Under the pieces are notes generated by a model. The model made no database searches, was not told the origin of the DNA, and saw nothing but the letters and a program-made list of their open reading frames with translations. A stretch of 64,000 nt of DNA from contig JAEUUL010000001.1 in assembly GCA_016787485.1 (NCBI GenBank), forward strand, positions 1 to 64,000. Direction: 5' to 3'. Source of the DNA: Bacteroidota bacterium (lineage in GTDB: Bacteria > Bacteroidota > Bacteroidia > NS11-12g > UBA955). Both the position numbers and the translations under genes were made by a program. Position 1 is the stretch's first letter, and each line of letters opens with the position of its first letter. Below, one piece after another: positions 1 to 64,000 of the stretch.

Positions 1-1547
1 GCAGCTATATTGATGTGCTGGCCCGCCCGTTTTTGAACAACGATTTAAAGGGTTCTCAATTTTATTTTTATGATTTAACGGCCAAAGTAAATTATTCGCA
101 CAAACGCGATAATTTTTATATCAGCGGATATTTTGGAGACGATGCCTTCAGCGCAGCAAACGCCTTTGGGGTCAAGTGGGGAAACAGCACACTCACCACA
201 CGCTGGAATCATGTATTCAGTAAAAAACTGTTTGCCAATTTTACCTATTACTACAGCCGCTACAGGTACAATATTGAATTTAAAAACAGAGATGCCAGTT
301 TCAACTGGAAAAGTTATATCACCAATCACAGTGTAAAAGCAGATTTTAACCATTATATCACGCCGAAACATGTATTGAGTTACGGCGGTCAATCCACGCT
401 GTATACATTTATACCGGGCAGTGCGGTTGTCAAAAACAAAGATGTAAGAACCGATTTCAGTTTGCCCAATAAATATGGATTGGAAAATGCGGTGTATCTG
501 GGAGAAGATTTCAATCCATCGGGTAAATTCAGTCTGCGTGCCGGTTTGCGGGTGAGCAACTGGCTGTATATGGGCAAAGGAAAGGCCTATTACTATGACA
601 AAGCAAGCAGCCCGGGCAGCCGTCGTTTTGTAAACCATACAAAAGAATTTGCAAATGGTGAGGTCATCAGCAGTTACACAAACCCTGAACCACGGTTGGG
701 ATTCAAGTACCAGTTGGCCAAAGACAAAAGCATCAAAGGCGGGTACAACCGAATGGTGCAAAACCTGCATTTGATTTCAAACACTGCAGCCAGTGTGCCC
801 TTTGATGTTTGGCAGCCCACTTCCAATAACATATTGCCGGAAAAAGCCGATCAGGTTACCCTGGGCTGGTTTCAGAATTTCGGCAGCAATGGAGATTTTG
901 AAACTTCATTTGAAACCTATTACAAACACCTTTACAATCAGGTCGATTATGTAGACGGAGCCAATTTGCTCCTGAATGAATACCTGGAAGGCGACCTGCT
1001 CACAGGAAAAGGCCGGGCCTATGGCGCAGAATTCTATGTACGTAAAGTAACCGGCAAACTCACAGGCTGGATCAGTTACACCTTATCCCGCAGCGAACGC
1101 AAAGTGAACGGGGTGAATGATTACAAATGGTATCCCACCCGCTTTGACCGCACCCACAATTTGTATGTTGTAAGTCAGTATCAGCTGACACAAAAATGGG
1201 AACTGGCCGCAAATCTGGTAATAAGTACAGGTACGCCCACTACTTTTTACAGCGGGCAATATACTGTGCAGGGTTACATCGTTCCTGATGCAGGCAGCAA
1301 TGCGCGCAACAATGTGCGAAATCCTGTGTATCACCGCCTGGATATTTCCGCCACATATTACCCCAAAAAACGCAAACACTGGGAGAGCAACTGGGTTTTC
1401 AGCGTGTACAATGTGTACAACCGCCGCAATCCTTTCTCCATCTATTTTGCCACAGATTATCAGCAGAAAGGCAGCAATGCCGCTATACAATACAGTGTGA
1501 TTGGAAGTTTTGTTCCTGCTGTTTCCTATAATTTTAAATGGAATTAA
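1..1547 (+). CDS. TonB-dependent receptor, C-terminal part (5' end outside window)
   Basis: This is the C-terminal half of an outer-membrane TonB-dependent receptor. The frame is open from base 3, so the start lies upstream of the window. About 515 residues are visible. They have the alternating aromatic/polar beta-strand pattern of a 22-strand barrel and end in an aromatic-rich C-terminus (AVSYNFKWN). The plug domain is not visible. A DUF4249 lipoprotein follows directly, as is common in Bacteroidota, where such pairs are thought to import an unknown ligand. A second receptor/DUF4249 pair lies at the other end of the window. The substrate cannot be inferred. The family call is confident. Confidence 0.9.
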   Translation, partial: SYIDVLARPFLNNDLKGSQFYFYDLTAKVNYSHKRDNFYISGYFGDDAFSAANAFGVKWGNSTLTTRWNHVFSKKLFANFTYYYSRYRYNIEFKNRDASFNWKSYITNHSVKADFNHYITPKHVLSYGGQSTLYTFIPGSAVVKNKDVRTDFSLPNKYGLENAVYLGEDFNPSGKFSLRAGLRVSNWLYMGKGKAYYYDKASSPGSRRFVNHTKEFANGEVISSYTNPEPRLGFKYQLAKDKSIKGGYNRMVQNLHLISNTAASVPFDVWQPTSNNILPEKADQVTLGWFQNFGSNGDFETSFETYYKHLYNQVDYVDGANLLLNEYLEGDLLTGKGRAYGAEFYVRKVTGKLTGWISYTLSRSERKVNGVNDYKWYPTRFDRTHNLYVVSQYQLTQKWELAANLVISTGTPTTFYSGQYTVQGYIVPDAGSNARNNVRNPVYHRLDISATYYPKKRKHWESNWVFSVYNVYNRRNPFSIYFATDYQQKGSNAAIQYSVIGSFVPAVSYNFKWN

Positions 1548-1549
1548 AA

Positions 1550-2440
1550 ATGAAATTTTTAAAATATATACTGCTCATTCCACTTATTTTTTTGTTCAGC
1601 AGTTGCGAGGATGTGATAAAGGTGAATGTGAAGCAGGGTGAGCCCAAACTTGTGGTGGATGCCTTTGTAAACAACCTGCCCCGTAAGCAGTTGATCCGCC
1701 TTACGCGGAGCAATCCGTATTTTGCAACACCCGGCACTGAGCCTGCAGTTACAGGTGCTACAGTAGCCATTCTGGACACTTCAGATATATCCAATCCCAA
1801 ACTGTTTGTGTTTGCCGACAGCGGAAACGGAAATTATATTTTCAAACCCAATCCATCTACGGGTGATACGTTTACCGTAGGCCGCAATTATGCACTGGTG
1901 GTGATAGACGGAACTGATACGCTGATGAGCCTGAGCCGGCTGAATCCCACCGCGAAAATCGACAGTCTGCATCTTCAATATGAAGACGGCACATCCTCTG
2001 CATTTAAGAAAGGAAAATATGTGGAGATGAAGGCCAATGATTTAACAGGAGCAGGCAATTATTATTGGATAAAAACCTACAATAACGATACATTTTTAAA
2101 CCGCATTTTTGATATCAATATATCGGAAGACATGGGTGCAACAGGCAACAGCCAGGACGGGGGAGAATTTATATGGCCCGTGCGGTACGGTGCGTTGAAT
2201 GATTTTCAAAAACCCAGAACCAGCGGCGCAAAAGTGCGGGTGGAACTGCACAGTATTTCAAGAGAAACCTATTTTTGGTTCAATCTGGTGATCAATGAAA
2301 ATCAGAATGGAGGATTGTTTGCAACCCCACCGGCAAATATTGGAACCAATCTTTTCCCGTTCAACCCCGCGAAAAAAATACCCGTGGCGGGCTTCTTCTG
2401 CATGAGTGCGGTAAGTGTGGCTGAAGTGGTGATACCGTGA
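1550..2440 (+). CDS. DUF4249 family lipoprotein
   Basis: The product is about 296 residues. It has a short basic N-terminus, a hydrophobic stretch and a lipobox ending in FSSC at about Cys19, so it is a predicted lipoprotein. The mature protein starts with a DUF4249-type region (VIKVNV...KLVVDAFVNN). An ATG at 1538 overlaps the receptor stop, but the ATG at 1550 gives a cleaner signal peptide and starts 2 bases after that stop, so it is preferred. The gene is cotranscribed with the TonB-dependent receptor. By analogy with other surface lipoproteins it may help ligand capture at the receptor; this is inference, as the family's function is not established. Confidence 0.85.
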   Translation: MKFLKYILLIPLIFLFSSCEDVIKVNVKQGEPKLVVDAFVNNLPRKQLIRLTRSNPYFATPGTEPAVTGATVAILDTSDISNPKLFVFADSGNGNYIFKPNPSTGDTFTVGRNYALVVIDGTDTLMSLSRLNPTAKIDSLHLQYEDGTSSAFKKGKYVEMKANDLTGAGNYYWIKTYNNDTFLNRIFDINISEDMGATGNSQDGGEFIWPVRYGALNDFQKPRTSGAKVRVELHSISRETYFWFNLVINENQNGGLFATPPANIGTNLFPFNPAKKIPVAGFFCMSAVSVAEVVIP

Positions 2441-2851
2441 GGCGGTTGATAGCCGATAGTCTGCAATTGTGGGGTGGGAATCGTTCTCTGTGCTCCTCTT
2501 TTCTCTCTGTGGTTGATTTATAGGGATTGTTGAAATATGTAAATTATGAAAATGGTTGTCGGTGCAGATGTAGCAAATTCCAATTAACAAATCACCTGTA
2601 ACTACTCTCTGCGGCTTTGCGGCAATGGATTGTTCTATATGCTCCCCTGCTCACCCTGTGGTTCATTTTGGGGGTCTTCGAATTGTGATATTTTGTAATT
2701 CTGTAGGTTAGTTACAAATGGCATGCGACGATACCCAATAACAATTAACATATAACTACTTTGCTGCCTCTGTGGTTGATTTTTCGGGTACTTTGTGTTA
2801 CTCTGATTGCGTTGGAAAATATTTAAAAATTGAAACTACAGATCGCAATTA
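2441..2851. other. Intergenic region with decayed direct repeats
   Basis: About 410 bp without a convincing gene. It contains imperfect repeats: a segment around 2483-2525 resembles 2632-2675, and the core CTCTGTGGTTGATTT recurs near 2505, 2655 (as CCTGTGGTTCATTT) and 2768. The phrase CAATTAACA followed by TAACTAC also occurs twice (about 2580-2600 and 2742-2760). This looks like a degenerate tandem family with a unit of roughly 115-150 bp. No hairpin, promoter or ORF is clearly associated. Confidence 0.5.
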
Positions 2852-3271
2852 TTATGATGAACACAAATTCAATTTGATTTGTCTCCATGAATTCACAAAA
2901 CGTCCCTTGTTTTGTGCAGGAATCCATCTGGGACTGGCAGTAATTACCCGCACCATTTCCGCATTCCATTCCGGACAGGCATTGCAGCCAGACAATAATT
3001 TCACATCGTTTATTTTTCCTTTTGTATCCACCACAAATTGCAGCAAATGATATCCGCATGGAATATGATCATCCACACAACGTGAAGGGACTACAAAATT
3101 CTCACGGATATAATCAAGCAAACTGCTTTCACCCCCGGGAAAAACAGCATGGATATCCACCGAATCATATACCGTTGTATCCTGCCATACAGTTTCTTCC
3201 GCGCGGGAATCCTGCGCGCCGAGTGACGCCGTGTGACACAAAAAAAGGATGATGAAAATGGTGCCGCGCAT
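2852..3271 (-). CDS. Small secreted TonB C-terminal-domain protein
   Basis: The 139-residue product has an N-terminal signal peptide (about residues 1-20, ending SLGAQ) followed by a TonB-C-like domain. The domain shows the FPGGESSLLDYIRENF start and a central FVVDTKGKINDVKLLSG strand pair, both typical of TonB C-terminal domains in Bacteroidota. There is no retained N-terminal membrane anchor and no proline-rich linker, so it is not a classical energy transducer and probably acts as a free periplasmic module. It sits between the repeat-rich gap and uvrB, and its partner is unknown. The domain assignment is fairly sure and the role is not. Confidence 0.7.
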   Translation of the reverse strand: MRGTIFIILFLCHTASLGAQDSRAEETVWQDTTVYDSVDIHAVFPGGESSLLDYIRENFVVPSRCVDDHIPCGYHLLQFVVDTKGKINDVKLLSGCNACPEWNAEMVRVITASPRWIPAQNKGRFVNSWRQIKLNLCSS

Positions 3272-3308
3272 TCTGTTTAAGATGAACTGATTTTCCCCGT
3301 AAATATTT

Positions 3309-5339
3309 TCACTCCATATCCTTCAGTTTCTGCCGCAGGGATTCCAGTTCATCCCGCAGCCGGGCCGCTTCCATATATTCCATTTCTTTGGCTGCCTTTA
3401 ACATATCCTTTTCTGTGCGGTCTATGGTCTTTTGCAGGGCTTCCTTGCTCATATACTGCACCACAGGGTCGGCCGCCAGGTTGTAACATTCATTCTCAAT
3501 ATATGCCTGCGGCACATCGCCTTTTCGTGCATCTGCCACCTGTGTTGCACGCAGAATTTCCTCCCTGCTTTTGGCCACAGTACTGGGCACGATACCGTGT
3601 TCCTGATTATAGGCAATCTGCTTGTCGCGTCTGCGCTGGGTTTCTTCTATGGTTGCCGCCATGCTGTCTGTAATTCTGTCGGCATACATGATTACTTTTC
3701 CCCGTTCATTCCTTGCCGCACGGCCGATGGTTTGTACCAGACTGGTCTGACTGCGCAAAAAACCTTCCTTGTCTGCATCGAGGATAGCCACAAGGCTCAC
3801 TTCAGGCAAGTCCAAACCCTCACGCAACAGATTCACCCCTACCAGAACATCGATGTTCCCCAACCGCAGTTCCCGGAGAATTTCCACCCGGTCCAGCGTC
3901 TTCACCTCGCTGTGGATATAGCTCACGCGAACTCCCAGCCGCAGCAGGTACTTGGTGAGTTCTTCCGCCATGCGCTTGGTCAGCGTGGTTACCAGCACAC
4001 GGTCACCCATTTTCACGCGTTCATCAATTTCTCCTATCAGGTCATCTACCTGGTTGCCGGCTGGCCGTACCTCAATTTCAGGATCCAACAAACCCGTAGG
4101 CCTTATCAATTGTTCCACCACCACCCCTTCACTTTCGCGGATTTCATACTCACTGGGTGTTGCACTTACGTATAGCACCTGAGGCACAATCTGGTAAAAC
4201 TCTTCGTATTGCAGCGGCCGGTTATCCATAGCAGCGGGAAGGCGGAAACCGTACTCCACCAGGTTGATTTTCCGGGCTCTGTCTCCGCCATACATGGCCC
4301 GCAACTGGGGCAGAGTCACATGGCTTTCATCCACCACCAGCAGAAAATCTTTGGGGAAATAATCCAGCAGACAGAACGGCCTGTCACCGGGGTTCCTGCG
4401 GTCGAAATAGCGGCTGTAATTCTCTATCCCGTTGCAATAGCCGAGCTCACGTATCATTTCCAGGTCAAAAGTGACCCGTTCCTCCAGCCGTTTGGCTTCC
4501 AGATAGCGCTGTTGCTGCTTAAAAAACTCCACCTGCAGCACCATGTCATCCTGAATCTGATAAATCACCTGCTGCAATCTTTCACGGGGTGAAACATAGA
4601 TGTTTGCCGGATAGATGGCCGCATCCTGCAGGTCTTCCACTTTCCGTCCGGTGCCAGGGTCAAAACTGTATAATTCTTCTATTTCGTTTCCAAAAAAGGA
4701 AATGCGGTAGGCCAGGTCATTGTAAGCCAGAAATACATCCACCGTATCGCCTTTTACCCGGAAAGTACCCCGCTTAAATTCAGCTGCCGTGCGGCTGTAC
4801 AAACTCTCCACCAGTTTGAACAAAAACGTATTGCGGGTAAGGGTTTGTCCCTTGCTGATGCGGATGATGGTGTCTTCGTAGTCGGAAGGATTGCCGGCGC
4901 CATAAATGCAACTCACACTGGCCACCACGATGACATCGCGTCTGCCACTGAGTAGTGATGAAATGGTTTTCAGCCGCATTTTCTCAATCTCATCATTGAT
5001 ATTGAGGTCTTTTTCTATGTAGGTGTTGCTGCTGGGGATGTACGCTTCCGGCTGATAATAGTCATAATAACTCACGAAATATTCCACCGCATTGTTCGGA
5101 AAGAACTGTTTGAATTCCGAATACAGTTGAGCTACCAGGGTTTTGTTGTGGCTGAGCACAAGGGTAGGTCTCTGGGTTTGTGCCACTACATTGGCCACAG
5201 TAAATGTTTTACCGCTTCCGGTCACCCCCAGCAGGGTTTGTGCATGTATGCCCTCCGTTACACCCTGCACCAGTTGGGTAATCGCAGTGGGTTGATCCCC
5301 GGTGGGGACAAAGGATGAAACAAGCTCAAAGGAAGGCAT
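3309..5339 (-). CDS. uvrB: UvrABC system protein B
   Basis: UvrB is the damage-verification helicase of nucleotide excision repair. The 676-residue length is normal. Visible motifs are the Walker A GVTGSGKTFT near residue 40, the YYQPEAYIP beta-hairpin region, the DESHVT Walker B-like motif, the helicase C domain with TIGRAARN, and a C-terminal UVR motif (EMEYMEAARLRDELESL) that contacts UvrC. The chosen start is the ATG at 5339; a TTG nine bases upstream is also in frame. A perfect TACCTTTG (-7 type) lies at 5346-5353 on this strand, 6 nt before the ATG, which suggests an almost leaderless transcript. Confidence 0.97.
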   Translation of the reverse strand: MPSFELVSSFVPTGDQPTAITQLVQGVTEGIHAQTLLGVTGSGKTFTVANVVAQTQRPTLVLSHNKTLVAQLYSEFKQFFPNNAVEYFVSYYDYYQPEAYIPSSNTYIEKDLNINDEIEKMRLKTISSLLSGRRDVIVVASVSCIYGAGNPSDYEDTIIRISKGQTLTRNTFLFKLVESLYSRTAAEFKRGTFRVKGDTVDVFLAYNDLAYRISFFGNEIEELYSFDPGTGRKVEDLQDAAIYPANIYVSPRERLQQVIYQIQDDMVLQVEFFKQQQRYLEAKRLEERVTFDLEMIRELGYCNGIENYSRYFDRRNPGDRPFCLLDYFPKDFLLVVDESHVTLPQLRAMYGGDRARKINLVEYGFRLPAAMDNRPLQYEEFYQIVPQVLYVSATPSEYEIRESEGVVVEQLIRPTGLLDPEIEVRPAGNQVDDLIGEIDERVKMGDRVLVTTLTKRMAEELTKYLLRLGVRVSYIHSEVKTLDRVEILRELRLGNIDVLVGVNLLREGLDLPEVSLVAILDADKEGFLRSQTSLVQTIGRAARNERGKVIMYADRITDSMAATIEETQRRRDKQIAYNQEHGIVPSTVAKSREEILRATQVADARKGDVPQAYIENECYNLAADPVVQYMSKEALQKTIDRTEKDMLKAAKEMEYMEAARLRDELESLRQKLKDME

Positions 5340-5345
5340 ACACTG

Positions 5346-5353
5346 CAAAGGTA
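5346..5353 (-). promoter_or_regulatory. -7 promoter element of uvrB
   Basis: TACCTTTG on the minus strand is a perfect match to the Bacteroidota TAnnTTTG element. Only 6 nt separate it from the uvrB ATG, so the transcription start should fall at or next to the start codon. Confidence 0.6.
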
Positions 5354-5378
5354 GCGAGGGATTGCGTACCGCATATTA

Positions 5379-5563
5379 GAAGCCATCTCAAAATTCCTTC
5401 TGGCCAATTCATTTCTTTTGGCTTATTCTGAAAGAAACTTCGCCTTTTTGCGTAATCCTGCGTCAATTCTTATGTCCAGGCCGCCAGCCTGAACTGCAAT
5501 AAGTTCCTTGTCTTTCACAAAAAACCTTGAAATTGACTCAAAACTCATTTTTGAGATAGCTTC
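5379..5563. mobile_element. MITE-like element, 185 bp, TA target duplication
   Basis: The 15-bp ends are inverted repeats with one mismatch (left GAAGCCATCTCAAAA, right end reading GAAGCTATCTCAAAA on the other strand), and a TA dinucleotide flanks both sides (5377-5378 and 5564-5565). This is the structure of a non-autonomous element moved by an IS630- or IS5-type transposase. On the minus strand it holds a 41-codon open frame (5548 down to 5423) beginning MSFESISRFFVKDKE, perhaps a transposase remnant. It lies directly upstream of the Crp/Fnr promoter, so its insertion may have changed that gene's control region. Confidence 0.65.
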
Positions 5564-5586
5564 TAGGCAGATTGCCTCTCTTTCAA

Positions 5587-5594
5587 TAATTTTG
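5587..5594 (+). promoter_or_regulatory. -7 promoter element of the Crp/Fnr gene
   Basis: TAATTTTG is a perfect TAnnTTTG match 8 nt before the ATG at 5603. Just upstream, at 5565-5577, is the small palindrome AGGCAGATTGCCT, a possible but unproven regulator site touching the right edge of the MITE-like element. Confidence 0.55.
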
Positions 5595-5602
5595 TACAGC
5601 AC

Positions 5603-6259
5603 ATGTCGACCCCTGTACCCGCACCTCCATCCATGTCACTGGAAGAACGTTTCCCACAGCTGGAACCCGCCCTGCTGGCAGAAATCAAAGAAAAAGGCAC
5701 CCTGAAACATGTGCGTGCCGGAGATATTATCATCAAGTCCGGACAATACATGCCTGCAGCCCAACTGGTGCTGGACGGACTGCTGAAGGTGTTCCGTGAG
5801 GATGACGAGGGAAATGAATTTTTCATGTACTACATCCACAGCGGACAAGCCTGTGCCCTTTCCATCAACTGCGCAGTGAGACAAATACATAGTCCGGTAA
5901 TGGCGCGGGCCATGCAGGACACCTGGCTCATCAGCCTGCCCATTACAGATGTAGACAACTGGTTCCGGGCCTATGGCACATGGGACCACTTTGTGCTGGA
6001 TGCCTACCGCAACCGTTTTGATGAATTGCTGCTCACCCTGGATCAGATTGCCTTCCGCAACATGGACGAACGGTTGTTGTTTTATCTTAAGCGTTACCAG
6101 CATGAAATGAAAACCCGCGATGTGAAACTCACCCATCAGGAAATTGCCAACGAACTGAACTCATCCCGGGAAGTGATATCCCGTCTGCTGAAAAAAATGG
6201 AAGAAAGCGGAAAAATCCGCCTGCACCGGTACCATATTGAGATTGTGGATTTGGAGTGA
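5603..6259 (+). CDS. Crp/Fnr family transcriptional regulator (candidate sulfide/persulfide regulator)
   Basis: The 218-residue protein has an N-terminal cyclic-nucleotide-binding-like beta-roll (about residues 20-130), a long dimer helix and a C-terminal winged helix with LTHQEIANELNSSREVISR as its helix-turn-helix. It has only two cysteines, C84 and C90, in QACALSINC of the sensor domain. This C-x5-C pair could act as a thiol/persulfide switch; that is inference. It lies upstream of persulfide dioxygenase and SQR genes. Near-identical Crp-type palindromes precede those genes and a DUF2892 gene, so it is the likely regulator. An alternative ATG lies at 5633; the upstream start is kept because the -7 element is 8 nt from it. 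Confidence 0.9.
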   Translation: MSTPVPAPPSMSLEERFPQLEPALLAEIKEKGTLKHVRAGDIIIKSGQYMPAAQLVLDGLLKVFREDDEGNEFFMYYIHSGQACALSINCAVRQIHSPVMARAMQDTWLISLPITDVDNWFRAYGTWDHFVLDAYRNRFDELLLTLDQIAFRNMDERLLFYLKRYQHEMKTRDVKLTHQEIANELNSSREVISRLLKKMEESGKIRLHRYHIEIVDLE

Positions 6260-6380
6260 TTGGGAAACGGAAATCAGTAACGGGGAAATCCATTAACAAT
6301 ATCCCGTATTCATGATTTCGCCTATTTATTCAACGCTTCGTATCCTGTATTCTTAACTTTTTCATCTTTCATACCTGCCT

Positions 6381-6394
6381 GTGACCCTTGTCAC
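6381..6394 (+). promoter_or_regulatory. Candidate Crp/Fnr operator upstream of the persulfide dioxygenase gene
   Basis: GTGACCCTTGTCAC is a perfect 5-bp-arm inverted repeat with a 4-bp spacer, like CRP/FNR half-sites. From its first base to the G of the -7 element CAACTTTG (6417-6424) is 43 bp. This would centre the site near -42 to -44 from the expected start, the position of a class II activator. Confidence 0.65.
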
Positions 6395-6416
6395 GCATTT
6401 CGCCATGCCGCTGTTT

Positions 6417-6424
6417 CAACTTTG
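6417..6424 (+). promoter_or_regulatory. -7 promoter element of the persulfide dioxygenase gene
   Basis: CAACTTTG is a one-mismatch TAnnTTTG element 26 nt before the ATG at 6451 and 43 bp from the start of the upstream palindrome. Confidence 0.45.
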
Positions 6425-6450
6425 TACCCATCATTTCAAACTGAAATCCC

Positions 6451-7872
6451 ATGAAAGTTGAACAAATCTATACCGGATGTCTCGCCCATGGTGCCTACTA
6501 CATTGAATCCAACGGTGAAGTTGCAATTATCGACCCCCTGAGAGAAACCGAACCTTACCTGCAAAGGGCAGAAAAAGACGGTGCAAGAATCAAGTACATC
6601 CTGGAAACCCATTTTCATGCAGACTTTGTCAGCGGTCATCTGGACCTGGCCACCAAAACTGCAGGCACCATAGTGTACGGACCTACTGCAAAACCTGCTT
6701 TTCCGGCTTATGTGGGAAAACACGGAGAAAAACTGAAACTCGGAAATGTGGAAATAGAACTGCTGCACACCCCCGGCCATACCATGGAAAGCAGTTGTTT
6801 TCTGTTGTATGACGAAAACGGCAAACCCACCGCACTGTTTACAGGTGATACATTGTTCATCGGAGATGTGGGACGTCCCGACCTGGCGCAGCATGTAATT
6901 GCCGAACTCACCCAGGAAAAACTGGCCGACCACTTGTATGACAGTTTGCGCACAGTGATTCTCCCCCTGCCCGACGATCTGGTGGTGTATCCCGGACATG
7001 GCGCCGGCAGCGCCTGCGGCAAGAAAATGAGCAGCGAAACCACCGATACACTGGGCCACCAGAAAGCTACGAATTATGCCCTGCGTCCGGGATTGAGCAA
7101 AGATGAATTCCGCACAGAACTGCTCACCGGACTTACCCCGCCACCTGCTTATTTTCCGCAGAATGTTCTGATGAATATCAAGGGGTACGAGAGTCTGGAC
7201 GAGGTGATGCACCGGGGTATGACTCCCCTTACACCCATTGCCTTTGAAGCTGCAGTGGCCGAAACGGATGCTCTGGTATTGGATACCCGCAAGCCTGAAG
7301 ATTTTATACGGGGCTATATTCCCGGTAGCATCAATATTGGCATCGACGGCAACTTTGCCCCCTGGGCAGGTGCCCTGATACCCGATGTGCAACAAGACAT
7401 TCTATTGGTATGCGAACCCGGCAGGGAAGAAGAAGTCATCATTCGCCTTTCACGTGTGGGGTTTGACCATACCATAGGCTATCTGAACGGAGGATTTGAA
7501 GCCTGGAAAAAGGCAGGCAACGCCATTGACCAGATTCAGAGTGTGTCCACCCAAGCCTTTGCCTCTGCCTATAAAAATAACCCGGAATTGCCCATACTGG
7601 ATGTGCGTAAACAAAGCGAATATGACAGCGAACATATACTGGGTGCTGTGAATGCTCCGCTGGATTATGTAAACGAAAGCATGTTGCTGGCAGAAACAGA
7701 CAAAACCTGGTATGTACATTGTGCAGGCGGGTATCGTTCTGTGATATTCATTTCCATATTGCAGGCCCGCGGATACCGCAACCTTATCAACGTAGAAGGT
7801 GGATTCAAGGCCATCAAAGACACTGGAGAATTCCGCATTTCGGAATACCACAGTCCGGCTACCATGCTATGA
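6451..7872 (+). CDS. Persulfide dioxygenase-rhodanese fusion (MBL fold, CstB-like)
   Basis: The 473-residue protein has an ETHE1-type metallo-beta-lactamase domain (about 1-235) followed by two rhodanese domains (about 260-355 and 370-465). The motifs THFHADFVSGH, TPGHTMES and GDTLFIGDVGR supply the His/His/Asp iron ligands of persulfide dioxygenases. The usual final His of HxHxDH is Phe, as I recall for CstB-like proteins. Both rhodanese loops keep a cysteine (CEPGRE and CAGGYR). The enzyme should oxidise glutathione- or low-molecular-weight persulfide made by SQR to sulfite, and the rhodaneses could transfer sulfane sulfur to give thiosulfate. Its stop overlaps the next start (ATGA). Confidence 0.92.
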   Translation: MKVEQIYTGCLAHGAYYIESNGEVAIIDPLRETEPYLQRAEKDGARIKYILETHFHADFVSGHLDLATKTAGTIVYGPTAKPAFPAYVGKHGEKLKLGNVEIELLHTPGHTMESSCFLLYDENGKPTALFTGDTLFIGDVGRPDLAQHVIAELTQEKLADHLYDSLRTVILPLPDDLVVYPGHGAGSACGKKMSSETTDTLGHQKATNYALRPGLSKDEFRTELLTGLTPPPAYFPQNVLMNIKGYESLDEVMHRGMTPLTPIAFEAAVAETDALVLDTRKPEDFIRGYIPGSINIGIDGNFAPWAGALIPDVQQDILLVCEPGREEEVIIRLSRVGFDHTIGYLNGGFEAWKKAGNAIDQIQSVSTQAFASAYKNNPELPILDVRKQSEYDSEHILGAVNAPLDYVNESMLLAETDKTWYVHCAGGYRSVIFISILQARGYRNLINVEGGFKAIKDTGEFRISEYHSPATML

Positions 7873-8084
7873 GTGAATTTCTGTTCTGTGTTCCCCGTAT
7901 TTCCTGCGAGGGTTGTGTGAGGGCAATCAAAGGAATATTAACTACCCTGGAGGAAACCGAAATGGTTGAAGTGGACATGCAGGCAAAAACCGTGCTTGTC
8001 CGCACCCGGAGCACAGATGATTCAGCACTGCGGGAGGCTTTGGCAAGAATAGGTTATCCGGCTGATCCTGCCCTTGTGAAATAA
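7869..8084 (+). CDS. Heavy-metal-associated (HMA) mini-protein
   Basis: The 71-residue cytosolic protein has a ferredoxin-like HMA fold and the motif ISCEGCVRAIKG, a CxxC metal- or thiol-binding loop near residue 12. The ATG overlaps the stop of the dioxygenase gene by 4 bp, so translation is probably coupled. HMA proteins usually carry Cu(I) or similar ions. In this sulfur setting the CxxC pair could instead carry sulfane sulfur between the rhodanese domains and another protein; that is inference. It was too short to rely on homology over length, but the motif and position are clear. Confidence 0.85.
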   Translation: MSEFLFCVPRISCEGCVRAIKGILTTLEETEMVEVDMQAKTVLVRTRSTDDSALREALARIGYPADPALVK

Positions 8085-8119
8085 GCCATCTGCTGAGTGA
8101 CAGATTTCAATCTGCCCGG

Positions 8120-8133
8120 GTGATACTTGTCAC
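8120..8133 (+). promoter_or_regulatory. Candidate Crp/Fnr operator upstream of the SQR gene
   Basis: GTGATACTTGTCAC is a near-perfect inverted repeat, differing from the site at 6381 at three positions (one arm base and two of the four spacer bases). A candidate -7 element CATCTTCG (8156-8163) ends 43 bp from its first base, the same spacing as upstream of the dioxygenase gene. An alternative -7 candidate, AGACTTTG at 8143-8150, lies closer. Confidence 0.65.
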
Positions 8134-8180
8134 GCCCTGCGCAGACTTTGAAGTGCATCTTCGCATACTCATTTTCTTAC

Positions 8181-9377
8181 ATGCAGAAACACGAAATTCT
8201 CATCATTGGTGGTGGCAATGCCGGTATCAGTGTGGCAGCGCAACTGATGCGTAAAAATCCCCGATTGGATATCGCTATCATCGAACCTTCTGAGTATCAC
8301 TATTATCAACCTGCATGGACGCTTGTGGGTGGTGGGGTATTCAACCAGAAAGCCACACGGAGAAGTGAGGCCTCTGTCATTCCCATAGGAGTCAAATGGA
8401 TTCGGGATAAAGTGAAGACACTTGTACCGGATAAAAATGAAATTGTCACGGATTCAGGTACCGTTTTTTCGTATGATTATTTGGTAGCTGCCCCCGGAAT
8501 TCAGTTGGATTTCAGTGCAGTAGCCGGCCTGGAAGAAACACTGGGCAAAAACGGGGTTTGTACCAATTACCGCTACGATTCAGCACCCTATACGCTGGAA
8601 TGTATGAAACAATTAAAACCGGGTGATGTGGCCATTTTTACCAGTCCGGGTACACCGGTAAAATGCGGAGGAGCCCCGCAGAAAATGACCTATCTCACAG
8701 CGGATTATTTGCGCAATAAGAAAATACTGAAAGAGGTGGGTGTTGAATTTTGTACAGCGGGTGGAGTGTTATTCGGTATTAAAAAATATGCCGACGAACT
8801 GATGAAGATGGTGCATTTTTATGGCATCAAACTACGTTTAAAACACGATTTGGTTGCTGTGGACGGGCCCAATCACACCGCAAGATTTAAAGTGACTGAT
8901 GAGCAGGGAAATGTTTCATATATTGAAAAGAAATTCAATATGCTGGGTGTAACACCCCCACAGTCGGCTCCGGATTTTATCAAGAAAAGTCCGCTGGCCG
9001 ATGAAAAAGGCTGGATCAGTGTGGACAAGCACAGCCTGCAGCATACGAAATTCCCGAATGTATTTGCGCTGGGTGATGCGACCAATACCCCCAACTCCAA
9101 AACAGGTGCGGCGGTGCGCAAACAGGCACCGGTACTGGTAAGTAACCTGCTTTCATCTATGGCCGGCAAACCGCTTACTGCTCATTATTCCGGCTATGGC
9201 AGTTGTCCGCTGGTGGTAGGGTACGGCAAACTTATTCTGGCTGAATTCGATTATACGAATACACCCACAGAGACCTTTCCGTTCAATCAGGCAAAACCCC
9301 GCTGGAGTATGTGGATACTGAAGAAATATATCCTTCCCTGGTTATACTGGAACAGGATTTTGACGGGGAAGATGTAA
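8181..9377 (+). CDS. sqr: Sulfide:quinone oxidoreductase, type II (mitochondrial SQOR-like)
   Basis: The 398-residue flavoprotein oxidises sulfide and passes electrons to the quinone pool at the membrane. It has an N-terminal FAD-binding Rossmann motif (LIIGGGNAGIS), a second FAD motif (NVFALGDATN), and the two redox cysteines in KCGGAPQKMTYL and SCPLVVGYG. Their context matches human SQOR rather than the type I bacterial enzymes. It lies downstream of the persulfide dioxygenase gene that should consume its product. The ATG at 8181 is chosen because it begins the FAD motif at the normal distance; upstream in-frame codons fall inside the operator. A small membrane-anchored protein follows 17 bp later. 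Confidence 0.95.
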   Translation: MQKHEILIIGGGNAGISVAAQLMRKNPRLDIAIIEPSEYHYYQPAWTLVGGGVFNQKATRRSEASVIPIGVKWIRDKVKTLVPDKNEIVTDSGTVFSYDYLVAAPGIQLDFSAVAGLEETLGKNGVCTNYRYDSAPYTLECMKQLKPGDVAIFTSPGTPVKCGGAPQKMTYLTADYLRNKKILKEVGVEFCTAGGVLFGIKKYADELMKMVHFYGIKLRLKHDLVAVDGPNHTARFKVTDEQGNVSYIEKKFNMLGVTPPQSAPDFIKKSPLADEKGWISVDKHSLQHTKFPNVFALGDATNTPNSKTGAAVRKQAPVLVSNLLSSMAGKPLTAHYSGYGSCPLVVGYGKLILAEFDYTNTPTETFPFNQAKPRWSMWILKKYILPWLYWNRILTGKM

Positions 9378-9394
9378 AACAATATCTTCGCTGC

Positions 9395-9682
9395 ATGAAC
9401 CGGATCGTACTCATCCTTTTGATGGTTTCTACCCACTTTTCAGTCTATGCAGACACGGCTAAAACCATTCCCGGCACAGACAGCATGGACAAACTCTTCA
9501 ACCAGTTATCGGCAAAGAGTGATTCGCTGAAACAGAAAATCGAGGCGGCAAAACAAAAAATTGAGGATGCACAGGCAGAGAACTCACGCAAGCCGAATCT
9601 GTATATCCCCATTCTTGCCGGGGCCGCAGTGGGCATAGCGGTAGCATGGTGGCTGCGTTCGCGCAAAAAAGCCGGCAAATAA
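9395..9682 (+). CDS. Small secreted/membrane-anchored coiled-coil protein
   Basis: The 95-residue product begins with a hydrophobic signal sequence (MNRIVLILLMVSTHFSVYA). A charged coiled-coil segment follows (about residues 35-65, rich in K, E, A and Q), then a C-terminal transmembrane helix (YIPILAGAAVGIAVAWWL) ending in RSRKKAGK. The coiled coil should lie in the periplasm with the basic tail in the cytoplasm. It starts 17 bp after the SQR stop and is probably cotranscribed. I do not recognise the family. A role in holding SQR or another component at the membrane is possible but unsupported. Confidence 0.7.
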   Translation: MNRIVLILLMVSTHFSVYADTAKTIPGTDSMDKLFNQLSAKSDSLKQKIEAAKQKIEDAQAENSRKPNLYIPILAGAAVGIAVAWWLRSRKKAGK

Positions 9683-9754
9683 TTTCCGGTGCCTGCACGG
9701 AAAGTCAAAACCATCGCCTGAAGCCAGGATTCCTGAAATTTGCCATCCCTGCTG

Positions 9755-9762
9755 TATTTTTG
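9755..9762 (+). promoter_or_regulatory. -7 promoter element of the E1 dehydrogenase gene
   Basis: TATTTTTG is a perfect TAnnTTTG match 6 nt before the ATG at 9769. It supports that ATG as the start and a leaderless or near-leaderless transcript. Confidence 0.55.
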
Positions 9763-9768
9763 CAGGGT

Positions 9769-12177
9769 ATGGAAGAGGCCGTAAACGGACAAACCGCCCT
9801 TAGCCGGGAAGAATTTGTGGCGCAGGTGCTGCGCGATTATCAGATAGCCTGGGAGAGCAGACACGCCAGTCTGCTTGGCCGGAAGGAAGTGCTGACCGGC
9901 AAAGCCAAATTTGGCATTTTCGGCGACGGAAAAGAAATTGCCCAGGTGGCTATGGCCCGTGTATTTGAGCACGGAGACTGGCGCAGCGGCTATTACCGGG
10001 ACCAGACTTTTATGTTTGCCAAAGGCATTAGCTCCGTGCGGGAATTCTTTGCTCAACTCTATGCCAATCCAAGTGTTGAACACGAACCTGCCAGCGCCGG
10101 CCGCAGCATGAACGGGCATTTTGCCACCCGGCTGCTGGATGAAAACGGGGACTGGCTGCCTCAAACCGACCGCTTCAATTGCAGTGCCGACATCAGCCCT
10201 ACCGGCGGACAAATGCCCCGCTTGCTGGGATTGGCTGTGGCCAGTAAATTGTACCGGCAGAATCCGGATTTGCACAGCTTTACCGATTTTTCAAACAAAG
10301 GCAATGAAATCGCCTTTGGCACCATAGGTAATGCCAGTACCAGTGAAGGCATCTTCTGGGAAGTGATGAACGCCGCCTGCGTGATGCAGGTTCCGCTGCT
10401 GATGAGTGTGTGGGACGATGGGTACGGTATTTCTGTTCCAGCCCGCTATCAAACCACGAAAGAAAACATATCGGAAATCCTGAAAGGGTTCAAAACCGAT
10501 AAAAACGGGCAGGGCATGGAAATCTTCACCGCACGCGGTTGGGATTACGCCGAACTCTGTCGTGTGTATAAACAGGCAGCAGATGTGTGCCGTGAAAAAC
10601 ACACCCCCGTTCTGGTGCATGTCACTGAAGTGACACAGCCCCAGGGCCATAGTACCAGCGGAAGCCACGAAAGGTATAAATCCAAGGACCGCCTGGCCTG
10701 GGAAACCGAGTACGACTGCATGAAGAAAATGCGTGAATGGCTGTTGCAGAATGAAGTGGCCACTGCGGATGAACTGGATACCATAGAGAAAGAAGCGCAG
10801 CAATTCGTGAAGAATGAACAGAAACAGGCCTGGACCCATTTTCTGGAACCCATCAAAACGGAAATTGCAGAATTTGTGGGTGTAATACAGGCTTTGGGTG
10901 CACAGGGATACCACACAGCCGAGTTTGCCGAAATGAGTGCCAAGCTGCAGAGCATGAATGAACCGGTGCGCCGCGATTTGGGCAATGCCCTGCACAAAGC
11001 GCTGAGACTATGCGCAAACCTGGATGCAGCAGCCAAGGAGCCCTTGCTGAATTATTTCAAACGCTTTCAGGACATCAACTTCGAACGATACAGCAGCACC
11101 CTGCACAGCCGCAGCAGTAAAAACGCGCTGAATGTGCCTGAAATTCCCCTGCAAACCACCGACGAGATGGCCGATGGGTATCAGATTGTGCGTGCCTGTT
11201 TCGATGCCAATCTGGAAGCAGATCCCAGGGTTTTTGCCTTTGGTGAGGATGTGGGTAAAATCGGGGATGTAAATCAGGGTTTCAGCGGACTGCAGGAGAA
11301 ATATGGAGAGTTGCGGGTTACAGACAAAGGAATCCGCGAATGGAGTATAGTGGGTGAAGGCATTGGCGCTGCCATGCGCGGCCTGCGACCGATTGCAGAA
11401 ATACAATATCTGGACTATCTGCTCTATGCGCTGGAAATCATGAGTGACGATATTGCCACCCTGCAGTATCGCACCAAGGGCGGACAGAAAGCCCCTGTTA
11501 TTATCCGCACAAGGGGTCACAGGCTGGAAGGCATATGGCACAGCGGCAGCCCCATGGGCATGATTCTGAACGCCGTGCGGGGTATGTATGTGTGTGTACC
11601 ACGCGATATGACCCGTGCTGCCGGCATGTACAACACCCTGCTGCGTAGCGATGAACCCGCACTGGTGATTGAATGCCTGAATGGGTACCGCAACAAAGAG
11701 AAAATGCCGGCCAACATAGGAGAATTTACTGTGCCCCTGGGCAAGCCCGATGTACTGCGCTACGGTACAGACATTACACTGGTAACCTATGGCAGCAGCT
11801 GCCGTATAGCCATGGAAGCCGCTAATCTGCTGGAAGAAAGTGGCATTTCCGCAGAAGTGATTGATGTGCAAACCCTGCTTCCATTTGATACCGAAGGTCG
11901 CATAGCAGAAAGTCTGAAAAACACCAACCGCCTATTGTTCCTGGATGAAGACGTTCCCGGCGGAGCCACGGCTTATATGATGCAGCAGGTGCTGGAAGTT
12001 CAGGGCGGATATCAGTACCTGGACAGCGCGCCGGCCAGCCTCACAGCCAGGGCTCACAGACCTGCCTATGGCAGCGACGGGGACTACTTCAGCAAACCCA
12101 GCGTGGACGATGTGTTCATGGCCGTGTACAACATCATGCACGAAGTGGATCCGGCCCAATGGCCGTCCCTGACCTGA
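9769..12177 (+). CDS. Fused 2-oxoacid dehydrogenase E1 component (alpha + beta)
   Basis: The 802-residue thiamine-diphosphate enzyme joins both E1 subunits. The alpha half (about 1-400) has NASTSEGIFWEVMNAA and WDDGYGISVPARYQT as the cofactor region. The beta half (about 475-800) begins VFAFGEDVGKIGDVNQG and contains the transketolase pyrimidine and C-terminal domains (VIDVQTLLPFD). It catalyses oxidative decarboxylation in a pyruvate or branched-chain 2-oxoacid dehydrogenase complex. The substrate cannot be fixed; fused E1 of this type is common in Bacteroidota. E2 and E3 genes are not in this window. Upstream in-frame ATGs lie inside the preceding gene; the promoter position favours 9769. 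Confidence 0.93.
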   Translation: MEEAVNGQTALSREEFVAQVLRDYQIAWESRHASLLGRKEVLTGKAKFGIFGDGKEIAQVAMARVFEHGDWRSGYYRDQTFMFAKGISSVREFFAQLYANPSVEHEPASAGRSMNGHFATRLLDENGDWLPQTDRFNCSADISPTGGQMPRLLGLAVASKLYRQNPDLHSFTDFSNKGNEIAFGTIGNASTSEGIFWEVMNAACVMQVPLLMSVWDDGYGISVPARYQTTKENISEILKGFKTDKNGQGMEIFTARGWDYAELCRVYKQAADVCREKHTPVLVHVTEVTQPQGHSTSGSHERYKSKDRLAWETEYDCMKKMREWLLQNEVATADELDTIEKEAQQFVKNEQKQAWTHFLEPIKTEIAEFVGVIQALGAQGYHTAEFAEMSAKLQSMNEPVRRDLGNALHKALRLCANLDAAAKEPLLNYFKRFQDINFERYSSTLHSRSSKNALNVPEIPLQTTDEMADGYQIVRACFDANLEADPRVFAFGEDVGKIGDVNQGFSGLQEKYGELRVTDKGIREWSIVGEGIGAAMRGLRPIAEIQYLDYLLYALEIMSDDIATLQYRTKGGQKAPVIIRTRGHRLEGIWHSGSPMGMILNAVRGMYVCVPRDMTRAAGMYNTLLRSDEPALVIECLNGYRNKEKMPANIGEFTVPLGKPDVLRYGTDITLVTYGSSCRIAMEAANLLEESGISAEVIDVQTLLPFDTEGRIAESLKNTNRLLFLDEDVPGGATAYMMQQVLEVQGGYQYLDSAPASLTARAHRPAYGSDGDYFSKPSVDDVFMAVYNIMHEVDPAQWPSLT

Positions 12178-12208
12178 GCAACTGACGCTTTTCACCCACC
12201 CGCAGTTT

Positions 12209-13756
12209 ATGTCCGGAATCCGTCTGCAACTGCTGCACCTGCTGGTGTGTATTTCTGCCCTGCCAGCGACCAGCCGTGCACAGCTTCCCATCGACAGCAG
12301 TTACGGCTTCAACGGCCTGCAATTCATCAATGGGGTGTACGGTGGAAAAACCCGGTTGTATGGCCTTACTGCCACCCTCGAAAACCGATGCGTGGCACTC
12401 ATTGGCGAGACGTCTGGCAGTTCCCTCACTTTCTACCTCAGCGGCCGCAAGGCAGATGGCAGCGTGGACTCCGCTTTTGGTTACAACGGAATTGCGCCCC
12501 TGGGCATTTATGGCACCTATGGTCCCGGCGAATACGGCTACGGCTCACAGCCCGCACATTTAGAAACTGACAGTGCAGGCAATATTTATACCTGGGGCGA
12601 TGTGGTATCCATGCAGGGCTCTCTGGTTCTTTCTTCCAGCTGGCTGCAGCGTTATACTCCCGACGGGTGGCAGGATACCTCGTTCCACCCGCTGCTGGAT
12701 TTTACGAAATGGATGCCGTCCAAAGGCAGTGTATTATTCAAAAGGGCGCTGCACGGAAAATACTATTTTTCGGTAGCCAATGACCAGGGCAGAATCATGC
12801 GCATTGGGGCCAACAACAAGCCCGACAGCAGTTTTGGCGGAGATGGCATGGTGGATTCCATTCCGGATATCATCATAGATTTATTTGAAAATGCAAACGG
12901 CTCCTTCAATGTGTTTACCACAAACCCCAGTTACCAGTGCATGATGCATATTTTCAACAAGAATGGGGTGCGGGATAAATTCAGAACGACCAACGGATTT
13001 TTAAGTGTCACCTGCGGGGAAGCGAGGCCCTTGTATCCCCATGGCTATGTCATCAGCACCCTGGATTACACCAAATATCCCCTGGTGAAAAACATCTGGT
13101 ACAAAGATGTTTTTACCGCATTTCCCGGCATCCCCAGCAATGGCCGCACCCAATCCAGAGATCTCGATACAAATTACATGGTAGAAGCCGGTGGCATCAT
13201 TCCCATTCACGGAAAACACTACGCCGGAATCTGGAACCGGTATTCCCGGGATGACAACAATTTTTACATTGATTACAAAGGGGGCATCACCTTCTATGAT
13301 TCGGCAGGACAGGTGTACCCCACCCTTCCCCGAAGTGGCAATCCGTATCTGCTGCCGCAGCGCAAAGACAACCACAAGGTAAAATATCTGGCATCCCTGC
13401 CGGATGGTTCCCTGCTGGCCGGAATGGACATCTGGAACCGCGGCGATTTTTCTGCCCTGCTGGTAAAATATCTTAAGCCCGTTTTTCCCGATAAAACAAC
13501 GGCGGTGCAAATCCGCAACAAACCCCAATTTTCCGTTCTGCCCAATCCCAGCCGCGGTGAATTTGTTGTACAGCTTCCTGAAAACCACGCATGGGAAGTG
13601 CGTATTACCGACCTTTCGGGTAAACTGCTGCGGGAATATTCCTGTCAAAGCACGACGCGCCTGGAGCTGCGTTCCAATCTCTCTCCCGGTGTATATTTGC
13701 TTACCCTCAGCCGCAAGGGTATGGCAGGACACACAGAAAAAATCATCATAGAATAA
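12209..13756 (+). CDS. T9SS type A cargo protein with delta-60-like repeats
   Basis: The 515-residue secreted protein has a signal peptide (to about SRAQ, residue 25), then repeats of the form DSSYGFNGLQ and DSAFGYNGIA. These resemble the delta-60 (beta-propeller) repeats of Bacteroidota surface proteins. The C-terminal ~75 residues form a type IX secretion sorting domain (VLPNPSRGEFVVQL ... DLSGKLL ... LSPGVYLLTL ... KIIIE). It should be exported through T9SS and either released or anchored on the surface. Function is unknown. It is followed within one base by a TTG-started gene and then by another large T9SS cargo gene. Confidence 0.85.
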   Translation: MSGIRLQLLHLLVCISALPATSRAQLPIDSSYGFNGLQFINGVYGGKTRLYGLTATLENRCVALIGETSGSSLTFYLSGRKADGSVDSAFGYNGIAPLGIYGTYGPGEYGYGSQPAHLETDSAGNIYTWGDVVSMQGSLVLSSSWLQRYTPDGWQDTSFHPLLDFTKWMPSKGSVLFKRALHGKYYFSVANDQGRIMRIGANNKPDSSFGGDGMVDSIPDIIIDLFENANGSFNVFTTNPSYQCMMHIFNKNGVRDKFRTTNGFLSVTCGEARPLYPHGYVISTLDYTKYPLVKNIWYKDVFTAFPGIPSNGRTQSRDLDTNYMVEAGGIIPIHGKHYAGIWNRYSRDDNNFYIDYKGGITFYDSAGQVYPTLPRSGNPYLLPQRKDNHKVKYLASLPDGSLLAGMDIWNRGDFSALLVKYLKPVFPDKTTAVQIRNKPQFSVLPNPSRGEFVVQLPENHAWEVRITDLSGKLLREYSCQSTTRLELRSNLSPGVYLLTLSRKGMAGHTEKIIIE

Positions 13757-14896
13757 TTGTTCGGTATCCGCGCACATACAGCAGGTTTTTTAACCCCAGA
13801 AACTTTACGCACTGCGCTAATTACATTGCTGACCCTGCTCTGGTTTTGCCCCGGCCGGGCAACCCCTCCGGACACGATTAAAATAACACCCTGGCAATAC
13901 AAGGTCAGTCCGGATTTGTGGTTTAAGTGGAAACATAAAACTGCATCCTTTTTTTATTCGCATGAAACCGATACCCGATATGATTATAAAAAAACAATAT
14001 TTGATACATTTATTTTTATTGAATTTGTACAAATAGACAGTTACTTCTTTCATAAAATAAAAGATGGCATTGCCACAGAATCGGAGGTTCAGTATATTTA
14101 TGACTATTATAAATCAGATGCGCTATCCAACCCTGATTCCAATGGCGGAAGAATGTACAAAATCACAAATAATCTGGATATCTTAATCCGAATGACTGAC
14201 TACAGAAAATGGCCTGATCAATATATGTTCAATCAATATTACGTCGCAAGTGACGTCAATTATATTATTGGAAGACTCATGAATAAAGATACCGTGATGC
14301 CTGCAGAATACGTATTTGTTCCCGGAATTTCAGATTCTATTCCCAGTCACTCCTTATCTGAATGGAAAGAGGATACGGCAATCAGCGGTTTACCTACTGA
14401 CATAAGCACCTACGATAGTTCTTTGGGATATGCGTACCCCATAGAAAAGTTACCGGCTATCTCAGCAGGCAAACAAATCCGCTGGCTGGAATCTGACAGC
14501 CACCGCATGGATTTGTTGCCGGTAAACATTGAACCATCGCACTTCATTCAATGCCAGGCCATATTCATTTCTTCCGTACAATCCGGTTCTGAAACCAATG
14601 CCCTGAACAGATATAACAGGATAAAGAAAGAAATTCAGCAGGATTCAAAACTGTTTGATATATATCTGGATTCTTCAGACTTTTGGTTTTCCGACAACAA
14701 CAGAGATATCTACCGCAGTTTTACCAATGAATTAATCCCTGAATTTGCAGAAGTTGCAATCGGGTTATCCAAAGGGGAAATGGGTTTTACAACCCTGACA
14801 CAATTTGGCTATTTTATTATCCGTGCCGCTGCAGAACCTGAAAAACGGGATTATCGCGTTTGGTGCAAACCCAGATTTTATCGTTTAAAAAATTAA
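13757..14896 (+). CDS. Secreted protein with parvulin-like C-terminal region (TTG start)
   Basis: The 379-residue protein begins at a TTG next to the preceding stop. A hydrophobic signal segment (ALITLLTLLWFCPGRA) supports an N-terminus here, although no ATG is available. The C-terminal ~110 residues resemble a PpiC/parvulin prolyl isomerase: a CQAIFISS strand, a helical insert, then FAEVAIGLSKGEMGFTTLTQFGYFIIRA, matching the family's closing helix-strand pattern. The active-site residues look degenerate, so it may be a chaperone-like relic. Base composition is more AT-rich than its neighbours. It lies between T9SS cargo genes and a lipoprotein, which suggests a role in folding or export of those products (inference). 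Confidence 0.65.
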   Translation: MFGIRAHTAGFLTPETLRTALITLLTLLWFCPGRATPPDTIKITPWQYKVSPDLWFKWKHKTASFFYSHETDTRYDYKKTIFDTFIFIEFVQIDSYFFHKIKDGIATESEVQYIYDYYKSDALSNPDSNGGRMYKITNNLDILIRMTDYRKWPDQYMFNQYYVASDVNYIIGRLMNKDTVMPAEYVFVPGISDSIPSHSLSEWKEDTAISGLPTDISTYDSSLGYAYPIEKLPAISAGKQIRWLESDSHRMDLLPVNIEPSHFIQCQAIFISSVQSGSETNALNRYNRIKKEIQQDSKLFDIYLDSSDFWFSDNNRDIYRSFTNELIPEFAEVAIGLSKGEMGFTTLTQFGYFIIRAAAEPEKRDYRVWCKPRFYRLKN

Positions 14897-14903
14897 ATTA
14901 CAC

Positions 14904-15332
14904 ATGGTGAAATTGTTCGGCATATTTATTTCCATGGTGTTTATCGCATCCTGCGGTATTCGTGAAAACCGCGGACTATCCCGTTTGGAAAAGCGACAGC
15001 GGGATACCATGAAAAATCCCTACTGGATAGGCATGATGGACGATACTGCCACCATTTATGCCGCTGCGGTAAGTGCCTTTGACCTGTACTGGAAAAACCG
15101 CGAAAAGCCTGTGCGGGATGAAGACAATGAAGGTCAGGATTTGTTTTCGGGAGACAAAGACAAAACCCCGGAAAATAAACCACCTGCAAATTTGGATTTG
15201 GTGTATGATTATAAACGATTTTTGCACTGGAAGCAAACCAATCAATACAAACTAAAAGAAGATGGCCGGGTAATGACGGCCTGGGATATACTGCAACAAT
15301 GGAAAAAAGAACACTCGGATACCGCCCGGTAA
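14904..15332 (+). CDS. Hypothetical lipoprotein
   Basis: The 142-residue product has a signal peptide with a lipobox ending in FIASC (Cys17), so it is a predicted lipoprotein. The mature part is very polar, with an acidic/lysine-rich linker in the middle (about residues 70-95) and a C-terminal amphipathic helix. I do not recognise a domain. It starts 7 bases after the parvulin-like gene and its 3' end overlaps or abuts the start of the large T9SS cargo gene, so the three are probably one transcript. Confidence 0.7.
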   Translation: MVKLFGIFISMVFIASCGIRENRGLSRLEKRQRDTMKNPYWIGMMDDTATIYAAAVSAFDLYWKNREKPVRDEDNEGQDLFSGDKDKTPENKPPANLDLVYDYKRFLHWKQTNQYKLKEDGRVMTAWDILQQWKKEHSDTAR

Positions 15333-18300
15333 TGACTGCATGCATTCTGCTCATGCACTGGGCAGGATTGTCCGGACAAAACGACCAGTGGTCGCAATTG
15401 GGAATGGTAAAGTTTCCGGAGAATCCCAGTGTGCAAACCACCGGCATGGGCCGGGTGAGTCATTTGGTGTTTCACCCTGCGGACACGGCTACTCTTTTTG
15501 CTGTTTCGGCATCCGGAGGCTTATGGAAAACCATAAACGAAGGTCAAACCTGGCGTCAGCTCACCGATGGGTTGCCCAATACCGCCTGTGCTTCCGCCTG
15601 TATCAACTTCAAAAACCCAAACACCCTTTATCTGGGAACCGGAGATGCCAACTACTACGGGGGTGGGCTGGGTGTGTGGAAAAGTACAGACGGGGGTAAA
15701 ACCTGGGTGCAGAAAAACAGCGGCATGGGCAATGTGCTGGTGGTGCAAATGCGCATGCACCCTACTGATACCAATATTCTGGTAGCCACCACAAAATCCG
15801 GCATATATAAAACCACAAACGGAGGCAACACCTGGGCTAAAAAGAGCACCCTGAACGACGATTACGACGATCTGGTTGTCAAACCCGGCAAGGGGTACAG
15901 CCTGTATGCCACATCGCGCACCTATTTTTACCACAGTCAGAATTTTGGTGAAAGCTGGACCCGGGTGAATGTGAGTTCCGGTGATACCTTTAGCGGTTTG
16001 TTTATCGGAGTAACTCCAGCCGATACCAATCTGGTGTATACAGTGGCCTGGCGCAGCAAAAGCTGGGGAAATAAAACCTATTTCGGCGGCTTGTTCAAAA
16101 GCAGCAATGCCGGACTGAACTGGAAAAAACAGAGCAGCAGTCCGCAAATTCTGGGATACAGCAGTGATGGCAGCAGCAACAACGGGCAGGGCGCCTATAA
16201 CCTCACAATGACTGTTGACCCCAGGGACCCTGCATCGGTTTATGTGGGAGCCATATGTATCTGGAAATCCAGAGACAGCGGACAGACCTGGCAGTTGAAA
16301 TCACCCTGGGCCTACGGCGTGCATGCCGATAAGCACCATTTTATTTTCTCTCCGCATAATCCGAAGAAACTCTATATCGCCCATGATGGCGGACTGGACC
16401 GCAGCATGGACACAGGCAACACCTGGAAAACCCTGAGTGACGGGCTGTCCGCCTCGGAATTTTACCGCATGGGACAAAGCAGCCTGAACCGTGAAAAAGC
16501 CATCGGAGGCTTGCAGGACAATGGCCTGAATCTTTATAAAAACGGGGTGTTTTATACCATACGCGGGGGAGACTATACCGGCGAATTCCTCTTTGATTAT
16601 CAGGACAGCAACTATCAGTATTTTCAGGGAGGTGGCAACCAGTACAACCTGAATACCCTGGGAAGTCGCGGAATAAACGGACAGAATAACAGTGTGTACG
16701 AACTGCACCGCAAAGACACCAACATAGCCTGGATGGGATACCATATGCTGTACCGCACCAACAATCTGCGGGCCGGCACGGTAAGCTGGACCCAGCTCAG
16801 CGACAGTCTGCTGCATTATGGTACAGCTACCACTACCGCCATGGCGCAGAGCAAAGCCAACAACAATATCCTCTATTGGGCACGCAACAATGGCGTGCTG
16901 TACCGGGTAGATTATGCAAACAGCAGCAAACCCGTCTTTACGGTTTTAAACAAGCCGGGTGGCAATGTGCAGCAAATAACCACACACGCCAGAGACAGCA
17001 ATGTGGCGTACATGACCATTGGCGGTAAAATTTACAAGAGCAGCAATAAGGGAAACAGCTGGTGGGATTTCAGCAAAAACCTGCCGGGGAATTACATCGT
17101 CAGTTTTCAAACAGATGACCGGGCTACCGACAGCAGTGTTTATGTGGCCACAAACTTTGGAGTGTATTACAAAAACCGCAGTATGTCTCAGTGGCAGACC
17201 ATTTCCAAAAATCTGCCTGCCATTGCAGGCATTACGGATATGGAAATCTACAATGACGGAACCACCAAAAGTTGTCTGCGGATAAGCACCTATGGGCGGG
17301 GATTATGGCAAACCAGCCTGTATGGCAACCAGACCAAAGCGCCAGTAGCCGAACTCTCCGTTTGCCCCAGTACCTCTGCCTGCGCCAAATATTACATATT
17401 GAATGACGTATCCACCGGGGGTAAGTTTGACCGGAAGTGGACCGTGCTGCCTTATGGCGGTTACCGCTACATCAATGGCACCGATTCACTGAGCCGGCAA
17501 CCCGAAATTCAGTTTACAAAAACCGGACTGTATACGGTTACCCTCACAGTGAGCAACAGCTATGGCAACAGTACCGCCACCGAAACCCTGCAGTACAGTG
17601 AATTGGCAGTGCCTGCCACATGTACCGTCAATACCTCCACCTTCGGTAATTACCTCATAGGAGTGCACCGGTTTGAAATGGCAGGCATTGATAAATCCAG
17701 CAATTTCAGCTTGTGGACCAATCCAAATCTGGAGGATTTCAGCTGCCAGCAAACAGCCATGGTTAAACCGGGCAACACCTATACCGTATGGGTCACGAAC
17801 GGCACACTGAACAATGAGTATGCCGCCCTGTTTATAGATTACAACAACGATGGCGATTTTCTTGATGCCAACGAACTGGCGGCTACTTGGGCACAGGGCA
17901 AAGGCCGCAGGAGTGTATCAGTAAAAATCCTGAATTCGCCCCCGGTGGTAAACACTTATCTGCGCATGCGTGTGGTGAGTGATTTCAATGCAGTAACTGC
18001 AGCCTGTGGCAACCTCAGCTACGGACAGGCAGAAGATTATTCCCTGTTTATCGACAACAAAAAACCGCAGTTGGTGTGGAACATGCCCAAACCCAGGGTA
18101 TATGGCCGCTTTGCAGCAACCCTGAAACTGAGTGAGTACTGCCCGGGTTTCGATACCGGAAAAATCAAACTGACCAATGCAAAGTTTACCGCGGTGAAGA
18201 AGTTGAACCCCTACAATTATGAATTTGAAATCACCCCTCTGAAACCCGGTAATATTTATGTGAACTGCACTGGTGGCAGTTTCACCGACCCGGTAGGTAA

Positions 18301-19717
18301 CCCCAATTTCAGCATCAGCGATTCCACTTTGTTTGAAATGGGTCTTTTGTCCTTCTCCTTCCCCGGCCACAGCAAATACGACAGCCTTGTGCATACCGAT
18401 ACCGGGGGCAGGGTGACATGCTTTGTATATACGGGTACAAAAACGGACAGCCTGATTGCGACATTTGGCACCACAGACAGCACCAGAGTATGGCTTGGAG
18501 CCACAGTCCAAACAAGCGGGATAACCATGAATGATTTCAGAAACCCGCGTTTGTTTACACTGAAAAACCCGGATGGTGCATTCAGCAAGCGATACAGTGT
18601 GCGTGTAGTTCTATTGCCAGACACAGCCTGTGAATTGCTGTCGTTTGCGTTTCAAAATCCGGCGGTAACAGGCAGTATCAGTGCGGGCAGTGTAAACCTG
18701 ACCGTACCCTATGGTACCCAACTGAAGAACAGACCTGCCTATACCACCATTAGCCCGAAAGCCACCCTTCTGGCCGACTATGCCCCTGAAACCAGCGGAA
18801 GCACCCTGCATGATTTCCGCTACCCTGTTTTATACCGAGTGGTGGCAGAGGATACACATTACCACAAAGAGTGGTGGGTGTATACACAGACAGCAAAAAA
18901 TACTGCCTGCGATCTGCTCAGCTGGGAACTGGTAAACCCCGTGAAATACGGCAATCTGGATACCGCAAAACGACTGGGTACCGCGACGCTTCCTTTTGGC
19001 CAGAGCCGTAAAAATGGTGTAGCCGTCTTTACCCTGAGTGACAGTGCCGTGTTTACTGCGCAGGGGGTAAAACAACTCTCGGGCAGCACTGCACTTGACT
19101 ATACAGATACGGTAACCGGAATAGTGACCTCACAAGATGGAAAACACAACAAAACCTACAGATTTGTGGTAAGCAATGCCCTGAATGATGCCTGCGAACT
19201 GTTGACCTACGAATTGGTGAATCCCGCGATGTCAGGAACCATCGTGCGGGATACAAGCGGCGGTAAAATTGCCTTCACCGTTCCGGAAAATACCAATATC
19301 ACCAGCCTTGTGGCACAATTCACCCTCTCGGATTCAGCCCGGATCTTCATTGCCTCAACGCCACAGATCAGTGGGCTTACGCCCGTAGATTTCACCTCGC
19401 CGGTCACGTACACCGTGCGGTCACAGAGTGGCATCGAATCCAAAACATATGAGGTAACCGTAACCCGATTGTTGGGTTGGTACGCACCGTCTCTGGATGC
19501 CTTTGACATATTCCCTAATCCGGCAAAACAGCGGGTTTATATTCAAGCAAGGCAGCACAGCGCTTATGATGTGAAACTGTATGATGCCACCGGCAGGCTG
19601 GTGTTGAGGGGCAAAAACCTGACCTCGCTGGACCTGAGAAATCTGCAACCCGGAGTATATGAACTCAGCATGGAAGGTAATTTCCCGGTACAAACGAAGA
19701 AACTGATTGTGGAATAA
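15299..19717 (+). CDS. Large T9SS cargo: sortilin-like BNR propeller, PKD, GEVED and repeated Ig-like domains
   Basis: The 1472-residue protein has, in order, a signal peptide; a BNR/VPS10-type propeller with repeated STDGGKTW, TTNGGNTW and SRDSGQTW Asp-box motifs (about 20-660); a PKD domain (about 690-770); a GEVED domain (about 785-905, with LFIDYNNDGDFLDANE and YGQAEDYSL); four similar ~90-residue modules, three of which begin near CELLSFAFQNPAV, CDLLSWELVNPV and CELLTYELVNPA; and a T9SS sorting domain (DIFPNPAKQRVYI to KKLIVE). It should be a surface or released adhesin- or enzyme-like protein. The start at 15299 keeps a basic n-region; the ATG at 15332 forms TAATG with the previous stop and is also possible. 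Confidence 0.88.
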   Translation: MEKRTLGYRPVMTACILLMHWAGLSGQNDQWSQLGMVKFPENPSVQTTGMGRVSHLVFHPADTATLFAVSASGGLWKTINEGQTWRQLTDGLPNTACASACINFKNPNTLYLGTGDANYYGGGLGVWKSTDGGKTWVQKNSGMGNVLVVQMRMHPTDTNILVATTKSGIYKTTNGGNTWAKKSTLNDDYDDLVVKPGKGYSLYATSRTYFYHSQNFGESWTRVNVSSGDTFSGLFIGVTPADTNLVYTVAWRSKSWGNKTYFGGLFKSSNAGLNWKKQSSSPQILGYSSDGSSNNGQGAYNLTMTVDPRDPASVYVGAICIWKSRDSGQTWQLKSPWAYGVHADKHHFIFSPHNPKKLYIAHDGGLDRSMDTGNTWKTLSDGLSASEFYRMGQSSLNREKAIGGLQDNGLNLYKNGVFYTIRGGDYTGEFLFDYQDSNYQYFQGGGNQYNLNTLGSRGINGQNNSVYELHRKDTNIAWMGYHMLYRTNNLRAGTVSWTQLSDSLLHYGTATTTAMAQSKANNNILYWARNNGVLYRVDYANSSKPVFTVLNKPGGNVQQITTHARDSNVAYMTIGGKIYKSSNKGNSWWDFSKNLPGNYIVSFQTDDRATDSSVYVATNFGVYYKNRSMSQWQTISKNLPAIAGITDMEIYNDGTTKSCLRISTYGRGLWQTSLYGNQTKAPVAELSVCPSTSACAKYYILNDVSTGGKFDRKWTVLPYGGYRYINGTDSLSRQPEIQFTKTGLYTVTLTVSNSYGNSTATETLQYSELAVPATCTVNTSTFGNYLIGVHRFEMAGIDKSSNFSLWTNPNLEDFSCQQTAMVKPGNTYTVWVTNGTLNNEYAALFIDYNNDGDFLDANELAATWAQGKGRRSVSVKILNSPPVVNTYLRMRVVSDFNAVTAACGNLSYGQAEDYSLFIDNKKPQLVWNMPKPRVYGRFAATLKLSEYCPGFDTGKIKLTNAKFTAVKKLNPYNYEFEITPLKPGNIYVNCTGGSFTDPVGNPNFSISDSTLFEMGLLSFSFPGHSKYDSLVHTDTGGRVTCFVYTGTKTDSLIATFGTTDSTRVWLGATVQTSGITMNDFRNPRLFTLKNPDGAFSKRYSVRVVLLPDTACELLSFAFQNPAVTGSISAGSVNLTVPYGTQLKNRPAYTTISPKATLLADYAPETSGSTLHDFRYPVLYRVVAEDTHYHKEWWVYTQTAKNTACDLLSWELVNPVKYGNLDTAKRLGTATLPFGQSRKNGVAVFTLSDSAVFTAQGVKQLSGSTALDYTDTVTGIVTSQDGKHNKTYRFVVSNALNDACELLTYELVNPAMSGTIVRDTSGGKIAFTVPENTNITSLVAQFTLSDSARIFIASTPQISGLTPVDFTSPVTYTVRSQSGIESKTYEVTVTRLLGWYAPSLDAFDIFPNPAKQRVYIQARQHSAYDVKLYDATGRLVLRGKNLTSLDLRNLQPGVYELSMEGNFPVQTKKLIVE

Positions 19718-19800
19718 CCCATCGGCACCAGTCGTAAAATCATCGTATTCACAGTGTCTTTTGTTACAACCCCGGCATTCCGTTCGTAGTTTCGCACACC

Positions 19801-21276
19801 ATGTCCATCCTGCGCAAACTGGCATCTCAAACGGCTGTTTATGGCCTGAGCACCATGGTGGGCCGGTTTCTCAACTTCCTGCTGGTACCCTTGTATACAG
19901 CGCGCCTGCAGGATGTGGCAGATTATGGCGAAGTGAATGTGGTTTTCAGCTATGCCAGTTTCCTGGCCGTGGTTTTTACCTATGGCATGGAAACCGGGTT
20001 CTTTAACTTTGCCCGCAAACACGAACAACCGGAAAAGGTATTCAGCACCGCAACACTGGCCCTGCTGATGAGTGGACTGGGTCTGCTGCTCCTGGCCCAC
20101 TTCTATGCTGATACACTGGCAGAATGGGCAGGCTATCCGGGCAAACCCGAATACGCTACCTGGTTTGCCGCCATACTTGCTGCCGATGCTGTATCCTCAT
20201 TGGGTTTTGCCTGGCTGCGCTTTGCCGAAAAGCCCTGGAATTTTGCCTTTATCCGCCTCAGCAACATCGCCGTAAACATCGGGGCAAATCTGTTTTATGT
20301 GCTGCTCTGCCCATGGCTGCTCTCACACGGTTATACCTGGGTAGAAACCATCTATGACCCCAACCGCACAGTGCAATACATCTTCTTCAGCAACCTGCTC
20401 AGCAGTCTGGTGGTATTGCCCTTGTTTGGCAAAACCTGGCTGAAACTGAAAACCGGATTTGACCGGCCACTGTTCCGTAAAATGCTGGTTTACAGCCTTC
20501 CTATGATTGTGGTGGGCCTGGCCGGCATGATCAATGAAACCCTGGACCGTATCCTGCTGAAGAAACTGCTGCCGGCCGGAGTGGGCGACTACGAAGCCGG
20601 CATCTATGGTGCCTTTTACAAGCTCAGCCTGGTACTTACTCTGTTTGTACAGGCTTTCCGATTTGCAGCAGAACCTTTCTTTTTCAAACGTGCTGGCCAG
20701 GGCGATGCACAGGCCACCTATGCCTATGTAATGAAATGGTTCGTGTATGTGTGCGGTTTTATCTTTCTGTGCACCATGGTGTGCCTGCCCTGGCTCGGAC
20801 CACTCCTCATACGCAACCCAGCCTACTTTGCGGACCCGCGCGGTTTATACGTTGTGCCCATTCTGCTCCTGGCAAACTGGATGCTGGGCATTTATTACAA
20901 CCTGAGCATCTGGTATAAGGTGACTTCCAAAACCATACTGGGTGCAATGACTGCCCTATTTGGCGCAGCCATTACCATCGGCGGAAATCTCCTGTTTATT
21001 CACACCCACTCATTCATTGCCAGTGCATGGAGCACACTGGCGGCCTATACCGGCATGGTTCTGCTGGGCTATTTCTGGGGACAAAGGGTTTACCCTGTAC
21101 CTTATGCCACAGGAAAACTGCTGGCAGTCATTTGTGGCAGTATGCTGCTGGGTTATCTGGCACATACCTATAACGGCATTGTACCTGCAGCTTCGTGGCT
21201 CACGCTGCCCGCCTATCTGCTCCTCATCTGGTACCTTGAAGTGAAACAAAAATATGTTGCAAGTAAAAATTCATAA
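19801..21276 (+). CDS. Polysaccharide/oligosaccharide flippase (MOP superfamily, Wzx-like)
   Basis: The 491-residue integral membrane protein has about 12-14 predicted helices. Its N-terminus ([30 protein letters not shown]) is typical of lipid-linked oligosaccharide flippases that move repeat units or lipid-linked sugars across the inner membrane. No glycosyltransferases are adjacent, so the substrate is open. A -7-like TAGTTTCG (19787-19794) lies 6 nt before the ATG. The 3' end overlaps dut by 23 bp, so the two genes are cotranscribed. Confidence 0.88.
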
Positions 21277-21688
21277 CACAAGCGGTCATCCGTTGCCTGC
21301 GTATCAAACGGCACTGAGTGCCGGAATGGACCTGCACGCCCACCTGTCAGAATTCACAGAAATTGCCCCCGGCAAAACCCACCTGATACCTACAGGTCTC
21401 TTTCTGGAATTGCCGGCTGGCTATGAAGCACAGATAAGGCCCCGCAGCGGACTGGCCCTGAAGCATGGCATCACCGTGCTGAACAGTCCGGGGACCATTG
21501 ATGCGGATTACCGGGGTGAGGTAAAAGTACTGCTTATCAACCATGGCCAAAACCCATTCCGGGTGGAAAACGGAGAACGCATAGCCCAAATGATCATTGC
21601 CCGCCACGAAACCGTAGAATGGCTGGAAACTGACAACCTCACGGACACCGAACGCGGAGCCGGGGGATACGGGAGCAGCGGGAAATAG
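21254..21688 (+). CDS. dut: dUTP diphosphatase (dUTPase)
   Basis: The 144-residue trimeric enzyme hydrolyses dUTP to dUMP and keeps uracil out of DNA. All five family motifs are present: [35 protein letters not shown] and the C-terminal [11 protein letters not shown] that closes over the active site. Its last 93 coding bases, the stop and three further bases (21596-21691) are repeated exactly at 31568-31663, beyond the CRISPR-Cas locus. The intact copy here shows that insertion kept the gene functional. Confidence 0.97.
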
Positions 21689-21691
21689 GCA
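21596..21691 (+). repeat. 96-bp direct repeat, copy 1 (3' end of intact dut)
   Basis: These 96 bases from inside dut to 3 bases past its stop are identical to 31568-31663. The identity ends abruptly on both sides (C versus A before, G versus T after). The two copies bracket the whole CRISPR-Cas locus (21692-31567, 9,876 bp), as expected for attachment-site or single-crossover insertion at the dut 3' end. Confidence 0.95.
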
Positions 21692-21976
21692 GTTTGACTC
21701 CAAACAGTGTCGGAAATGCAACTCTGTTGAATTTTACCGATTCATTTTAGGATTATTCCATAGGAATTTCCAACTTTTCACCCGCTTAAAATTGCCCAAT
21801 TGTTTCTAAGTATTGCCATTATCTGAACCGGATAATGACTTGTAGATAGAAATCCCTAGATTTTTAATAGCTCCAACTATAACTGTGTTTGAATACACAG
21901 AATCTGAAAGTCCTGGTAATCCATTATTACCCGCCAGCCCTGATAGGAAAAAACCTACAAACTGCCTGATGGGTAG
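21692..21976. other. Island left flank between dut and the CRISPR array
   Basis: This is 285 bp of AT-rich sequence with no convincing gene. A 7-bp-stem hairpin (CATTATC/GATAATG) lies at 21817-21837. A 61-codon frame on the minus strand (21991 to 21806) starts inside the first, degenerate repeat and is probably fortuitous. The segment is either the array's trailer (preferred, since the adjacent repeat is the most degenerate) or, less likely, a leader. Confidence 0.5.
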
Positions 21977-22564
21977 TGACTTAGTAATCATTTAATTCTC
22001 GATGGCTCAGACTACGCGGGTACAGATCCTTCCAGGGATCAACTAGCCTTAGTAATCATTTAATTCTCGATGGCTCAGACACACCGGTTAACCAGCACCC
22101 GAAAAACTTCGAAAGTCTTAGTAATCATTTAATTCTCGATGGCTCAGGCCGCGAAAGGTTCGAATTTGTAGGAATAATTAACTAGTCTTAGTAATCATTT
22201 AATTCTCGATGGCTCAGACGGTAATAGCTGATAAAGATATTATCACGACATTAAGTCTTAGTAATCATTTAATTCTCGATGGCTCAGACGCAATATGGGG
22301 AATTGGATTTTCCTGTAGAAAAGTCTTAGTAATCATTTAATTCTCGATGGCTCAGACCACTGCGCCCAGTTCAAAGGTGAACTTCCTGAGTCTTAGTAAT
22401 CATTTAATTCTCGATGGCTCAGACCCTCAAACAAAAGAGGATGAGAAGAACACTGATTAGTCTTAGTAATCATTTAATTCTCGATGGCTCAGACAAATTA
22501 CGAATTGATACACCCTAAGGATAATAACAGTCTTAGTAATCATTTAATTCTCGATGGCTCAGAC
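21977..22564 (-). CRISPR. CRISPR array, 9 repeats of 36 bp and 8 spacers of 31-34 bp
   Basis: Repeats start at 21977, 22045, 22114, 22184, 22254, 22322, 22389, 22459 and 22529. On the plus strand each begins AGTCTTAGTAATC and ends GATGGCTCAGAC; the ends can pair (GTCT with AGAC). Repeat 1 is altered at its outer end (TGAC), repeat 2 has AGCC and repeat 3 ends CAGGC; repeats 4-9 are identical. Decay on the dut side points to that side as the old, distal end, so transcription probably runs on the minus strand with the cas operon and gives a crRNA 5' handle ACTAAGAC. Only 27 bp separate repeat 9 from the cas2 stop, so any leader must overlap cas2. Confidence 0.97.
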
Positions 22565-22591
22565 AGCAAATTTACTTCATTCGGATGACTA

Positions 22592-22936
22592 TCAATACAT
22601 TGGCTCATCATTTTCTGTTTCTGTATTGCCTACAAATAACGTAATTGGCTCATTTATAACACTTTGTATTTCTGAAGCCTCGCCTACCCAATGCATTTCA
22701 GCCAGTGTGCGACGCGATACAACAATGAAAAATATCTTGTCCTCTGCCTCAGGTGGTCCCAGTCTTGTAAAAAGCACACTTAACTCCTGCTGCAACTGTT
22801 CCCACTTATGTACAGAATGCAAACCACAGAATACACTGAATTGCAATCTGACAAGTCCCCAGGACAAAAGCTTTTTGGCTACTTTGGTGCGAAGCCGGTC
22901 ATTCTTAATATCGTAGCTTACGATTCTGTATATCAT
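22592..22936 (-). CDS. cas2: CRISPR-associated endonuclease Cas2
   Basis: Cas2 forms the core of the spacer-integration complex with Cas1. The 114-residue protein starts MIYRIVSYDIKNDRLRTKVA, giving the ferredoxin-like first strand and the conserved Asp. Its ATG overlaps the cas1 stop by 4 bp. Its stop lies 27 bp from the array, leaving almost no room for a classical leader. The C-terminal 25 residues extend slightly beyond a minimal Cas2. Confidence 0.92.
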   Translation of the reverse strand: MIYRIVSYDIKNDRLRTKVAKKLLSWGLVRLQFSVFCGLHSVHKWEQLQQELSVLFTRLGPPEAEDKIFFIVVSRRTLAEMHWVGEASEIQSVINEPITLFVGNTETENDEPMY

Positions 22937-23898
22937 CTGACCCGGCCCTCCCGAATGGTTTGTACCAATAAACTGCTCAAAAAATGTATATGATCCTGCC
23001 TTTTTATCCGTTTGCCATTTAAATCAGCTCTTTCTGCCAGGTATGAAAACAAAGTGGTTAATATTTTTCTCCGCGCATCAAATTTTATTGTCGTTTTGTC
23101 CTGTAACCATTCGAAGTCATTTTCACCTATCGTTCCACTTGTCCATAACTCAGCAATCATGCGGTCTATCCAGGGCCGGAAGGGTTCAATGTGGTCATAG
23201 GCCAATGCCGGCCGGCCGTATTGATTGGCATGCATAATACCGGTATATGGATCCAGACCCACCATGAGCAAACTGCTTTCCACCATAGCATACAATACAC
23301 CATACGCATAGTTGAGACTACTGTTAAAAAAATTTGTTGTCCCCTTTTTCTCACGACCTTTAAATGCAAATTCACCGGCAAATATTTCTCCAAATGTTTT
23401 CCAGTAGTTTTTGGAAGCCCATGCTTCTGCCGCACGCAATTTTGAAAATGTGCGTATACCATGAATCTGTTCTATACACTTCTGCAACACACCAATGCAG
23501 TCTGTGCATATTTTAGTATGAGCTATTTTTCTGTTTCGGAAATACCTGATGTTGGCTTGCTGATTTTCGATTTTCATGGAAATGATTTTCTTCATCCATT
23601 CAATACCCAACGTGCCGGATGCCATTCTCATCAATCCCATTCGCACATTGGCAATGTTTTGATAATGTGCACTCCAAACCATTGCCTGCACCTTACCGAA
23701 TGCATCATACACAAGCAAAGGAACCTGATTGGTAGCGGCGAGAAGTAACACAGGGCTTGTAATGTTTACAGGCTTCATAATATTGATACTGCTTAATTTT
23801 TTCGCACTTATCAGCCGGGTCTCTTTTTCCAATGAAATTTTAAACATTTCGTTGGAAACCTCCACTTGCACGCCATATTGATCTAATATCAAATGCAT
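22933..23898 (-). CDS. cas1: CRISPR-associated integrase Cas1
   Basis: The 321-residue Cas1 has the usual N-terminal beta domain and a helical catalytic domain. The three metal-binding positions are visible: Glu in RAAEAWASKNYW, His in GIMHANQYGRPALAYD and the acidic residue in DHIEPFRPWIDR. It inserts new spacers with Cas2. The gene starts 3 bases after the reverse-transcriptase stop and overlaps cas2, so RT, Cas1 and Cas2 form one translationally coupled adaptation cassette. Unlike many RT-containing type III loci, Cas1 is not fused to the RT. Confidence 0.95.
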   Translation of the reverse strand: MHLILDQYGVQVEVSNEMFKISLEKETRLISAKKLSSINIMKPVNITSPVLLLAATNQVPLLVYDAFGKVQAMVWSAHYQNIANVRMGLMRMASGTLGIEWMKKIISMKIENQQANIRYFRNRKIAHTKICTDCIGVLQKCIEQIHGIRTFSKLRAAEAWASKNYWKTFGEIFAGEFAFKGREKKGTTNFFNSSLNYAYGVLYAMVESSLLMVGLDPYTGIMHANQYGRPALAYDHIEPFRPWIDRMIAELWTSGTIGENDFEWLQDKTTIKFDARRKILTTLFSYLAERADLNGKRIKRQDHIHFLSSLLVQTIREGRVR

Positions 23899-23901
23899 TG
23901 T

Positions 23902-24933
23902 TCAGAAAAAGGTATAAGGCATATCCAGCCAATTCGTGCTTTCATATTCTTCGACCGGGTTAAAAGCATACTCCATTTGTAATTGCAATTCCATGAGTTT
24001 TTCATCACCCGGAATAACCATGTTGGCAAAATTCCATTTTCCCCGTATTTCCGATTGAATGAGTTTGATTTTGTCTTCATCTGCTCCGGATTTGTACTTG
24101 TGGTGCAACAGCGTGAATTCCTTAAACCGGAAAATTTCTTTCTCCAATAACAACAAATAATCAGGGGGCAATTTAACCGTTTCTTCTACTATCAGGCCTG
24201 TTACCCATTTGGTGTCTTCCGGTCCGTAGAGTTTTACTTTTTCCCTGTTGATTTCAAAACCATGATATCGAATGACCTGTTTAAGCAACTGAATGTCTTT
24301 TGTGGTGATTCGCTGATTGCTGCTAAAACTCAGGTCATCCGCGAACCGTGTATACTCCAACTGTAGATTTGAACAGAGTGCTTCCAATTCCCAATCGGTA
24401 TCCAACAATGCCAGGTTACTGATTACAGGCGAGGTTGGTGAACCCATAGGCAGCCGGCCATTGAGAGTAACCAGTTTTGACAGCAACAGCACAAGCAAGG
24501 GGTCCTTTTTCCCTAGTTTGGATTCAAATATTTGTCTTACCCTGTTTTCCTTCACCGAATGAAAAAACTCTTTTAAATCGATGTTCAGCAGGAATTTCTT
24601 TCGTACATGTCTTCTGGCATTGGAAATGATATTCCTCGATTTTTCTGACCCTTTTCGTATCGTAAAGCCATATACACATTTTGGCCTGAACTGCAAATAA
24701 CTGCACTGCAGCAATAAGTTCAGCCGTTTCAACATTTCCTTAAGAACAGGTTTCGGATTCTCTATGAGTCTCCTGCCTCCGTTCTTTTTTGGTATGTAAA
24801 AACTCTGATAGGGCTTCTCACGGAATAACTGAATCAACCCGGGAATATCTGTATGAAGCAATTTTTCCAGATCTGCTGTTCTTTGCAGTGCATGAAACAG
24901 ATTGCTTTGATATGTGATGCCCGAATTTTTCAT
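23902..24933 (-). CDS. CRISPR-associated reverse transcriptase (stand-alone)
   Basis: The 343-residue protein has reverse-transcriptase motifs in order: IPKKNGGRRLIENP (47-60), NIDLKEFFHSV (117-127, catalytic Asp), LPMGSPTSPVISNL (161-174) and TRFADDLSF (195-203), with FADD in place of the common YADD. It lacks recognisable maturase or endonuclease domains and is not fused to Cas1 or Cas6. In related type III systems such RTs let Cas1-Cas2 acquire spacers from RNA. The tight spacing to cas1 (3 bp) and to cas6 (25 bp) supports that role. A retron or group II intron origin is less likely because no msr/msd-like or intron RNA sequence is evident here. Confidence 0.93.
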   Translation of the reverse strand: MKNSGITYQSNLFHALQRTADLEKLLHTDIPGLIQLFREKPYQSFYIPKKNGGRRLIENPKPVLKEMLKRLNLLLQCSYLQFRPKCVYGFTIRKGSEKSRNIISNARRHVRKKFLLNIDLKEFFHSVKENRVRQIFESKLGKKDPLLVLLLSKLVTLNGRLPMGSPTSPVISNLALLDTDWELEALCSNLQLEYTRFADDLSFSSNQRITTKDIQLLKQVIRYHGFEINREKVKLYGPEDTKWVTGLIVEETVKLPPDYLLLLEKEIFRFKEFTLLHHKYKSGADEDKIKLIQSEIRGKWNFANMVIPGDEKLMELQLQMEYAFNPVEEYESTNWLDMPYTFF

Positions 24934-24958
24934 GTATTCCTCTCATATGTCAAAGAAC

Positions 24959-25690
24959 TTACTGCGCCTGGGTTACACCCGCACCATAGCTTTTGTGCCT
25001 TCCGAGTGCTATTCCTCCGGGCAAAAGACAATTGCAGGAAAATACCACATCAAACTGCTTCTCGTAATGGGTAATTTTTTTTCCGCTGCCTTTGTCGTTT
25101 GTTGTATAAATAAAATCTTTCCGTGGATCAATATTCAGAATTTTGGGCTGTAAAATGTGCCCCCCCAAATTCCAGTTGGCTGCATAAGAAAAAAGGACCA
25201 GTTCGTTCAATAGTATTTGCTCTATCAATCCGACTTTTTCAAGCATTCCCTCTGCCCCCTGGTACTGTTTTGCCTTTTCCTGATTGAAGGGAATAAACCC
25301 CTGAATACTGTATTCATACCTGTGAAGGGTACTTTCAGGGACATGGTTCTCAGCATATTCTGTTTCTTCTATCAAGAGCTCCGGAATGACAGACCCATTC
25401 AATTCAAAATTATTTAATGGACCACCCCCCAAAAGCATACGCAAAGCGTCCACGCCTTCATTCATGGTCCAAATGTGGTGGCCCCCGCGCAGCCACCGGA
25501 ACTGAATTTTAGCATACCCCTCTATGGGTTTCTGTGTGTTAAAATCTTTATTGGTAAACAATTGTGCATGACCAGCCGGTATACCCCCTGTGCGGTACAG
25601 TTGCAAAACATAGTGCCCAAAGGCACCGCGCAAAGCCGCAGGTGTGGTTCTACCCAATGGTGTGGTAATATGGAACAGGGCTGATTTCAC
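24959..25690 (-). CDS. cas6: Cas6 pre-crRNA endoribonuclease (RAMP family)
   Basis: The 243-residue RAMP protein ends in the glycine-rich loop GGIALGRHKSYGAGVTQ typical of Cas6, which cuts the repeat RNA to give crRNAs with an 8-nt 5' handle. The N-terminal region contains PLGRTTPAALRGAFGHYVLQL. No catalytic His can be assigned with confidence. Its ATG overlaps the stop of the preceding two-TM membrane protein by 4 bp, which couples their translation. Cas6 cutting would release crRNAs from the array, which is encoded downstream on the same strand. Confidence 0.82.
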   Translation of the reverse strand: MKSALFHITTPLGRTTPAALRGAFGHYVLQLYRTGGIPAGHAQLFTNKDFNTQKPIEGYAKIQFRWLRGGHHIWTMNEGVDALRMLLGGGPLNNFELNGSVIPELLIEETEYAENHVPESTLHRYEYSIQGFIPFNQEKAKQYQGAEGMLEKVGLIEQILLNELVLFSYAANWNLGGHILQPKILNIDPRKDFIYTTNDKGSGKKITHYEKQFDVVFSCNCLLPGGIALGRHKSYGAGVTQAQ

Positions 25691-26460
25691 GAAGATTGTT
25701 GTTCCAGCACGTCTTTGTATTTAAGCAGGTTCATCAGGTTCTGGTAAATTTGAGAATACATGGTAGCCGCAGAAAAACGCATGTCATTTACTGCAGTAAG
25801 TTGCCCGCCGCCAATAAGAAAAAACAACCTGTCATCCATATTCCTTATCTGGTGCCATACTGATTCAAGTTCTGGTTTAGTATATCGTTCTGTATCGCCT
25901 GTTTTATCATTAATGAAAATCACTATATCTGTTCTGGGTTTAACTTTACTGGCCAAGCTTTCAATGGATTGAATTGATGTTGTTGTAACATTCATAAATG
26001 ACCGATTCTCATTTGTTTCGTCAAACATACTTTTCAGATTTTCGGGTAATATCTGATCTTTAAAAAGCAGGATCTGCAGATGATATTTCTTCCGCAAATT
26101 GATGGCCCAGAATTCTGTTTCCTTCAACCGGCTAAATGCGTCATTCAAGTCCGCTTGCTTTGCTTCAAGTTCTTTTTGCTGCCGTGCAATGATGAATGCG
26201 TAGAAACCTGTTATGGCAAGGCTCACTGTCGATATTACCAGGTATGACCACAAATTCTGGGACCACTGGGTTTTAATGTTATTCCATTCTATGATCATTT
26301 GGGTTTGATTCCATTCTGATTTATCTTTAACTAAATGATTGTATGCACATAGGTTATCATGATAAGTGAAGTAAAGATAACAGAATATAGCAGCAGATCC
26401 TATCAACACTGCTGACCAGGCTGCTATGGAGAATATCAAATTTCTCTTGCTCTTTTTCAT
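25687..26460 (-). CDS. Unrecognised two-TM membrane protein inside the type III operon (candidate effector)
   Basis: The 257-residue protein has two hydrophobic helices (about 8-31 and 70-93) separated by a 38-residue outer loop, then a charged coiled-coil-like stretch (94-118), then a soluble domain of ~130 residues. That domain alternates strands and helices in a Rossmann-like order: HLQILLFKD, TDIVIFINDKTGD, DRLFFLIGGGQL and a final amphipathic helix. I do not recognise a named family, and no CARF or SAVED motif is certain. It lies between csm5 (7-bp gap) and cas6 (4-bp overlap), so it is part of the operon. Architecture resembles membrane effectors of type III immunity such as Cam1 and Csx23 (inference). 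Confidence 0.85.
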   Translation of the reverse strand: MKKSKRNLIFSIAAWSAVLIGSAAIFCYLYFTYHDNLCAYNHLVKDKSEWNQTQMIIEWNNIKTQWSQNLWSYLVISTVSLAITGFYAFIIARQQKELEAKQADLNDAFSRLKETEFWAINLRKKYHLQILLFKDQILPENLKSMFDETNENRSFMNVTTTSIQSIESLASKVKPRTDIVIFINDKTGDTERYTKPELESVWHQIRNMDDRLFFLIGGGQLTAVNDMRFSAATMYSQIYQNLMNLLKYKDVLEQQSS

Positions 26461-26467
26461 ACTTTTT

Positions 26468-27709
26468 TCAATTAAATGCGATTTTTATCCATCCCATCGG
26501 TTTTGAATCTCTGCCGGTAAATACCCTGCTGCGTGGAAATACCCCACCTTCCTCGTATTTTTTGTCAATCCATTTCAGATAGGTTTCCCATACGTCTGAA
26601 TGCAATTCTTTTTTAAGCCAAAGCGCCACGGTCTGGTGAAAATACCATTTACCTGCCCCAAGCCTGATGAGGCATTCTTTGCCCGAAAGGGAATTGCATA
26701 GTTGGAGCAATTGATTCAAATGGCTTTCATACATGCGCCAGATTTCAGTTCCGAATTTCTCAACTTCGGCTATTTCTGCTTCCAACTGTTCTTTTGCAAA
26801 CTGGTTTGCCAATCTGCACAGATAGGCTGCATTGCTTAATTCTGTGTCTTTCGTTTCATGTTGCAAAATCCGCGATTTGTGTTTCTTAAAGTCACTTTGA
26901 TTCCCGTTTTTTCTCAAAAACCATTCATTTTGTGCATGCTGCATAAGGAATTCCAGTCCGTTATATGAAAGCTGGCCATGAACTACCTGTCCTTCCGGAA
27001 TTACTTCATAACATAATGGTACACGGCTGTCATCATATTTCTGTGAGTATCTGAAGCATTTGATGATTTGAGTCTCCTGGTTCCCTGAGATAAAGTCCTC
27101 AGCATGAAGAAATCTGCGTTCATATTCAGTGCAACGTTGTTCAATGAACTTGTTCAGTTTTGACAAAGATGTCCAATTTATCTTCTCGCTGCCAGAATTT
27201 AAATCATCCAGCATGTTCTTCACTCCCTTTCCGTACTGCCGGTTACGCAAAATGGCTGCCAACCTGATATTACAAAGCGCCCCTTTGATAGTGGAACCTG
27301 GAATATACCAATTACCATTGCTCTTGATGCAGGAACTGAACTCCTGCGGTTGTGGCTGGCCCTCTGCTTCCACATAGGGCACTCTTTGTTTATAAACTAC
27401 TATATCGGTCTTTAATTCTGCAAATAAAGGGGATTGAAAAAATGCTGCTTTGTTTTTATTTGTATAGGCACGGACTGTATCCAGATATTGTGCGGTTTTT
27501 TCAGGGTCACCCAATATTTGACTGAAACTCTGTGCCTTATTGATGAACTGAACCCAATCCTGTCCATCTTCTGATTTCACCACAAAATCGGTCAGCGGAG
27601 AATAAGAATTCCCATCACCGATATGCAGAGGGGTCAGCACTGTGCACTCCACGGCCATAGCAGAGAGTCTGTCTTTATTGGTCTGATACAAGGTTTCCAG
27701 TTCAGTCAT
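26468..27709 (-). CDS. csm5: Csm5, type III-A RAMP subunit
   Basis: The 413-residue RAMP protein caps the 3' end of the crRNA in the Csm complex. It opens with AVECTVLTPLHIGDGNSYSP, a common Csm5 N-terminal pattern, and carries YIPGSTIKGALCNIRLAAIL, the RAMP helix motif. The start at 27709 is chosen because it overlaps the csm4 stop by 8 bp; further in-frame codons upstream lie inside csm4. It is followed by the two-TM membrane protein rather than directly by cas6 or csm6. Confidence 0.88.
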   Translation of the reverse strand: MTELETLYQTNKDRLSAMAVECTVLTPLHIGDGNSYSPLTDFVVKSEDGQDWVQFINKAQSFSQILGDPEKTAQYLDTVRAYTNKNKAAFFQSPLFAELKTDIVVYKQRVPYVEAEGQPQPQEFSSCIKSNGNWYIPGSTIKGALCNIRLAAILRNRQYGKGVKNMLDDLNSGSEKINWTSLSKLNKFIEQRCTEYERRFLHAEDFISGNQETQIIKCFRYSQKYDDSRVPLCYEVIPEGQVVHGQLSYNGLEFLMQHAQNEWFLRKNGNQSDFKKHKSRILQHETKDTELSNAAYLCRLANQFAKEQLEAEIAEVEKFGTEIWRMYESHLNQLLQLCNSLSGKECLIRLGAGKWYFHQTVALWLKKELHSDVWETYLKWIDKKYEEGGVFPRSRVFTGRDSKPMGWIKIAFN

Positions 27710-28697
27710 GTTTAAAGATGTTTTCAGGTAAAGGGATAGCCATAAATCTGCCATAACGCAGTACCGGATCATCTTCCGTAACACTCAGGTCTGCAATCTG
27801 GCCTTTTTGTTCCTGCCAGCGGCATATGCTTCCACTTTTTACACAAGGTACCACTTTAGCCCGCTGCTCGTCGAAACCTAACTTATATCCACCACGTAAC
27901 TCTTTATGATAATAAGTAAGTGCACTCATTTCCTCTTTCTCCGGAATGTAGTTCGAAATGGTCATAACCATTTCACCCTCTTTCAATACAGTTTGAATTT
28001 TTTCTTCTACCCGGATATCAACGACCGGTTTATTGGAATTCTTCCGCCCACCAAAGCCAAAATGTTTCCAATACCCAAACAGCGGAGTAAGTTCATTTTT
28101 TATCTGCTCAGAACAGTTGAGGTAGAAATACAAACCAGTTTCGGCGGAAGGTGTGTGTAAATTTGTTTCTACAAAGGTAATTTGGTAGTAGGAGTCATCG
28201 GCTTTGGGTTTGCGGGCTGATACCTTGGGGATATCCGTCTTTCTGGCAAGTACATTCACATTACTAAGCAAATCTCTTTCTGATGGTGTAATTAAAAACA
28301 AACTTTGCAATACGGGTGCTTTTTCAGAACCTGCAGGTGACAATTCTTTCAATGCGCTTTCTGAAACATACCGGACCTTACTGAGCATTTTGTCTTTCAC
28401 GGCTCCCAGCCTTCCCACAAATACCGGTTTAGGCAAAAAACGCACAAGCCTATCTTCCTTTTTTAAAAAATAGAAAGCATCAGAAATGCCAATTTCATGG
28501 TTTTGAAATTGTAACACCAAAGTTTCAGCCAGCGCAGGTGAAAGCAGATTTGCCATTGTTCCGAGAGAAGAAAACAGGGTGTCTGATTTCGGAGCCCAGT
28601 CGGTATCATTGAGGTTTTCACTATCAAAAGGAGTGTACCTGCCAAACCGGAACTTGGCATTTGGTACAAGCGATATATAAATCACATATTCAGGCAT
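27702..28697 (-). CDS. csm4: Csm4, type III-A Cas5-like RAMP subunit
   Basis: The 331-residue subunit binds the 5' handle of the crRNA and contacts Cas10. The N-terminus (YVIYISLVPNAKFRFGRYTP) and the glycine-rich GYWKHFGFGGRKNSNKPVVD are typical of Csm4. The gene overlaps csm3 upstream and csm5 downstream by 8 bp each, so stoichiometric translation of the complex is likely. All expected Csm1-Csm5 subunits are present in canonical order. Confidence 0.9.
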   Translation of the reverse strand: MPEYVIYISLVPNAKFRFGRYTPFDSENLNDTDWAPKSDTLFSSLGTMANLLSPALAETLVLQFQNHEIGISDAFYFLKKEDRLVRFLPKPVFVGRLGAVKDKMLSKVRYVSESALKELSPAGSEKAPVLQSLFLITPSERDLLSNVNVLARKTDIPKVSARKPKADDSYYQITFVETNLHTPSAETGLYFYLNCSEQIKNELTPLFGYWKHFGFGGRKNSNKPVVDIRVEEKIQTVLKEGEMVMTISNYIPEKEEMSALTYYHKELRGGYKLGFDEQRAKVVPCVKSGSICRWQEQKGQIADLSVTEDDPVLRYGRFMAIPLPENIFKHD

Positions 28698-29400
28698 GAC
28701 TGGTTATCAACAACGCATGGAATGGGTCTGTGGAATCAACTTCTTCATCCGTTGCATTCAAGCTAAATGGTTTCTCCGCAACACTAAAGGTTTTCCTGTT
28801 AATACCATCTATGGAGATCTTAACTCTTCCATATCCTCTGGAACCCGAACCACCAAGGTAATCCCTTTGAAGCAAATCAAAACAAATCTCGAGTACCTTA
28901 ACCACATCCGGAAGAGATGGACCAACCTCGAAATGAAAATACTCAATCGAAGAAGTAAATATTGCCCCTTCAGGTATCCGTTCAATTTGCCTGGGATTTG
29001 GCTTTCCGGTGACCCTGTTTATGGTGTTTTCGAACTTTATCTGGCTGAACTCTTCATCCAGATTTTCACTGGTAAAAGTGCCCTTAAAATGGGAGGTATT
29101 CAAAAAGGCATCGTCAAAATGCAGGCGTGTTACTGATTTATTCCTTCCACCACTGTCTCCAAAAAGGTCTTTTACGATTTGCATATCATTACCGACATCC
29201 GTTTTGCCTGTAACTTTGCCAATCAGGCTCCTGCTTTTGCCCTTAATTGTACTGCCGGGTATGAATGGCTGACCTTTACCGTCTTTAATCACCGGACTAT
29301 CGACACCACCAATCTCCAGTGTATTCTTATTTCCACCGATATGCAATCCGGTTCGCAGGGTTATGGTATATTTCAGGGTATAAATATTTGTGAGTTTCAT
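28690..29400 (-). CDS. csm3: Csm3, type III-A backbone RAMP and target-RNA nuclease
   Basis: The 236-residue protein forms the backbone filament of the Csm complex and cuts bound target RNA at 6-nt intervals. The catalytic Asp is in IGGVDSPVIKDGKGQP near residue 33, and FIPGSTIKGKSRSLIG is the RAMP helix. It is therefore predicted to be an active RNA nuclease. The start overlaps the csm2 stop by 4 bp. Confidence 0.94.
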   Translation of the reverse strand: MKLTNIYTLKYTITLRTGLHIGGNKNTLEIGGVDSPVIKDGKGQPFIPGSTIKGKSRSLIGKVTGKTDVGNDMQIVKDLFGDSGGRNKSVTRLHFDDAFLNTSHFKGTFTSENLDEEFSQIKFENTINRVTGKPNPRQIERIPEGAIFTSSIEYFHFEVGPSLPDVVKVLEICFDLLQRDYLGGSGSRGYGRVKISIDGINRKTFSVAEKPFSLNATDEEVDSTDPFHALLITSHA

Positions 29401-29846
29401 GTGTTTTTGTCTGTGTTATAGAATTTGTGGTATGCTACGATTGATTCCATGATATATTTAAAATTGCTCATGTTTTTATCTGTTGCATGCACAATCATTT
29501 TATCAATAAGACCGGCAACTGGTGCAAATTTTTTTTCTCTTGCCGCGATATAAGCCAGGCGTGGTCTTTCCAACAGCAAATCCTGGGGTTTGCGTTTGTT
29601 TCGCAGCTGAGAATAGATATTGCGCAACTGATGTGTAGTTATAACTTCCAGTCCAAATTGCATCAATGAATGTGAATCAGGATTAACAACATCCTCAAGA
29701 ATTTGCAAAGCTTTATTAATAGTATCAGAATCCAGTTCGGATATATTATCTGCTTCCAAAAGCTTCATGATGTCAGGCCATTTATTGTCGATATATTTTA
29801 TGACCTCCTGGGACTTATCTGTGTTTTTTTCACTCATATTTCTCAT
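29397..29846 (-). CDS. csm2: Csm2, type III-A small subunit
   Basis: The 149-residue helical small subunit lines the belly of the complex along the crRNA-target duplex. The C-terminal half has LRNIYSQLR, RPRLAYIAAREKK and NFKYIMESIVAYHKFY, which are characteristic of Csm2. A second in-frame ATG at 29837 is an alternative start. It begins 2 bases after the cas10 stop and overlaps csm3. Confidence 0.9.
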   Translation of the reverse strand: MRNMSEKNTDKSQEVIKYIDNKWPDIMKLLEADNISELDSDTINKALQILEDVVNPDSHSLMQFGLEVITTHQLRNIYSQLRNKRKPQDLLLERPRLAYIAAREKKFAPVAGLIDKMIVHATDKNMSNFKYIMESIVAYHKFYNTDKNT

Positions 29847-29848
29847 AT

Positions 29849-31438
29849 TTATTTAACTGAATATTCAGCCAGACGAACGGCAGCAAATATTTTTTGCATA
29901 TCCATTTTTCTTTCCATATCCATTTTACTTTCCATATCCATTTTGCTTTTGTTGAAAATTGCCGGCCGCAATCTTTTGTTGTAAATTTCATCCAAAAGAA
30001 ACTGGTGGTCCGACCCTTTGTAATTTCGCAATCCATACAGAAATTTAGGCAGGACGAGTGGATTAAGCAGAATCTGTTCTCCGGGTTTAATGTACCTGCC
30101 ATAATAAGCAAGCATGCCCTGCAACATAGATTTCGGAGATCCTTGTAATATTCGTTTGGTTAATTCTACTTTTAAATGCAATATATCTTCAAAAGCATCC
30201 CAGGAATAAGGATAACCAAGTATTGCAATGCTATTCTTTCCAGCTTGTTTGGCTTGTTGCTCGGCCTCTTCTGCAAGTTCAGCAAACCTTCTTACCGGAA
30301 ACTTTGGATTTATCAGGATATATCCCGCACTGAGTGAATGTGTTGGTTCCGGAAAACACTTTTTAAATTCTGATTTAACTTTTACAGCAAACTCCAAAAC
30401 GGCATCCCACCCCCCGATAAAAAAGCAGTCATCACCCCCACTAAACACGCAGTATATGTTTTGTTTAAAAGACCAAGTGTCTTTTATGGGGTGATTATTG
30501 TATTTACTCTTTTGATGTGGTTTTCTGAGAGATGTAAAGGTTTGATTCAAGATATCGTTTATCTGCTCTGAAAAGAAATTCTTTATGTATCCGCTGAAAT
30601 CACAGTATTCCTGCTCAGTGTGCCGTTGAGAAAACAACTTGCCCAAATTGTCAACATCCATTTTAAGCACACCCAGCTTTTCTTGCCCGGTGCGCAAGTT
30701 GGCCAGATATGCCAGTTGTTCAAATGTGTATTGACTATTGTTCAGTTTTTGTATTTCCTTTTTTTGACTATCTCCCGGCTTATAAGTATCTATCAATACT
30801 TGAACAAAATCTTCATTGCCACCAGGAAAATGTCCTTTTATTCCCAAAGATTTGAAATCTATTATGGCTGTTGTAGAGAAGTCTATTGACAGATTTTTGA
30901 ATGAGGGAAATGTTTTTCTGGCATTTTCCTCATTCTCAACGATACGGTAATGACTATGTTTCTTAAGCTTGTCAGACAGACCGTTGTAGTCATTTGTGTC
31001 TTTTTCAAAATCATAAGGTGTCGGTTCAAAATCAGGGCAAAGGCGCGAAAGATTCAGTGCTTTCTGTAATTCCAGCAGATTGTTTCTAAAAACATCCTTT
31101 TGTTCTGTTGAATAAGCCCAGGCAAATGAAAGCTCCCTGCCTTTGACTATGGTTTCCAATTCTTCCCGGCAATCATCAATGTGTGCTATCACTTCTGATT
31201 CTGGTTTCCTTGTCCGGACCAAAAACTGTCCGCCACCGTGGTATAAAACATCTTCAATGCCGATATTCAGCTTTTGCCGGGTATACTCTAGAACCAACGC
31301 ACTCAAAGCTTCAATATAAAAGGAACGTGCCCGTAATTGCTTTGCCGCCCCTCTGGAAGGAATTGTAAAGATGAAATCCTGAATTCCGGAGAGTTCAAAT
31401 TTCATCAATGCTGAGGGTGTAGATTCGCTGAATGACAT
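29849..31438 (-). CDS. cas10: Cas10/Csm1 without HD domain, intact GGDD cyclase
   Basis: At 529 residues this is much shorter than typical Cas10 (about 750-850). It begins in the first Palm domain (FELSGIQDFIF, about residue 14) and lacks the N-terminal HD nuclease. The zinc-finger cysteines between the Palm domains are also not seen. The second Palm domain is intact, with MDVDNLG (260-266) and GGDD at 334-337, so cyclic-oligoadenylate synthesis should be possible while DNA cleavage should not. The C-terminus carries a hexapeptide repeat (SKMDME-like, x3) encoded by an 18-bp tandem repeat. It is the first gene of the operon; TAAATTGC lies 6 nt before the ATG. Confidence 0.94.
   Translation of the reverse strand: MSFSESTPSALMKFELSGIQDFIFTIPSRGAAKQLRARSFYIEALSALVLEYTRQKLNIGIEDVLYHGGGQFLVRTRKPESEVIAHIDDCREELETIVKGRELSFAWAYSTEQKDVFRNNLLELQKALNLSRLCPDFEPTPYDFEKDTNDYNGLSDKLKKHSHYRIVENEENARKTFPSFKNLSIDFSTTAIIDFKSLGIKGHFPGGNEDFVQVLIDTYKPGDSQKKEIQKLNNSQYTFEQLAYLANLRTGQEKLGVLKMDVDNLGKLFSQRHTEQEYCDFSGYIKNFFSEQINDILNQTFTSLRKPHQKSKYNNHPIKDTWSFKQNIYCVFSGGDDCFFIGGWDAVLEFAVKVKSEFKKCFPEPTHSLSAGYILINPKFPVRRFAELAEEAEQQAKQAGKNSIAILGYPYSWDAFEDILHLKVELTKRILQGSPKSMLQGMLAYYGRYIKPGEQILLNPLVLPKFLYGLRNYKGSDHQFLLDEIYNKRLRPAIFNKSKMDMESKMDMERKMDMQKIFAAVRLAEYSVK
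29897..29950. repeat. 18-bp tandem repeat (3 copies) in cas10 3' end
   Basis: Three 18-bp units beginning CATATCCATTTT follow each other at 29897, 29915 and 29933, with changes only near the unit ends. They encode repeated KMDME-type hexapeptides near the Cas10 C-terminus. Copy-number change would keep the frame and only vary the tail length. Confidence 0.85.
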
Positions 31439-31444
31439 CTATTA

Positions 31445-31452
31445 GCAATTTA
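31445..31452 (-). promoter_or_regulatory. Candidate -7 element of the CRISPR-Cas operon
   Basis: TAAATTGC on the minus strand is an imperfect TAnnTTTG match, 6 nt before the cas10 ATG. It shows the same short spacing as many genes in this window. Confidence 0.4.
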
Positions 31453-31567
31453 CCAATTAAAAGTTTAGCATTCAAGCCATTGTGTACAAAATGTGGATGT
31501 TTTAAACCAGGTGAATCGATTCTCATTCTTTAAAACGGCCAATTCAATTTTGAAGGAATAGTAAAAA

Positions 31568-31663
31568 ATTGCCCGCCACGAAACCGTAGAATGGCTGGAA
31601 ACTGACAACCTCACGGACACCGAACGCGGAGCCGGGGGATACGGGAGCAGCGGGAAATAGGCA
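31568..31663 (+). pseudogene. 96-bp direct repeat, copy 2 (dut 3' fragment beyond the CRISPR locus)
   Basis: This is an exact copy of 21596-21691: the last 31 codons of dut, the stop and 3 bases. It has no start or promoter and is not a functional gene. It marks the right boundary of the island. The sequence after it (to 31749) is probably the original downstream flank of dut and leads to the sugar nucleotidyltransferase gene. Confidence 0.95.
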
Positions 31664-31749
31664 TTCTCTTTCCCCAATGCAGCCAAATTGGCCCGAATTT
31701 GTTTAATTTGCAGACCGAAACGGACTTGGTGTCCGGGTAGTACTGCTGA

Positions 31750-32751
31750 ATGAAACTGATTATCCCTATGGCCGGAATGGGCAAGCGAATGCGCCCCCAT
31801 ACCCTTACCACTCCCAAGCCCCTGTTGCCTGTGGCAGGTAAGCCCATTGTACACTGGCTCATTGAAGACATAGCTGAAGTTTGTGGCGAACCCATTGATG
31901 AAATTGGTTTTGTAACCGGTCAGTTCGGTCCGGAAATAGAACAACAGTTGCTGGACATTGCCACCAGCATTGGCGCCAAAGGACATATCCATTATCAGGA
32001 TGAACCCGAAGGCACGGCCCACGCCATTCTCTGCGCCCGCCAGTGCCTCAAAGGCGATGTGATTGTGGCTTTTGCCGATACCCTGTTCCGTGCGAAATTT
32101 CACCTGGATAAGAACCACGATGGGGTTATATGGGTGCACCATGTAGAAAATCCCAGCTCCTTTGGCGTGGTAAAACTGAATGACCGCAATGTGATTACCG
32201 ATTTCGTAGAAAAACCCACAGAGTTTGTCAGCGACCTGGCCATCATTGGCATTTACTACTTCAAAAGCGGTGAAACCCTGGAAAAAGAGCTGCAATACCT
32301 GATAGACAACAATGTGCGTGAGAAAGGCGAATACCAGCTCACAAACGCACTGGAGAATATGAAAAACAAGGGCATGGAATTCGTAACCGGTGCCGTGGAG
32401 GAATGGTGGGACTGTGGCAACAAAGACGCCACCGTGAATACAAACCGGCGCCTGCTGGAAACCCGGCCAGACCTGTTCTCAGTGCCCGCAGAACGGTTCA
32501 ATGGCGGCACACGGATTATTGAACCCTGTTTTATCGGCGAAAATGTGAAAATTACCGGCAGTACCATAGGCCCCTTTGTAAGCATTGGAGACAATACAGT
32601 GCTGGAAAACTGCACCATTGCCAACAGCATCATTCAGAATAACAGCAAACTCCTAAATCTGGAGTGCAAAAACAGCATGATAGGCAACCATGTGTTGCTG
32701 GATGGCAAAAGCCACGAATTCAGTATCGGCGACTACAGTACATTGTCATGA
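31750..32751 (+). CDS. Sugar-1-phosphate nucleotidyltransferase with left-handed beta-helix
   Basis: The 333-residue enzyme makes NDP-sugars for polysaccharide or cell-envelope synthesis. The N-terminal transferase domain has IIPMAGMGKRMRPHTLTTPK (the G-x-G-x-R nucleotide loop and Lys) and VAFADTLF in place of the usual GD motif. The C-terminal third shows hexapeptide repeats (IIEPCFIGENVKITGSTIGPFVSIG), a left-handed helix that may act as an acyl- or acetyltransferase-like or oligomerisation module. The nucleotide and sugar cannot be fixed; glucose-1-phosphate thymidylyltransferase-like is most likely. Its stop overlaps the following lipoprotein start (ATGA). Confidence 0.88.
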   Translation: MKLIIPMAGMGKRMRPHTLTTPKPLLPVAGKPIVHWLIEDIAEVCGEPIDEIGFVTGQFGPEIEQQLLDIATSIGAKGHIHYQDEPEGTAHAILCARQCLKGDVIVAFADTLFRAKFHLDKNHDGVIWVHHVENPSSFGVVKLNDRNVITDFVEKPTEFVSDLAIIGIYYFKSGETLEKELQYLIDNNVREKGEYQLTNALENMKNKGMEFVTGAVEEWWDCGNKDATVNTNRRLLETRPDLFSVPAERFNGGTRIIEPCFIGENVKITGSTIGPFVSIGDNTVLENCTIANSIIQNNSKLLNLECKNSMIGNHVLLDGKSHEFSIGDYSTLS

Positions 32752-34454
32752 AACCTTTGCTGGCAGCCGGCCTGGTCCTTGTGGGACTGACCACCTCCTG
32801 CCGGTTGTTCAGGCACAAACCCACGCAAACCCATGCCGTGGGTGACAGTGTCAGTTTACGGGAGATTTATTACAACGGAGAACTGGCCTATAACAGCGGA
32901 AACTGGGAGGAAGCCAGGCGGCAGTTTCAGGTATTTGCCCGGGATGGCTACGCCCCTGCCAATGCCTGGTACAGGCTTGCATGCATAGCCTGGAAGCAGG
33001 GTAAAGGAGAAGAAGCCCTGGCACTGAACCAAAAAGCCATTAAAGCGGATACATCGAACGGGTACTTCCATTTGTTGGATGCCGAAATCTACAAATCCGG
33101 CAGAGCTTACGAGAAAGCGGGTGATATTTACAGCCATCTGGCCGACAGGCATACCAGACAATGGAGTTACTACCAGGATGCGGGACGAATGTATGCCTGG
33201 GGTGGAGTGTGGGCTAAACAAATCGATCTATGCAACCGCTGGGAAAAGGCTTTTGGCCTGCGGGAAGACATCGCCGAAAACCGGGTGAACGCCTGGATGC
33301 AGCAGGGGAAATACCTGAATGCAGCTATGGAATATGAGAAACTTGCAGCTAAATACCCGGAACGCAGACAATACAGGGTGAAACTGGCCGATGCACTGAG
33401 CATAGCAGGGCAAAATGAAAGGGCGAGCCGCCTGTATGATTCACTCATTACTGAAGACCCCGGAAATACCACCCTGCTTGCAACCCTTTGCAATTACTAC
33501 TGGCAGCGCGGTAAAAAAATGCTGCTGTGGAAACACACCCAACGTGTGGTGGCCAATGCGGGAATGACCCTGGAACAAAAGCAATCCTGCCTTTCGCATT
33601 TCATGGACAAATTGCCGGACAATCCCTGGTACGACAGTCTGGAGGCGCCCCTTCTCAGCTTGTGCAAAACAAACGGAACCGATCCCCGCAGCTGGTATAT
33701 GCTGGCCGACTGGTACTATTTCAACCAGAAATGGGCAGCAGCCGTTCCTGCCTTTTCCGAAGCAGTGCGTAGCAAACCATCGGATTTTCAACTGTGGTTA
33801 AAATACACAGAGTGTCTTGAACGTTCTAAGAATTACAACCGGTTGGCCGCGGTGGCCGACAGTCTGATTGAAGTATTTCCCGTGAATCCGAGGTCTTACT
33901 CAGTGGCGGCGCGTTCGCGGGAATTGCTGAAAGACTGGAAAAAAGCAAAGGAACTCTGCGAAACCGGTCTGTCCTATGCCATGGATGCGGAATACATCCG
34001 GAACCTGAATCACATTTTGGCGCGGGTTTTGGATGGTATGGGTGAAACCCAGGCTGCGATAACCAAATACGAGCAGTTGCTGCAAACCAACCCTGAAGAT
34101 GCCAACGCCATGAACAATCTGGCCTATTTGTACACAGAAAAGGGAATGAAACCCGACGAAGCCCTGAAACTGGTGAAACGTGCGCTGGAAATAGCACCGG
34201 GAACTGCCAGTTTCATGGACACCTATGGCTGGATTTTGTTTCAGCAGGCAGACTATGCCGGTGCAGTGCGCGAACTGAAAAAGTCGGTAGAGAAAGACGG
34301 AAGCCAGGGCGAGGTATGGGAGCATCTGGGTGATGCCCAATACAAGGCAGGCAGCACAGCAGAAGCGGTTCAAAGTTGGAAGAAAGCCACGGAATTGGGC
34401 TGGACCCATACCACACTTGAAAAGAAAATACGGAACGGAAAATGGGAAAAATAA
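32748..34454 (+). CDS. TPR-repeat lipoprotein
   Basis: The 568-residue protein starts with a lipoprotein signal (lipobox LTTSC, Cys19). Most of its length is tetratricopeptide repeats, best seen in the last 150 residues (AITKYEQLLQTNPEDANAMN and ALKLVKRALEIAPGTASFMD). It is probably an inner-leaflet outer-membrane protein-assembly scaffold in the periplasm. The start at 32748 overlaps the nucleotidyltransferase stop by 4 bp; it precedes a DUF4292 lipoprotein and an EnvC-like protein in the same operon, a common Bacteroidota arrangement. The partner is unknown. Confidence 0.9.
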   Translation: MKPLLAAGLVLVGLTTSCRLFRHKPTQTHAVGDSVSLREIYYNGELAYNSGNWEEARRQFQVFARDGYAPANAWYRLACIAWKQGKGEEALALNQKAIKADTSNGYFHLLDAEIYKSGRAYEKAGDIYSHLADRHTRQWSYYQDAGRMYAWGGVWAKQIDLCNRWEKAFGLREDIAENRVNAWMQQGKYLNAAMEYEKLAAKYPERRQYRVKLADALSIAGQNERASRLYDSLITEDPGNTTLLATLCNYYWQRGKKMLLWKHTQRVVANAGMTLEQKQSCLSHFMDKLPDNPWYDSLEAPLLSLCKTNGTDPRSWYMLADWYYFNQKWAAAVPAFSEAVRSKPSDFQLWLKYTECLERSKNYNRLAAVADSLIEVFPVNPRSYSVAARSRELLKDWKKAKELCETGLSYAMDAEYIRNLNHILARVLDGMGETQAAITKYEQLLQTNPEDANAMNNLAYLYTEKGMKPDEALKLVKRALEIAPGTASFMDTYGWILFQQADYAGAVRELKKSVEKDGSQGEVWEHLGDAQYKAGSTAEAVQSWKKATELGWTHTTLEKKIRNGKWEK

Positions 34455-35224
34455 ACCGCATATTCTTGCTGGGATTGGCCACTGTGCTTATCATGGCTGC
34501 CAGTTGCCGCAGTAAAAAACAGATCACAGACAAGCCAAGGCAGTTTGATTCCGTGGTATTCAGCCCACCTGTAATGGGAGAATTGAAGGGTGATCCGTTG
34601 ATCCGCACCCAGTGGGACTATTTCAGCTCACGTATGGCAGTGGATTTCAACGATGGAGAAAACGAAATGTCGGGCAACATCAGTTTGCGTATGCGCAAAG
34701 ACAGCCTGCTCTGGTTTTCTGCTTCGGCCAGCCTCGGGATACAGGTTGCCAAGGGCATCATCACCCGTGACAGTGTGAAAATTCTGGACCTCATCAATAA
34801 AAACTATTACCTGTATGGCATAAAGGACCTTGCTGGTACGTTTGGTGCGGAGATCTCCCTGCGCGAACTGCAGAATCTCATATTGGGTAACCCCATGTTT
34901 GATACCATCAGCTACCAGATGGACACAGTTTCCAGAGGATGGTTTGGCATACAGCCCCCACTCACCCAGATTGTATTTACAGGCACCTCGCTGAGGGTAG
35001 ACAGCACCTACCTTACCCAAAAGGGAACAGAACGTCAGTTGCGCGCCAATTACAGCGGTGAAAAAAGTGCCGGGGCTTATTCTGTGGCAGAAAAACTGGC
35101 CATACTGGCCTTCGGTGCCTCAAAAAATGTACGCTTCGATATTGCGTTCACAACGGCCAGCGATGAGTATATACCTTCGTATCCGTTTAGTATCCCCGAG
35201 GGATACAGCCAAAAATCACAATAA
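34442..35224 (+). CDS. DUF4292 family lipoprotein (LolB-like)
   Basis: The 260-residue lipoprotein has lipobox IMAASC (about Cys22). The mature region (FSSRMAVDFNDGENEMSGNISLRMRKDSLLWFSASASLGIQVAKGII) matches DUF4292, whose fold is related to LolA/LolB carriers of lipoproteins. A role in outer-membrane lipoprotein delivery is plausible but inferred. The start overlaps the TPR gene by 13 bp and its stop overlaps the next ATG (TAATG). Confidence 0.88.
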   Translation: MGKINRIFLLGLATVLIMAASCRSKKQITDKPRQFDSVVFSPPVMGELKGDPLIRTQWDYFSSRMAVDFNDGENEMSGNISLRMRKDSLLWFSASASLGIQVAKGIITRDSVKILDLINKNYYLYGIKDLAGTFGAEISLRELQNLILGNPMFDTISYQMDTVSRGWFGIQPPLTQIVFTGTSLRVDSTYLTQKGTERQLRANYSGEKSAGAYSVAEKLAILAFGASKNVRFDIAFTTASDEYIPSYPFSIPEGYSQKSQ

Positions 35225-36507
35225 TGTCCGGCAAGGGCTTCAAACCACTGGTGTTGTTGGCACTGGTTATTACCAGCGTATGGGATACCTATGCACAGAA
35301 CCGCACCCAACTGGAGAGCAAACGAAAGAAGGTACAACAGGAAATAGAATTCACAAGAGGAATCCTGAAGAAGACGGCTGCAAAAAAAACCGCTGCCCTC
35401 CACAAATTGGGCGCAATCAACCAGATCATCGGGCAACGCAAGCAGGTGATAGACAACATCAGAGACGAGATACAGGAAACAGACAGTGAGATAGTGGCCC
35501 GCAACAGCACACTCACAGCGCTTAAAAACGACTACCGGCGGGAAAAACTGCGCATGCGGAAAACGGTATTGCAGGCCTATAAAACCCGCAGACAGGCAAA
35601 TACACTGGCATTTGTTATCGCGTCCAGCAGTTTCAGGCAGGCCATTCGCCGGTTGAAATACCTGAAAAAACTGGCGGATTACCGCGATTTTCTGATTGGC
35701 CAGATCCGGGAACGCGCCTCGAAAGTATCGCAGGGACTGGCAGCACTGGAAAGTGTAAAAAACGAGAAGCAGGAACTGCTCACGGACAATGAACGGGAAA
35801 AGCAGGAGTTGGAGAAAGACAAAAACGACAAATCAAATCTGGTAAACAGTCTGGCCGGTCAGGAAACGGAGTTAAAGCGGAAAATCCGGGAAAACGAACA
35901 GGCAGTAGCCCGGTTGAATGCCACCATCAGCAATCTGATAGCACAGGAAATTGCGGAAGCCAGACGCAAAGCAAAAGCACAGGCAAAGGTGGCGGCAAAA
36001 CCCGCTGTCCGGTCGGGTGGCAACAAAGCCTCTCCGGCTCCGGCCAGTCCACGAAGCCCTGCAGTCACACTTACACCAGAGGCGAGAACACTCAGCAATC
36101 AATTCTCGGGCAACCGGGGCTCTCTTCCCTGGCCTGTAGACCGCGGTTATATCTCCCAGAGTTTCGGTGTACACCCCCACCCGGATCTGGCAGGAATTAC
36201 CCTCATCAATAACGGAGTAGACATTACTACCTCCGAAGGATCTAACGCACATGCCGTGTTTGCTGGCACTGTATCAGCCATTTTCACCATTCCGGGTCAG
36301 GAAAAAGCCATATTGATCAACCACGGAGAATACTATACCGTATACTCCCGTTTGAGTGAAGTATATGTAAGCCGGGGTTCGGAAGTGACTGCAAAGCAGA
36401 ACCTGGGCAAAGTATGGACCGATGATGACAATAAAACAATCCTGCAGTTTCAGGTATGGCAGGGGCAGGCAAAGCAGAATCCTGCTGCGTGGCTGGCCCC
36501 GCGATAA
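35224..36507 (+). CDS. EnvC-like murein hydrolase activator (degenerate M23 domain)
   Basis: The 427-residue secreted protein has a signal peptide, two long coiled-coil segments (about 25-110 and 160-255), an Ala/Pro linker and a C-terminal LytM/M23 domain (about 300-427). The domain has lost zinc ligands: where active M23 enzymes have HxGxD it reads NNGVDI, and where they have HxH it reads LQFQVW. It should therefore act as an EnvC-type activator of an amidase during cell separation rather than as a peptidase. It follows the DUF4292 gene with a TAATG overlap, as in many Bacteroidota. Confidence 0.9.
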   Translation: MSGKGFKPLVLLALVITSVWDTYAQNRTQLESKRKKVQQEIEFTRGILKKTAAKKTAALHKLGAINQIIGQRKQVIDNIRDEIQETDSEIVARNSTLTALKNDYRREKLRMRKTVLQAYKTRRQANTLAFVIASSSFRQAIRRLKYLKKLADYRDFLIGQIRERASKVSQGLAALESVKNEKQELLTDNEREKQELEKDKNDKSNLVNSLAGQETELKRKIRENEQAVARLNATISNLIAQEIAEARRKAKAQAKVAAKPAVRSGGNKASPAPASPRSPAVTLTPEARTLSNQFSGNRGSLPWPVDRGYISQSFGVHPHPDLAGITLINNGVDITTSEGSNAHAVFAGTVSAIFTIPGQEKAILINHGEYYTVYSRLSEVYVSRGSEVTAKQNLGKVWTDDDNKTILQFQVWQGQAKQNPAAWLAPR

Positions 36508-36519
36508 TATATTCGCAGT

Positions 36520-37362
36520 ATGAAAGTTGCCATAGCCGGTGCAGGTGTAATGGGTTCCGGAATTGCTCTGTGCAGTATACAAGCCGGTTACCAAACCCTT
36601 TTGTACGATCTGAACGAAGCAGCCACCGAAAAAGGCAGAGCCTACATATATAAGGAGCTGGCCAAAGCAGTGGAAAAAGGCAAAATGACTACCGAACAGG
36701 CCGAAAAAGCCAAATCACTGCTACATACTACCACAAACCGTGAAGACCTTGTGGCCGACCTAGTTCTGGAAGCCGTGCTGGAAAAACCGGAGATCAAGCG
36801 GGAATTGTTTTCGGCCCTGGAAACAATCAACAGCCCCGACACCCTGCTGGCCACAAACACCAGTTCTATACCCATAACGCAAATAGCCGCAGGATTGGCT
36901 AAACCCGAACGGGTGGTGGGGATCCATTTTTTCAATCCGGCCCACCTGATGAAGCTGGTAGAAATCATATCCGGAGCAGCAACCACACCCGAAGTAGCGG
37001 AAAAAGCCTTTAACTGGGCACTTTCATTAGGCAAAACCGCAGTACATGCCAAAGATGCCCCGGGCTTTATTGTGAACCGGGTAGCCCGGCACTATTATGT
37101 GGAAGGGCTTAAACTGGCTGAAGAACAGGTGGCTTCTTTTGAGGCCATAGACCGGCTGTGTGAATCTTCGGGTTTTCGCATGGGACCTTTCAGACTCATG
37201 GATCTTATAGGGGTAGATACCAATTTTTCGGTAACCAGCAGTATGTACCAGCAATTTCATTATGACCCGAAATTCAGACCCAGCCGCATTCAGCAGCAAA
37301 AGGTGGATGCCGGACAACATGGCCGCAAAACCGGGAAAGGGTTTTATTCCTATGAAGACTAG
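36520..37362 (+). CDS. hbd: 3-hydroxybutyryl-CoA dehydrogenase
   Basis: The 280-residue NAD-dependent 3-hydroxyacyl-CoA dehydrogenase acts in fatty-acid or butyrate-type metabolism. It has the N-terminal GAGVMGSGIA Rossmann motif, the catalytic GIHFFNPAHLMKLVEI (His) with NTSSIPIT upstream, and the C-terminal helical domain with GFIVNRVARHYYVEG and KTGKGFYSYE. TATATTCG (36508-36515), a near -7 element, lies 4 nt before the ATG. The gene overlaps the next one by 11 bp. Confidence 0.95.
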   Translation: MKVAIAGAGVMGSGIALCSIQAGYQTLLYDLNEAATEKGRAYIYKELAKAVEKGKMTTEQAEKAKSLLHTTTNREDLVADLVLEAVLEKPEIKRELFSALETINSPDTLLATNTSSIPITQIAAGLAKPERVVGIHFFNPAHLMKLVEIISGAATTPEVAEKAFNWALSLGKTAVHAKDAPGFIVNRVARHYYVEGLKLAEEQVASFEAIDRLCESSGFRMGPFRLMDLIGVDTNFSVTSSMYQQFHYDPKFRPSRIQQQKVDAGQHGRKTGKGFYSYED

Positions 37363-37801
37363 TCTGCTTTATCTGGCGGGTGCACTGCTTGTACTGCTCT
37401 CAAACTGCAAGCCCTCGGCACAGAATGAACCCATACCCACAGGTCCGGTAAACCTCACCATAGACCTGAATCTGAGCAGCAATCTGGCACTGAACACCCC
37501 CGGCAACTTTGCTTTTTTCGAAGGCGGGGTTAAAGGTGTACTGGTGGTGCACGACTACGACGACAACTGGTATGCCTTTGAACGCACTTGTGCCTGGGAG
37601 CCTTTGTCGGCCTGCAACAAAATCTGGGTAGATACACTGAACATACGACTGCATTGCGGAAGCTATGACAGCAAAGGGTTTACTCCCTGTTGCAGCAGCG
37701 AGTATCAGTTCAATGGTTTCCCTTCCAGGGGGCCTGCAAGGGCCAGACTCGCAGAGTACAGACTAAACCGGAACGGGAATCTGCTTTATGTATATAACTA
37801 A
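37352..37801 (+). CDS. Rieske-like lipoprotein
   Basis: The 149-residue product has a lipobox VLLSNC (about Cys19) and a C-terminal region (FERTCAWEPLSACNKIWVD, LHCGSYDSKGF, CCSSEYQFNGFPSRGPARARL). This follows the layout of Bacteroidota Rieske-fold lipoproteins, but the Cys-x-His pairs of a [2Fe-2S] site are not both intact, so cluster binding is doubtful. It starts inside the 3' end of hbd. The function is unknown; electron transfer at the outer membrane is one possibility. Confidence 0.75.
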   Translation: MKTSLLYLAGALLVLLSNCKPSAQNEPIPTGPVNLTIDLNLSSNLALNTPGNFAFFEGGVKGVLVVHDYDDNWYAFERTCAWEPLSACNKIWVDTLNIRLHCGSYDSKGFTPCCSSEYQFNGFPSRGPARARLAEYRLNRNGNLLYVYN

Positions 37802-37871
37802 GGCACAAACTCAGGTTTCCGGAAAAAGTTCAAAAAAAGATAGCAAAAATTTTTTTTAGTGTTGAAGTTCC

Positions 37872-37879
37872 TATATTTG
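37872..37879 (+). promoter_or_regulatory. -7 promoter element of the OmpA-like gene
   Basis: TATATTTG is a perfect TAnnTTTG element 33 nt before the ATG at 37913. A T-rich tract (37850-37858) in the -33 region agrees with a strong promoter, as expected for an abundant outer-membrane protein. Confidence 0.6.
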
Positions 37880-37912
37880 TTGGCCAAAAGCCACTAGAAA
37901 CTTTACGCATTT

Positions 37913-39511
37913 ATGACAAAACCTTACCTGTTAAGAAGAATACTCCCCCTTGCCGCATTATTGGGGTCTACGGTTGTTTCGGCCCAGACTCCTGCCGGTA
38001 AAATGGGAATTGAAGTAAACGTAGGACTGCGCGAATACCTGGGAGATTTGGGTTCCGCCCTCTTTTTTCAGAAGAAGCCCAACTATCAGGGTGCTGGCCT
38101 TAATTTCGGATACTCTATCAATCCCATGTTTGATGCGGTTGTGAATTTTTCTGCAGGTGATGTGGGTTATGCCCGCAAATTCGACTGGCGCACCGAGCCG
38201 GCTAAGTACCAGAGTTTTCGCGCCAACACTGCGGATCTGACTTTGGGTGCCCGTTTCAAACTGGCCAATGGCAACATTCTGAAAGAAGATTCCCGCATTG
38301 CTCCTTATTTATATGGTGGCTTCGGTGGATATTATATCCATACCAATGTTCGTTGGGGTGCCCTGAATCAAATCAATAACCACCTCACAGATATGGGTGC
38401 CCAACTGCAGGGCGGTTTGGGAATCAACTTTCTACTGACTGATAAACTGGGAATCAAATGGAGCTGGACTGCCACATACACCATGAATGACCGCTGGGAT
38501 GGTGCAAACAATCCTGCGGGTTCTGACCCTATTGCCACTCCGCTGGTAAATAAAAGCTGGAAAACCAATGACATGTATGGCTACCACGCCATCGGCATCA
38601 GCTACGCATTCGGTGAAGGAAGCGGTCCTGTAAAAGGACCCAAAGACAAGGATAATGACGGTGTGCCGGATAAATATGACCTGTGCAAAAACACCCCTGA
38701 AAAATACCGTTTGTATGTGGATAGTGTGGGTTGCCCTGCAGACCGTGACAAAGACAGTATCCTTGACGCCGACGACGCATGTCCGGACGTATGGGGACCC
38801 CGTAAATTCAATGGTTGTCCTGATACTGACAAAGATGGCATAGAAGACAAACTGGATAAATGTCCGAAAGCAGCTGGTCTGGCAGAGTTCAACGGTTGCC
38901 CTGACAGTGATGGTGATGGTGTGCAGGATTCTGAAGACCACTGCCCCAACGAGGCCGGACTGAAAGAGTTTGCGGGTTGCCCTGATCGTGATGGTGACGG
39001 TGTGGAAGACCACATGGACAAATGCCCCGACCACAAGGGAACCATTGACGGTGAAGGTTGCCCCGATACCGACGGTGATGGCATTTATGACCATCTGGAT
39101 CGTTGCCCCAGCAAACCGGGTGTTGCTGCCAATAAAGGCTGCCCCGAAATCAAAGTAGAAACCAAGAAAGCCATTGAGCAGGCAGCTAAGAATATCTTCT
39201 TCGAAACCAATAAGGACATCCTGAAGAAAGAGTCTTACGATGACGTGGACAAACTGGTATCTATCATGCAGGAATATCCTGAAGCCAAAGTAACCATTGA
39301 AGGACATACAGACAGCGACGGTGAAGATGCCAAAAACCTTGACCTCTCTCAGCGTCGTGCTGACGCAGTGGTTGCCTACATGCTGGCCAAAGGAATTTCA
39401 CCTGAACGCATGACTGCTGTAGGATATGGTGAAACCAAACCCAAAGTTCCTAACACCTCTGTGGTGAACAAAGCCCTGAACCGCCGCGTGGAAATCGTGG
39501 TAACGTTCTAA
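37913..39511 (+). CDS. OmpA-family outer-membrane protein with TSP3 calcium repeats
   Basis: The 532-residue protein has a signal peptide (to SAQT), an N-terminal 8-strand-type beta-barrel (about 25-235), seven or so thrombospondin type-3 repeats rich in DxDxDGxxD (DKDNDGVPDKYD to DTDGDGIYDHLD, about 240-400), and an OmpA peptidoglycan-binding domain (about 410-532, ending EGHTDSDGE ... QRRADAVVAYM ... NRRVEIVVTF). It anchors the outer membrane to peptidoglycan. The strong -7 element upstream and the terminator downstream mark it as a monocistronic, highly expressed gene. Confidence 0.95.
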   Translation: MTKPYLLRRILPLAALLGSTVVSAQTPAGKMGIEVNVGLREYLGDLGSALFFQKKPNYQGAGLNFGYSINPMFDAVVNFSAGDVGYARKFDWRTEPAKYQSFRANTADLTLGARFKLANGNILKEDSRIAPYLYGGFGGYYIHTNVRWGALNQINNHLTDMGAQLQGGLGINFLLTDKLGIKWSWTATYTMNDRWDGANNPAGSDPIATPLVNKSWKTNDMYGYHAIGISYAFGEGSGPVKGPKDKDNDGVPDKYDLCKNTPEKYRLYVDSVGCPADRDKDSILDADDACPDVWGPRKFNGCPDTDKDGIEDKLDKCPKAAGLAEFNGCPDSDGDGVQDSEDHCPNEAGLKEFAGCPDRDGDGVEDHMDKCPDHKGTIDGEGCPDTDGDGIYDHLDRCPSKPGVAANKGCPEIKVETKKAIEQAAKNIFFETNKDILKKESYDDVDKLVSIMQEYPEAKVTIEGHTDSDGEDAKNLDLSQRRADAVVAYMLAKGISPERMTAVGYGETKPKVPNTSVVNKALNRRVEIVVTF

Positions 39512-39531
39512 GCTGCTTTGTCATATTTTTC

Positions 39532-39562
39532 AAAAAGGCTGTCCCTACGGGCAGCCTTTTTT
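39532..39562 (+). terminator. Rho-independent terminator after the OmpA gene
   Basis: GGCTG-TCCC ... GGG-CAGCC forms a GC-rich hairpin flanked by AAAAA upstream and TTTTTT downstream, 21 bases after the stop. The A and T flanks would extend the stem. Confidence 0.85.
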
Positions 39563-39569
39563 ATTTTTG
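39562..39569 (+). promoter_or_regulatory. -7 element overlapping the terminator T-tract
   Basis: TATTTTTG is a perfect TAnnTTTG motif that starts in the terminator's T run. It lies 6 nt before an in-frame CTG at 39576 and 66 nt before the first ATG at 39636 of the next gene. Confidence 0.4.
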
Positions 39570-39575
39570 TACCCT

Positions 39576-40103
39576 CTGGAAAACAACCGGGTTCATATCC
39601 CACTCTCTCAGGCAGGCTATATTATTCTGCAAACCATGATTAACCATCAGCTGGATTTGATAACCGGCGATGCTGTGGTGATAGACATTGAAAATCAGAC
39701 GTATGAGTTCCGCAGCGAAACCCTGCTGTATTTCTCCTCTGTCATTGCGCCGTTTGGCATTCAGTATGAATATGTTACTGAAGCAAACAGCCCTTTCTGT
39801 GCGATTCCGCGACTCAGGCATGTGGCCGACCCAAACCGGTTGCATCCGGCAAGGATCATTCTTCCACCAGACAATGTGTTGCGCAAAATAGAAATCTGGG
39901 GCGAACATGTAGCCGATCCAAGACCACAGATAAATAAGGAGGTGGTTTGTGAAAACACCTTATTGATGGCAACCACCAGTGGCCGCCACATGATGCTGTA
40001 TCATCAGGCGCCCGGCACCGACCTCCTGTTTACGATGAATGAGGAACGCATAGCTCAGGTGCTGGATTCCGGAAGGCATTACCTGCGTCATATTCTGGAC
40101 TAA
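39576..40103 (+). CDS. Hypothetical protein (possible CTG start)
   Basis: This is a cytosolic protein of about 155-175 residues with no signal peptide or membrane helix and a mixed alpha/beta sequence (LITGDAVVIDIENQTYEFRS, LHPARIILPPDNVLRK). I do not recognise it. The first ATG is at 39636. The frame stays open and protein-like upstream (HIPLSQAGYIILQ), and the -7 element at 39562 would place the transcript start at the in-frame CTG at 39576, in line with other genes here that start 4-9 nt after their -7 element. The ATG remains a fair alternative. Confidence 0.6.
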   Translation: MENNRVHIPLSQAGYIILQTMINHQLDLITGDAVVIDIENQTYEFRSETLLYFSSVIAPFGIQYEYVTEANSPFCAIPRLRHVADPNRLHPARIILPPDNVLRKIEIWGEHVADPRPQINKEVVCENTLLMATTSGRHMMLYHQAPGTDLLFTMNEERIAQVLDSGRHYLRHILD

Positions 40104-40124
40104 ATCCATTATTTTAGTGCCCAT

Positions 40125-40448
40125 ATGCTAGAGATTCTTGCAATGATCTGGGTGGTAAAGAAATTTGCCTCCCTCGCTTTTGACAAAGGTTATCCACGCT
40201 GGATTTTCGGATTTGCAGGTGCACTTTCCTATTATGTACCCATACTGGTGTTGTCGCTGATTGTCCTCCCGATACTTGTAGAGAATGGAGCCATTTCTTT
40301 CGACTCAGAAACCACAGCAACTTTTTCAGTGATTGGCCTCAACCTTCTTGTAGGCGTTGCCTGCTGTGCAACTGCGTATCAATTGCTTAAACGCATGCCA
40401 GACAAAACCCTTCAAACCGGAGATTTGCTGGATGATCAAACGGTTTGA
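40125..40448 (+). CDS. Small membrane protein, two TM helices
   Basis: The 107-residue protein has hydrophobic helices at about 36-58 and 69-92, a short N-terminal amphipathic part and an acidic C-terminal tail. I do not recognise the family. TATTTTAG (40110-40117) lies 7 nt before the ATG. Its stop is about 10 bp from the end of the convergent M1 peptidase gene. Confidence 0.7.
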   Translation: MLEILAMIWVVKKFASLAFDKGYPRWIFGFAGALSYYVPILVLSLIVLPILVENGAISFDSETTATFSVIGLNLLVGVACCATAYQLLKRMPDKTLQTGDLLDDQTV

Positions 40449-40457
40449 TTCCGTTTA

Positions 40458-43400
40458 TTAAAAGGCCCTGTTGATTCCGAGTATCCAGCGGAAGGCCAGA
40501 TACGATTCTCCGGCTTGTATGCGGTTTACAAACAACGGCATATCAAAGCGGATTCGCAGGGGATTTGAACCCAGCAGTGCAGGCTTTTTCTTTAGTGGCC
40601 ACAATTTGTTCCAGTTTTTCAACTCCAGCAGGTAACCCACACCTGCATCCGCCAAAAGACCGGAGTTTATGGCGCGGCCCATGCGGGGGAAAGCCACCAC
40701 ACCAGCATCTCCAAACAGATAAAGCCGTGAACCTACCATAGGGATGCGGGGAATAAAACCAAACCAGCCGCTGATGTCCCACTCCCCGTTCAGCGCAGCA
40801 CCGCTGTTTCCCCGGAAGGTGGTAAACACTGTGTCTTTGTTGCTTACCGGGACGGTATACCCCTGATAGCCCCTGAGATTAAGCCCTCCACCCAGAGTAA
40901 GTGCCTTGCCAATACTGGCATTGGCCAGATTCAGATCAGTAAGGGGTATGGATCCCAGGTCGCGGGTGAACCGGTTGTCCTGTAACTCTTCGGGATTTGC
41001 ACCGGAAGCGTAAAGCATGCTCTCGGCAGGCTGTGCAGAACCCTGTCCTGCCATCGCAAATGCGCGTATTTTAAAATCCGTTTTGCCAAGGCGGCGGGTA
41101 TGCAACCATGTACCCTGTATGTAGCCATAAATGACTTCACTCCATGGTGTGGAGCTGCGAAAATGCAGATTCCAGCTACCATTGCCTTTGCGGCGCACAT
41201 AACTATGCCGGTATCCCAGATTCAATGATATATTTCGTCCCTGACTCCAAAAAGCCTGTGCAGGCAGGAATCCGGGCTGAAATCCTATGTTTCCGTAGGG
41301 CTGTAAATAGGCGAAATCCTTGCGGTCCATGTATTTTCCAAATACATAAAACTGGTCGGCACCCTTGTCAAGACTCCAGCCCAGTTTGTGCCACCAAAGT
41401 CCTGCCAGAAAGCGGGTTTCCAGTTCTACTGTTCCCTTTTTCCTTATCTGATGAGAATACTGCGCCTGCCATGACAGCGGATACCTGGGCGCTGAATCCA
41501 GATAAGAGCCGATACCTGTTCCATACCAGGCACGCAGGGTGGTAACATGCCTACGCATGGCATACTGTCCGTTCCACTTGAAACCAAGTTTGATCCCATC
41601 TGCCGTATTGTACCACACATCGGGTCTCCACAGTACTTTGTAGTCTCCCTGGTAACCGCCATCCTGCCCGTTTTCATAATTCAGTTTCCAGGGGCGGTGG
41701 TGTTTCCATGTGTTGTTCATCCTGTTAATATCCGCCAACCGGCCACTGGGGTCAATCAATACCTGTTTCAGGGCAAAACCGGGGCGGATATCAAAGGAAT
41801 AGACAGGATGCAATTTTCCCCAGCCAGTCCAGGGCAGCGTGTTTATTGATCCCGGCTTGCGGTATTGGCTTACCGGTATGGTTACAGGCAGTGTACCGCC
41901 ATCTTTCCCTATCAGCAGCAAATCCACGGGCATTATCATATCCCCTTTTCGTTGAATGGCAATCCGGGTGCTGCCATCAGCCAGGCTTTTTACTTTTTTA
42001 ATTTTATAGTCTGTGTACTTCGAAGTTTCAAACCACTGATCAAAGAACCAGTTAAGGTCTGTACCCACGCTACGGGTGATACTGCTTCTGAAATCTTCAA
42101 TATAAGGATGGCAGATTTTCCATTGAGCCACATAGTCTTTCATGGCTTTCAGAAATACGGAATCGCCCAGTGTATATTCCAGATTATAGAGCATGGTGGC
42201 TGTTTTGTAGTACACATGACCATACCCGCCTCCGTGGCCGATGGCGTTGTTGAAATCATCGCTGTGGGTGTTCAGGCTGGGGTCTTTGCCATCCATGGCA
42301 TCCCTGATATAACCTGCATATACAGTACCCGGGTCTATGTTGTTTGGATGGGTAAACTGGCCTGTGAGTTTACGCATACTCCAGCTGGTAAGGAACTGGG
42401 TAAATCCTTCATCCAGACAGGCCCGGTAAGTTTCGTTGTTTCCCACCATACCAAAAAACCAGTTGTGACCCACTTCGTGCGCAATGAGTCCGCGGTGACT
42501 GGGAAAGTACCCACCATCCAGGGTAAGCATGGGGTATTCCATCCCATCTGCAGCGTCTGCAGCCACCATTTTGGGATATTCATACATGCCAAAATCCCTG
42601 CTGTATGTGGCTATCACATCTGCGGTGAATTGTGCGCTTTTCTGCCAGGCACCTGCATTGTTCTCCTGCGCCAGAGCTATGCACTGTATTCCATTCCAGG
42701 TTGCTTCCCCGATGCGGTAGGTGGGGTCTGCTGTCCAGGCAAAATCGTGCACATTGGTGGCATGGTATTTCCAGCTTTTATACGTTCCGTCCGGTGTGAT
42801 AACAACAGAAGGCTCAGAATCAACTTTTTTTCCTTCAAATCTGGATATATCCAGTTTTGCCCTCAGGTCGCCGGGGTATACTTCATTGAAGTTCTGAAGC
42901 ACCCCGGTGGCTTCATTCACGTATTGATTGGGTAACTGCAACTCTACGTCGTATGCTCCGTAATCTCCATAAAACTCATGCTCCATGTGCTGGGCAGTTT
43001 CCCAGGTAAACTTGCCGTCAAACACGCAAATACGCGGGTACCAGTGAACACCGTTAAAATGCTTGTACCCGTGGTGATCGTACACTTTCATGCGGCGCCT
43101 GATGGTCCCCCGGTCGAAATAGGTAGTGAATCCCATACGGAATACGCAGCTGTCACCAGGTTTGAGCACAACCGGCAATTGGCAGCGCATAACCGTATAA
43201 TCTATGCGATATGACTGTTTTGGTAAAGTAACTCCATTCACTGCCAGGGCCGTGATTTCTGTCCCCTTGCCCTGTTTCTCGTATTTGCCAAAAGTATGGT
43301 CGGTATGATTGCGGGTATACAACTCATCCACCAGACTTCCGGGTTGAACCGCATTCTGATAGAGATGAAAATATGCCTCAGTAAGTGTAAACGGAGAATT

Positions 43401-43634
43401 GTTGTAATACACCAGTTCCTCTTCACCCGTAATCGTTTCGGCTGAATCATCAAGTTTTGCCCTGATCTGATAGTATACATCCTGCTGCCAGTAATCGGCA
43501 TTGGGCAGCTTGTTTTTCCAATACAACTTATTGGCAGGTGTGCGGTAATCATTCCCTTTGGCCCAGCTAAGCAACTGGGCCTGAAGAGGAAGTGCCGGAA
43601 TGAGTGTAAAACAAAAAATAAGGATGCTGCGCAT
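40458..43634 (-). CDS. M1 family metallopeptidase with large C-terminal extension
   Basis: The 1058-residue exported peptidase has a signal peptide (MRSILIFCFTLIPALPLQAQ) and an M1-type domain with the zinc motif HEVGHNWF followed by a downstream Glu (LDEGFTQFL). The substrate-loop motif reads DGMEYPML instead of GAMEN. The second half (about 640-1058) is predicted beta-rich, ending in barrel-like strands (SYLAFRWILGINRAF), so it may be membrane-associated. It likely trims peptides in the periplasm or at the outer membrane. The start at 43634 is favoured over 43658 because TATTTTTG (43639-43646) lies only 4 nt upstream of it. Confidence 0.88.
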   Translation of the reverse strand: MRSILIFCFTLIPALPLQAQLLSWAKGNDYRTPANKLYWKNKLPNADYWQQDVYYQIRAKLDDSAETITGEEELVYYNNSPFTLTEAYFHLYQNAVQPGSLVDELYTRNHTDHTFGKYEKQGKGTEITALAVNGVTLPKQSYRIDYTVMRCQLPVVLKPGDSCVFRMGFTTYFDRGTIRRRMKVYDHHGYKHFNGVHWYPRICVFDGKFTWETAQHMEHEFYGDYGAYDVELQLPNQYVNEATGVLQNFNEVYPGDLRAKLDISRFEGKKVDSEPSVVITPDGTYKSWKYHATNVHDFAWTADPTYRIGEATWNGIQCIALAQENNAGAWQKSAQFTADVIATYSRDFGMYEYPKMVAADAADGMEYPMLTLDGGYFPSHRGLIAHEVGHNWFFGMVGNNETYRACLDEGFTQFLTSWSMRKLTGQFTHPNNIDPGTVYAGYIRDAMDGKDPSLNTHSDDFNNAIGHGGGYGHVYYKTATMLYNLEYTLGDSVFLKAMKDYVAQWKICHPYIEDFRSSITRSVGTDLNWFFDQWFETSKYTDYKIKKVKSLADGSTRIAIQRKGDMIMPVDLLLIGKDGGTLPVTIPVSQYRKPGSINTLPWTGWGKLHPVYSFDIRPGFALKQVLIDPSGRLADINRMNNTWKHHRPWKLNYENGQDGGYQGDYKVLWRPDVWYNTADGIKLGFKWNGQYAMRRHVTTLRAWYGTGIGSYLDSAPRYPLSWQAQYSHQIRKKGTVELETRFLAGLWWHKLGWSLDKGADQFYVFGKYMDRKDFAYLQPYGNIGFQPGFLPAQAFWSQGRNISLNLGYRHSYVRRKGNGSWNLHFRSSTPWSEVIYGYIQGTWLHTRRLGKTDFKIRAFAMAGQGSAQPAESMLYASGANPEELQDNRFTRDLGSIPLTDLNLANASIGKALTLGGGLNLRGYQGYTVPVSNKDTVFTTFRGNSGAALNGEWDISGWFGFIPRIPMVGSRLYLFGDAGVVAFPRMGRAINSGLLADAGVGYLLELKNWNKLWPLKKKPALLGSNPLRIRFDMPLFVNRIQAGESYLAFRWILGINRAF

Positions 43635-43638
43635 AGGG

Positions 43639-43646
43639 CAAAAATA
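43639..43646 (-). promoter_or_regulatory. -7 promoter element of the M1 peptidase gene
   Basis: TATTTTTG on the minus strand is a perfect match, 4 nt before the ATG at 43634. It excludes the upstream ATG at 43658, which would not be on the transcript. Confidence 0.55.
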
Positions 43647-43685
43647 CGAAGCATGCACAAGTTTGGCGCACTGTGCTGAAAACCG

Positions 43686-43693
43686 GAACTTTG
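43686..43693 (+). promoter_or_regulatory. -7 element of the DUF3822-rsmD-coaD operon
   Basis: GAACTTTG matches the TTTG core of TAnnTTTG and lies 6 nt before the in-frame GTG at 43700. It diverges from the M1 peptidase promoter 40 bp away. Confidence 0.4.
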
Positions 43694-43699
43694 CACCCT

Positions 43700-44440
43700 G
43701 TGGAAAAACTGCTGTGGGAATCCAGAAACCCGGTTCAGGTAGGAAAGGGTCTTATGCTGTATCACAAGGAAGATGCATATCTGCAGCTTTTGGTGTTGGG
43801 TGAAACCGGAGAGCCGGCCCTGCACCTTGTGCTGGAGGATGCCAAACCGGATACCCTTGATCGTGTGAAGGAATCCTATCCTGATGTCAGAGTCTTTCAA
43901 GCCTGGTTTGGAACGGAGTTTTATCTTGTTCCCGATGCTTTTGCACAGGCCCGGATTCCAATGACCGATGTAAAATTGCAGCGTATGGACACCGGAACGG
44001 GAATTTCTCTGGTATTTGAAAATACCGGACAGAGTATGCACATGGCAGCAGCGGCATACAAGTTGGCCCTGGAAGGATTGCAGCAGCACAGCCATTACGC
44101 ATGGCTGGCTATTCATCAGCAACGTGCATTGTTGTTTTGTTTTGAAAACCGGCAGTTGATTCTGGCCAATGTTTTCCCTGCTGAAAACGAGCAGGAGGCC
44201 TTGTATTTTGCATTGGCACCGTTTCGCAAATCGGGCACAGCATTGGAGAAAATAAGAATAGACATTCTTACCGATGCCACTTTGTTACCCGCATTTTTAC
44301 AGGCATTCCGCCGTTTTGTTCCGGATACCCAGGCTGTGGCCTCACGCCTGCCCTATTCAGATAACGAAAATCCGCCCTACCACCACATTTCTGAATTGCT
44401 ATACGCACTGAGACAATGCGAATTACCGGTGGAAATCTGA
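43700..44440 (+). CDS. DUF3822 family protein (GTG start)
   Basis: The 246-residue cytosolic protein matches DUF3822, which in Bacteroidota sits next to rsmD and coaD as here. It looks like a pair of actin-like (ASKHA-type) folds with DNA- or RNA-metabolism neighbours; its function is unknown. A GTG at 43673 gives nine more residues. The GTG at 43700 is preferred because GAACTTTG lies 6 nt upstream and the protein then begins MEKLLWESRNP. It overlaps rsmD by 25 bp. Confidence 0.8.
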   Translation: MEKLLWESRNPVQVGKGLMLYHKEDAYLQLLVLGETGEPALHLVLEDAKPDTLDRVKESYPDVRVFQAWFGTEFYLVPDAFAQARIPMTDVKLQRMDTGTGISLVFENTGQSMHMAAAAYKLALEGLQQHSHYAWLAIHQQRALLFCFENRQLILANVFPAENEQEALYFALAPFRKSGTALEKIRIDILTDATLLPAFLQAFRRFVPDTQAVASRLPYSDNENPPYHHISELLYALRQCELPVEI

Positions 44441-44952
44441 AAGGCCGCCAGTTGGGAGGCGGATTTGCTTCGCATGTGCGACCTACCACCGATATGGTGA
44501 GGGAAGCTATTTTTAATAAACTGGAACATGCGGGTGGCATTGCAGGCGCTGTCGTCCTGGATTTGTTTTCAGGTTCAGGCATTATCGCCATGGAATTTCT
44601 CAGCCGTGGCGCAGAACGGGTCATTTCAGTAGACCGGGATGGCAAAAATCAGGCTTTCCAAAAGAAAAATGCACGTGAATTCGGACTTTCCAACTGGGAA
44701 ATTACACGGGCCGATGTGATGAAATATCTGCCGGTCTGCAATGCGCACTTTGATTTTGTATTTGCCGATCCGCCCTACGACATGCCCGGGATTCAGCAAC
44801 TACCCGCACTGGTATATCCATTACTGAAGCCGGATGGCTGTTTTGTACTCGAGCACCGGCCGGATATTCAGTTTGACAACACACCCACTGAAACCCGGCG
44901 CTATGGAAGCACTACCTGCAGTATATTCGCTGCTGCTAGCCATGGAAACTAA
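44416..44952 (+). CDS. rsmD: 16S rRNA (guanine(966)-N2)-methyltransferase
   Basis: The 178-residue SAM-dependent enzyme methylates G966 in helix 31 of 16S rRNA. It shows the RITGGNLKGRQL and RPTTDMVREAIFNKL substrate motifs, the SAM motif VLDLFSGSGIIAMEFLSRGA, and the catalytic DPPYDMP. It sits in the common DUF3822-rsmD-coaD order and overlaps both neighbours. Confidence 0.96.
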   Translation: MRITGGNLKGRQLGGGFASHVRPTTDMVREAIFNKLEHAGGIAGAVVLDLFSGSGIIAMEFLSRGAERVISVDRDGKNQAFQKKNAREFGLSNWEITRADVMKYLPVCNAHFDFVFADPPYDMPGIQQLPALVYPLLKPDGCFVLEHRPDIQFDNTPTETRRYGSTTCSIFAAASHGN

Positions 44953-45406
44953 AATTGCTGTATTCGCCGGAACCTTTGACCCCATTACCCTGGGGCATGT
45001 AGACATCGTGCGGCGCAGTCTGCCCCTGTTTGATGAAATTGTATTGGCCATTGGGGTAAATGCACAGAAAAAAACGCTTTTCAGTCTTGAAAAACGCATG
45101 CAATGGATTGGCGATATATTTAAAAATGAGCCCCGGGTGAAAGTGCAGTCCTATGAAGAACTTACGGTGGAATATTGCCGGCGCATCGGGGCCAGGTATC
45201 TGCTGCGCGGTCTCCGCAACGGCAGCGACTTCGATTATGAAGCACACATAGCTCAGGTAAACAAACAGCTGGCACCGGAAATTGAGACCATATTCACAAT
45301 CAGTTCGCCCCAGCTGAGTTATATCAGCAGTACCATTGTACGCGACCTTATTGTCTATGGTGGCGATTACCGTTCTTTTGTACCCACGGAGGTGCTTGTA
45401 GAATGA
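44942..45406 (+). CDS. coaD: Phosphopantetheine adenylyltransferase
   Basis: The 154-residue enzyme makes dephospho-CoA from 4'-phosphopantetheine and ATP. It has the nucleotidyltransferase motif GTFDPITLGHVDIVRR at the N-terminus, the RGLRNGSDFDYE substrate loop and the ISSTIVRDL (ISSTxxR) motif. The ATG at 44942 gives the normal N-terminus; it overlaps rsmD by 11 bp, and the stop overlaps the thioesterase start by 4 bp. Confidence 0.97.
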   Translation: METKIAVFAGTFDPITLGHVDIVRRSLPLFDEIVLAIGVNAQKKTLFSLEKRMQWIGDIFKNEPRVKVQSYEELTVEYCRRIGARYLLRGLRNGSDFDYEAHIAQVNKQLAPEIETIFTISSPQLSYISSTIVRDLIVYGGDYRSFVPTEVLVE

Positions 45407-45834
45407 GCCTGGAGAATACCGACTTTCCGGTGCGGATGCCCTTGCGCATGGACTGGAGTGAAATGGACCTTTACGATCATATCAACAATGTAATGATCCT
45501 GAAATATGTGCAAACCGCAAGGGTACATTATTGGGATACCGTGGGTATTAAGACAGTCCCCCGGCAGGACCACGGACCCATATTGGCCAGCACGAGCTGC
45601 AGGTTTCTGCGCCCTTTGGTTTATCCGGGAGAACTACAATTGTTAAGCCGCCTCAGCAGTCTGGGCAACTCCAGCTTTGGCCTTCAACACCGCATTCTGG
45701 ATCAGCATGGACAAATCGCTGTGGAAGCACATGACCTGATTGTGATGTATGATTACAACAGCAATAAAAAAATACGGGTGAATGATGAGATTCGCACAGC
45801 CATGGAAAGGCTGGAGGGCAGATTGCCCGGTTGA
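45403..45834 (+). CDS. Acyl-CoA thioesterase (4HBT hot-dog fold)
   Basis: The 143-residue protein has the 4-hydroxybenzoyl-CoA thioesterase signature MDWSEMDLYDHINNVMILKYVQTAR, where the Asp/His pair marks the active site. It should hydrolyse an acyl-CoA; the substrate is unknown. It follows coaD with an ATGA overlap, so it belongs to the same operon, and its stop abuts the convergent NUDIX gene. Confidence 0.9.
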   Translation: MSLENTDFPVRMPLRMDWSEMDLYDHINNVMILKYVQTARVHYWDTVGIKTVPRQDHGPILASTSCRFLRPLVYPGELQLLSRLSSLGNSSFGLQHRILDQHGQIAVEAHDLIVMYDYNSNKKIRVNDEIRTAMERLEGRLPG

Positions 45835-46476
45835 TTAAACCAATTCTGGTTTCAGCGTAAGCACCTTCTGAATAATGTCGCGGATGCTCTGGTAGGAATG
45901 AAACTCCGGAGACTGGAACCAATCCATATCTGCCCAGATCACCTCACTGATTCCCTCTTCCTCCTGGGGTTTCAGTTTGCCCTTGCCGCTGGAATTCATG
46001 AGATACCAGTGGGTTTCTTTGAGCATGACCACATCGTCTTCAAAATAGGCATGGTAAGTACGGCCTACCTTGTCGCTGATGTTCAGCATATTCAGACCGG
46101 TTTCTTCCATTACCTCGCGTAAGGCAGCAGCGCGCTGGTCTTCATGCCTTTCAATTTTACCCTTGGGCAAATCCCACAAGCCATTCCGCTTGATGGTGAG
46201 CAACTGGTTTTCTTTGTTGAATACCAATCCTCCGGCTGCCTGTATTACGGCGTATTTCTCGACAAATTCCTGAAGGGTTTCTTCCGGATCAGGGCTGATG
46301 AGGCCAAAGTTGAGATTCTTTCCATTGGATTCGCCGGAGGTAAGAATTTTAAAACTTGTATGCATTTCATCGTCGCCGATATAATACAGATTGCTCAACC
46401 CGCGCAGTGCACCCGGAGATTCCGCGATAATCAGGGCACCTTCGTTGAAGTATATTTTATAGCTTTGCGGCCCCAT
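45835..46476 (-). CDS. NUDIX hydrolase
   Basis: The 213-residue protein has a ~75-residue N-terminal extension (YKIYFNEGALIIAE, typical for a Bacteroidota NUDIX group) and a NUDIX domain with the GKIERHEDQRAAALREVMEE helix followed by TGLN. It hydrolyses a nucleoside diphosphate derivative; the substrate is unknown. Its ATG (46476-46474) shares two bases with the divergent pyrE ATG (46475-46477). TAAATTTG, a perfect -7 element for this gene, lies at 46491-46498 inside the pyrE coding region, 14 nt upstream. Confidence 0.92.
   Translation of the reverse strand: MGPQSYKIYFNEGALIIAESPGALRGLSNLYYIGDDEMHTSFKILTSGESNGKNLNFGLISPDPEETLQEFVEKYAVIQAAGGLVFNKENQLLTIKRNGLWDLPKGKIERHEDQRAAALREVMEETGLNMLNISDKVGRTYHAYFEDDVVMLKETHWYLMNSSGKGKLKPQEEEGISEVIWADMDWFQSPEFHSYQSIRDIIQKVLTLKPELV
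46460..46467 (+). promoter_or_regulatory. -7 promoter element of pyrE, inside the NUDIX gene
   Basis: TAGCTTTG is a perfect TAnnTTTG motif 7 nt before the pyrE ATG. It lies within codons 4-6 of the divergent NUDIX gene. Confidence 0.6.
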
Positions 46477-47113
46477 GTCTGATGTAGCCGCAAATTTAGC
46501 GAAATTTTTGCTTGAAATTCACGCTGTCAAGCTGAATGCAAATACCCCGTTCACCTGGACCTCCGGACTGCGTTCTCCCATTTATTGCGACAACCGGATG
46601 GTCCTGTCGTATCCGCAGGTCCGCACCTTTGTAAAGGAGCAACTGGCAGCTCTGGTTAAGTCCCGATTTGCAGATTGTACCCTGCTGGCAGGTATTGCCA
46701 CTGCAGGTATTGCCCATGGCGCACTGGTGGCTGATTTGCTGGAACTGCCTTATTGTTATGTGCGGCCCGAACCCAAAAAACACGGACTTAAAAATCAGAT
46801 TGAAGGATATATGCCTCCTGGTTCCAAAGTAGTGCTGGTTGAAGACCTCATTTCTACAGGGAAAAGCAGCCTGCAGGCGGTACAGGCTGTGCGTGAGGCT
46901 GGTGCCGAGGTTGCCGGACTCGTAGCCTTGTTTACCTATGGTTTTCCGGATGCCACCGAAAAATTCAAACAGGAATCAGTACCGTTTTATACCCTCAGCC
47001 ATTTCGAAGTGCTCTGCGAAACCGCTGTGCAGTATGGATATCTGGAACCCGACAAACTCAGCATTGTACAGGAATTTGCTGCCGACCCCACTACCTGGTG
47101 GAAAGGCAGTTGA
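46475..47113 (+). CDS. pyrE: Orotate phosphoribosyltransferase
   Basis: The 212-residue enzyme converts orotate and PRPP to OMP in pyrimidine synthesis. It has the N-terminal FTWTSGLRSPIYCDNRMV substrate region and the PRPP-binding loop VVLVEDLISTGKSSLQAV. The start codon overlaps that of the NUDIX gene on the other strand (CATG), with each promoter lying within the other gene. The -7 element is 7 nt upstream, so the transcript is probably leaderless. Confidence 0.96.
   Translation: MSDVAANLAKFLLEIHAVKLNANTPFTWTSGLRSPIYCDNRMVLSYPQVRTFVKEQLAALVKSRFADCTLLAGIATAGIAHGALVADLLELPYCYVRPEPKKHGLKNQIEGYMPPGSKVVLVEDLISTGKSSLQAVQAVREAGAEVAGLVALFTYGFPDATEKFKQESVPFYTLSHFEVLCETAVQYGYLEPDKLSIVQEFAADPTTWWKGS
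46491..46498 (-). promoter_or_regulatory. -7 promoter element of the NUDIX gene, inside pyrE
   Basis: TAAATTTG on the minus strand is a perfect TAnnTTTG match 14 nt before the NUDIX ATG and lies in codons 6-8 of pyrE. Confidence 0.55.
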
Positions 47114-47149
47114 ATAACGGCATACCCAATGCATTCCTGAACATATTCC

Positions 47150-47157
47150 TACTTTTG
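47150..47157 (+). promoter_or_regulatory. -7 promoter element of the DUF1348 gene
   Basis: TACTTTTG is a perfect TAnnTTTG motif 4 nt before the ATG at 47162. Confidence 0.5.
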
Positions 47158-47161
47158 TTGC

Positions 47162-47575
47162 ATGGAGCCACGCTATCCTCTACCCCCGTTTACACAGGAA
47201 ACTGCCGCACAAAAAGTACAGGCTGCCGAGAATGCCTGGAATACCAAAGACCCTGAAAAGGTATGCATGGCCTATACTGCAGATACAGAATGGCGCAACC
47301 GGGATGAATTTCTGAACGGGCGCGAAGAAGTAAAGTTGTTCCTGCAGCGCAAATGGGCAAAAGAACATGAATACCGGCTGAAAAAAGAACTCTGGGCATA
47401 CACAGATAACCGGATTGCAGTAAGATTTGAATATGAATGGCATGACGACTCCGGGCAGTGGTACCGCAGCTATGGGAACGAAAACTGGGAATTTGATGCA
47501 CAGGGGTATATGGCCAAAAGATTTGCCAGTATCAACGATGTGGCCATTTCCGAATCCGAAAGAAAATTCCGCTGA
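47162..47575 (+). CDS. Nuclear transport factor 2-like (DUF1348) protein
   Basis: The 137-residue cone-shaped alpha+beta protein has the DUF1348 signature ([41 protein letters not shown] and [15 protein letters not shown]). These small proteins often bind or convert a hydrophobic ligand; the actual role is unknown. It is followed 5 bp later by an alpha/beta hydrolase gene. Confidence 0.9.
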
Positions 47576-47580
47576 CAGGT

Positions 47581-48282
47581 ATGAGCAAACCCCATCTTTT
47601 TCTGCTGCATAGCGCCCTTAGCAGCAGCAGTGCCTTCGACAATCTACTGCCCCTGCTTCAGGGTCATTTTCAATTGCACCTTTTCAATTTTCAGGGACAT
47701 GGAGGCAGCCCGATTCCTGCAGAGGGAATCACCATCGACTTGCTGGTGGACCAACTGGAACAAGAAATCGCTATGCGGGCAAATGACGGACTCCCAATCT
47801 ATGCTTTGGGACACAGCCTGGGTGGGTATGTTGCACTGTGCCTCGCGCTGAAACCGGAACAACCGCTTGCCGGGATAATTACCTTCGGCACCAAATTTGG
47901 CTGGAATCCTGAAAGCGCAAAGCAGGAAGTGGTACAACTGCAGCCTGAAATTCTGCTTGAAAAAGCCCCTGCGTTTGCAGAAGACCTGCAACAGAGGCAT
48001 GCACCCACCCCCTGGCAAGCCCTGATTAAAGCGATCGGCAACCTGATGCTGAATCTGGGCAGCCACCCACCCCTGAACGAAAACACCCTGGCAGATACGC
48101 GAATCCCATGCCTTATCATCCGCGGTGAAAAAGACCGGATTGCAGGTGCAGAAGAAACAGCGCAGGCAACAGGCTGGATTCCCGGAGCCCAAAGCATTAC
48201 ACTACCCGAAACCCCGCACCAACTGGAACGTTTAAATCCCGAACTTCTGGCAAATGCAATACTGACATGGAAGAAATTCTGA
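47581..48282 (+). CDS. Alpha/beta hydrolase
   Basis: The 233-residue serine hydrolase has an oxyanion-loop HSALSSSSAFDNL near the N-terminus, FQGHGGSP, the nucleophile elbow ALGHSLGGYVA (Ser near residue 81) and a C-terminal catalytic His in LPETPHQLERLNPE. It is probably an esterase or related enzyme with unknown substrate. It overlaps the next gene by 16 bp. Confidence 0.88.
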   Translation: MSKPHLFLLHSALSSSSAFDNLLPLLQGHFQLHLFNFQGHGGSPIPAEGITIDLLVDQLEQEIAMRANDGLPIYALGHSLGGYVALCLALKPEQPLAGIITFGTKFGWNPESAKQEVVQLQPEILLEKAPAFAEDLQQRHAPTPWQALIKAIGNLMLNLGSHPPLNENTLADTRIPCLIIRGEKDRIAGAEETAQATGWIPGAQSITLPETPHQLERLNPELLANAILTWKKF

Positions 48283-48626
48283 TTTACCACAACAACCGCT
48301 GCACAAAAAGCCGCTGTGCCCTTGATGTGCTCAGTGAAACAGGCAAACCATTTGCCGTTGTAAAATACCTGGAAAAACCACCCACCCTTGCCGAGCTGAA
48401 AAACCTGAAAACCATGCTCGGACTGCCCGCTTCTGCCATGGTGCGCAGCAAAGAAACAGTATACAGCCAGTTATTTGCCGGAAAAAAACCCACCGAAACG
48501 GAATTGCTGAAAGCCATCGCCTCCCATCCGGTACTCCTGGAAAGACCCATCGTGGTAAAGGGCAATCAGGCATGGATTGTAAGGAATGATGATGCTGTGG
48601 CTGCGCTAAAAAAGATATTGAAATGA
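48267..48626 (+). CDS. ArsC/Spx-family arsenate reductase-like protein
   Basis: The 119-residue thioredoxin-fold protein matches the glutaredoxin-dependent ArsC family: the catalytic Cys in HNNRCTKSRCALD (residue 12), the downstream SKETVYSQL motif and the RPIVVKGNQAWIVR C-terminal region with the conserved Arg. It could reduce arsenate, but genuine ars genes are absent nearby, so a general redox or Spx-like function is possible. It overlaps the porin gene by 4 bp. Confidence 0.85.
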   Translation: MEEILIYHNNRCTKSRCALDVLSETGKPFAVVKYLEKPPTLAELKNLKTMLGLPASAMVRSKETVYSQLFAGKKPTETELLKAIASHPVLLERPIVVKGNQAWIVRNDDAVAALKKILK

Positions 48627-49765
48627 AAAAGCGGTTACTCTGGCTGATTTTTCTGTTTCCGCTGTTTAGCCGGGCTCAGGTAAGCAATACCGGTTTTATC
48701 GATACCGGGGGGGGAGAACATATCGGGAAAATTACCATAGGTGCTTACATGGACCTGTATTACGGCCATTACACCCGCAGGACGGGTGGTACTGGATCCG
48801 TTCCCTTTATGGTGTCCAGCAACCGCAACAACGAACTCAACCTGAACCTGGCCCACCTGGATGTGCGGTACCGCACTGAAAACCTGAGAGCCCGTTTTGT
48901 GCCCGGTTTTGGTACTTACATGAACAGCAACCATGGTCCGGAACCGCAAACCCTGGCCTTTGTGGTGGAAGCCAGCGCCGGTATCCGCCTCAGCAAAAAA
49001 AAGGACATCTGGCTTGATGGGGGAGTCATTGGTTCACCCTATACCAACGAAAACCCGGTGAGCAAGGAACACCTTATGTATACCCGTTCACTGGCCGCAG
49101 AAAATGTACCCTATTATCAAACCGGACTGCGACTGGCTGTGCCTGTTGGGAAAAAAATGCATGCCTACCTGTATGGGCTCAATGGCTGGCAGCAACTACA
49201 GGACCAGAATCAGTTCAAATCATTCGGGACGCAACTGGAATGGAACATCAATGACAACAACCTGCTGAACTGGGATACCTATATGGGCGATGAACGCAGC
49301 GCCGCACGGCCCCTGGACCGCATGCGCTGGCTTACGGATCTTTACTGGATTGGAAAAGCAGGCAACTGGGATTTTACCAGCAGTGTGTATGCCGGGCTTC
49401 AGCAACGCCGCACCCCTGCCCCGGATTCAACCCAGCCCAACCCGGGTACAACCCTTTTCACGCAGCACCTGTGGTACAGTGCAAACTTCATCACACGGTG
49501 GCACATCAGCCCCAAATGGGCGGTCAGCGCCCGGGCAGAATACTTTCATGACCCTGACCATGTCATGCAGACCCCGGCAGGTGTTCCGGCCACAGGGTAT
49601 AAAACCGGTTCAGGCAGTGCCTGTATCAGCTTTCAACCCGCGGATCACGTGCTGTACCGCATGGAATACCGGCACTTTTACAGTCCGGACCTGCTGTACC
49701 TGACCTCAAATGGCGCCTCCCATACTGCAGACTGGTTTACCTGCAGTGTCGCGGTCTGGTTTTAA
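48623..49765 (+). CDS. Outer-membrane beta-barrel porin (BBP2-like)
   Basis: The 380-residue protein has a signal peptide (ending SRAQ) and then a barrel of alternating aromatic strands with repeated blocks such as YAGLQQRRTPAP and RAEYFHDPDHVM and a terminal aromatic CSVAVWF. The pattern matches the OmpL/BBP2 putative porin family of Bacteroidota. Substrate unknown. Its 3' end overlaps, by 4 bases, the end of the convergent DUF2892 gene. Confidence 0.82.
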   Translation: MKKRLLWLIFLFPLFSRAQVSNTGFIDTGGGEHIGKITIGAYMDLYYGHYTRRTGGTGSVPFMVSSNRNNELNLNLAHLDVRYRTENLRARFVPGFGTYMNSNHGPEPQTLAFVVEASAGIRLSKKKDIWLDGGVIGSPYTNENPVSKEHLMYTRSLAAENVPYYQTGLRLAVPVGKKMHAYLYGLNGWQQLQDQNQFKSFGTQLEWNINDNNLLNWDTYMGDERSAARPLDRMRWLTDLYWIGKAGNWDFTSSVYAGLQQRRTPAPDSTQPNPGTTLFTQHLWYSANFITRWHISPKWAVSARAEYFHDPDHVMQTPAGVPATGYKTGSGSACISFQPADHVLYRMEYRHFYSPDLLYLTSNGASHTADWFTCSVAVWF

Positions 49766-49971
49766 CCCTTCTTCGGCGGACAGGTATTCATGCCCACCAG
49801 CGCATAAATGGGACAAAAGCCCACCAGAGCTGTGGCAAAAAACACACCGCCCAAAATCAGCAGAATCATGCCCAAAGTACCGCTTACCGTACCGGTAAAA
49901 AAAAGTACACTGAAGAGAATCGCCACGATGATGCGGATGATACGGTCCGCCATACCTACATTGTTTTTCAT
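49762..49971 (-). CDS. DUF2892 inner-membrane protein (YgaP-type TM domain)
   Basis: The 69-residue protein begins MKNNVGMADRIIRIIVAIL and has two hydrophobic helices, a GFCPIYALVG turn and a CPPKKG tail. This matches the DUF2892 membrane domain that in YgaP is fused to a rhodanese. An operator-like palindrome GTGATATTTGTCAC (50007-50020, minus strand) and a perfect -7 element (TATGTTTG, 49976-49983) lie upstream, with the spacing seen at the persulfide dioxygenase and SQR genes. It is therefore a candidate member of the same sulfide regulon. The start at 49971 is favoured; 50013 would place the start codon inside the palindrome. Confidence 0.85.
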   Translation of the reverse strand: MKNNVGMADRIIRIIVAILFSVLFFTGTVSGTLGMILLILGGVFFATALVGFCPIYALVGMNTCPPKKG

Positions 49972-49975
49972 GCAA

Positions 49976-49983
49976 CAAACATA
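49976..49983 (-). promoter_or_regulatory. -7 promoter element of the DUF2892 gene
   Basis: TATGTTTG on the minus strand is a perfect TAnnTTTG match, 4 nt before the ATG at 49971 and 44 bp from the first base of the palindrome. Confidence 0.5.
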
Positions 49984-50006
49984 AGCGAAGCTTCCAAAAA
50001 GATGTT

Positions 50007-50020
50007 GTGACAAATATCAC
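50007..50020 (-). promoter_or_regulatory. Candidate Crp/Fnr operator upstream of the DUF2892 gene
   Basis: Read on the minus strand this is GTGATATTTGTCAC, one base different from the SQR-gene site GTGATACTTGTCAC. The distance from its first base to the end of TATGTTTG is 44 bp, against 43 bp at the other two promoters. Confidence 0.65.
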
Positions 50021-50153
50021 GGCTTGCTGCAGCCAGGCATTTTGCCTGTTCCTGTCATTTTTCCGAATTATCTACCAGACAAAGAACCGCTTCGACCAAA
50101 CTGCCGTCATTTCCCCCGAAAAATGCCCATATTTGCAGCCCGTTTTATACCCT

Positions 50154-52328
50154 ATGAAAAACAGAATATTTACACTCCTCCTCGCCGCAGCCTGCACACT
50201 CAGCCTGCGTGCCGACGAAGGTATGTGGCCACTGGTCCTGTTGCAAAAGATTCAGGATCCCATGCAGGCCAAAGGTCTGAAACTGACCGCCGAACAAATT
50301 TACAGCATTAACAACAGCAGCCTGAAAGACGGTGTGGTGCGCCTGATGAGCAAGCAGGGCCGCATGTTTTGCACTGGTGAAATCATCAGCAGCAAATCCC
50401 TTTTCCTTACCAACCACCACTGTGGATACGGTGCGGTACAGGAGCTGAGCACCCCGGCCGACAATATTCTTACCAACGGTTTCTGGGCCAAATCCATGAC
50501 CGAAGAACGGCCTGCCAACTTCAATATTGGCCTGCTCCGCAAAATTGAAGATGTGACTGCCAAAGTACTTGAAGGCATCAACATCAACGATGAGGAAGGA
50601 CCCCGCACCAAAGCACTGGGAGACAAGCAAAAACTGGTTCTAGCCGGATTGAAAGAAGCCCTGGGTGATGCAAAAAACAATTACGTGGTAGAAATATCCT
50701 CTTTCTACAACGGCAACCAATACCTGGCCATGTACTACGAAGTGTACCGCGACATTCGTCTGGTAGGTGTTCCACCGGAGAGTGTGGGCAAGTTTGGCGG
50801 CGAAACCGACAACTGGCGCTGGCCACGTCACACCTGCGACTTCAGCATGTTCCGCATTTATGCAAACGAAGCCAACTCACCTGCAGATTACAATGTAGCC
50901 AACAAACCCTATGCACCCAAACACCACTTTCCCATCAGCCTCAAAGGCATTGAAAAAGGTGATTTCTCCATGATTATGGGTTACCCGGGCCGCACCACAC
51001 GCTATACATACAGCGAGGGAATCAAATACCTGGGTGGTAAAGAACGTCCTATGCGCGTGCAGGTTCGCCGCGACATCATGGACATTTATGAAGAATACAT
51101 GAAGGCCGACAAAAACATACGCCTCATGTACAGCGACAAACTGGCATCCATTGGCAACTACTGGAACAAATTCAACGGCGAAGCGCACGACCTGAGCAAA
51201 CCCGGACTGTATGAAAAACGCAAAGCCGTGGAACTGGAATTTGAAAAATGGGTGAAAGCCAACGGCAAATCGGATGTGTATGGCGAGGTTACTTCTTTAT
51301 ACGACGAAGCCTACCTGAAACTGAATCAATACGGTTTGTACTCCGTTTATCTGCAGGACGGAATCTCCAATTCACAGCCGATGACCTTTGCCATGAACCT
51401 GATTGGCATGCCGGAAATGCTGAACGACAAGAAAACGGCCGCCATTGCCAAAGGCACGGCAAACTCTATGGCCGGGGGTCTGGACGAAATGTTCAAGGAG
51501 TTTTATGCACCCATTGAAAAACGGGTATTGGCTTCTGTTCTGCGCCACTTGTACGAAGACCTGGACCACGCCTATCTGCCTGCTTACCTGAATGAACTGG
51601 TGGCTAAAAACAAACGGGATTATACCAAAATCGCAGACATGCTGTGGAAGAAATCCATTTTTACAGACAAAGCCCGCATGTCAGAATTCCTGAAAAAACC
51701 CAGCGCTTCCAAACTGGCCAAGGATCCGATATATATGATTACCAACGGGTATGTGCAGAAAATGAGTGTGGATCTGAAACCCATATACGATGACATCAAT
51801 GCAAAAATGGGCCGCGCACACCGTTTGTTTCAGGCCGGTATGCTGGAAATGAATGCAGACAAAGCACTGCCTCCGGATGCCAACGGAACCATGCGTCTTA
51901 CCTATGGAACCATTCTGGATTACAACCCGTTTGATGGCGCCCATTACAACTACTTCACCACTGCCAAAGGCATAGTAGATAAGTACAAACCCCGTGATTT
52001 TGAATTTGACGCACCCACCGAGTTGATAGATATGCTGAGAAACAAACAGTACGGGCAATACGCTGACCCAAAGGATGGCGAATTGCATGTGTGCTTCCTC
52101 AGCGACAATGACATTACCGGCGGGAACAGCGGCAGTCCTGTACTGAATGGGAACGGGGAACTCATCGGTACCGCATTCGACGGCAACTGGGAAGCCATCA
52201 GCAGCGATTTTATGTTCATGCCCGATGTGCAACGCACCATCTCTGTAGATGTACGCTTCACCCTGTTCATTGTGGACAAGCTGGGCAAAGCACAGAATAT
52301 CATTGACGAACTCACCCTGGTGAAGTAA
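50154..52328 (+). CDS. S46 family dipeptidyl-peptidase, DPP7-type
   Basis: The 724-residue periplasmic serine dipeptidyl-peptidase has a signal peptide (ending LRAD), catalytic His in TNHHCGYGAVQ (about residue 89) and catalytic Ser in TGGNSGSPVLNGNGELIG near the C-terminus. In Porphyromonas gingivalis the S1 residue 673 decides specificity: Gly gives DPP7 (hydrophobic P1) and Arg gives DPP11 (acidic P1). Here the site reads AFDGNWEAIS, so DPP7-like preference is predicted. The start at 50154 gives a clean signal peptide; CATATTTG lies 18 nt upstream. A terminator follows. Confidence 0.94.
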   Translation: MKNRIFTLLLAAACTLSLRADEGMWPLVLLQKIQDPMQAKGLKLTAEQIYSINNSSLKDGVVRLMSKQGRMFCTGEIISSKSLFLTNHHCGYGAVQELSTPADNILTNGFWAKSMTEERPANFNIGLLRKIEDVTAKVLEGININDEEGPRTKALGDKQKLVLAGLKEALGDAKNNYVVEISSFYNGNQYLAMYYEVYRDIRLVGVPPESVGKFGGETDNWRWPRHTCDFSMFRIYANEANSPADYNVANKPYAPKHHFPISLKGIEKGDFSMIMGYPGRTTRYTYSEGIKYLGGKERPMRVQVRRDIMDIYEEYMKADKNIRLMYSDKLASIGNYWNKFNGEAHDLSKPGLYEKRKAVELEFEKWVKANGKSDVYGEVTSLYDEAYLKLNQYGLYSVYLQDGISNSQPMTFAMNLIGMPEMLNDKKTAAIAKGTANSMAGGLDEMFKEFYAPIEKRVLASVLRHLYEDLDHAYLPAYLNELVAKNKRDYTKIADMLWKKSIFTDKARMSEFLKKPSASKLAKDPIYMITNGYVQKMSVDLKPIYDDINAKMGRAHRLFQAGMLEMNADKALPPDANGTMRLTYGTILDYNPFDGAHYNYFTTAKGIVDKYKPRDFEFDAPTELIDMLRNKQYGQYADPKDGELHVCFLSDNDITGGNSGSPVLNGNGELIGTAFDGNWEAISSDFMFMPDVQRTISVDVRFTLFIVDKLGKAQNIIDELTLVK

Positions 52329-52351
52329 ACCGAATAGTAACCGAAATCAGT

Positions 52352-52382
52352 AAAAGGCTGTCCGCAAGGGCGGCCTTTTTTT
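52352..52382 (+). terminator. Rho-independent terminator after the S46 peptidase gene
   Basis: AAAAGGCTG-TCCGCAAGGG-CGGCC-TTTTTTT forms a GC-rich hairpin with A and T flanks. It is very similar in sequence to the terminator after the OmpA gene (both AAAAGGCTGTCC...). Confidence 0.8.
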
Positions 52383-52391
52383 GTTACGCAC

Positions 52392-52423
52392 TCAGCTTCC
52401 CCAGCTTTCCCGGTCCAGGCTGC
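52392..52423. repeat. 32-bp direct repeat, copy 1 (yifB 3' end duplicate)
   Basis: This matches 55446-55477 at 31 of 32 bases. It copies the last codons and stop of yifB (SLDRESWGS stop on the minus strand) although yifB itself ends 3 kb away. Together the two copies enclose an AT-rich three-gene block. Confidence 0.9.
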
Positions 52424-52490
52424 TTTATAGCGGTGCTTTTGCCGGGATATATTTTTTTCATCTCTTTTTTGCATTGAATGTAATAATCTG

Positions 52491-52498
52491 TATATTGC
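52491..52498 (+). promoter_or_regulatory. Candidate -7 element of the phase-variable operon
   Basis: TATATTGC is an imperfect TAnnTTTG match 4 nt before the ATG at 52503; the same TTGC form is seen upstream of cas10. Confidence 0.35.
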
Positions 52499-52502
52499 CT
52501 AA

Positions 52503-53947
52503 ATGAAAAACAAAAGATTTCAAATTAAAATGTACTGTACTGTACTGTACTGTACTGTACTGTACTGTACTGTTATAACACAGTAAGTGGTCAGGCTGTT
52601 TCTCTCACTGGAAACATGACTGTTTGCCCTGATATAGTTGAGACATATACAGCAACCGGCTCTGGCTGTGTCATAGGTAGTGTTTGTCAAGAAATCAGGA
52701 ATAGTTCCATCACGTCAACAAAAACATCAAGCGAATCATATGATTTTTCAATTATTGGGGGTGCGGTAATAAATGTAACAGCAGGAATCGCAAAGATTCA
52801 GTGGAACACCAATTGTCCGCCATCTACCTTCCCGGGCGCAAAACCAAAGCTTACAGTTACATATAGGTGTACTACTTTTACTCAAAGAATTTTAGAATCA
52901 AATAATGGAACCGTTGTCACTGCGGACTGTGATATAACTGTTACAACAAAAACAGCAAGCATCGAACCTACAATCATATGTGTAAAAATTACTGAGTCAC
53001 CGCTTCAGGTGGCAATAGATTGCTGCAATGACCCTTCTGAGCAGTATAATCTTGAATTTGAAACCTACGGAATTTCTTCATCAGCCGGGTTAGAAGTAGA
53101 ATGGCCTTCTGGAATTGAGCAAGATGGCTTAACGGTTATCAGTTCCAATGGAAACTATAAGAAATGGAATCTCTCATTTCATACAACTACCTTTGGTAAC
53201 TCAGGAACTGCAAAAATCACCGCCAAAAGTCCCTGTGGCACAGCTTACAACTCTTCTGTAAATGTCCCCATAAACAGGCATTACAAAGACCCGACCTGGA
53301 ACCCTTTACCCAACTCACTTTGTTTGGGAAATTCCTACAATCATTGCTTGACTTTTGATGGTGATTGCTTTACAGTTTCCTGGGTGGTTTACCGGTATGA
53401 TGAAAATGGCAATTTGCTATCTACAAGCAATCCTGTTGTTCAAACTTCCGGATTTTGCTTTCTGGCAGTATCTTCTCCTACTATCAATTCCTGCAATGAA
53501 TACATGAAAGTGGAAGCCAGTGTTTCTTCTCCTTGCCTGGCTGCACCAAAAATTTACAGTTGGACCATTAAAACCCCGGCAACGGCTCCCGGAGCAGGAA
53601 CATCTCCTGTCCCCAATTCCCCTACCATCATTTGCCCTTGTATATCTACTCTAAATTTTTATGCTTCAACAGATTGTGCAACCGACATGGTTGAATGGTA
53701 CGTTACAAATGACCCTAACAATACCTGGTCGCAGCCGGCAACATTGGGAATAAACAGCTCATTTCAGATCAGTTTTTGTAGCCCATATTTATTTGGGAGC
53801 AACCCATTGCCCACAGGGCCATTTCAAGATATAACCATTAAATGGAGAAGGCACAATTCTTGTGGTTGGGGACCCTGGGGCCAATCCATAATCCCAGCAG
53901 GGTATTTCTATCCTGCTGGTAGTGAGCAATGTCCATTAACCAATTGA
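52503..53947 (+). CDS. Phase-variable cysteine-rich secreted protein (frame-shifted OFF by TGTAC repeat)
   Basis: The gene begins at ATG 52503 (MKNKRFQIKM...) and runs into a TGTAC x8 tract. As sequenced the frame stops at 52584 and the body (from 52529, first later ATG 52616) is in another frame. Removing one unit joins them: a Lys-rich start, a core of repeated YCTVL and a signal-peptidase-like site SGQA, then the ~440-residue body. All three frames of the tract give the same hydrophobic pentapeptide, so the signal core survives any unit number. The body has about 22 cysteines and Ig-like beta repeats, but no T9SS sorting domain; family unknown. AT-rich and probably acquired. Confidence 0.75.
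52531..52573 (+). repeat. Pentanucleotide tandem repeat (TGTAC) x8 plus TGT
   Basis: Eight exact TGTAC units (52531-52570) followed by TGT lie near codon 10 of a gene. Loss of one unit (or gain of two) would bring the upstream ATG and the downstream protein into one frame; other changes keep them apart. Such repeats are prone to polymerase slippage. Confidence 0.97.
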
Positions 53948-53950
53948 ACA

Positions 53951-54652
53951 ATGCGAGTACACCTGCTAATTCTATTCTTAACCATCTTCCCATTTATTGA
54001 AACAAGTTACTCCCAACACCATTTAGGAATTGGTTGTGCTGTTGACTTTGAAAATAATGGATATGTTGGGTTGCAATATCAGTCAAAAGTTTCATCGAAG
54101 GTTATGTGGTTACCCTCATTATTTTTTTCAGAAATGACGCGAAAGAAAACTGAATTCAACCAAAATACGGCAAAAGGTTTTCTAAATCCAATTTATACAA
54201 AAACCGATGATGAATTTACCAATTATCCTACATTTTTAGTACAATCTATATTTGCAATAAAGCATAAGGAAGGATTTGAACTAGGTTTTTCAACTATAGG
54301 TTCATATAATTATCAAGAATACAAGTCAACGGATCAAATATTTTACTGGTATTGGACAACTGGCAATTCACGCATTATTAGACAACAATCCATAATTAAC
54401 AATAATAGAACCTCAAAAGTAGATTTGGGTGTCGGTGTTTATATAGGTTATTCTAAATTAATTGCTGATAAATTAAGATGCCGGGTTTCTATTTCACCAG
54501 GTTTTGGAAAGCGATTTGAATGGAAGAATATTAAAACTATCACTTACTTGGATAGTGATCCCGACCCGGTATTTGTTTCTTCATTCCATTCGCAAAAAAC
54601 GATTTTTTCATCTTTAAGTATTTTACAAATTAGTCTAAATTATGAATTATAA
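53951..54652 (+). CDS. Secreted, probably outer-membrane beta-barrel protein
   Basis: The 233-residue protein has a signal peptide (LLILFLTIFPFIETSYSQ) and an aromatic, alternating-strand sequence that suggests an 8- to 10-strand barrel. I do not recognise the family. It starts 3 bases after the phase-variable gene's stop, so its translation or mRNA stability may depend on the upstream frame. The AT-rich codon use sets it apart from the flanking core genes. Confidence 0.65.
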   Translation: MRVHLLILFLTIFPFIETSYSQHHLGIGCAVDFENNGYVGLQYQSKVSSKVMWLPSLFFSEMTRKKTEFNQNTAKGFLNPIYTKTDDEFTNYPTFLVQSIFAIKHKEGFELGFSTIGSYNYQEYKSTDQIFYWYWTTGNSRIIRQQSIINNNRTSKVDLGVGVYIGYSKLIADKLRCRVSISPGFGKRFEWKNIKTITYLDSDPDPVFVSSFHSQKTIFSSLSILQISLNYEL

Positions 54653-55388
54653 AATTTCTTTTCTTGTGTTATTTGTTGTCTCATTTTATGCTTTAGTTGC
54701 ACAATCTTCAAACACCAAATTAATTTCAGGTATCAATATGAATTCATCAAATAAATTACCAGTAACAATCGGTATTGAAAAATTCAATAAAATTGGTGTG
54801 CGGTTTGAATTGACAGAATTACCTGAATTTTTGGATAAAATAAATTTAGTTATTTATGATTCCAATAGTTTTGCAGACTTAAAAAACAATAAAATAATTG
54901 TCTCCGAAGGTTATTCATTAAAATCAAGCGGAAAATTCAGTATAACCGTATTTAAGAATCTTGTTCAAAATAATAATTATAATCAAAGAATCGGAATAAG
55001 TGTAGGACTACAACACAAAATTAATTCAGATCATAAACTCTTTCGCGCACCTGATGGAACTTTAATTAACCCGGATGGAAGCAGAGAATTGTTGTTTACC
55101 GGGTATAATTTGAATATTATTCAAGAAAATATTAAATTGATTCAATTGAATGCATTTTATTCTATTTTAATTCCTATAAGTTCAAAATTAAAGTTCGAAG
55201 TTTCCTTGAGTCCAGCAGTTACAATTTCAAAGGCTTCAACAGTTTATCACGGTTCTTCTCAATATATGGATTATTCTAAATCGGATTTAGGTGAAAAATT
55301 TCAATATTATGCAAAATCAACCGGATATAAAATTTCCGTTTTATCGCAACCATTACCATTTTTTCACTGTCACTATGTGATCAAATAA
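54642..55388 (+). CDS. Secreted hypothetical protein (possible barrel)
   Basis: The 248-residue protein has a signal peptide (FLVLFVVSFYALVAQSSN) and a beta-rich, Asn/Lys/Ser-rich body. It overlaps the preceding gene by 11 bp and is the last gene of the island. No domain is recognised. Low GC marks it as part of the acquired block. A surface or secretion role together with the phase-variable protein is plausible but unproven. Confidence 0.62.
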   Translation: MNYKISFLVLFVVSFYALVAQSSNTKLISGINMNSSNKLPVTIGIEKFNKIGVRFELTELPEFLDKINLVIYDSNSFADLKNNKIIVSEGYSLKSSGKFSITVFKNLVQNNNYNQRIGISVGLQHKINSDHKLFRAPDGTLINPDGSRELLFTGYNLNIIQENIKLIQLNAFYSILIPISSKLKFEVSLSPAVTISKASTVYHGSSQYMDYSKSDLGEKFQYYAKSTGYKISVLSQPLPFFHCHYVIK

Positions 55389-55445
55389 TTAGTGTAATAG
55401 AAAGCAAAAACCACAATCTTGAGTTTAAGGGCATATTTGTTTAAT

Positions 55446-55477
55446 TCAGCTTCCCCAGCTTTCCCTGTCCAGGCTGC
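55446..55477. repeat. 32-bp direct repeat, copy 2 (true yifB 3' end)
   Basis: This is the genuine end of yifB including the stop TGA (minus strand, 55448-55446). It matches 52392-52423 with a single T/G difference, on the plus strand TTCCCT here and TTCCCG there. Confidence 0.9.
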
Positions 55478-56993
55478 GGTAATGGATGGCTTCTGCCAGA
55501 TGCTCTACCTGTATGCTGTCGCTGCCCGCCAGGTCTGCGATGGTGCGGCTTACTTTTAATATACGGTCATAGGCACGGGCACTCAGGTTCAGGCGTTGCA
55601 TGGCTGTCTTCAACAGGGTTTTACCAGCCGGATTGATTCCGCAAATCTCATGCACTTTATTGCTGGGCAAATGGGCGTTGGCATATACGCCATCCCAGTT
55701 TTCATATCTTTCCATCTGTCTTTTACGGGCTTCCAGTACCCGCTGCCGCACGGTTTCACTGCTCTCTGATGCCCGGCTGCGGCTGGTGAGTTCGTCAAAA
55801 GATACAGGCGTTACTTCTATATGAATGTCAATGCGGTCCAGCAAGGGTCCGCTGATGCGGCTGAGATAGCGGTTTACCACCCCCGGCCCGCACACGCAAT
55901 CCTTGTCCGGATGGTTGTAAAAACCACAGGGACAGGGGTTCATACTGGCCACAAGCTGAAAACTGGCCGGATATTCAACAGACCAGCGGGCCCGCGATAT
56001 GGTAACCCTTCGTTCTTCCAGCGGCTGCCGCATCACCTCCAGCACCGTGCGTTTAAATTCCGGAAGTTCATCAAGAAACAATACCCCGTTGTGTGCCAGG
56101 CTGATTTCGCCCGGCTGAGGGTGATTTCCTCCACCCACCAGAGCCACGTCGCTGATGGTGTGGTGCGGACTGCGAAACGGACGCTGTACAACCAACGAGC
56201 CATTGTGCCCCAGCTTGCCTGCCACCGAATGAATCTTGGTGGTTTCCAACGCTTCATGCAGGGTCATAGGAGGCATAATCGTTGGCAGCCGCTTGGCCAC
56301 CATGGTTTTACCAGCACCCGGCGGACCGATAAGGATGATGTTGTGACCGCCGGCCGCAGCAATCTCCATGGCCCGCTTGATGTTCTCCTGCCCCTGCACA
56401 TCAGAAAAATCCACATCGTAAGACTGATGTGCCTGCTCAAAGTCTCCTCTGGGGTCGGCTACGGTACGGGTGAGTTCTGCTTTTCCTGCAAGAAAGTCGG
56501 CCACTTGTTTCAGATTCTGTACGCCATACACTTCCAGGTCTTTCACAATGGCGGCTTCCCGTGCATTGGCTTCAGGAAGAATAAAGCCCTTAAATCCATC
56601 CTTCATGGCCTGAATGGCGATGGGAAGGGCTCCTTTGATGGGTTTCACCTCTCCGTCCAGACTCAGTTCGCCCATGATCAGATAATCCGGCAGCCGGTCT
56701 TCTGTAATTTGCCAGGTGGCGGCCAGCATACATACGGCAATGGGTAAATCATAGGCACTCCCTTCTTTCCGCAAATCGGCAGGTGCCAGATTGACCACCA
56801 CACGTTGCCGCAATGGCTCAAATCCACTGTTTTTAATCGCCGCATCGGTGCGAAACACGCTTTCCTTCACCGCATTGTCCGGCAAGCCGATGATATGGGT
56901 CTGAAATTCCTTGGTGGTGCTTGTATTTACCTCAATGGTAATACGCGTAGCGTGCACACCGTGCACGGCAGACGCAAATCCCTTCACGATCAT
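55446..56993 (-). CDS. YifB family Mg chelatase-like AAA ATPase
   Basis: The 515-residue protein (also called ComM) has an N-terminal ribosomal-S5/Lon-like domain (about 1-170), a Walker A motif IILIGPPGAGKTMVAKRL (near 215), a Walker B/sensor region NGVLFLDELPEF, and a C-terminal zinc-ribbon region with four cysteines (CPCGFYNHPDKDCVC). ComM-type proteins promote branch migration during natural transformation. It ends the SGNH-lpxK-gldH-yifB run; its 3' end is the target of the downstream AT-rich insertion. Confidence 0.94.
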   Translation of the reverse strand: MIVKGFASAVHGVHATRITIEVNTSTTKEFQTHIIGLPDNAVKESVFRTDAAIKNSGFEPLRQRVVVNLAPADLRKEGSAYDLPIAVCMLAATWQITEDRLPDYLIMGELSLDGEVKPIKGALPIAIQAMKDGFKGFILPEANAREAAIVKDLEVYGVQNLKQVADFLAGKAELTRTVADPRGDFEQAHQSYDVDFSDVQGQENIKRAMEIAAAGGHNIILIGPPGAGKTMVAKRLPTIMPPMTLHEALETTKIHSVAGKLGHNGSLVVQRPFRSPHHTISDVALVGGGNHPQPGEISLAHNGVLFLDELPEFKRTVLEVMRQPLEERRVTISRARWSVEYPASFQLVASMNPCPCGFYNHPDKDCVCGPGVVNRYLSRISGPLLDRIDIHIEVTPVSFDELTSRSRASESSETVRQRVLEARKRQMERYENWDGVYANAHLPSNKVHEICGINPAGKTLLKTAMQRLNLSARAYDRILKVSRTIADLAGSDSIQVEHLAEAIHYRSLDRESWGS

Positions 56994-56996
56994 GAC

Positions 56997-57470
56997 TCAG
57001 AAGATTTTGGCGCCCTTGCGTATTTTCAATCCAATGTCTGAAACAGCCCGGAGTTTTTCATCGCGCATGTTCTGCATCAGCTCCAGGGTATAGGTTCCGG
57101 GCTTAAGTTTTACCGCCGGCAGGAATACCTTTTCATAGCTGATCAGGTTGCTCATTCCCTTGCCGGTCCATTTGCCGGTTTGGTCCGATAACCCGATTTC
57201 GAACTGATTCTTTACAGATTTCTCAGGCCCGTTCAACTGGTACAGCAGCCATATGTTGCTGTAAGAGTAACTGCCCGTAATGCGCAGGCCACAACTGAGT
57301 TCGTACCATACCGTACTGTCGGTGATGGTGAATGTGTACCTGCGTGAATCGTGCCATTGCCAACCGGCTGAGGGAACCTCCCTGAACTCATTGTAGAAAG
57401 TGTCTTTTTCTCCCGAACATCCGATACTTAGAAAACATATTGCTGCCATAATCATCCAAAAATTTTTCAT
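56997..57470 (-). CDS. gldH: Gliding motility lipoprotein GldH
   Basis: The 157-residue lipoprotein has a lipobox ending LSIGC (Cys18) and the GldH pattern: FYNEFREVPSAGWQWHD, YSYSNIWLLYQL, TGKGMSNLISYEKVF and a C-terminal MQNMRDEKLRAVSDIGLKI. GldH is needed for gliding and for T9SS-linked surface functions in Flavobacterium. It sits 3 bp before yifB and 9 bp after lpxK. Its presence fits the T9SS cargo genes elsewhere in the window. Confidence 0.9.
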   Translation of the reverse strand: MKNFWMIMAAICFLSIGCSGEKDTFYNEFREVPSAGWQWHDSRRYTFTITDSTVWYELSCGLRITGSYSYSNIWLLYQLNGPEKSVKNQFEIGLSDQTGKWTGKGMSNLISYEKVFLPAVKLKPGTYTLELMQNMRDEKLRAVSDIGLKIRKGAKIF

Positions 57471-57479
57471 AACAAAACC

Positions 57480-58481
57480 TCAAATAACCCTGCGAATAAA
57501 CTCATCTTCCTGCTCAAAAAGAAATTCCGGATGCGTAAATGTCATAAAAACAGGTACCGGCAGTTCTTTAAACCAGGGTTGCAAACGCATGGCATCCTTT
57601 CGTGTGGTAAGGATTGCAGCTGCTCCCGAGACAGCGATATGTTGTTTCCAACTTTCTGCATCTTTGGCAGTAAATACATGATGATCGCGGTACATAAAAT
57701 GCCGGCTGATTGAATATTTCCTGGCATAATCATAAAACAGCCGGTTGTTGGCCAAAGCGGACAAAGCCATAACCGGACCCGAAGGCAATTCGGCACCAGA
57801 CACAGGAAATGAAACCGGATCCGTATTGATGTAAGTCGCAAAGAAAACCGGGCAGCCGTACTTTGCCAGCCGGGTATACCATTCCAATGCCTCTGACGGA
57901 CTCATGTCTGCCGGGCATCTTGTAACAACGATGCAACTTGCATAGCGGGCAGCACAGGGCCATTCCCGCAACCGGCCCGCCGGCATGGGAAAATCCCTGA
58001 AAAACGGATTGTGGTAGTCGCAAAGCAGCACATATTTATCTGCTTTCAGAGCAAGATGCTGATAGGCATCATCCAACACCACCACCTGAGTATCCGGGGC
58101 AACATGTGCGATTTGAGCTATTCCCTGAACACGGCTTTCACACACAAAATTGGGTACATCTTCTGGCAGTGCCAGGCGCATTTCCATGGGCTCGTCGCCC
58201 ACCTGCTCTGCCGTGCTTGCAGCTGTTACCTGTAAAAACCCTTTGGTTTTACGCCCGTATCCACGACTGAGAATGGCTGTTCTGCGATCTTCTGCCAACC
58301 GGGTTGCCAACCATAAACTGAATGGAGTTTTGCCGGAACCGCCCACATTCAGATTGCCCACCACAATAGAATGAACATTCATTCGGGTGCGTTTCAATAT
58401 ACCCCTTTGATACAATTCACGGCGAATCCATGTCAATAAACCGAACAATTGTCCGAATGGGATAAGCAATATTTTCACCAT
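57480..58481 (-). CDS. lpxK: Tetraacyldisaccharide 4'-kinase
   Basis: The 333-residue inner-membrane kinase phosphorylates the lipid A precursor. It has a Walker A motif VGNLNVGGSGKTPFSLWLA near residue 47, a catalytic-site region ILSRGYGR and the VVLDDAYQHL motif. The start at 58481 overlaps the SGNH-hydrolase stop (TGATG), so translation is coupled; an upstream ATG would lie inside that gene. Confidence 0.95.
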   Translation of the reverse strand: MVKILLIPFGQLFGLLTWIRRELYQRGILKRTRMNVHSIVVGNLNVGGSGKTPFSLWLATRLAEDRRTAILSRGYGRKTKGFLQVTAASTAEQVGDEPMEMRLALPEDVPNFVCESRVQGIAQIAHVAPDTQVVVLDDAYQHLALKADKYVLLCDYHNPFFRDFPMPAGRLREWPCAARYASCIVVTRCPADMSPSEALEWYTRLAKYGCPVFFATYINTDPVSFPVSGAELPSGPVMALSALANNRLFYDYARKYSISRHFMYRDHHVFTAKDAESWKQHIAVSGAAAILTTRKDAMRLQPWFKELPVPVFMTFTHPEFLFEQEDEFIRRVI

Positions 58482-59530
58482 CAGTTTTTCTTTGGCAATG
58501 TGCGAATGTAAGGAAACAGAATGGAGGCCAGGGTATCGCAACCGGCGTTGTTATAATGGAAAAAATCGTAATATAATCTGGAGTCAACCGGCATCAGACG
58601 ATCGGTTTCAATGCACAGCACACCATGATCCCTGCATGTATTTTTCAGTGCCGTATTGTACCTGTCCAACTGTATCCTGTAGTGCAGGGCGCTTTGACCC
58701 AGAAAAGCCAGATTGCCCATATACCGGCCCGTGCTTTTGTCGGTTTCAGATGCCAGCATACCGGGTTGCGCAGCAAAGATTGGCACTGCCCCGGCTGCTT
58801 TGCACAGGGAAATGAGTTCTTTTACACGCAATACATATTCTCCGGTGTAATTGTCTTCCGGCACCTGCCACCATTTTGCCGTATCCGCGGTTTGGGCTTT
58901 GCTGAAATCTACTGGCTGGTGCCGCATACCTTTCTTCTCCGCCTGCCGGCTCAGCCGCCAGTTCAGGTACAAAGTGGCCAATTCTGACTTTTGCCATACA
59001 CTGGATTTGCCACCCGTGGTTTCAAACCGGTTCAGCCCGGCAGCTGCCACGTCATTACAACCGATGAGAAAAAGCACATAATCGGGTTTCCATTTCAGCA
59101 CATGTTCCTTCAGTAAAAGGATATGGCCATAGGTGCTGTGGCCGTCCATGCCGGCATTGTTTACCCACCATGCCGGATTGTCCTGTTGCAGACGCGTCGC
59201 CAGCCTTCCGGGCCAGTCCTTCCCGTCGCTGAGATAAAAACACTCTGTGGTGCTGCCACCCAGACAAAACAGTTTTATCCGTTTCTCCGGCTCTGCCGGA
59301 AAGGCTTCTCCGCGGAAACCCAGACCGTTCTTGTTGTGCACCACTTCAGAATCAAGGCCGGCTATGCGGATCCCTGGAATATGGTAGGATTGATTGGCAG
59401 GCAAAACGAAATGGTTGCCTTTGATTCGCATGGAAAAGGGGTTATAAATATGCAGTATCCCTTCAGCCAACAGCAGAGCCACTGCAATTCCAAACAAAAT
59501 GGTGAGGGATTTTTTCAGCAAACTGCGCAT
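58481..59530 (-). CDS. SGNH/GDSL hydrolase family protein
   Basis: The 349-residue protein has one N-terminal transmembrane helix (LLKKSLTILFGIAVALLLAEG) and a SGNH hydrolase domain: the nucleophile Ser in LFCLGGSTTECF (block I, GGS in place of GDS), Gly/Asn blocks GHSTYGH and LIGCNDVAA, and the C-terminal FFHYNNAGCD. It may deacylate a cell-envelope polymer. The start at 59530 places CATCTTTG 9 nt upstream. It overlaps lpxK by one base. Confidence 0.85.
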   Translation of the reverse strand: MRSLLKKSLTILFGIAVALLLAEGILHIYNPFSMRIKGNHFVLPANQSYHIPGIRIAGLDSEVVHNKNGLGFRGEAFPAEPEKRIKLFCLGGSTTECFYLSDGKDWPGRLATRLQQDNPAWWVNNAGMDGHSTYGHILLLKEHVLKWKPDYVLFLIGCNDVAAAGLNRFETTGGKSSVWQKSELATLYLNWRLSRQAEKKGMRHQPVDFSKAQTADTAKWWQVPEDNYTGEYVLRVKELISLCKAAGAVPIFAAQPGMLASETDKSTGRYMGNLAFLGQSALHYRIQLDRYNTALKNTCRDHGVLCIETDRLMPVDSRLYYDFFHYNNAGCDTLASILFPYIRTLPKKN

Positions 59531-59549
59531 GCAACTTTGCAAAGATGCA

Positions 59550-60974
59550 TCACAATGTGAAACTCTGTCCGGCGGCTGGCATATGTACTTCCATATTGGA
59601 GAGGTCTGCTGCCAGTTTTTCCATCTGTGCTGGATCACCATGCACAAGAAAAACACCTTTCAATGCGCCTTTTTTGTGCGTACCCCTGATATAGCCCAGC
59701 AACTGGTCATGATCCGGATGTGCGCTGAAAGCATCTGTGCGGAAGATATCTGCCCGGACAGGCCGTTTCTTAAAATTGATTTCAACAAAATCCTGCCCCT
59801 GCAGCAAGCGGTGTCCCAAAGTGCCATCGGCACAAAAACCCGCAATAAGTACACTGTTATTTGCTATTCCTATGTTGTTGCGCACATGCATCTGAATGCG
59901 CCCTCCTTCTACCATGCCGGCCGCAGAAATAATCACGCAGGGCTCGTCAAGGGTACTCAGCAGTTCACTTTCGTGCATATCCTCAACCACCTGCAACAAT
60001 GGAAAATCAAATAAGCTGCCCCATTTCTTCTGAAATGCAGCTGCTTCATCGTTCATACATTCCATATTGTGCTGATACACGGAGGTGCTCCTTATGGCCA
60101 GCGGACTGTCTGTAAAAATGCGCACTGCCGGTAATTTTCCCTCGCGGTATAACTGATGAAAGGCAAACAAAATGGCCTGGGTGCGACCCACACTGAAAGC
60201 AGGAATCACCAGTTTGCCACCTTTGGACACACAGGTGTCCTCCACGTGCCTCAACAGTACATTGCAGGCATCGGAGCCATGGGAATTGTGATTGCGGCCA
60301 CCATAAGTACTTTCAGAAACCAGATAATCCAAGCCATGCATTTCTGCCGGGTCATTCACAAGCTTGGTGCTGTAATTGCCCAGGTCTCCTGTAAATCCCA
60401 CCCGGATTTTCCGGTTTTCTTCGGTAACGGTTAATACCACGGAAGCTGCTCCCAGTATATGACCAGCCTCGGCAAATTCCACGGTGAGTGCATCATTGTA
60501 CTTGTAGGAATTTCCAAATTCAAGCACCCTGCACTGGTCCATCATATCCATGATATGCTTTTTCAGATACAGTGGCTGAGCTTCTGCAGCCTGCCTTCCA
60601 TGCCTGTGTTTCTTGCCTCCCTTTTTCTTCATTGCCCTCTGCCTGGATTGCAATTCCATCCGCTGAATATTCAGGCTGTCCTGGAGCAAAAAATCACTCA
60701 GTTCCATGGTGGGGCGTGTACAAAGAATAGGACCCGTGAAGCCCTGTCTGATCAGATTGGGCACATTTCCGCTGTGATCAATATGTGCATGGGTAAGTAT
60801 CAGAAGGTCTATGGAGGCAGGATCAAAGGGGAAGCGGGCATTCCGTTCATCGAATTCGTTTTTCTTTTCATAATCAAGACCGCAATCGATGAGAATACGC
60901 GTACCGTCTTCCAATTCGGCGAGATGCTTACTGCCGGTAACCTGGCGCGCAGCGCCCCAAAATGTGAGTTTCAT
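59550..60974 (-). CDS. Beta-CASP family MBL ribonuclease-like protein
   Basis: The 474-residue enzyme has the metallo-beta-lactamase motifs LTHAHIDHSG (HxHxDH), EAGHILGAAS, GFTGDLGNY, and the beta-CASP elements SESTYGGR, VIPAFSVGRTQAIL and the C-terminal RTDAFSAHPDHDQLL. It belongs to the CPSF-73/TTHA0252-like group, which process or degrade RNA. It lacks a signal peptide. The separate MBL gene at 6451 belongs to the sulfide block and is unrelated in role. Confidence 0.92.
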   Translation of the reverse strand: MKLTFWGAARQVTGSKHLAELEDGTRILIDCGLDYEKKNEFDERNARFPFDPASIDLLILTHAHIDHSGNVPNLIRQGFTGPILCTRPTMELSDFLLQDSLNIQRMELQSRQRAMKKKGGKKHRHGRQAAEAQPLYLKKHIMDMMDQCRVLEFGNSYKYNDALTVEFAEAGHILGAASVVLTVTEENRKIRVGFTGDLGNYSTKLVNDPAEMHGLDYLVSESTYGGRNHNSHGSDACNVLLRHVEDTCVSKGGKLVIPAFSVGRTQAILFAFHQLYREGKLPAVRIFTDSPLAIRSTSVYQHNMECMNDEAAAFQKKWGSLFDFPLLQVVEDMHESELLSTLDEPCVIISAAGMVEGGRIQMHVRNNIGIANNSVLIAGFCADGTLGHRLLQGQDFVEINFKKRPVRADIFRTDAFSAHPDHDQLLGYIRGTHKKGALKGVFLVHGDPAQMEKLAADLSNMEVHMPAAGQSFTL

Positions 60975-61060
60975 GGATGGAAATCAACCCCCGGCAACAA
61001 GTTCCGAATCCGGAATTTCCACCGCTGGTAAGTCCTGCAAATTTAACACAGAATCTCCTT

Positions 61061-61648
61061 TCAACCGCTGAGGGGTGTCTCATCGGGTCCCAACCCGCGC
61101 AGGATACGCATCGCACTCTTTTGTTTGCGCCTTTCCAGTGTAGCCGGTTGCTTTGCCGAGGACAGGAATTGTATGTGTTCCCGTTTCCGGCCCGGTGTCA
61201 ATGCTTCAAATGCTGCATCCAAACCGGCATGGGACAACCACACCTTCATAAATTCAGGTAGCTGCAAACCAGGTTTTGTACGCGGCAACTCCCTGCCTGA
61301 TGCATTGAATGCAGCTGCTGCCCTGATATAATCTCTGATTTCACTCTCAACCACCAATGTATCTTTTTCAAATTTTATCATTCGGTTGCGGGCGTTGTCT
61401 TTTCCATGCTGAAGCAATCCCGCCGGATCTGGCAATGCCGCACCTTTGAAAAACACCATTGAAACATGGTGTTTAAAATGCCAAATGCCCAAAAACATGC
61501 CTTTGTACTCCCAGTGAGGGCCCCATTTCCAGGTTTCCTCCGCCTCCGGGACCTCTTCCCGTATCAGGCGCCGCAAAAGCAGACACAAATCCCGGGCCCA
61601 GGGATCAGCAGCATGAAATCGGGACAGTATTTTTTCTGTAACATTCAT
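61061..61648 (-). CDS. DUF1801/YdeI-like protein
   Basis: The 195-residue protein has an N-terminal DUF1801-like part (ETWKWGPHWEYKGMFLGIWHFKHHVSMVFFKG) and a C-terminal YdeI/OmdA-like helical part (ALTPGRKREHIQFLSSAKQPATLERR). Such proteins are cytosolic with uncertain function. Its start lies 3 bases after the DUF4249 stop, so it may be read through from the receptor operon. Confidence 0.85.
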   Translation of the reverse strand: MNVTEKILSRFHAADPWARDLCLLLRRLIREEVPEAEETWKWGPHWEYKGMFLGIWHFKHHVSMVFFKGAALPDPAGLLQHGKDNARNRMIKFEKDTLVVESEIRDYIRAAAAFNASGRELPRTKPGLQLPEFMKVWLSHAGLDAAFEALTPGRKREHIQFLSSAKQPATLERRKQKSAMRILRGLGPDETPLSG

Positions 61649-61651
61649 GCA

Positions 61652-62551
61652 TCAGGGCAGTATAACCTGCCATACTGCTTCGGTAAATGCACCGGTCACA
61701 CCATATCCTCCGGGTATATTTCCCTGCAGTGCACCCGGTATTTGGGTGATGGACTGCTGCTGCCATAAATGGGCATTCCGGGTGTTGTAATAGTTGTATA
61801 AAAACGGATCGGTATTCTCAAGGTGAACGGTCAACTTTAACGGACGCTGATAATTTGTTTTTACCAATTTATCGGTGGTATAAAACTCAAGTTTTTGATT
61901 TACTCCGTTGAATGTTGCATCGGTAAACAGCAATTCGCGAGAGGTATAATTGTTGAAATTGTTTTGTAAAAATGGCAATTCCCTGCCTCCGATACTGACA
62001 ATGGATTCCTGAATCATACTGTCCGCGAGTACGCCCATAAAATCATAAATGTACTGATAATATGTTTTGGTTACATATAACCTGTATTGATTCTCATAAC
62101 GGGCACTGTCTGCAATGGTTACCCGCATGATAAAACTCCTTCCCACACCGGCCACCAGTCCGGTAGCCGTATCCAGTGCGGGTATCACCACTCTGGAAGG
62201 GATCTGCCCATTCACGGTAAAACTGCCCAAAGTATGCTGTACGTTCACCGAAAAACTGTCTCCGGGTTTGAATATTTTCGCAGCCGCATAATTTCCGCTT
62301 ACGATGTGATTCATTGTGGCTGCAGAGATACCGTTTTTCATCAATTCAATCTGTGCATCAGAAATAAAAACAGGGTTTTCCAGAATCTGGGAGCTACGCC
62401 AGAAAGTGGCTCTGGATGGACTATCCGGATTGATATACATATGAAAAACCGGCACCGGATTCATCTTTGTTTTCGGCGTGAAGGGTACCTCCCGCACACA
62501 GGCTGAAATCAAGATAAAAAAAGGAAACAATATGAATATTCTGTTCTTCAA
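61652..62551 (-). CDS. DUF4249 family lipoprotein (second copy)
   Basis: The 299-residue lipoprotein has lipobox FILISAC (Cys18) and the DUF4249 layout: an N-terminal adhesion-like strand region and a C-terminal half with INPDSPSRATFWRSSQIL and NAHLWQQQSITQIPGALQ. Its ATG overlaps the receptor stop by 4 bp. It differs clearly in sequence from the copy at 1550, so the two pairs are paralogous rather than recently duplicated. Confidence 0.85.
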   Translation of the reverse strand: MKNRIFILFPFFILISACVREVPFTPKTKMNPVPVFHMYINPDSPSRATFWRSSQILENPVFISDAQIELMKNGISAATMNHIVSGNYAAAKIFKPGDSFSVNVQHTLGSFTVNGQIPSRVVIPALDTATGLVAGVGRSFIMRVTIADSARYENQYRLYVTKTYYQYIYDFMGVLADSMIQESIVSIGGRELPFLQNNFNNYTSRELLFTDATFNGVNQKLEFYTTDKLVKTNYQRPLKLTVHLENTDPFLYNYYNTRNAHLWQQQSITQIPGALQGNIPGGYGVTGAFTEAVWQVILP

Positions 62552-64000
62552 AAAGCAATTTTAAAACTGATGTTTGGCAACAATGGCAACATACTGGTTT
62601 GAAACAATTTCCGGTTGCCCTGTTTGTCGTATCCCAGAGTCAGATAAAAAGGATTCAGCCGGTTGTAAACATTAAATAAACCTACGGTCCAGGTGCGGGT
62701 ATACTGCACTTTACTTTTTACAAAAGACACTGCTATATCGAGCCGGTGATTGTCTCTGGAACGGGCAATATTCCGGTCGCCATAAATAAATATTTCCCGA
62801 TAAGGGTCACTGGGTGTGCCCGAGATATAGGAACCCACAGGCAGCGTAAATGCAAATCCGGAATTATACATCCACGAAAGAGAGCCTTGTATTCCCTTTG
62901 CCAACTGATATACGGCCGCCACATAAAGGTTGTGTCTCCGGTCATACCTTGCCGGAAATGTTTTACCCTGATTGAGGCCGGCAAACTGCCGCTGATTCCA
63001 CATGAGTGTGTAGGCAAGCCAGCCAGTAAGCCTGCCACGGTGCTTTTCCGCCAGTAATTCCATGCCCCAGGCCTCTCCTTTTCCCTGGGTTACAGCATCT
63101 TCCCAGTTGATGGCTGAGGTTACATATCCTGCATTGTCTTTGTACTCCAGCAGGTGATTCAGTTTTTTGTAAAAAACCTCAGACCCCAGCTGCCAGTAGC
63201 GAAATTCATGGGTATGCCCCAGACTGATCTGGTCGCACTGACTGGGTTTGAAATTCACACTGGACGGCACCCACAAATCGCTGGGCAAACCCAGAGTCAG
63301 ATTGGTAAGTAAATGAAAAAACTGGCGGGTGCGGGTGGCAGATGCCCTGACCCAATCATTTTTACCCAGATGAAATTTGCCCTGCAATCTCGGCTCGGGC
63401 AAATAATAGCGCTTTGAGGCATCAATAAAAAACACCGCCATACGAATACCTGCTGTCCCAAACCACCTTTCTCCCCATTGCCCCTGAATTTCGCCATAAC
63501 CTGCCACCTCGTAATTCAACACATTCGGATCATTAAAAATAACTTCATTTTCCGTGCTGTCTATGCGGCTAAGCAGGCTGCGGTTTCCTGGTATAAACTG
63601 ATGGCGGGTGGCAGACAATCCAAACTCTGCTGCCATCCCATTTGTGATGCGGTGAATCAATCCTGCAGAAACTTCTGCATCCAGTATCCCATTGCGCAAC
63701 CTGTATTGCGTAAAATCGTTGATGCCATTGCCGGGAGTGTTTTTCTGTGTTTTTTCAAAGCGATAATTCTGGCGGAATGAATAATTGTAACCTGTGGTGT
63801 GTGCCTTGATGAGTATCCCTGTTCGCTTGTCCGGCTGATACTGCCAGCGAAGGGTTGCCACGGTATTGCCCCAATTGGACAATTGCTGACGTCTCTCATT
63901 GATGCGTATTTCTGCATTTTCCGAATGTGCTTTTTCATCCAGGCCTATTACATCGCGGCCTGTATACGCAGAGAGAGTAAGGCGGCTGCGGTTGCTAAAC
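62548..64000 (-). CDS. TonB-dependent receptor, C-terminal part (5' end outside window)
   Basis: The frame is open to the end of the window, with receptor-like sequence (RSRLTLSAYTGRDVIGLDEK) before the first in-frame TTG near 63882. About 483 residues of barrel are visible, ending in SFKIAF. It pairs with the DUF4249 gene through an ATGA overlap. Plug domain and signal peptide lie outside the window. Substrate unknown. Confidence 0.9.
   Translation of the reverse strand, partial: FSNRSRLTLSAYTGRDVIGLDEKAHSENAEIRINERRQQLSNWGNTVATLRWQYQPDKRTGILIKAHTTGYNYSFRQNYRFEKTQKNTPGNGINDFTQYRLRNGILDAEVSAGLIHRITNGMAAEFGLSATRHQFIPGNRSLLSRIDSTENEVIFNDPNVLNYEVAGYGEIQGQWGERWFGTAGIRMAVFFIDASKRYYLPEPRLQGKFHLGKNDWVRASATRTRQFFHLLTNLTLGLPSDLWVPSSVNFKPSQCDQISLGHTHEFRYWQLGSEVFYKKLNHLLEYKDNAGYVTSAINWEDAVTQGKGEAWGMELLAEKHRGRLTGWLAYTLMWNQRQFAGLNQGKTFPARYDRRHNLYVAAVYQLAKGIQGSLSWMYNSGFAFTLPVGSYISGTPSDPYREIFIYGDRNIARSRDNHRLDIAVSFVKSKVQYTRTWTVGLFNVYNRLNPFYLTLGYDKQGNRKLFQTSMLPLLPNISFKIAF

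Follow-up and report, generated by a model that had tools for sequence, protein, structure and literature searches.

A compact leader at the cas2 stop codon and the reading direction of a III-A CRISPR array in a Bacteroidota bacterium

The CRISPR array found in the 64,000-nucleotide stretch of DNA analysed here (the window) comes unusually close to its cas genes, with a mere 27 bp between the last repeat and the cas2 stop codon. This raises the question of where the leader of such an array would lie, which of its ends grows, and which of its strands is turned into crRNAs. A first-pass annotation, made from the sequence alone, proposed that there was no room for a leader between array and cas2, that the leader had to lie within cas2, and that the array was transcribed on the minus strand. 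As set out below, the system is an ordinary one, though unusually compact: a normal III-A array read on the strand of its cas genes.

The cas operon and its array

Its genes identify the locus as a III-A CRISPR-Cas operon that includes a free-standing reverse transcriptase (RT) of retron type. Its genes, all on the minus strand, follow the order cas10-csm2-csm3-csm4-csm5-(membrane protein)-cas6-RT-cas1-cas2-array, nearly all of them touching or overlapping, and all cas genes are open. The III-A set lies in one operon, with five of five families above the curated cut-offs: cas10/csm1 (29849-31438, 529 aa), csm2 (29397-29846; PF03750, 1.2e-11), csm3 (28690-29400; TIGR02582, 2.6e-47), csm4 (27702-28697; TIGR01903, 1.5e-32), and csm5 (26468-27784; TIGR01899, 2.9e-18), the last of which has a GTG start that gives an 83-bp overlap with csm4, so that its true start may be later. 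Closer to the array are cas6 (24959-25690, 243 aa; Cas6b_C, 9.7e-10, slightly below the cut-off), the RT (23902-24933, 343 aa; FADD, NARRH and VTG motifs), cas1 (22933-23898, 321 aa; PF01867, 5.8e-62) and cas2 (22592-22936, 114 aa; PF09827, 1.7e-13, and TIGR01573).

The HD nuclease domain of Cas10 is usual in III-A systems, without being universal. Cas10 of the window has the GGDD cyclase motif (CVFSGGDDCFFI), and neither an HD family match nor an HD dipeptide was found in its 529 aa; against the profile TIGR02578, its best stretch begins at position 410 of 753. The membrane protein encoded between csm5 and cas6 (25687-26460, minus strand; 257 aa, two helices, weak NARF-like Rossmannoid domain) is a candidate type III effector. 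Like-built proteins, with 16-21% identity, are encoded in the cas operons of the related loci L213, L232, L220, L217 and L233, directly past cas6 in the first four. By analogy, it may act at the membrane as an effector of the Cap1 kind, Cap1 being described as a cA4-gated pore of a III-A system (PMC12642688). Solved structures gave only chance matches to the family of this protein, and its own predicted structure was too poor (pLDDT 48.8) to be used as a search query.

The array (21977-22564, minus strand) consists of nine repeats of 36 bp, with the minus-strand sequence GTCTGAGCCATCGAGAATTAAATGATTACTAAGACT, and eight spacers of 31-34 bp. It runs from the oldest repeat, R1 (21977-22012), to the leader-proximal one, R9 (22529-22564). 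On the plus strand, the base preceding the repeat is A at all eight internal junctions and T before R1, which makes 36 bp a better repeat unit than 35 bp. The repeat was found nowhere else in the 3.41-Mb assembly. The same genome encodes a second cas2 (L124; G000:C14:90000-106000), with a 39-repeat array of type II-looking repeat 110 bp downstream. The distance reported by the first-pass annotation is exact, since the gap covers 22565-22591 and the stop codon 22592-22594, and so is its account of the repeats: R4-R9 are identical, whereas R1 and R2 differ at position 2 and R3 at position 34 (of a 35-bp unit). The chance of three mutated repeats among nine all being at one end is 2/84.

The growing end, the leader and a putative promoter

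Relatives of the locus were collected by searching with Cas1 within the families to which two previous matches belong, and many loci of the same plan were obtained. The relative set comprises, besides the window, 28 arrays lying at most 600 bp downstream of cas2, 15 of them with an RT and 13 in which none was found; arrays farther than 600 bp from cas2 (L210 and L211 among the RT loci) were left out, and L241, with three copies, was excluded from the counts of leader motif, gap and repeat degeneracy. A broader survey of the class started from 60 stretches selected among Cas2 matches in 119 genomes, together with ten earlier loci and the window, and was reduced to 44 distinct arrays downstream of cas2 by removing gaps below 0 or above 1000 bp and duplicate consensus sequences. 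The 27-bp gap is the smallest among these 44 arrays (the next are 39 and 92 bp, a value of -13 being an artefact that was removed) as well as among the 29 of the relative set, where gaps range from 67 to 476 bp with an RT and from 33 to 211 bp without. The short gap is therefore real and extreme, even though locus L233 has one of 33 bp.

In the 28 other relatives, the array follows cas2 on the cas strand. When arrays with fewer than four repeats are excluded, the distal half, away from cas2, holds most of the mutated repeats in 21 of the 29 arrays, the window included, and the near half does so in only one, with seven ties, which points to the cas2-near end as the growing one. Together with the mutated R1-R3 at the far end of the window's array, this polarity bears out the earlier proposal that new spacers enter at the cas2 side. 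Reading on the cas strand also gives repeat ends like those of type III repeats: GATTACTAAGAC in the window, GATTACTGAGAC in its nearest relative, L207, GGATTGAAAC in L216, and GGATTAAGAC in several relatives without an RT.

The comparison of relatives for a conserved leader-like element, suggested in the first-pass annotation, was productive. In 28 related leaders, searched with the window excluded, a motif of 13 bases, about ACTGATTTTCAGT, ends 17-20 nt ahead of the first repeat in most cases. Its total score is 193 at best, against 141-155 in three sets of shuffled leaders, and in a leave-one-out test the best match is in register in 22 of 28 leaders and in none of 22 distal flanks. The window carries this motif at the same distance from the first repeat: within the 120 bases ahead of R9, the top match (ATTGATAGTCATC, 22584-22596, minus strand) ends 19 nt before the repeat, with a score that random 120-bp pieces of its genome equal or exceed in register with a chance of 0.0024. 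At 6.2, the score itself falls in the lower half of those of the training set, and a match of nearly the same score (6.1) exists in the dut-side flank, but about 83 nt away and out of register. Given this position, the first five bases of the motif include the cas2 stop codon; likewise, the motif of L233 extends into cas2, ending 25 nt from the repeat.

The leader would thus be a compact element of 32 bp (22565-22596, minus strand), made of the 27-bp gap and the last 5 bp of cas2, in which the tail of the final codon is followed by the TGA stop. The claim that there was no room for a leader does not hold, since the in-register motif indicates that the leader thought to be missing exists and is merely short. 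The claim that it lies within cas2 survives for these first 5 bp, the rest being in the gap. In the open-access literature we found no leader overlapping cas2.

The same element has a promoter-like site. The motif TANNTTTG is a Bacteroidota promoter motif, and a -7 box of this type, TAAATTTG (22567-22574, minus strand), stands 2 nt before R9, with a TTG that would serve as the -33 element (22593-22595, minus strand) 18 nt upstream of it. The putative promoter TTG-N18-TAAATTTG spans 22595-22567, its TTG falling inside the tyrosine and stop codons of cas2. In 555,730 bases of the genome, 128 stretches upstream of genes contain TANNTTTG 32 times in all, whereas their opposite strand has 11 occurrences and shuffles give 8; TTG is commonest 19-20 nt ahead of it. 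Given a genome-wide frequency of 0.043 per kb and strand, such a promoter-like site would appear in 31 bp with a chance of about 0.001. Among the 44 arrays of the class, 13 have TANNTTTG on the cas strand within 60 bp of the first repeat, compared with 3 on the other strand and 1.8 in shuffles. It was not found, however, near the first repeats of the nearest relatives, which counts against a promoter form shared with them, so that the promoter reading draws on this genome and on the other arrays of the class; the 322 bp preceding cas10 did not contain it either. No terminator-like site was found between cas2 and the array, and read-through from the operon, as first proposed, is possible on these sequence grounds, but it is not needed to account for transcription of the array.

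The strand of the spacers and the competing readings

The first-pass annotation had also drawn on spacer composition, and its count is reproduced: in the plus-strand sense, 150 of 264 spacer bases are purines (36-bp unit; binomial p = 0.031), an excess of A over T (96 against 61), with G and C nearly equal (54 and 53). As evidence of strand, this purine richness is weak alone. The open frame noted in each spacer is real but does not discriminate, since all eight spacers are open in one frame or more on either strand. Stronger evidence comes from codon order. A three-phase coding-sequence model, which is right about the sense strand for roughly 75% of 34-base pieces, was trained with the arrays kept out, and its result held when nine ORFs running through arrays were removed from the training. 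By this test, the crRNA strand is antisense in 277 of 372 spacers from 16 RT-linked loci, and in 118 of 174 spacers from 12 relatives without an RT (effector type not verified in every locus). Locus L040 is counted here as RT-linked because its contig begins inside an RT-like fragment, and without RT in the counts of repeat ends, motif and polarity. In comparison arrays, whose labels were assigned from the repeats alone, by repeat forms that we take to mark each kind, antisense calls were 83 of 166 (type II-like), 354 of 660 (ATTGAAAC-like), 37 of 67 (type V-like), and 108 of 179 (others). Shuffling each spacer abolishes the signal, which therefore lies in codon order and not in composition.

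In the window, seven of eight spacers are called antisense (exact sign-flip p = 0.023), or six of eight with a model of its own genome (p = 0.039), in a test limited to these few spacers. An initial model, built from this genome and with the repeat taken as 35 bp, gave p = 0.15 against random sense for the array alone. Codon order gives good support to the view that most spacers of these arrays run antisense to coding sequence, the orientation that a type III system requires, and the proposal of minus-strand crRNAs antisense to mRNA gains from the agreement of polarity, repeat ends and codon order. Within RT arrays, the mean score differs little between the young half (-1.21) and the old one (-1.14), and the antisense bias is no proof of an RNA origin of the spacers, because arrays without an RT look alike. 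For RT systems, an absence of strand bias at uptake has been described for genes other than rRNA (PMC9048733). The result suggests that the direction of a type III array is readable from the codon order of its spacers alone, without the often-missing protospacers.

Searches for protospacers gave none. The array had 17 matches in phage records, the best with E = 7, taken as chance, and spacers S2-S8, each back-translated in one plus-strand frame, had no match in viral contigs. Among 108 genomes of the order, S4 with part of R5 had one weak match, in G678 (79% of about 52 nt, E = 1.4e-4 for one genome), which is intergenic by eye and was not relied on as a protospacer. The strand of the real targets is consequently deduced from the spacers themselves.

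On this evidence, we consider it likely that this III-A array is transcribed along the cas strand, with a compact leader and promoter at the cas2 stop and minus-strand crRNAs antisense to mRNA. Cas1-Cas2, with the RT, would insert new spacers at the cas2-side edge of R9 by means of the short leader; a local promoter, aided by read-through from cas2, would transcribe the minus strand from that same edge; Cas6 would cut the transcript; and the Csm complex would use the crRNAs to bind complementary mRNA, upon which Cas10 may make a nucleotide signal, a step proposed because no HD nuclease matched.

Other readings have to be weighed against this one. An array with neither leader nor promoter, whose crRNAs come from operon read-through only and whose signal for integration is part of the cas2 coding sequence, would agree with a gap that is the shortest in both sets, with the lack of a terminator-like site and with operon genes that overlap or nearly touch. 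It is nevertheless unlikely, as the conserved motif stands 19 nt before R9, much as in the relatives, and so has only 5 bp within cas2, and as a site of the type enriched upstream of this genome's genes lies 2 nt before the repeat. Less probable still is that the array is a decaying leftover, its leader deleted down to the short gap and its growth ended: it has only eight spacers and all other gaps of the relative set are longer, but R4-R9 are identical, the leader motif and the promoter-like site are present, all cas genes are open, and the RT keeps its active-site motif.

The opposite direction, with plus-strand reading from a leader between dut and R1, is very improbable. The 289-bp gap there would be long enough for an ordinary leader, and its plus strand (21689-21976) folds somewhat better than shuffles (z -2.8). 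On the other hand, the mutated repeats are at the dut end, the polarity of the relatives is opposite, no TANNTTTG occurs on the plus strand, the leader motif is out of register on this side, and the spacers would be sense, unlike those of the relatives. The same stretch has a short minus-strand open frame just beyond R1, possibly a gene remnant.

The reverse transcriptase and known systems

NAxxH is a motif of retron-type RTs. The RT of the window, which has a FADD active site, matches the solved RT of retron Ec67 with 1.1e-28 and a Cas6-RT-Cas1 fusion with 5.9e-6, and carries NARRH and KWVTGLIV, the latter with the VTG described for retron-type RTs (PMC5541045). Its gene adjoins cas1 and is collinear with cas6, cas1 and cas2. 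In the RT tree, 18 CRISPR-linked RTs, the window's included, form one branch against 21 other RTs (support 100/99), which had no cas neighbours in the loci examined. The sister of the window RT is that of L207 (98/97), and the 18 RTs mostly stand in the order cas6-RT-cas1-cas2-array. For an msr-msd RNA next to the RT, an Rfam scan of 21200-25000 gave one chance match, and cas6 and the RT gene are 25 bp apart. A contig search with the RT gave one locus, where only the RT matched among the ten cas-operon proteins of the window. Cas1 had four plasmid matches, with no RT named in the gene tables shown, and no match in viral contigs.

Several of these loci show variations of their own. In a sub-branch (L217:9934-10974, L220:9191-10231 and L213:1763-2578), the RT active site is FVDD, replacing YADD or FADD. 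In L210, cas2 precedes RT and cas1, and in L221, extra arrays with nearly identical repeat flank the RT-cas1-cas2 genes on both sides.

A more ambitious reading, which we hold only tentatively and regard as doubtful, is that the 32-bp element would be at once cas2 stop, docking signal for integration and array promoter, serving a clade of retron-derived RTs that maybe write spacers from RNA. The locus offers in any case a minimal natural leader, roughly 32 bp long, that lends itself to dissection piece by piece, in a system with a little-studied CRISPR reverse transcriptase.

The antisense bias can be set beside the published finding that type III spacers mostly target mRNA, on average 65% by mapped protospacers (PMC8482600); here it is drawn from codon order without protospacers, and looks stronger. 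As for the RT, CRISPR RTs are described as having arisen at least three times, once from retrons (PMC11014452). The III-B RT-Cas1 system of Marinomonas mediterranea resembles the window in having an RT with Cas1-Cas2 beside a type III effector, and its in vitro integration substrate had a 40-bp leader (PMC11014452), but its RT is of group II intron type and fused to Cas6 and Cas1, whereas that of the window is free-standing and retron-like. In Haliscomenobacter hydrossis, of the same phylum, a retron-like RT with the VTG motif lies beside a CRISPR-Cas locus (PMC5541045, PMC6013744). That RT was viewed as a single case, possibly a recent retrotransposition (PMC5541045), whereas here 18 CRISPR-linked RTs share one branch.
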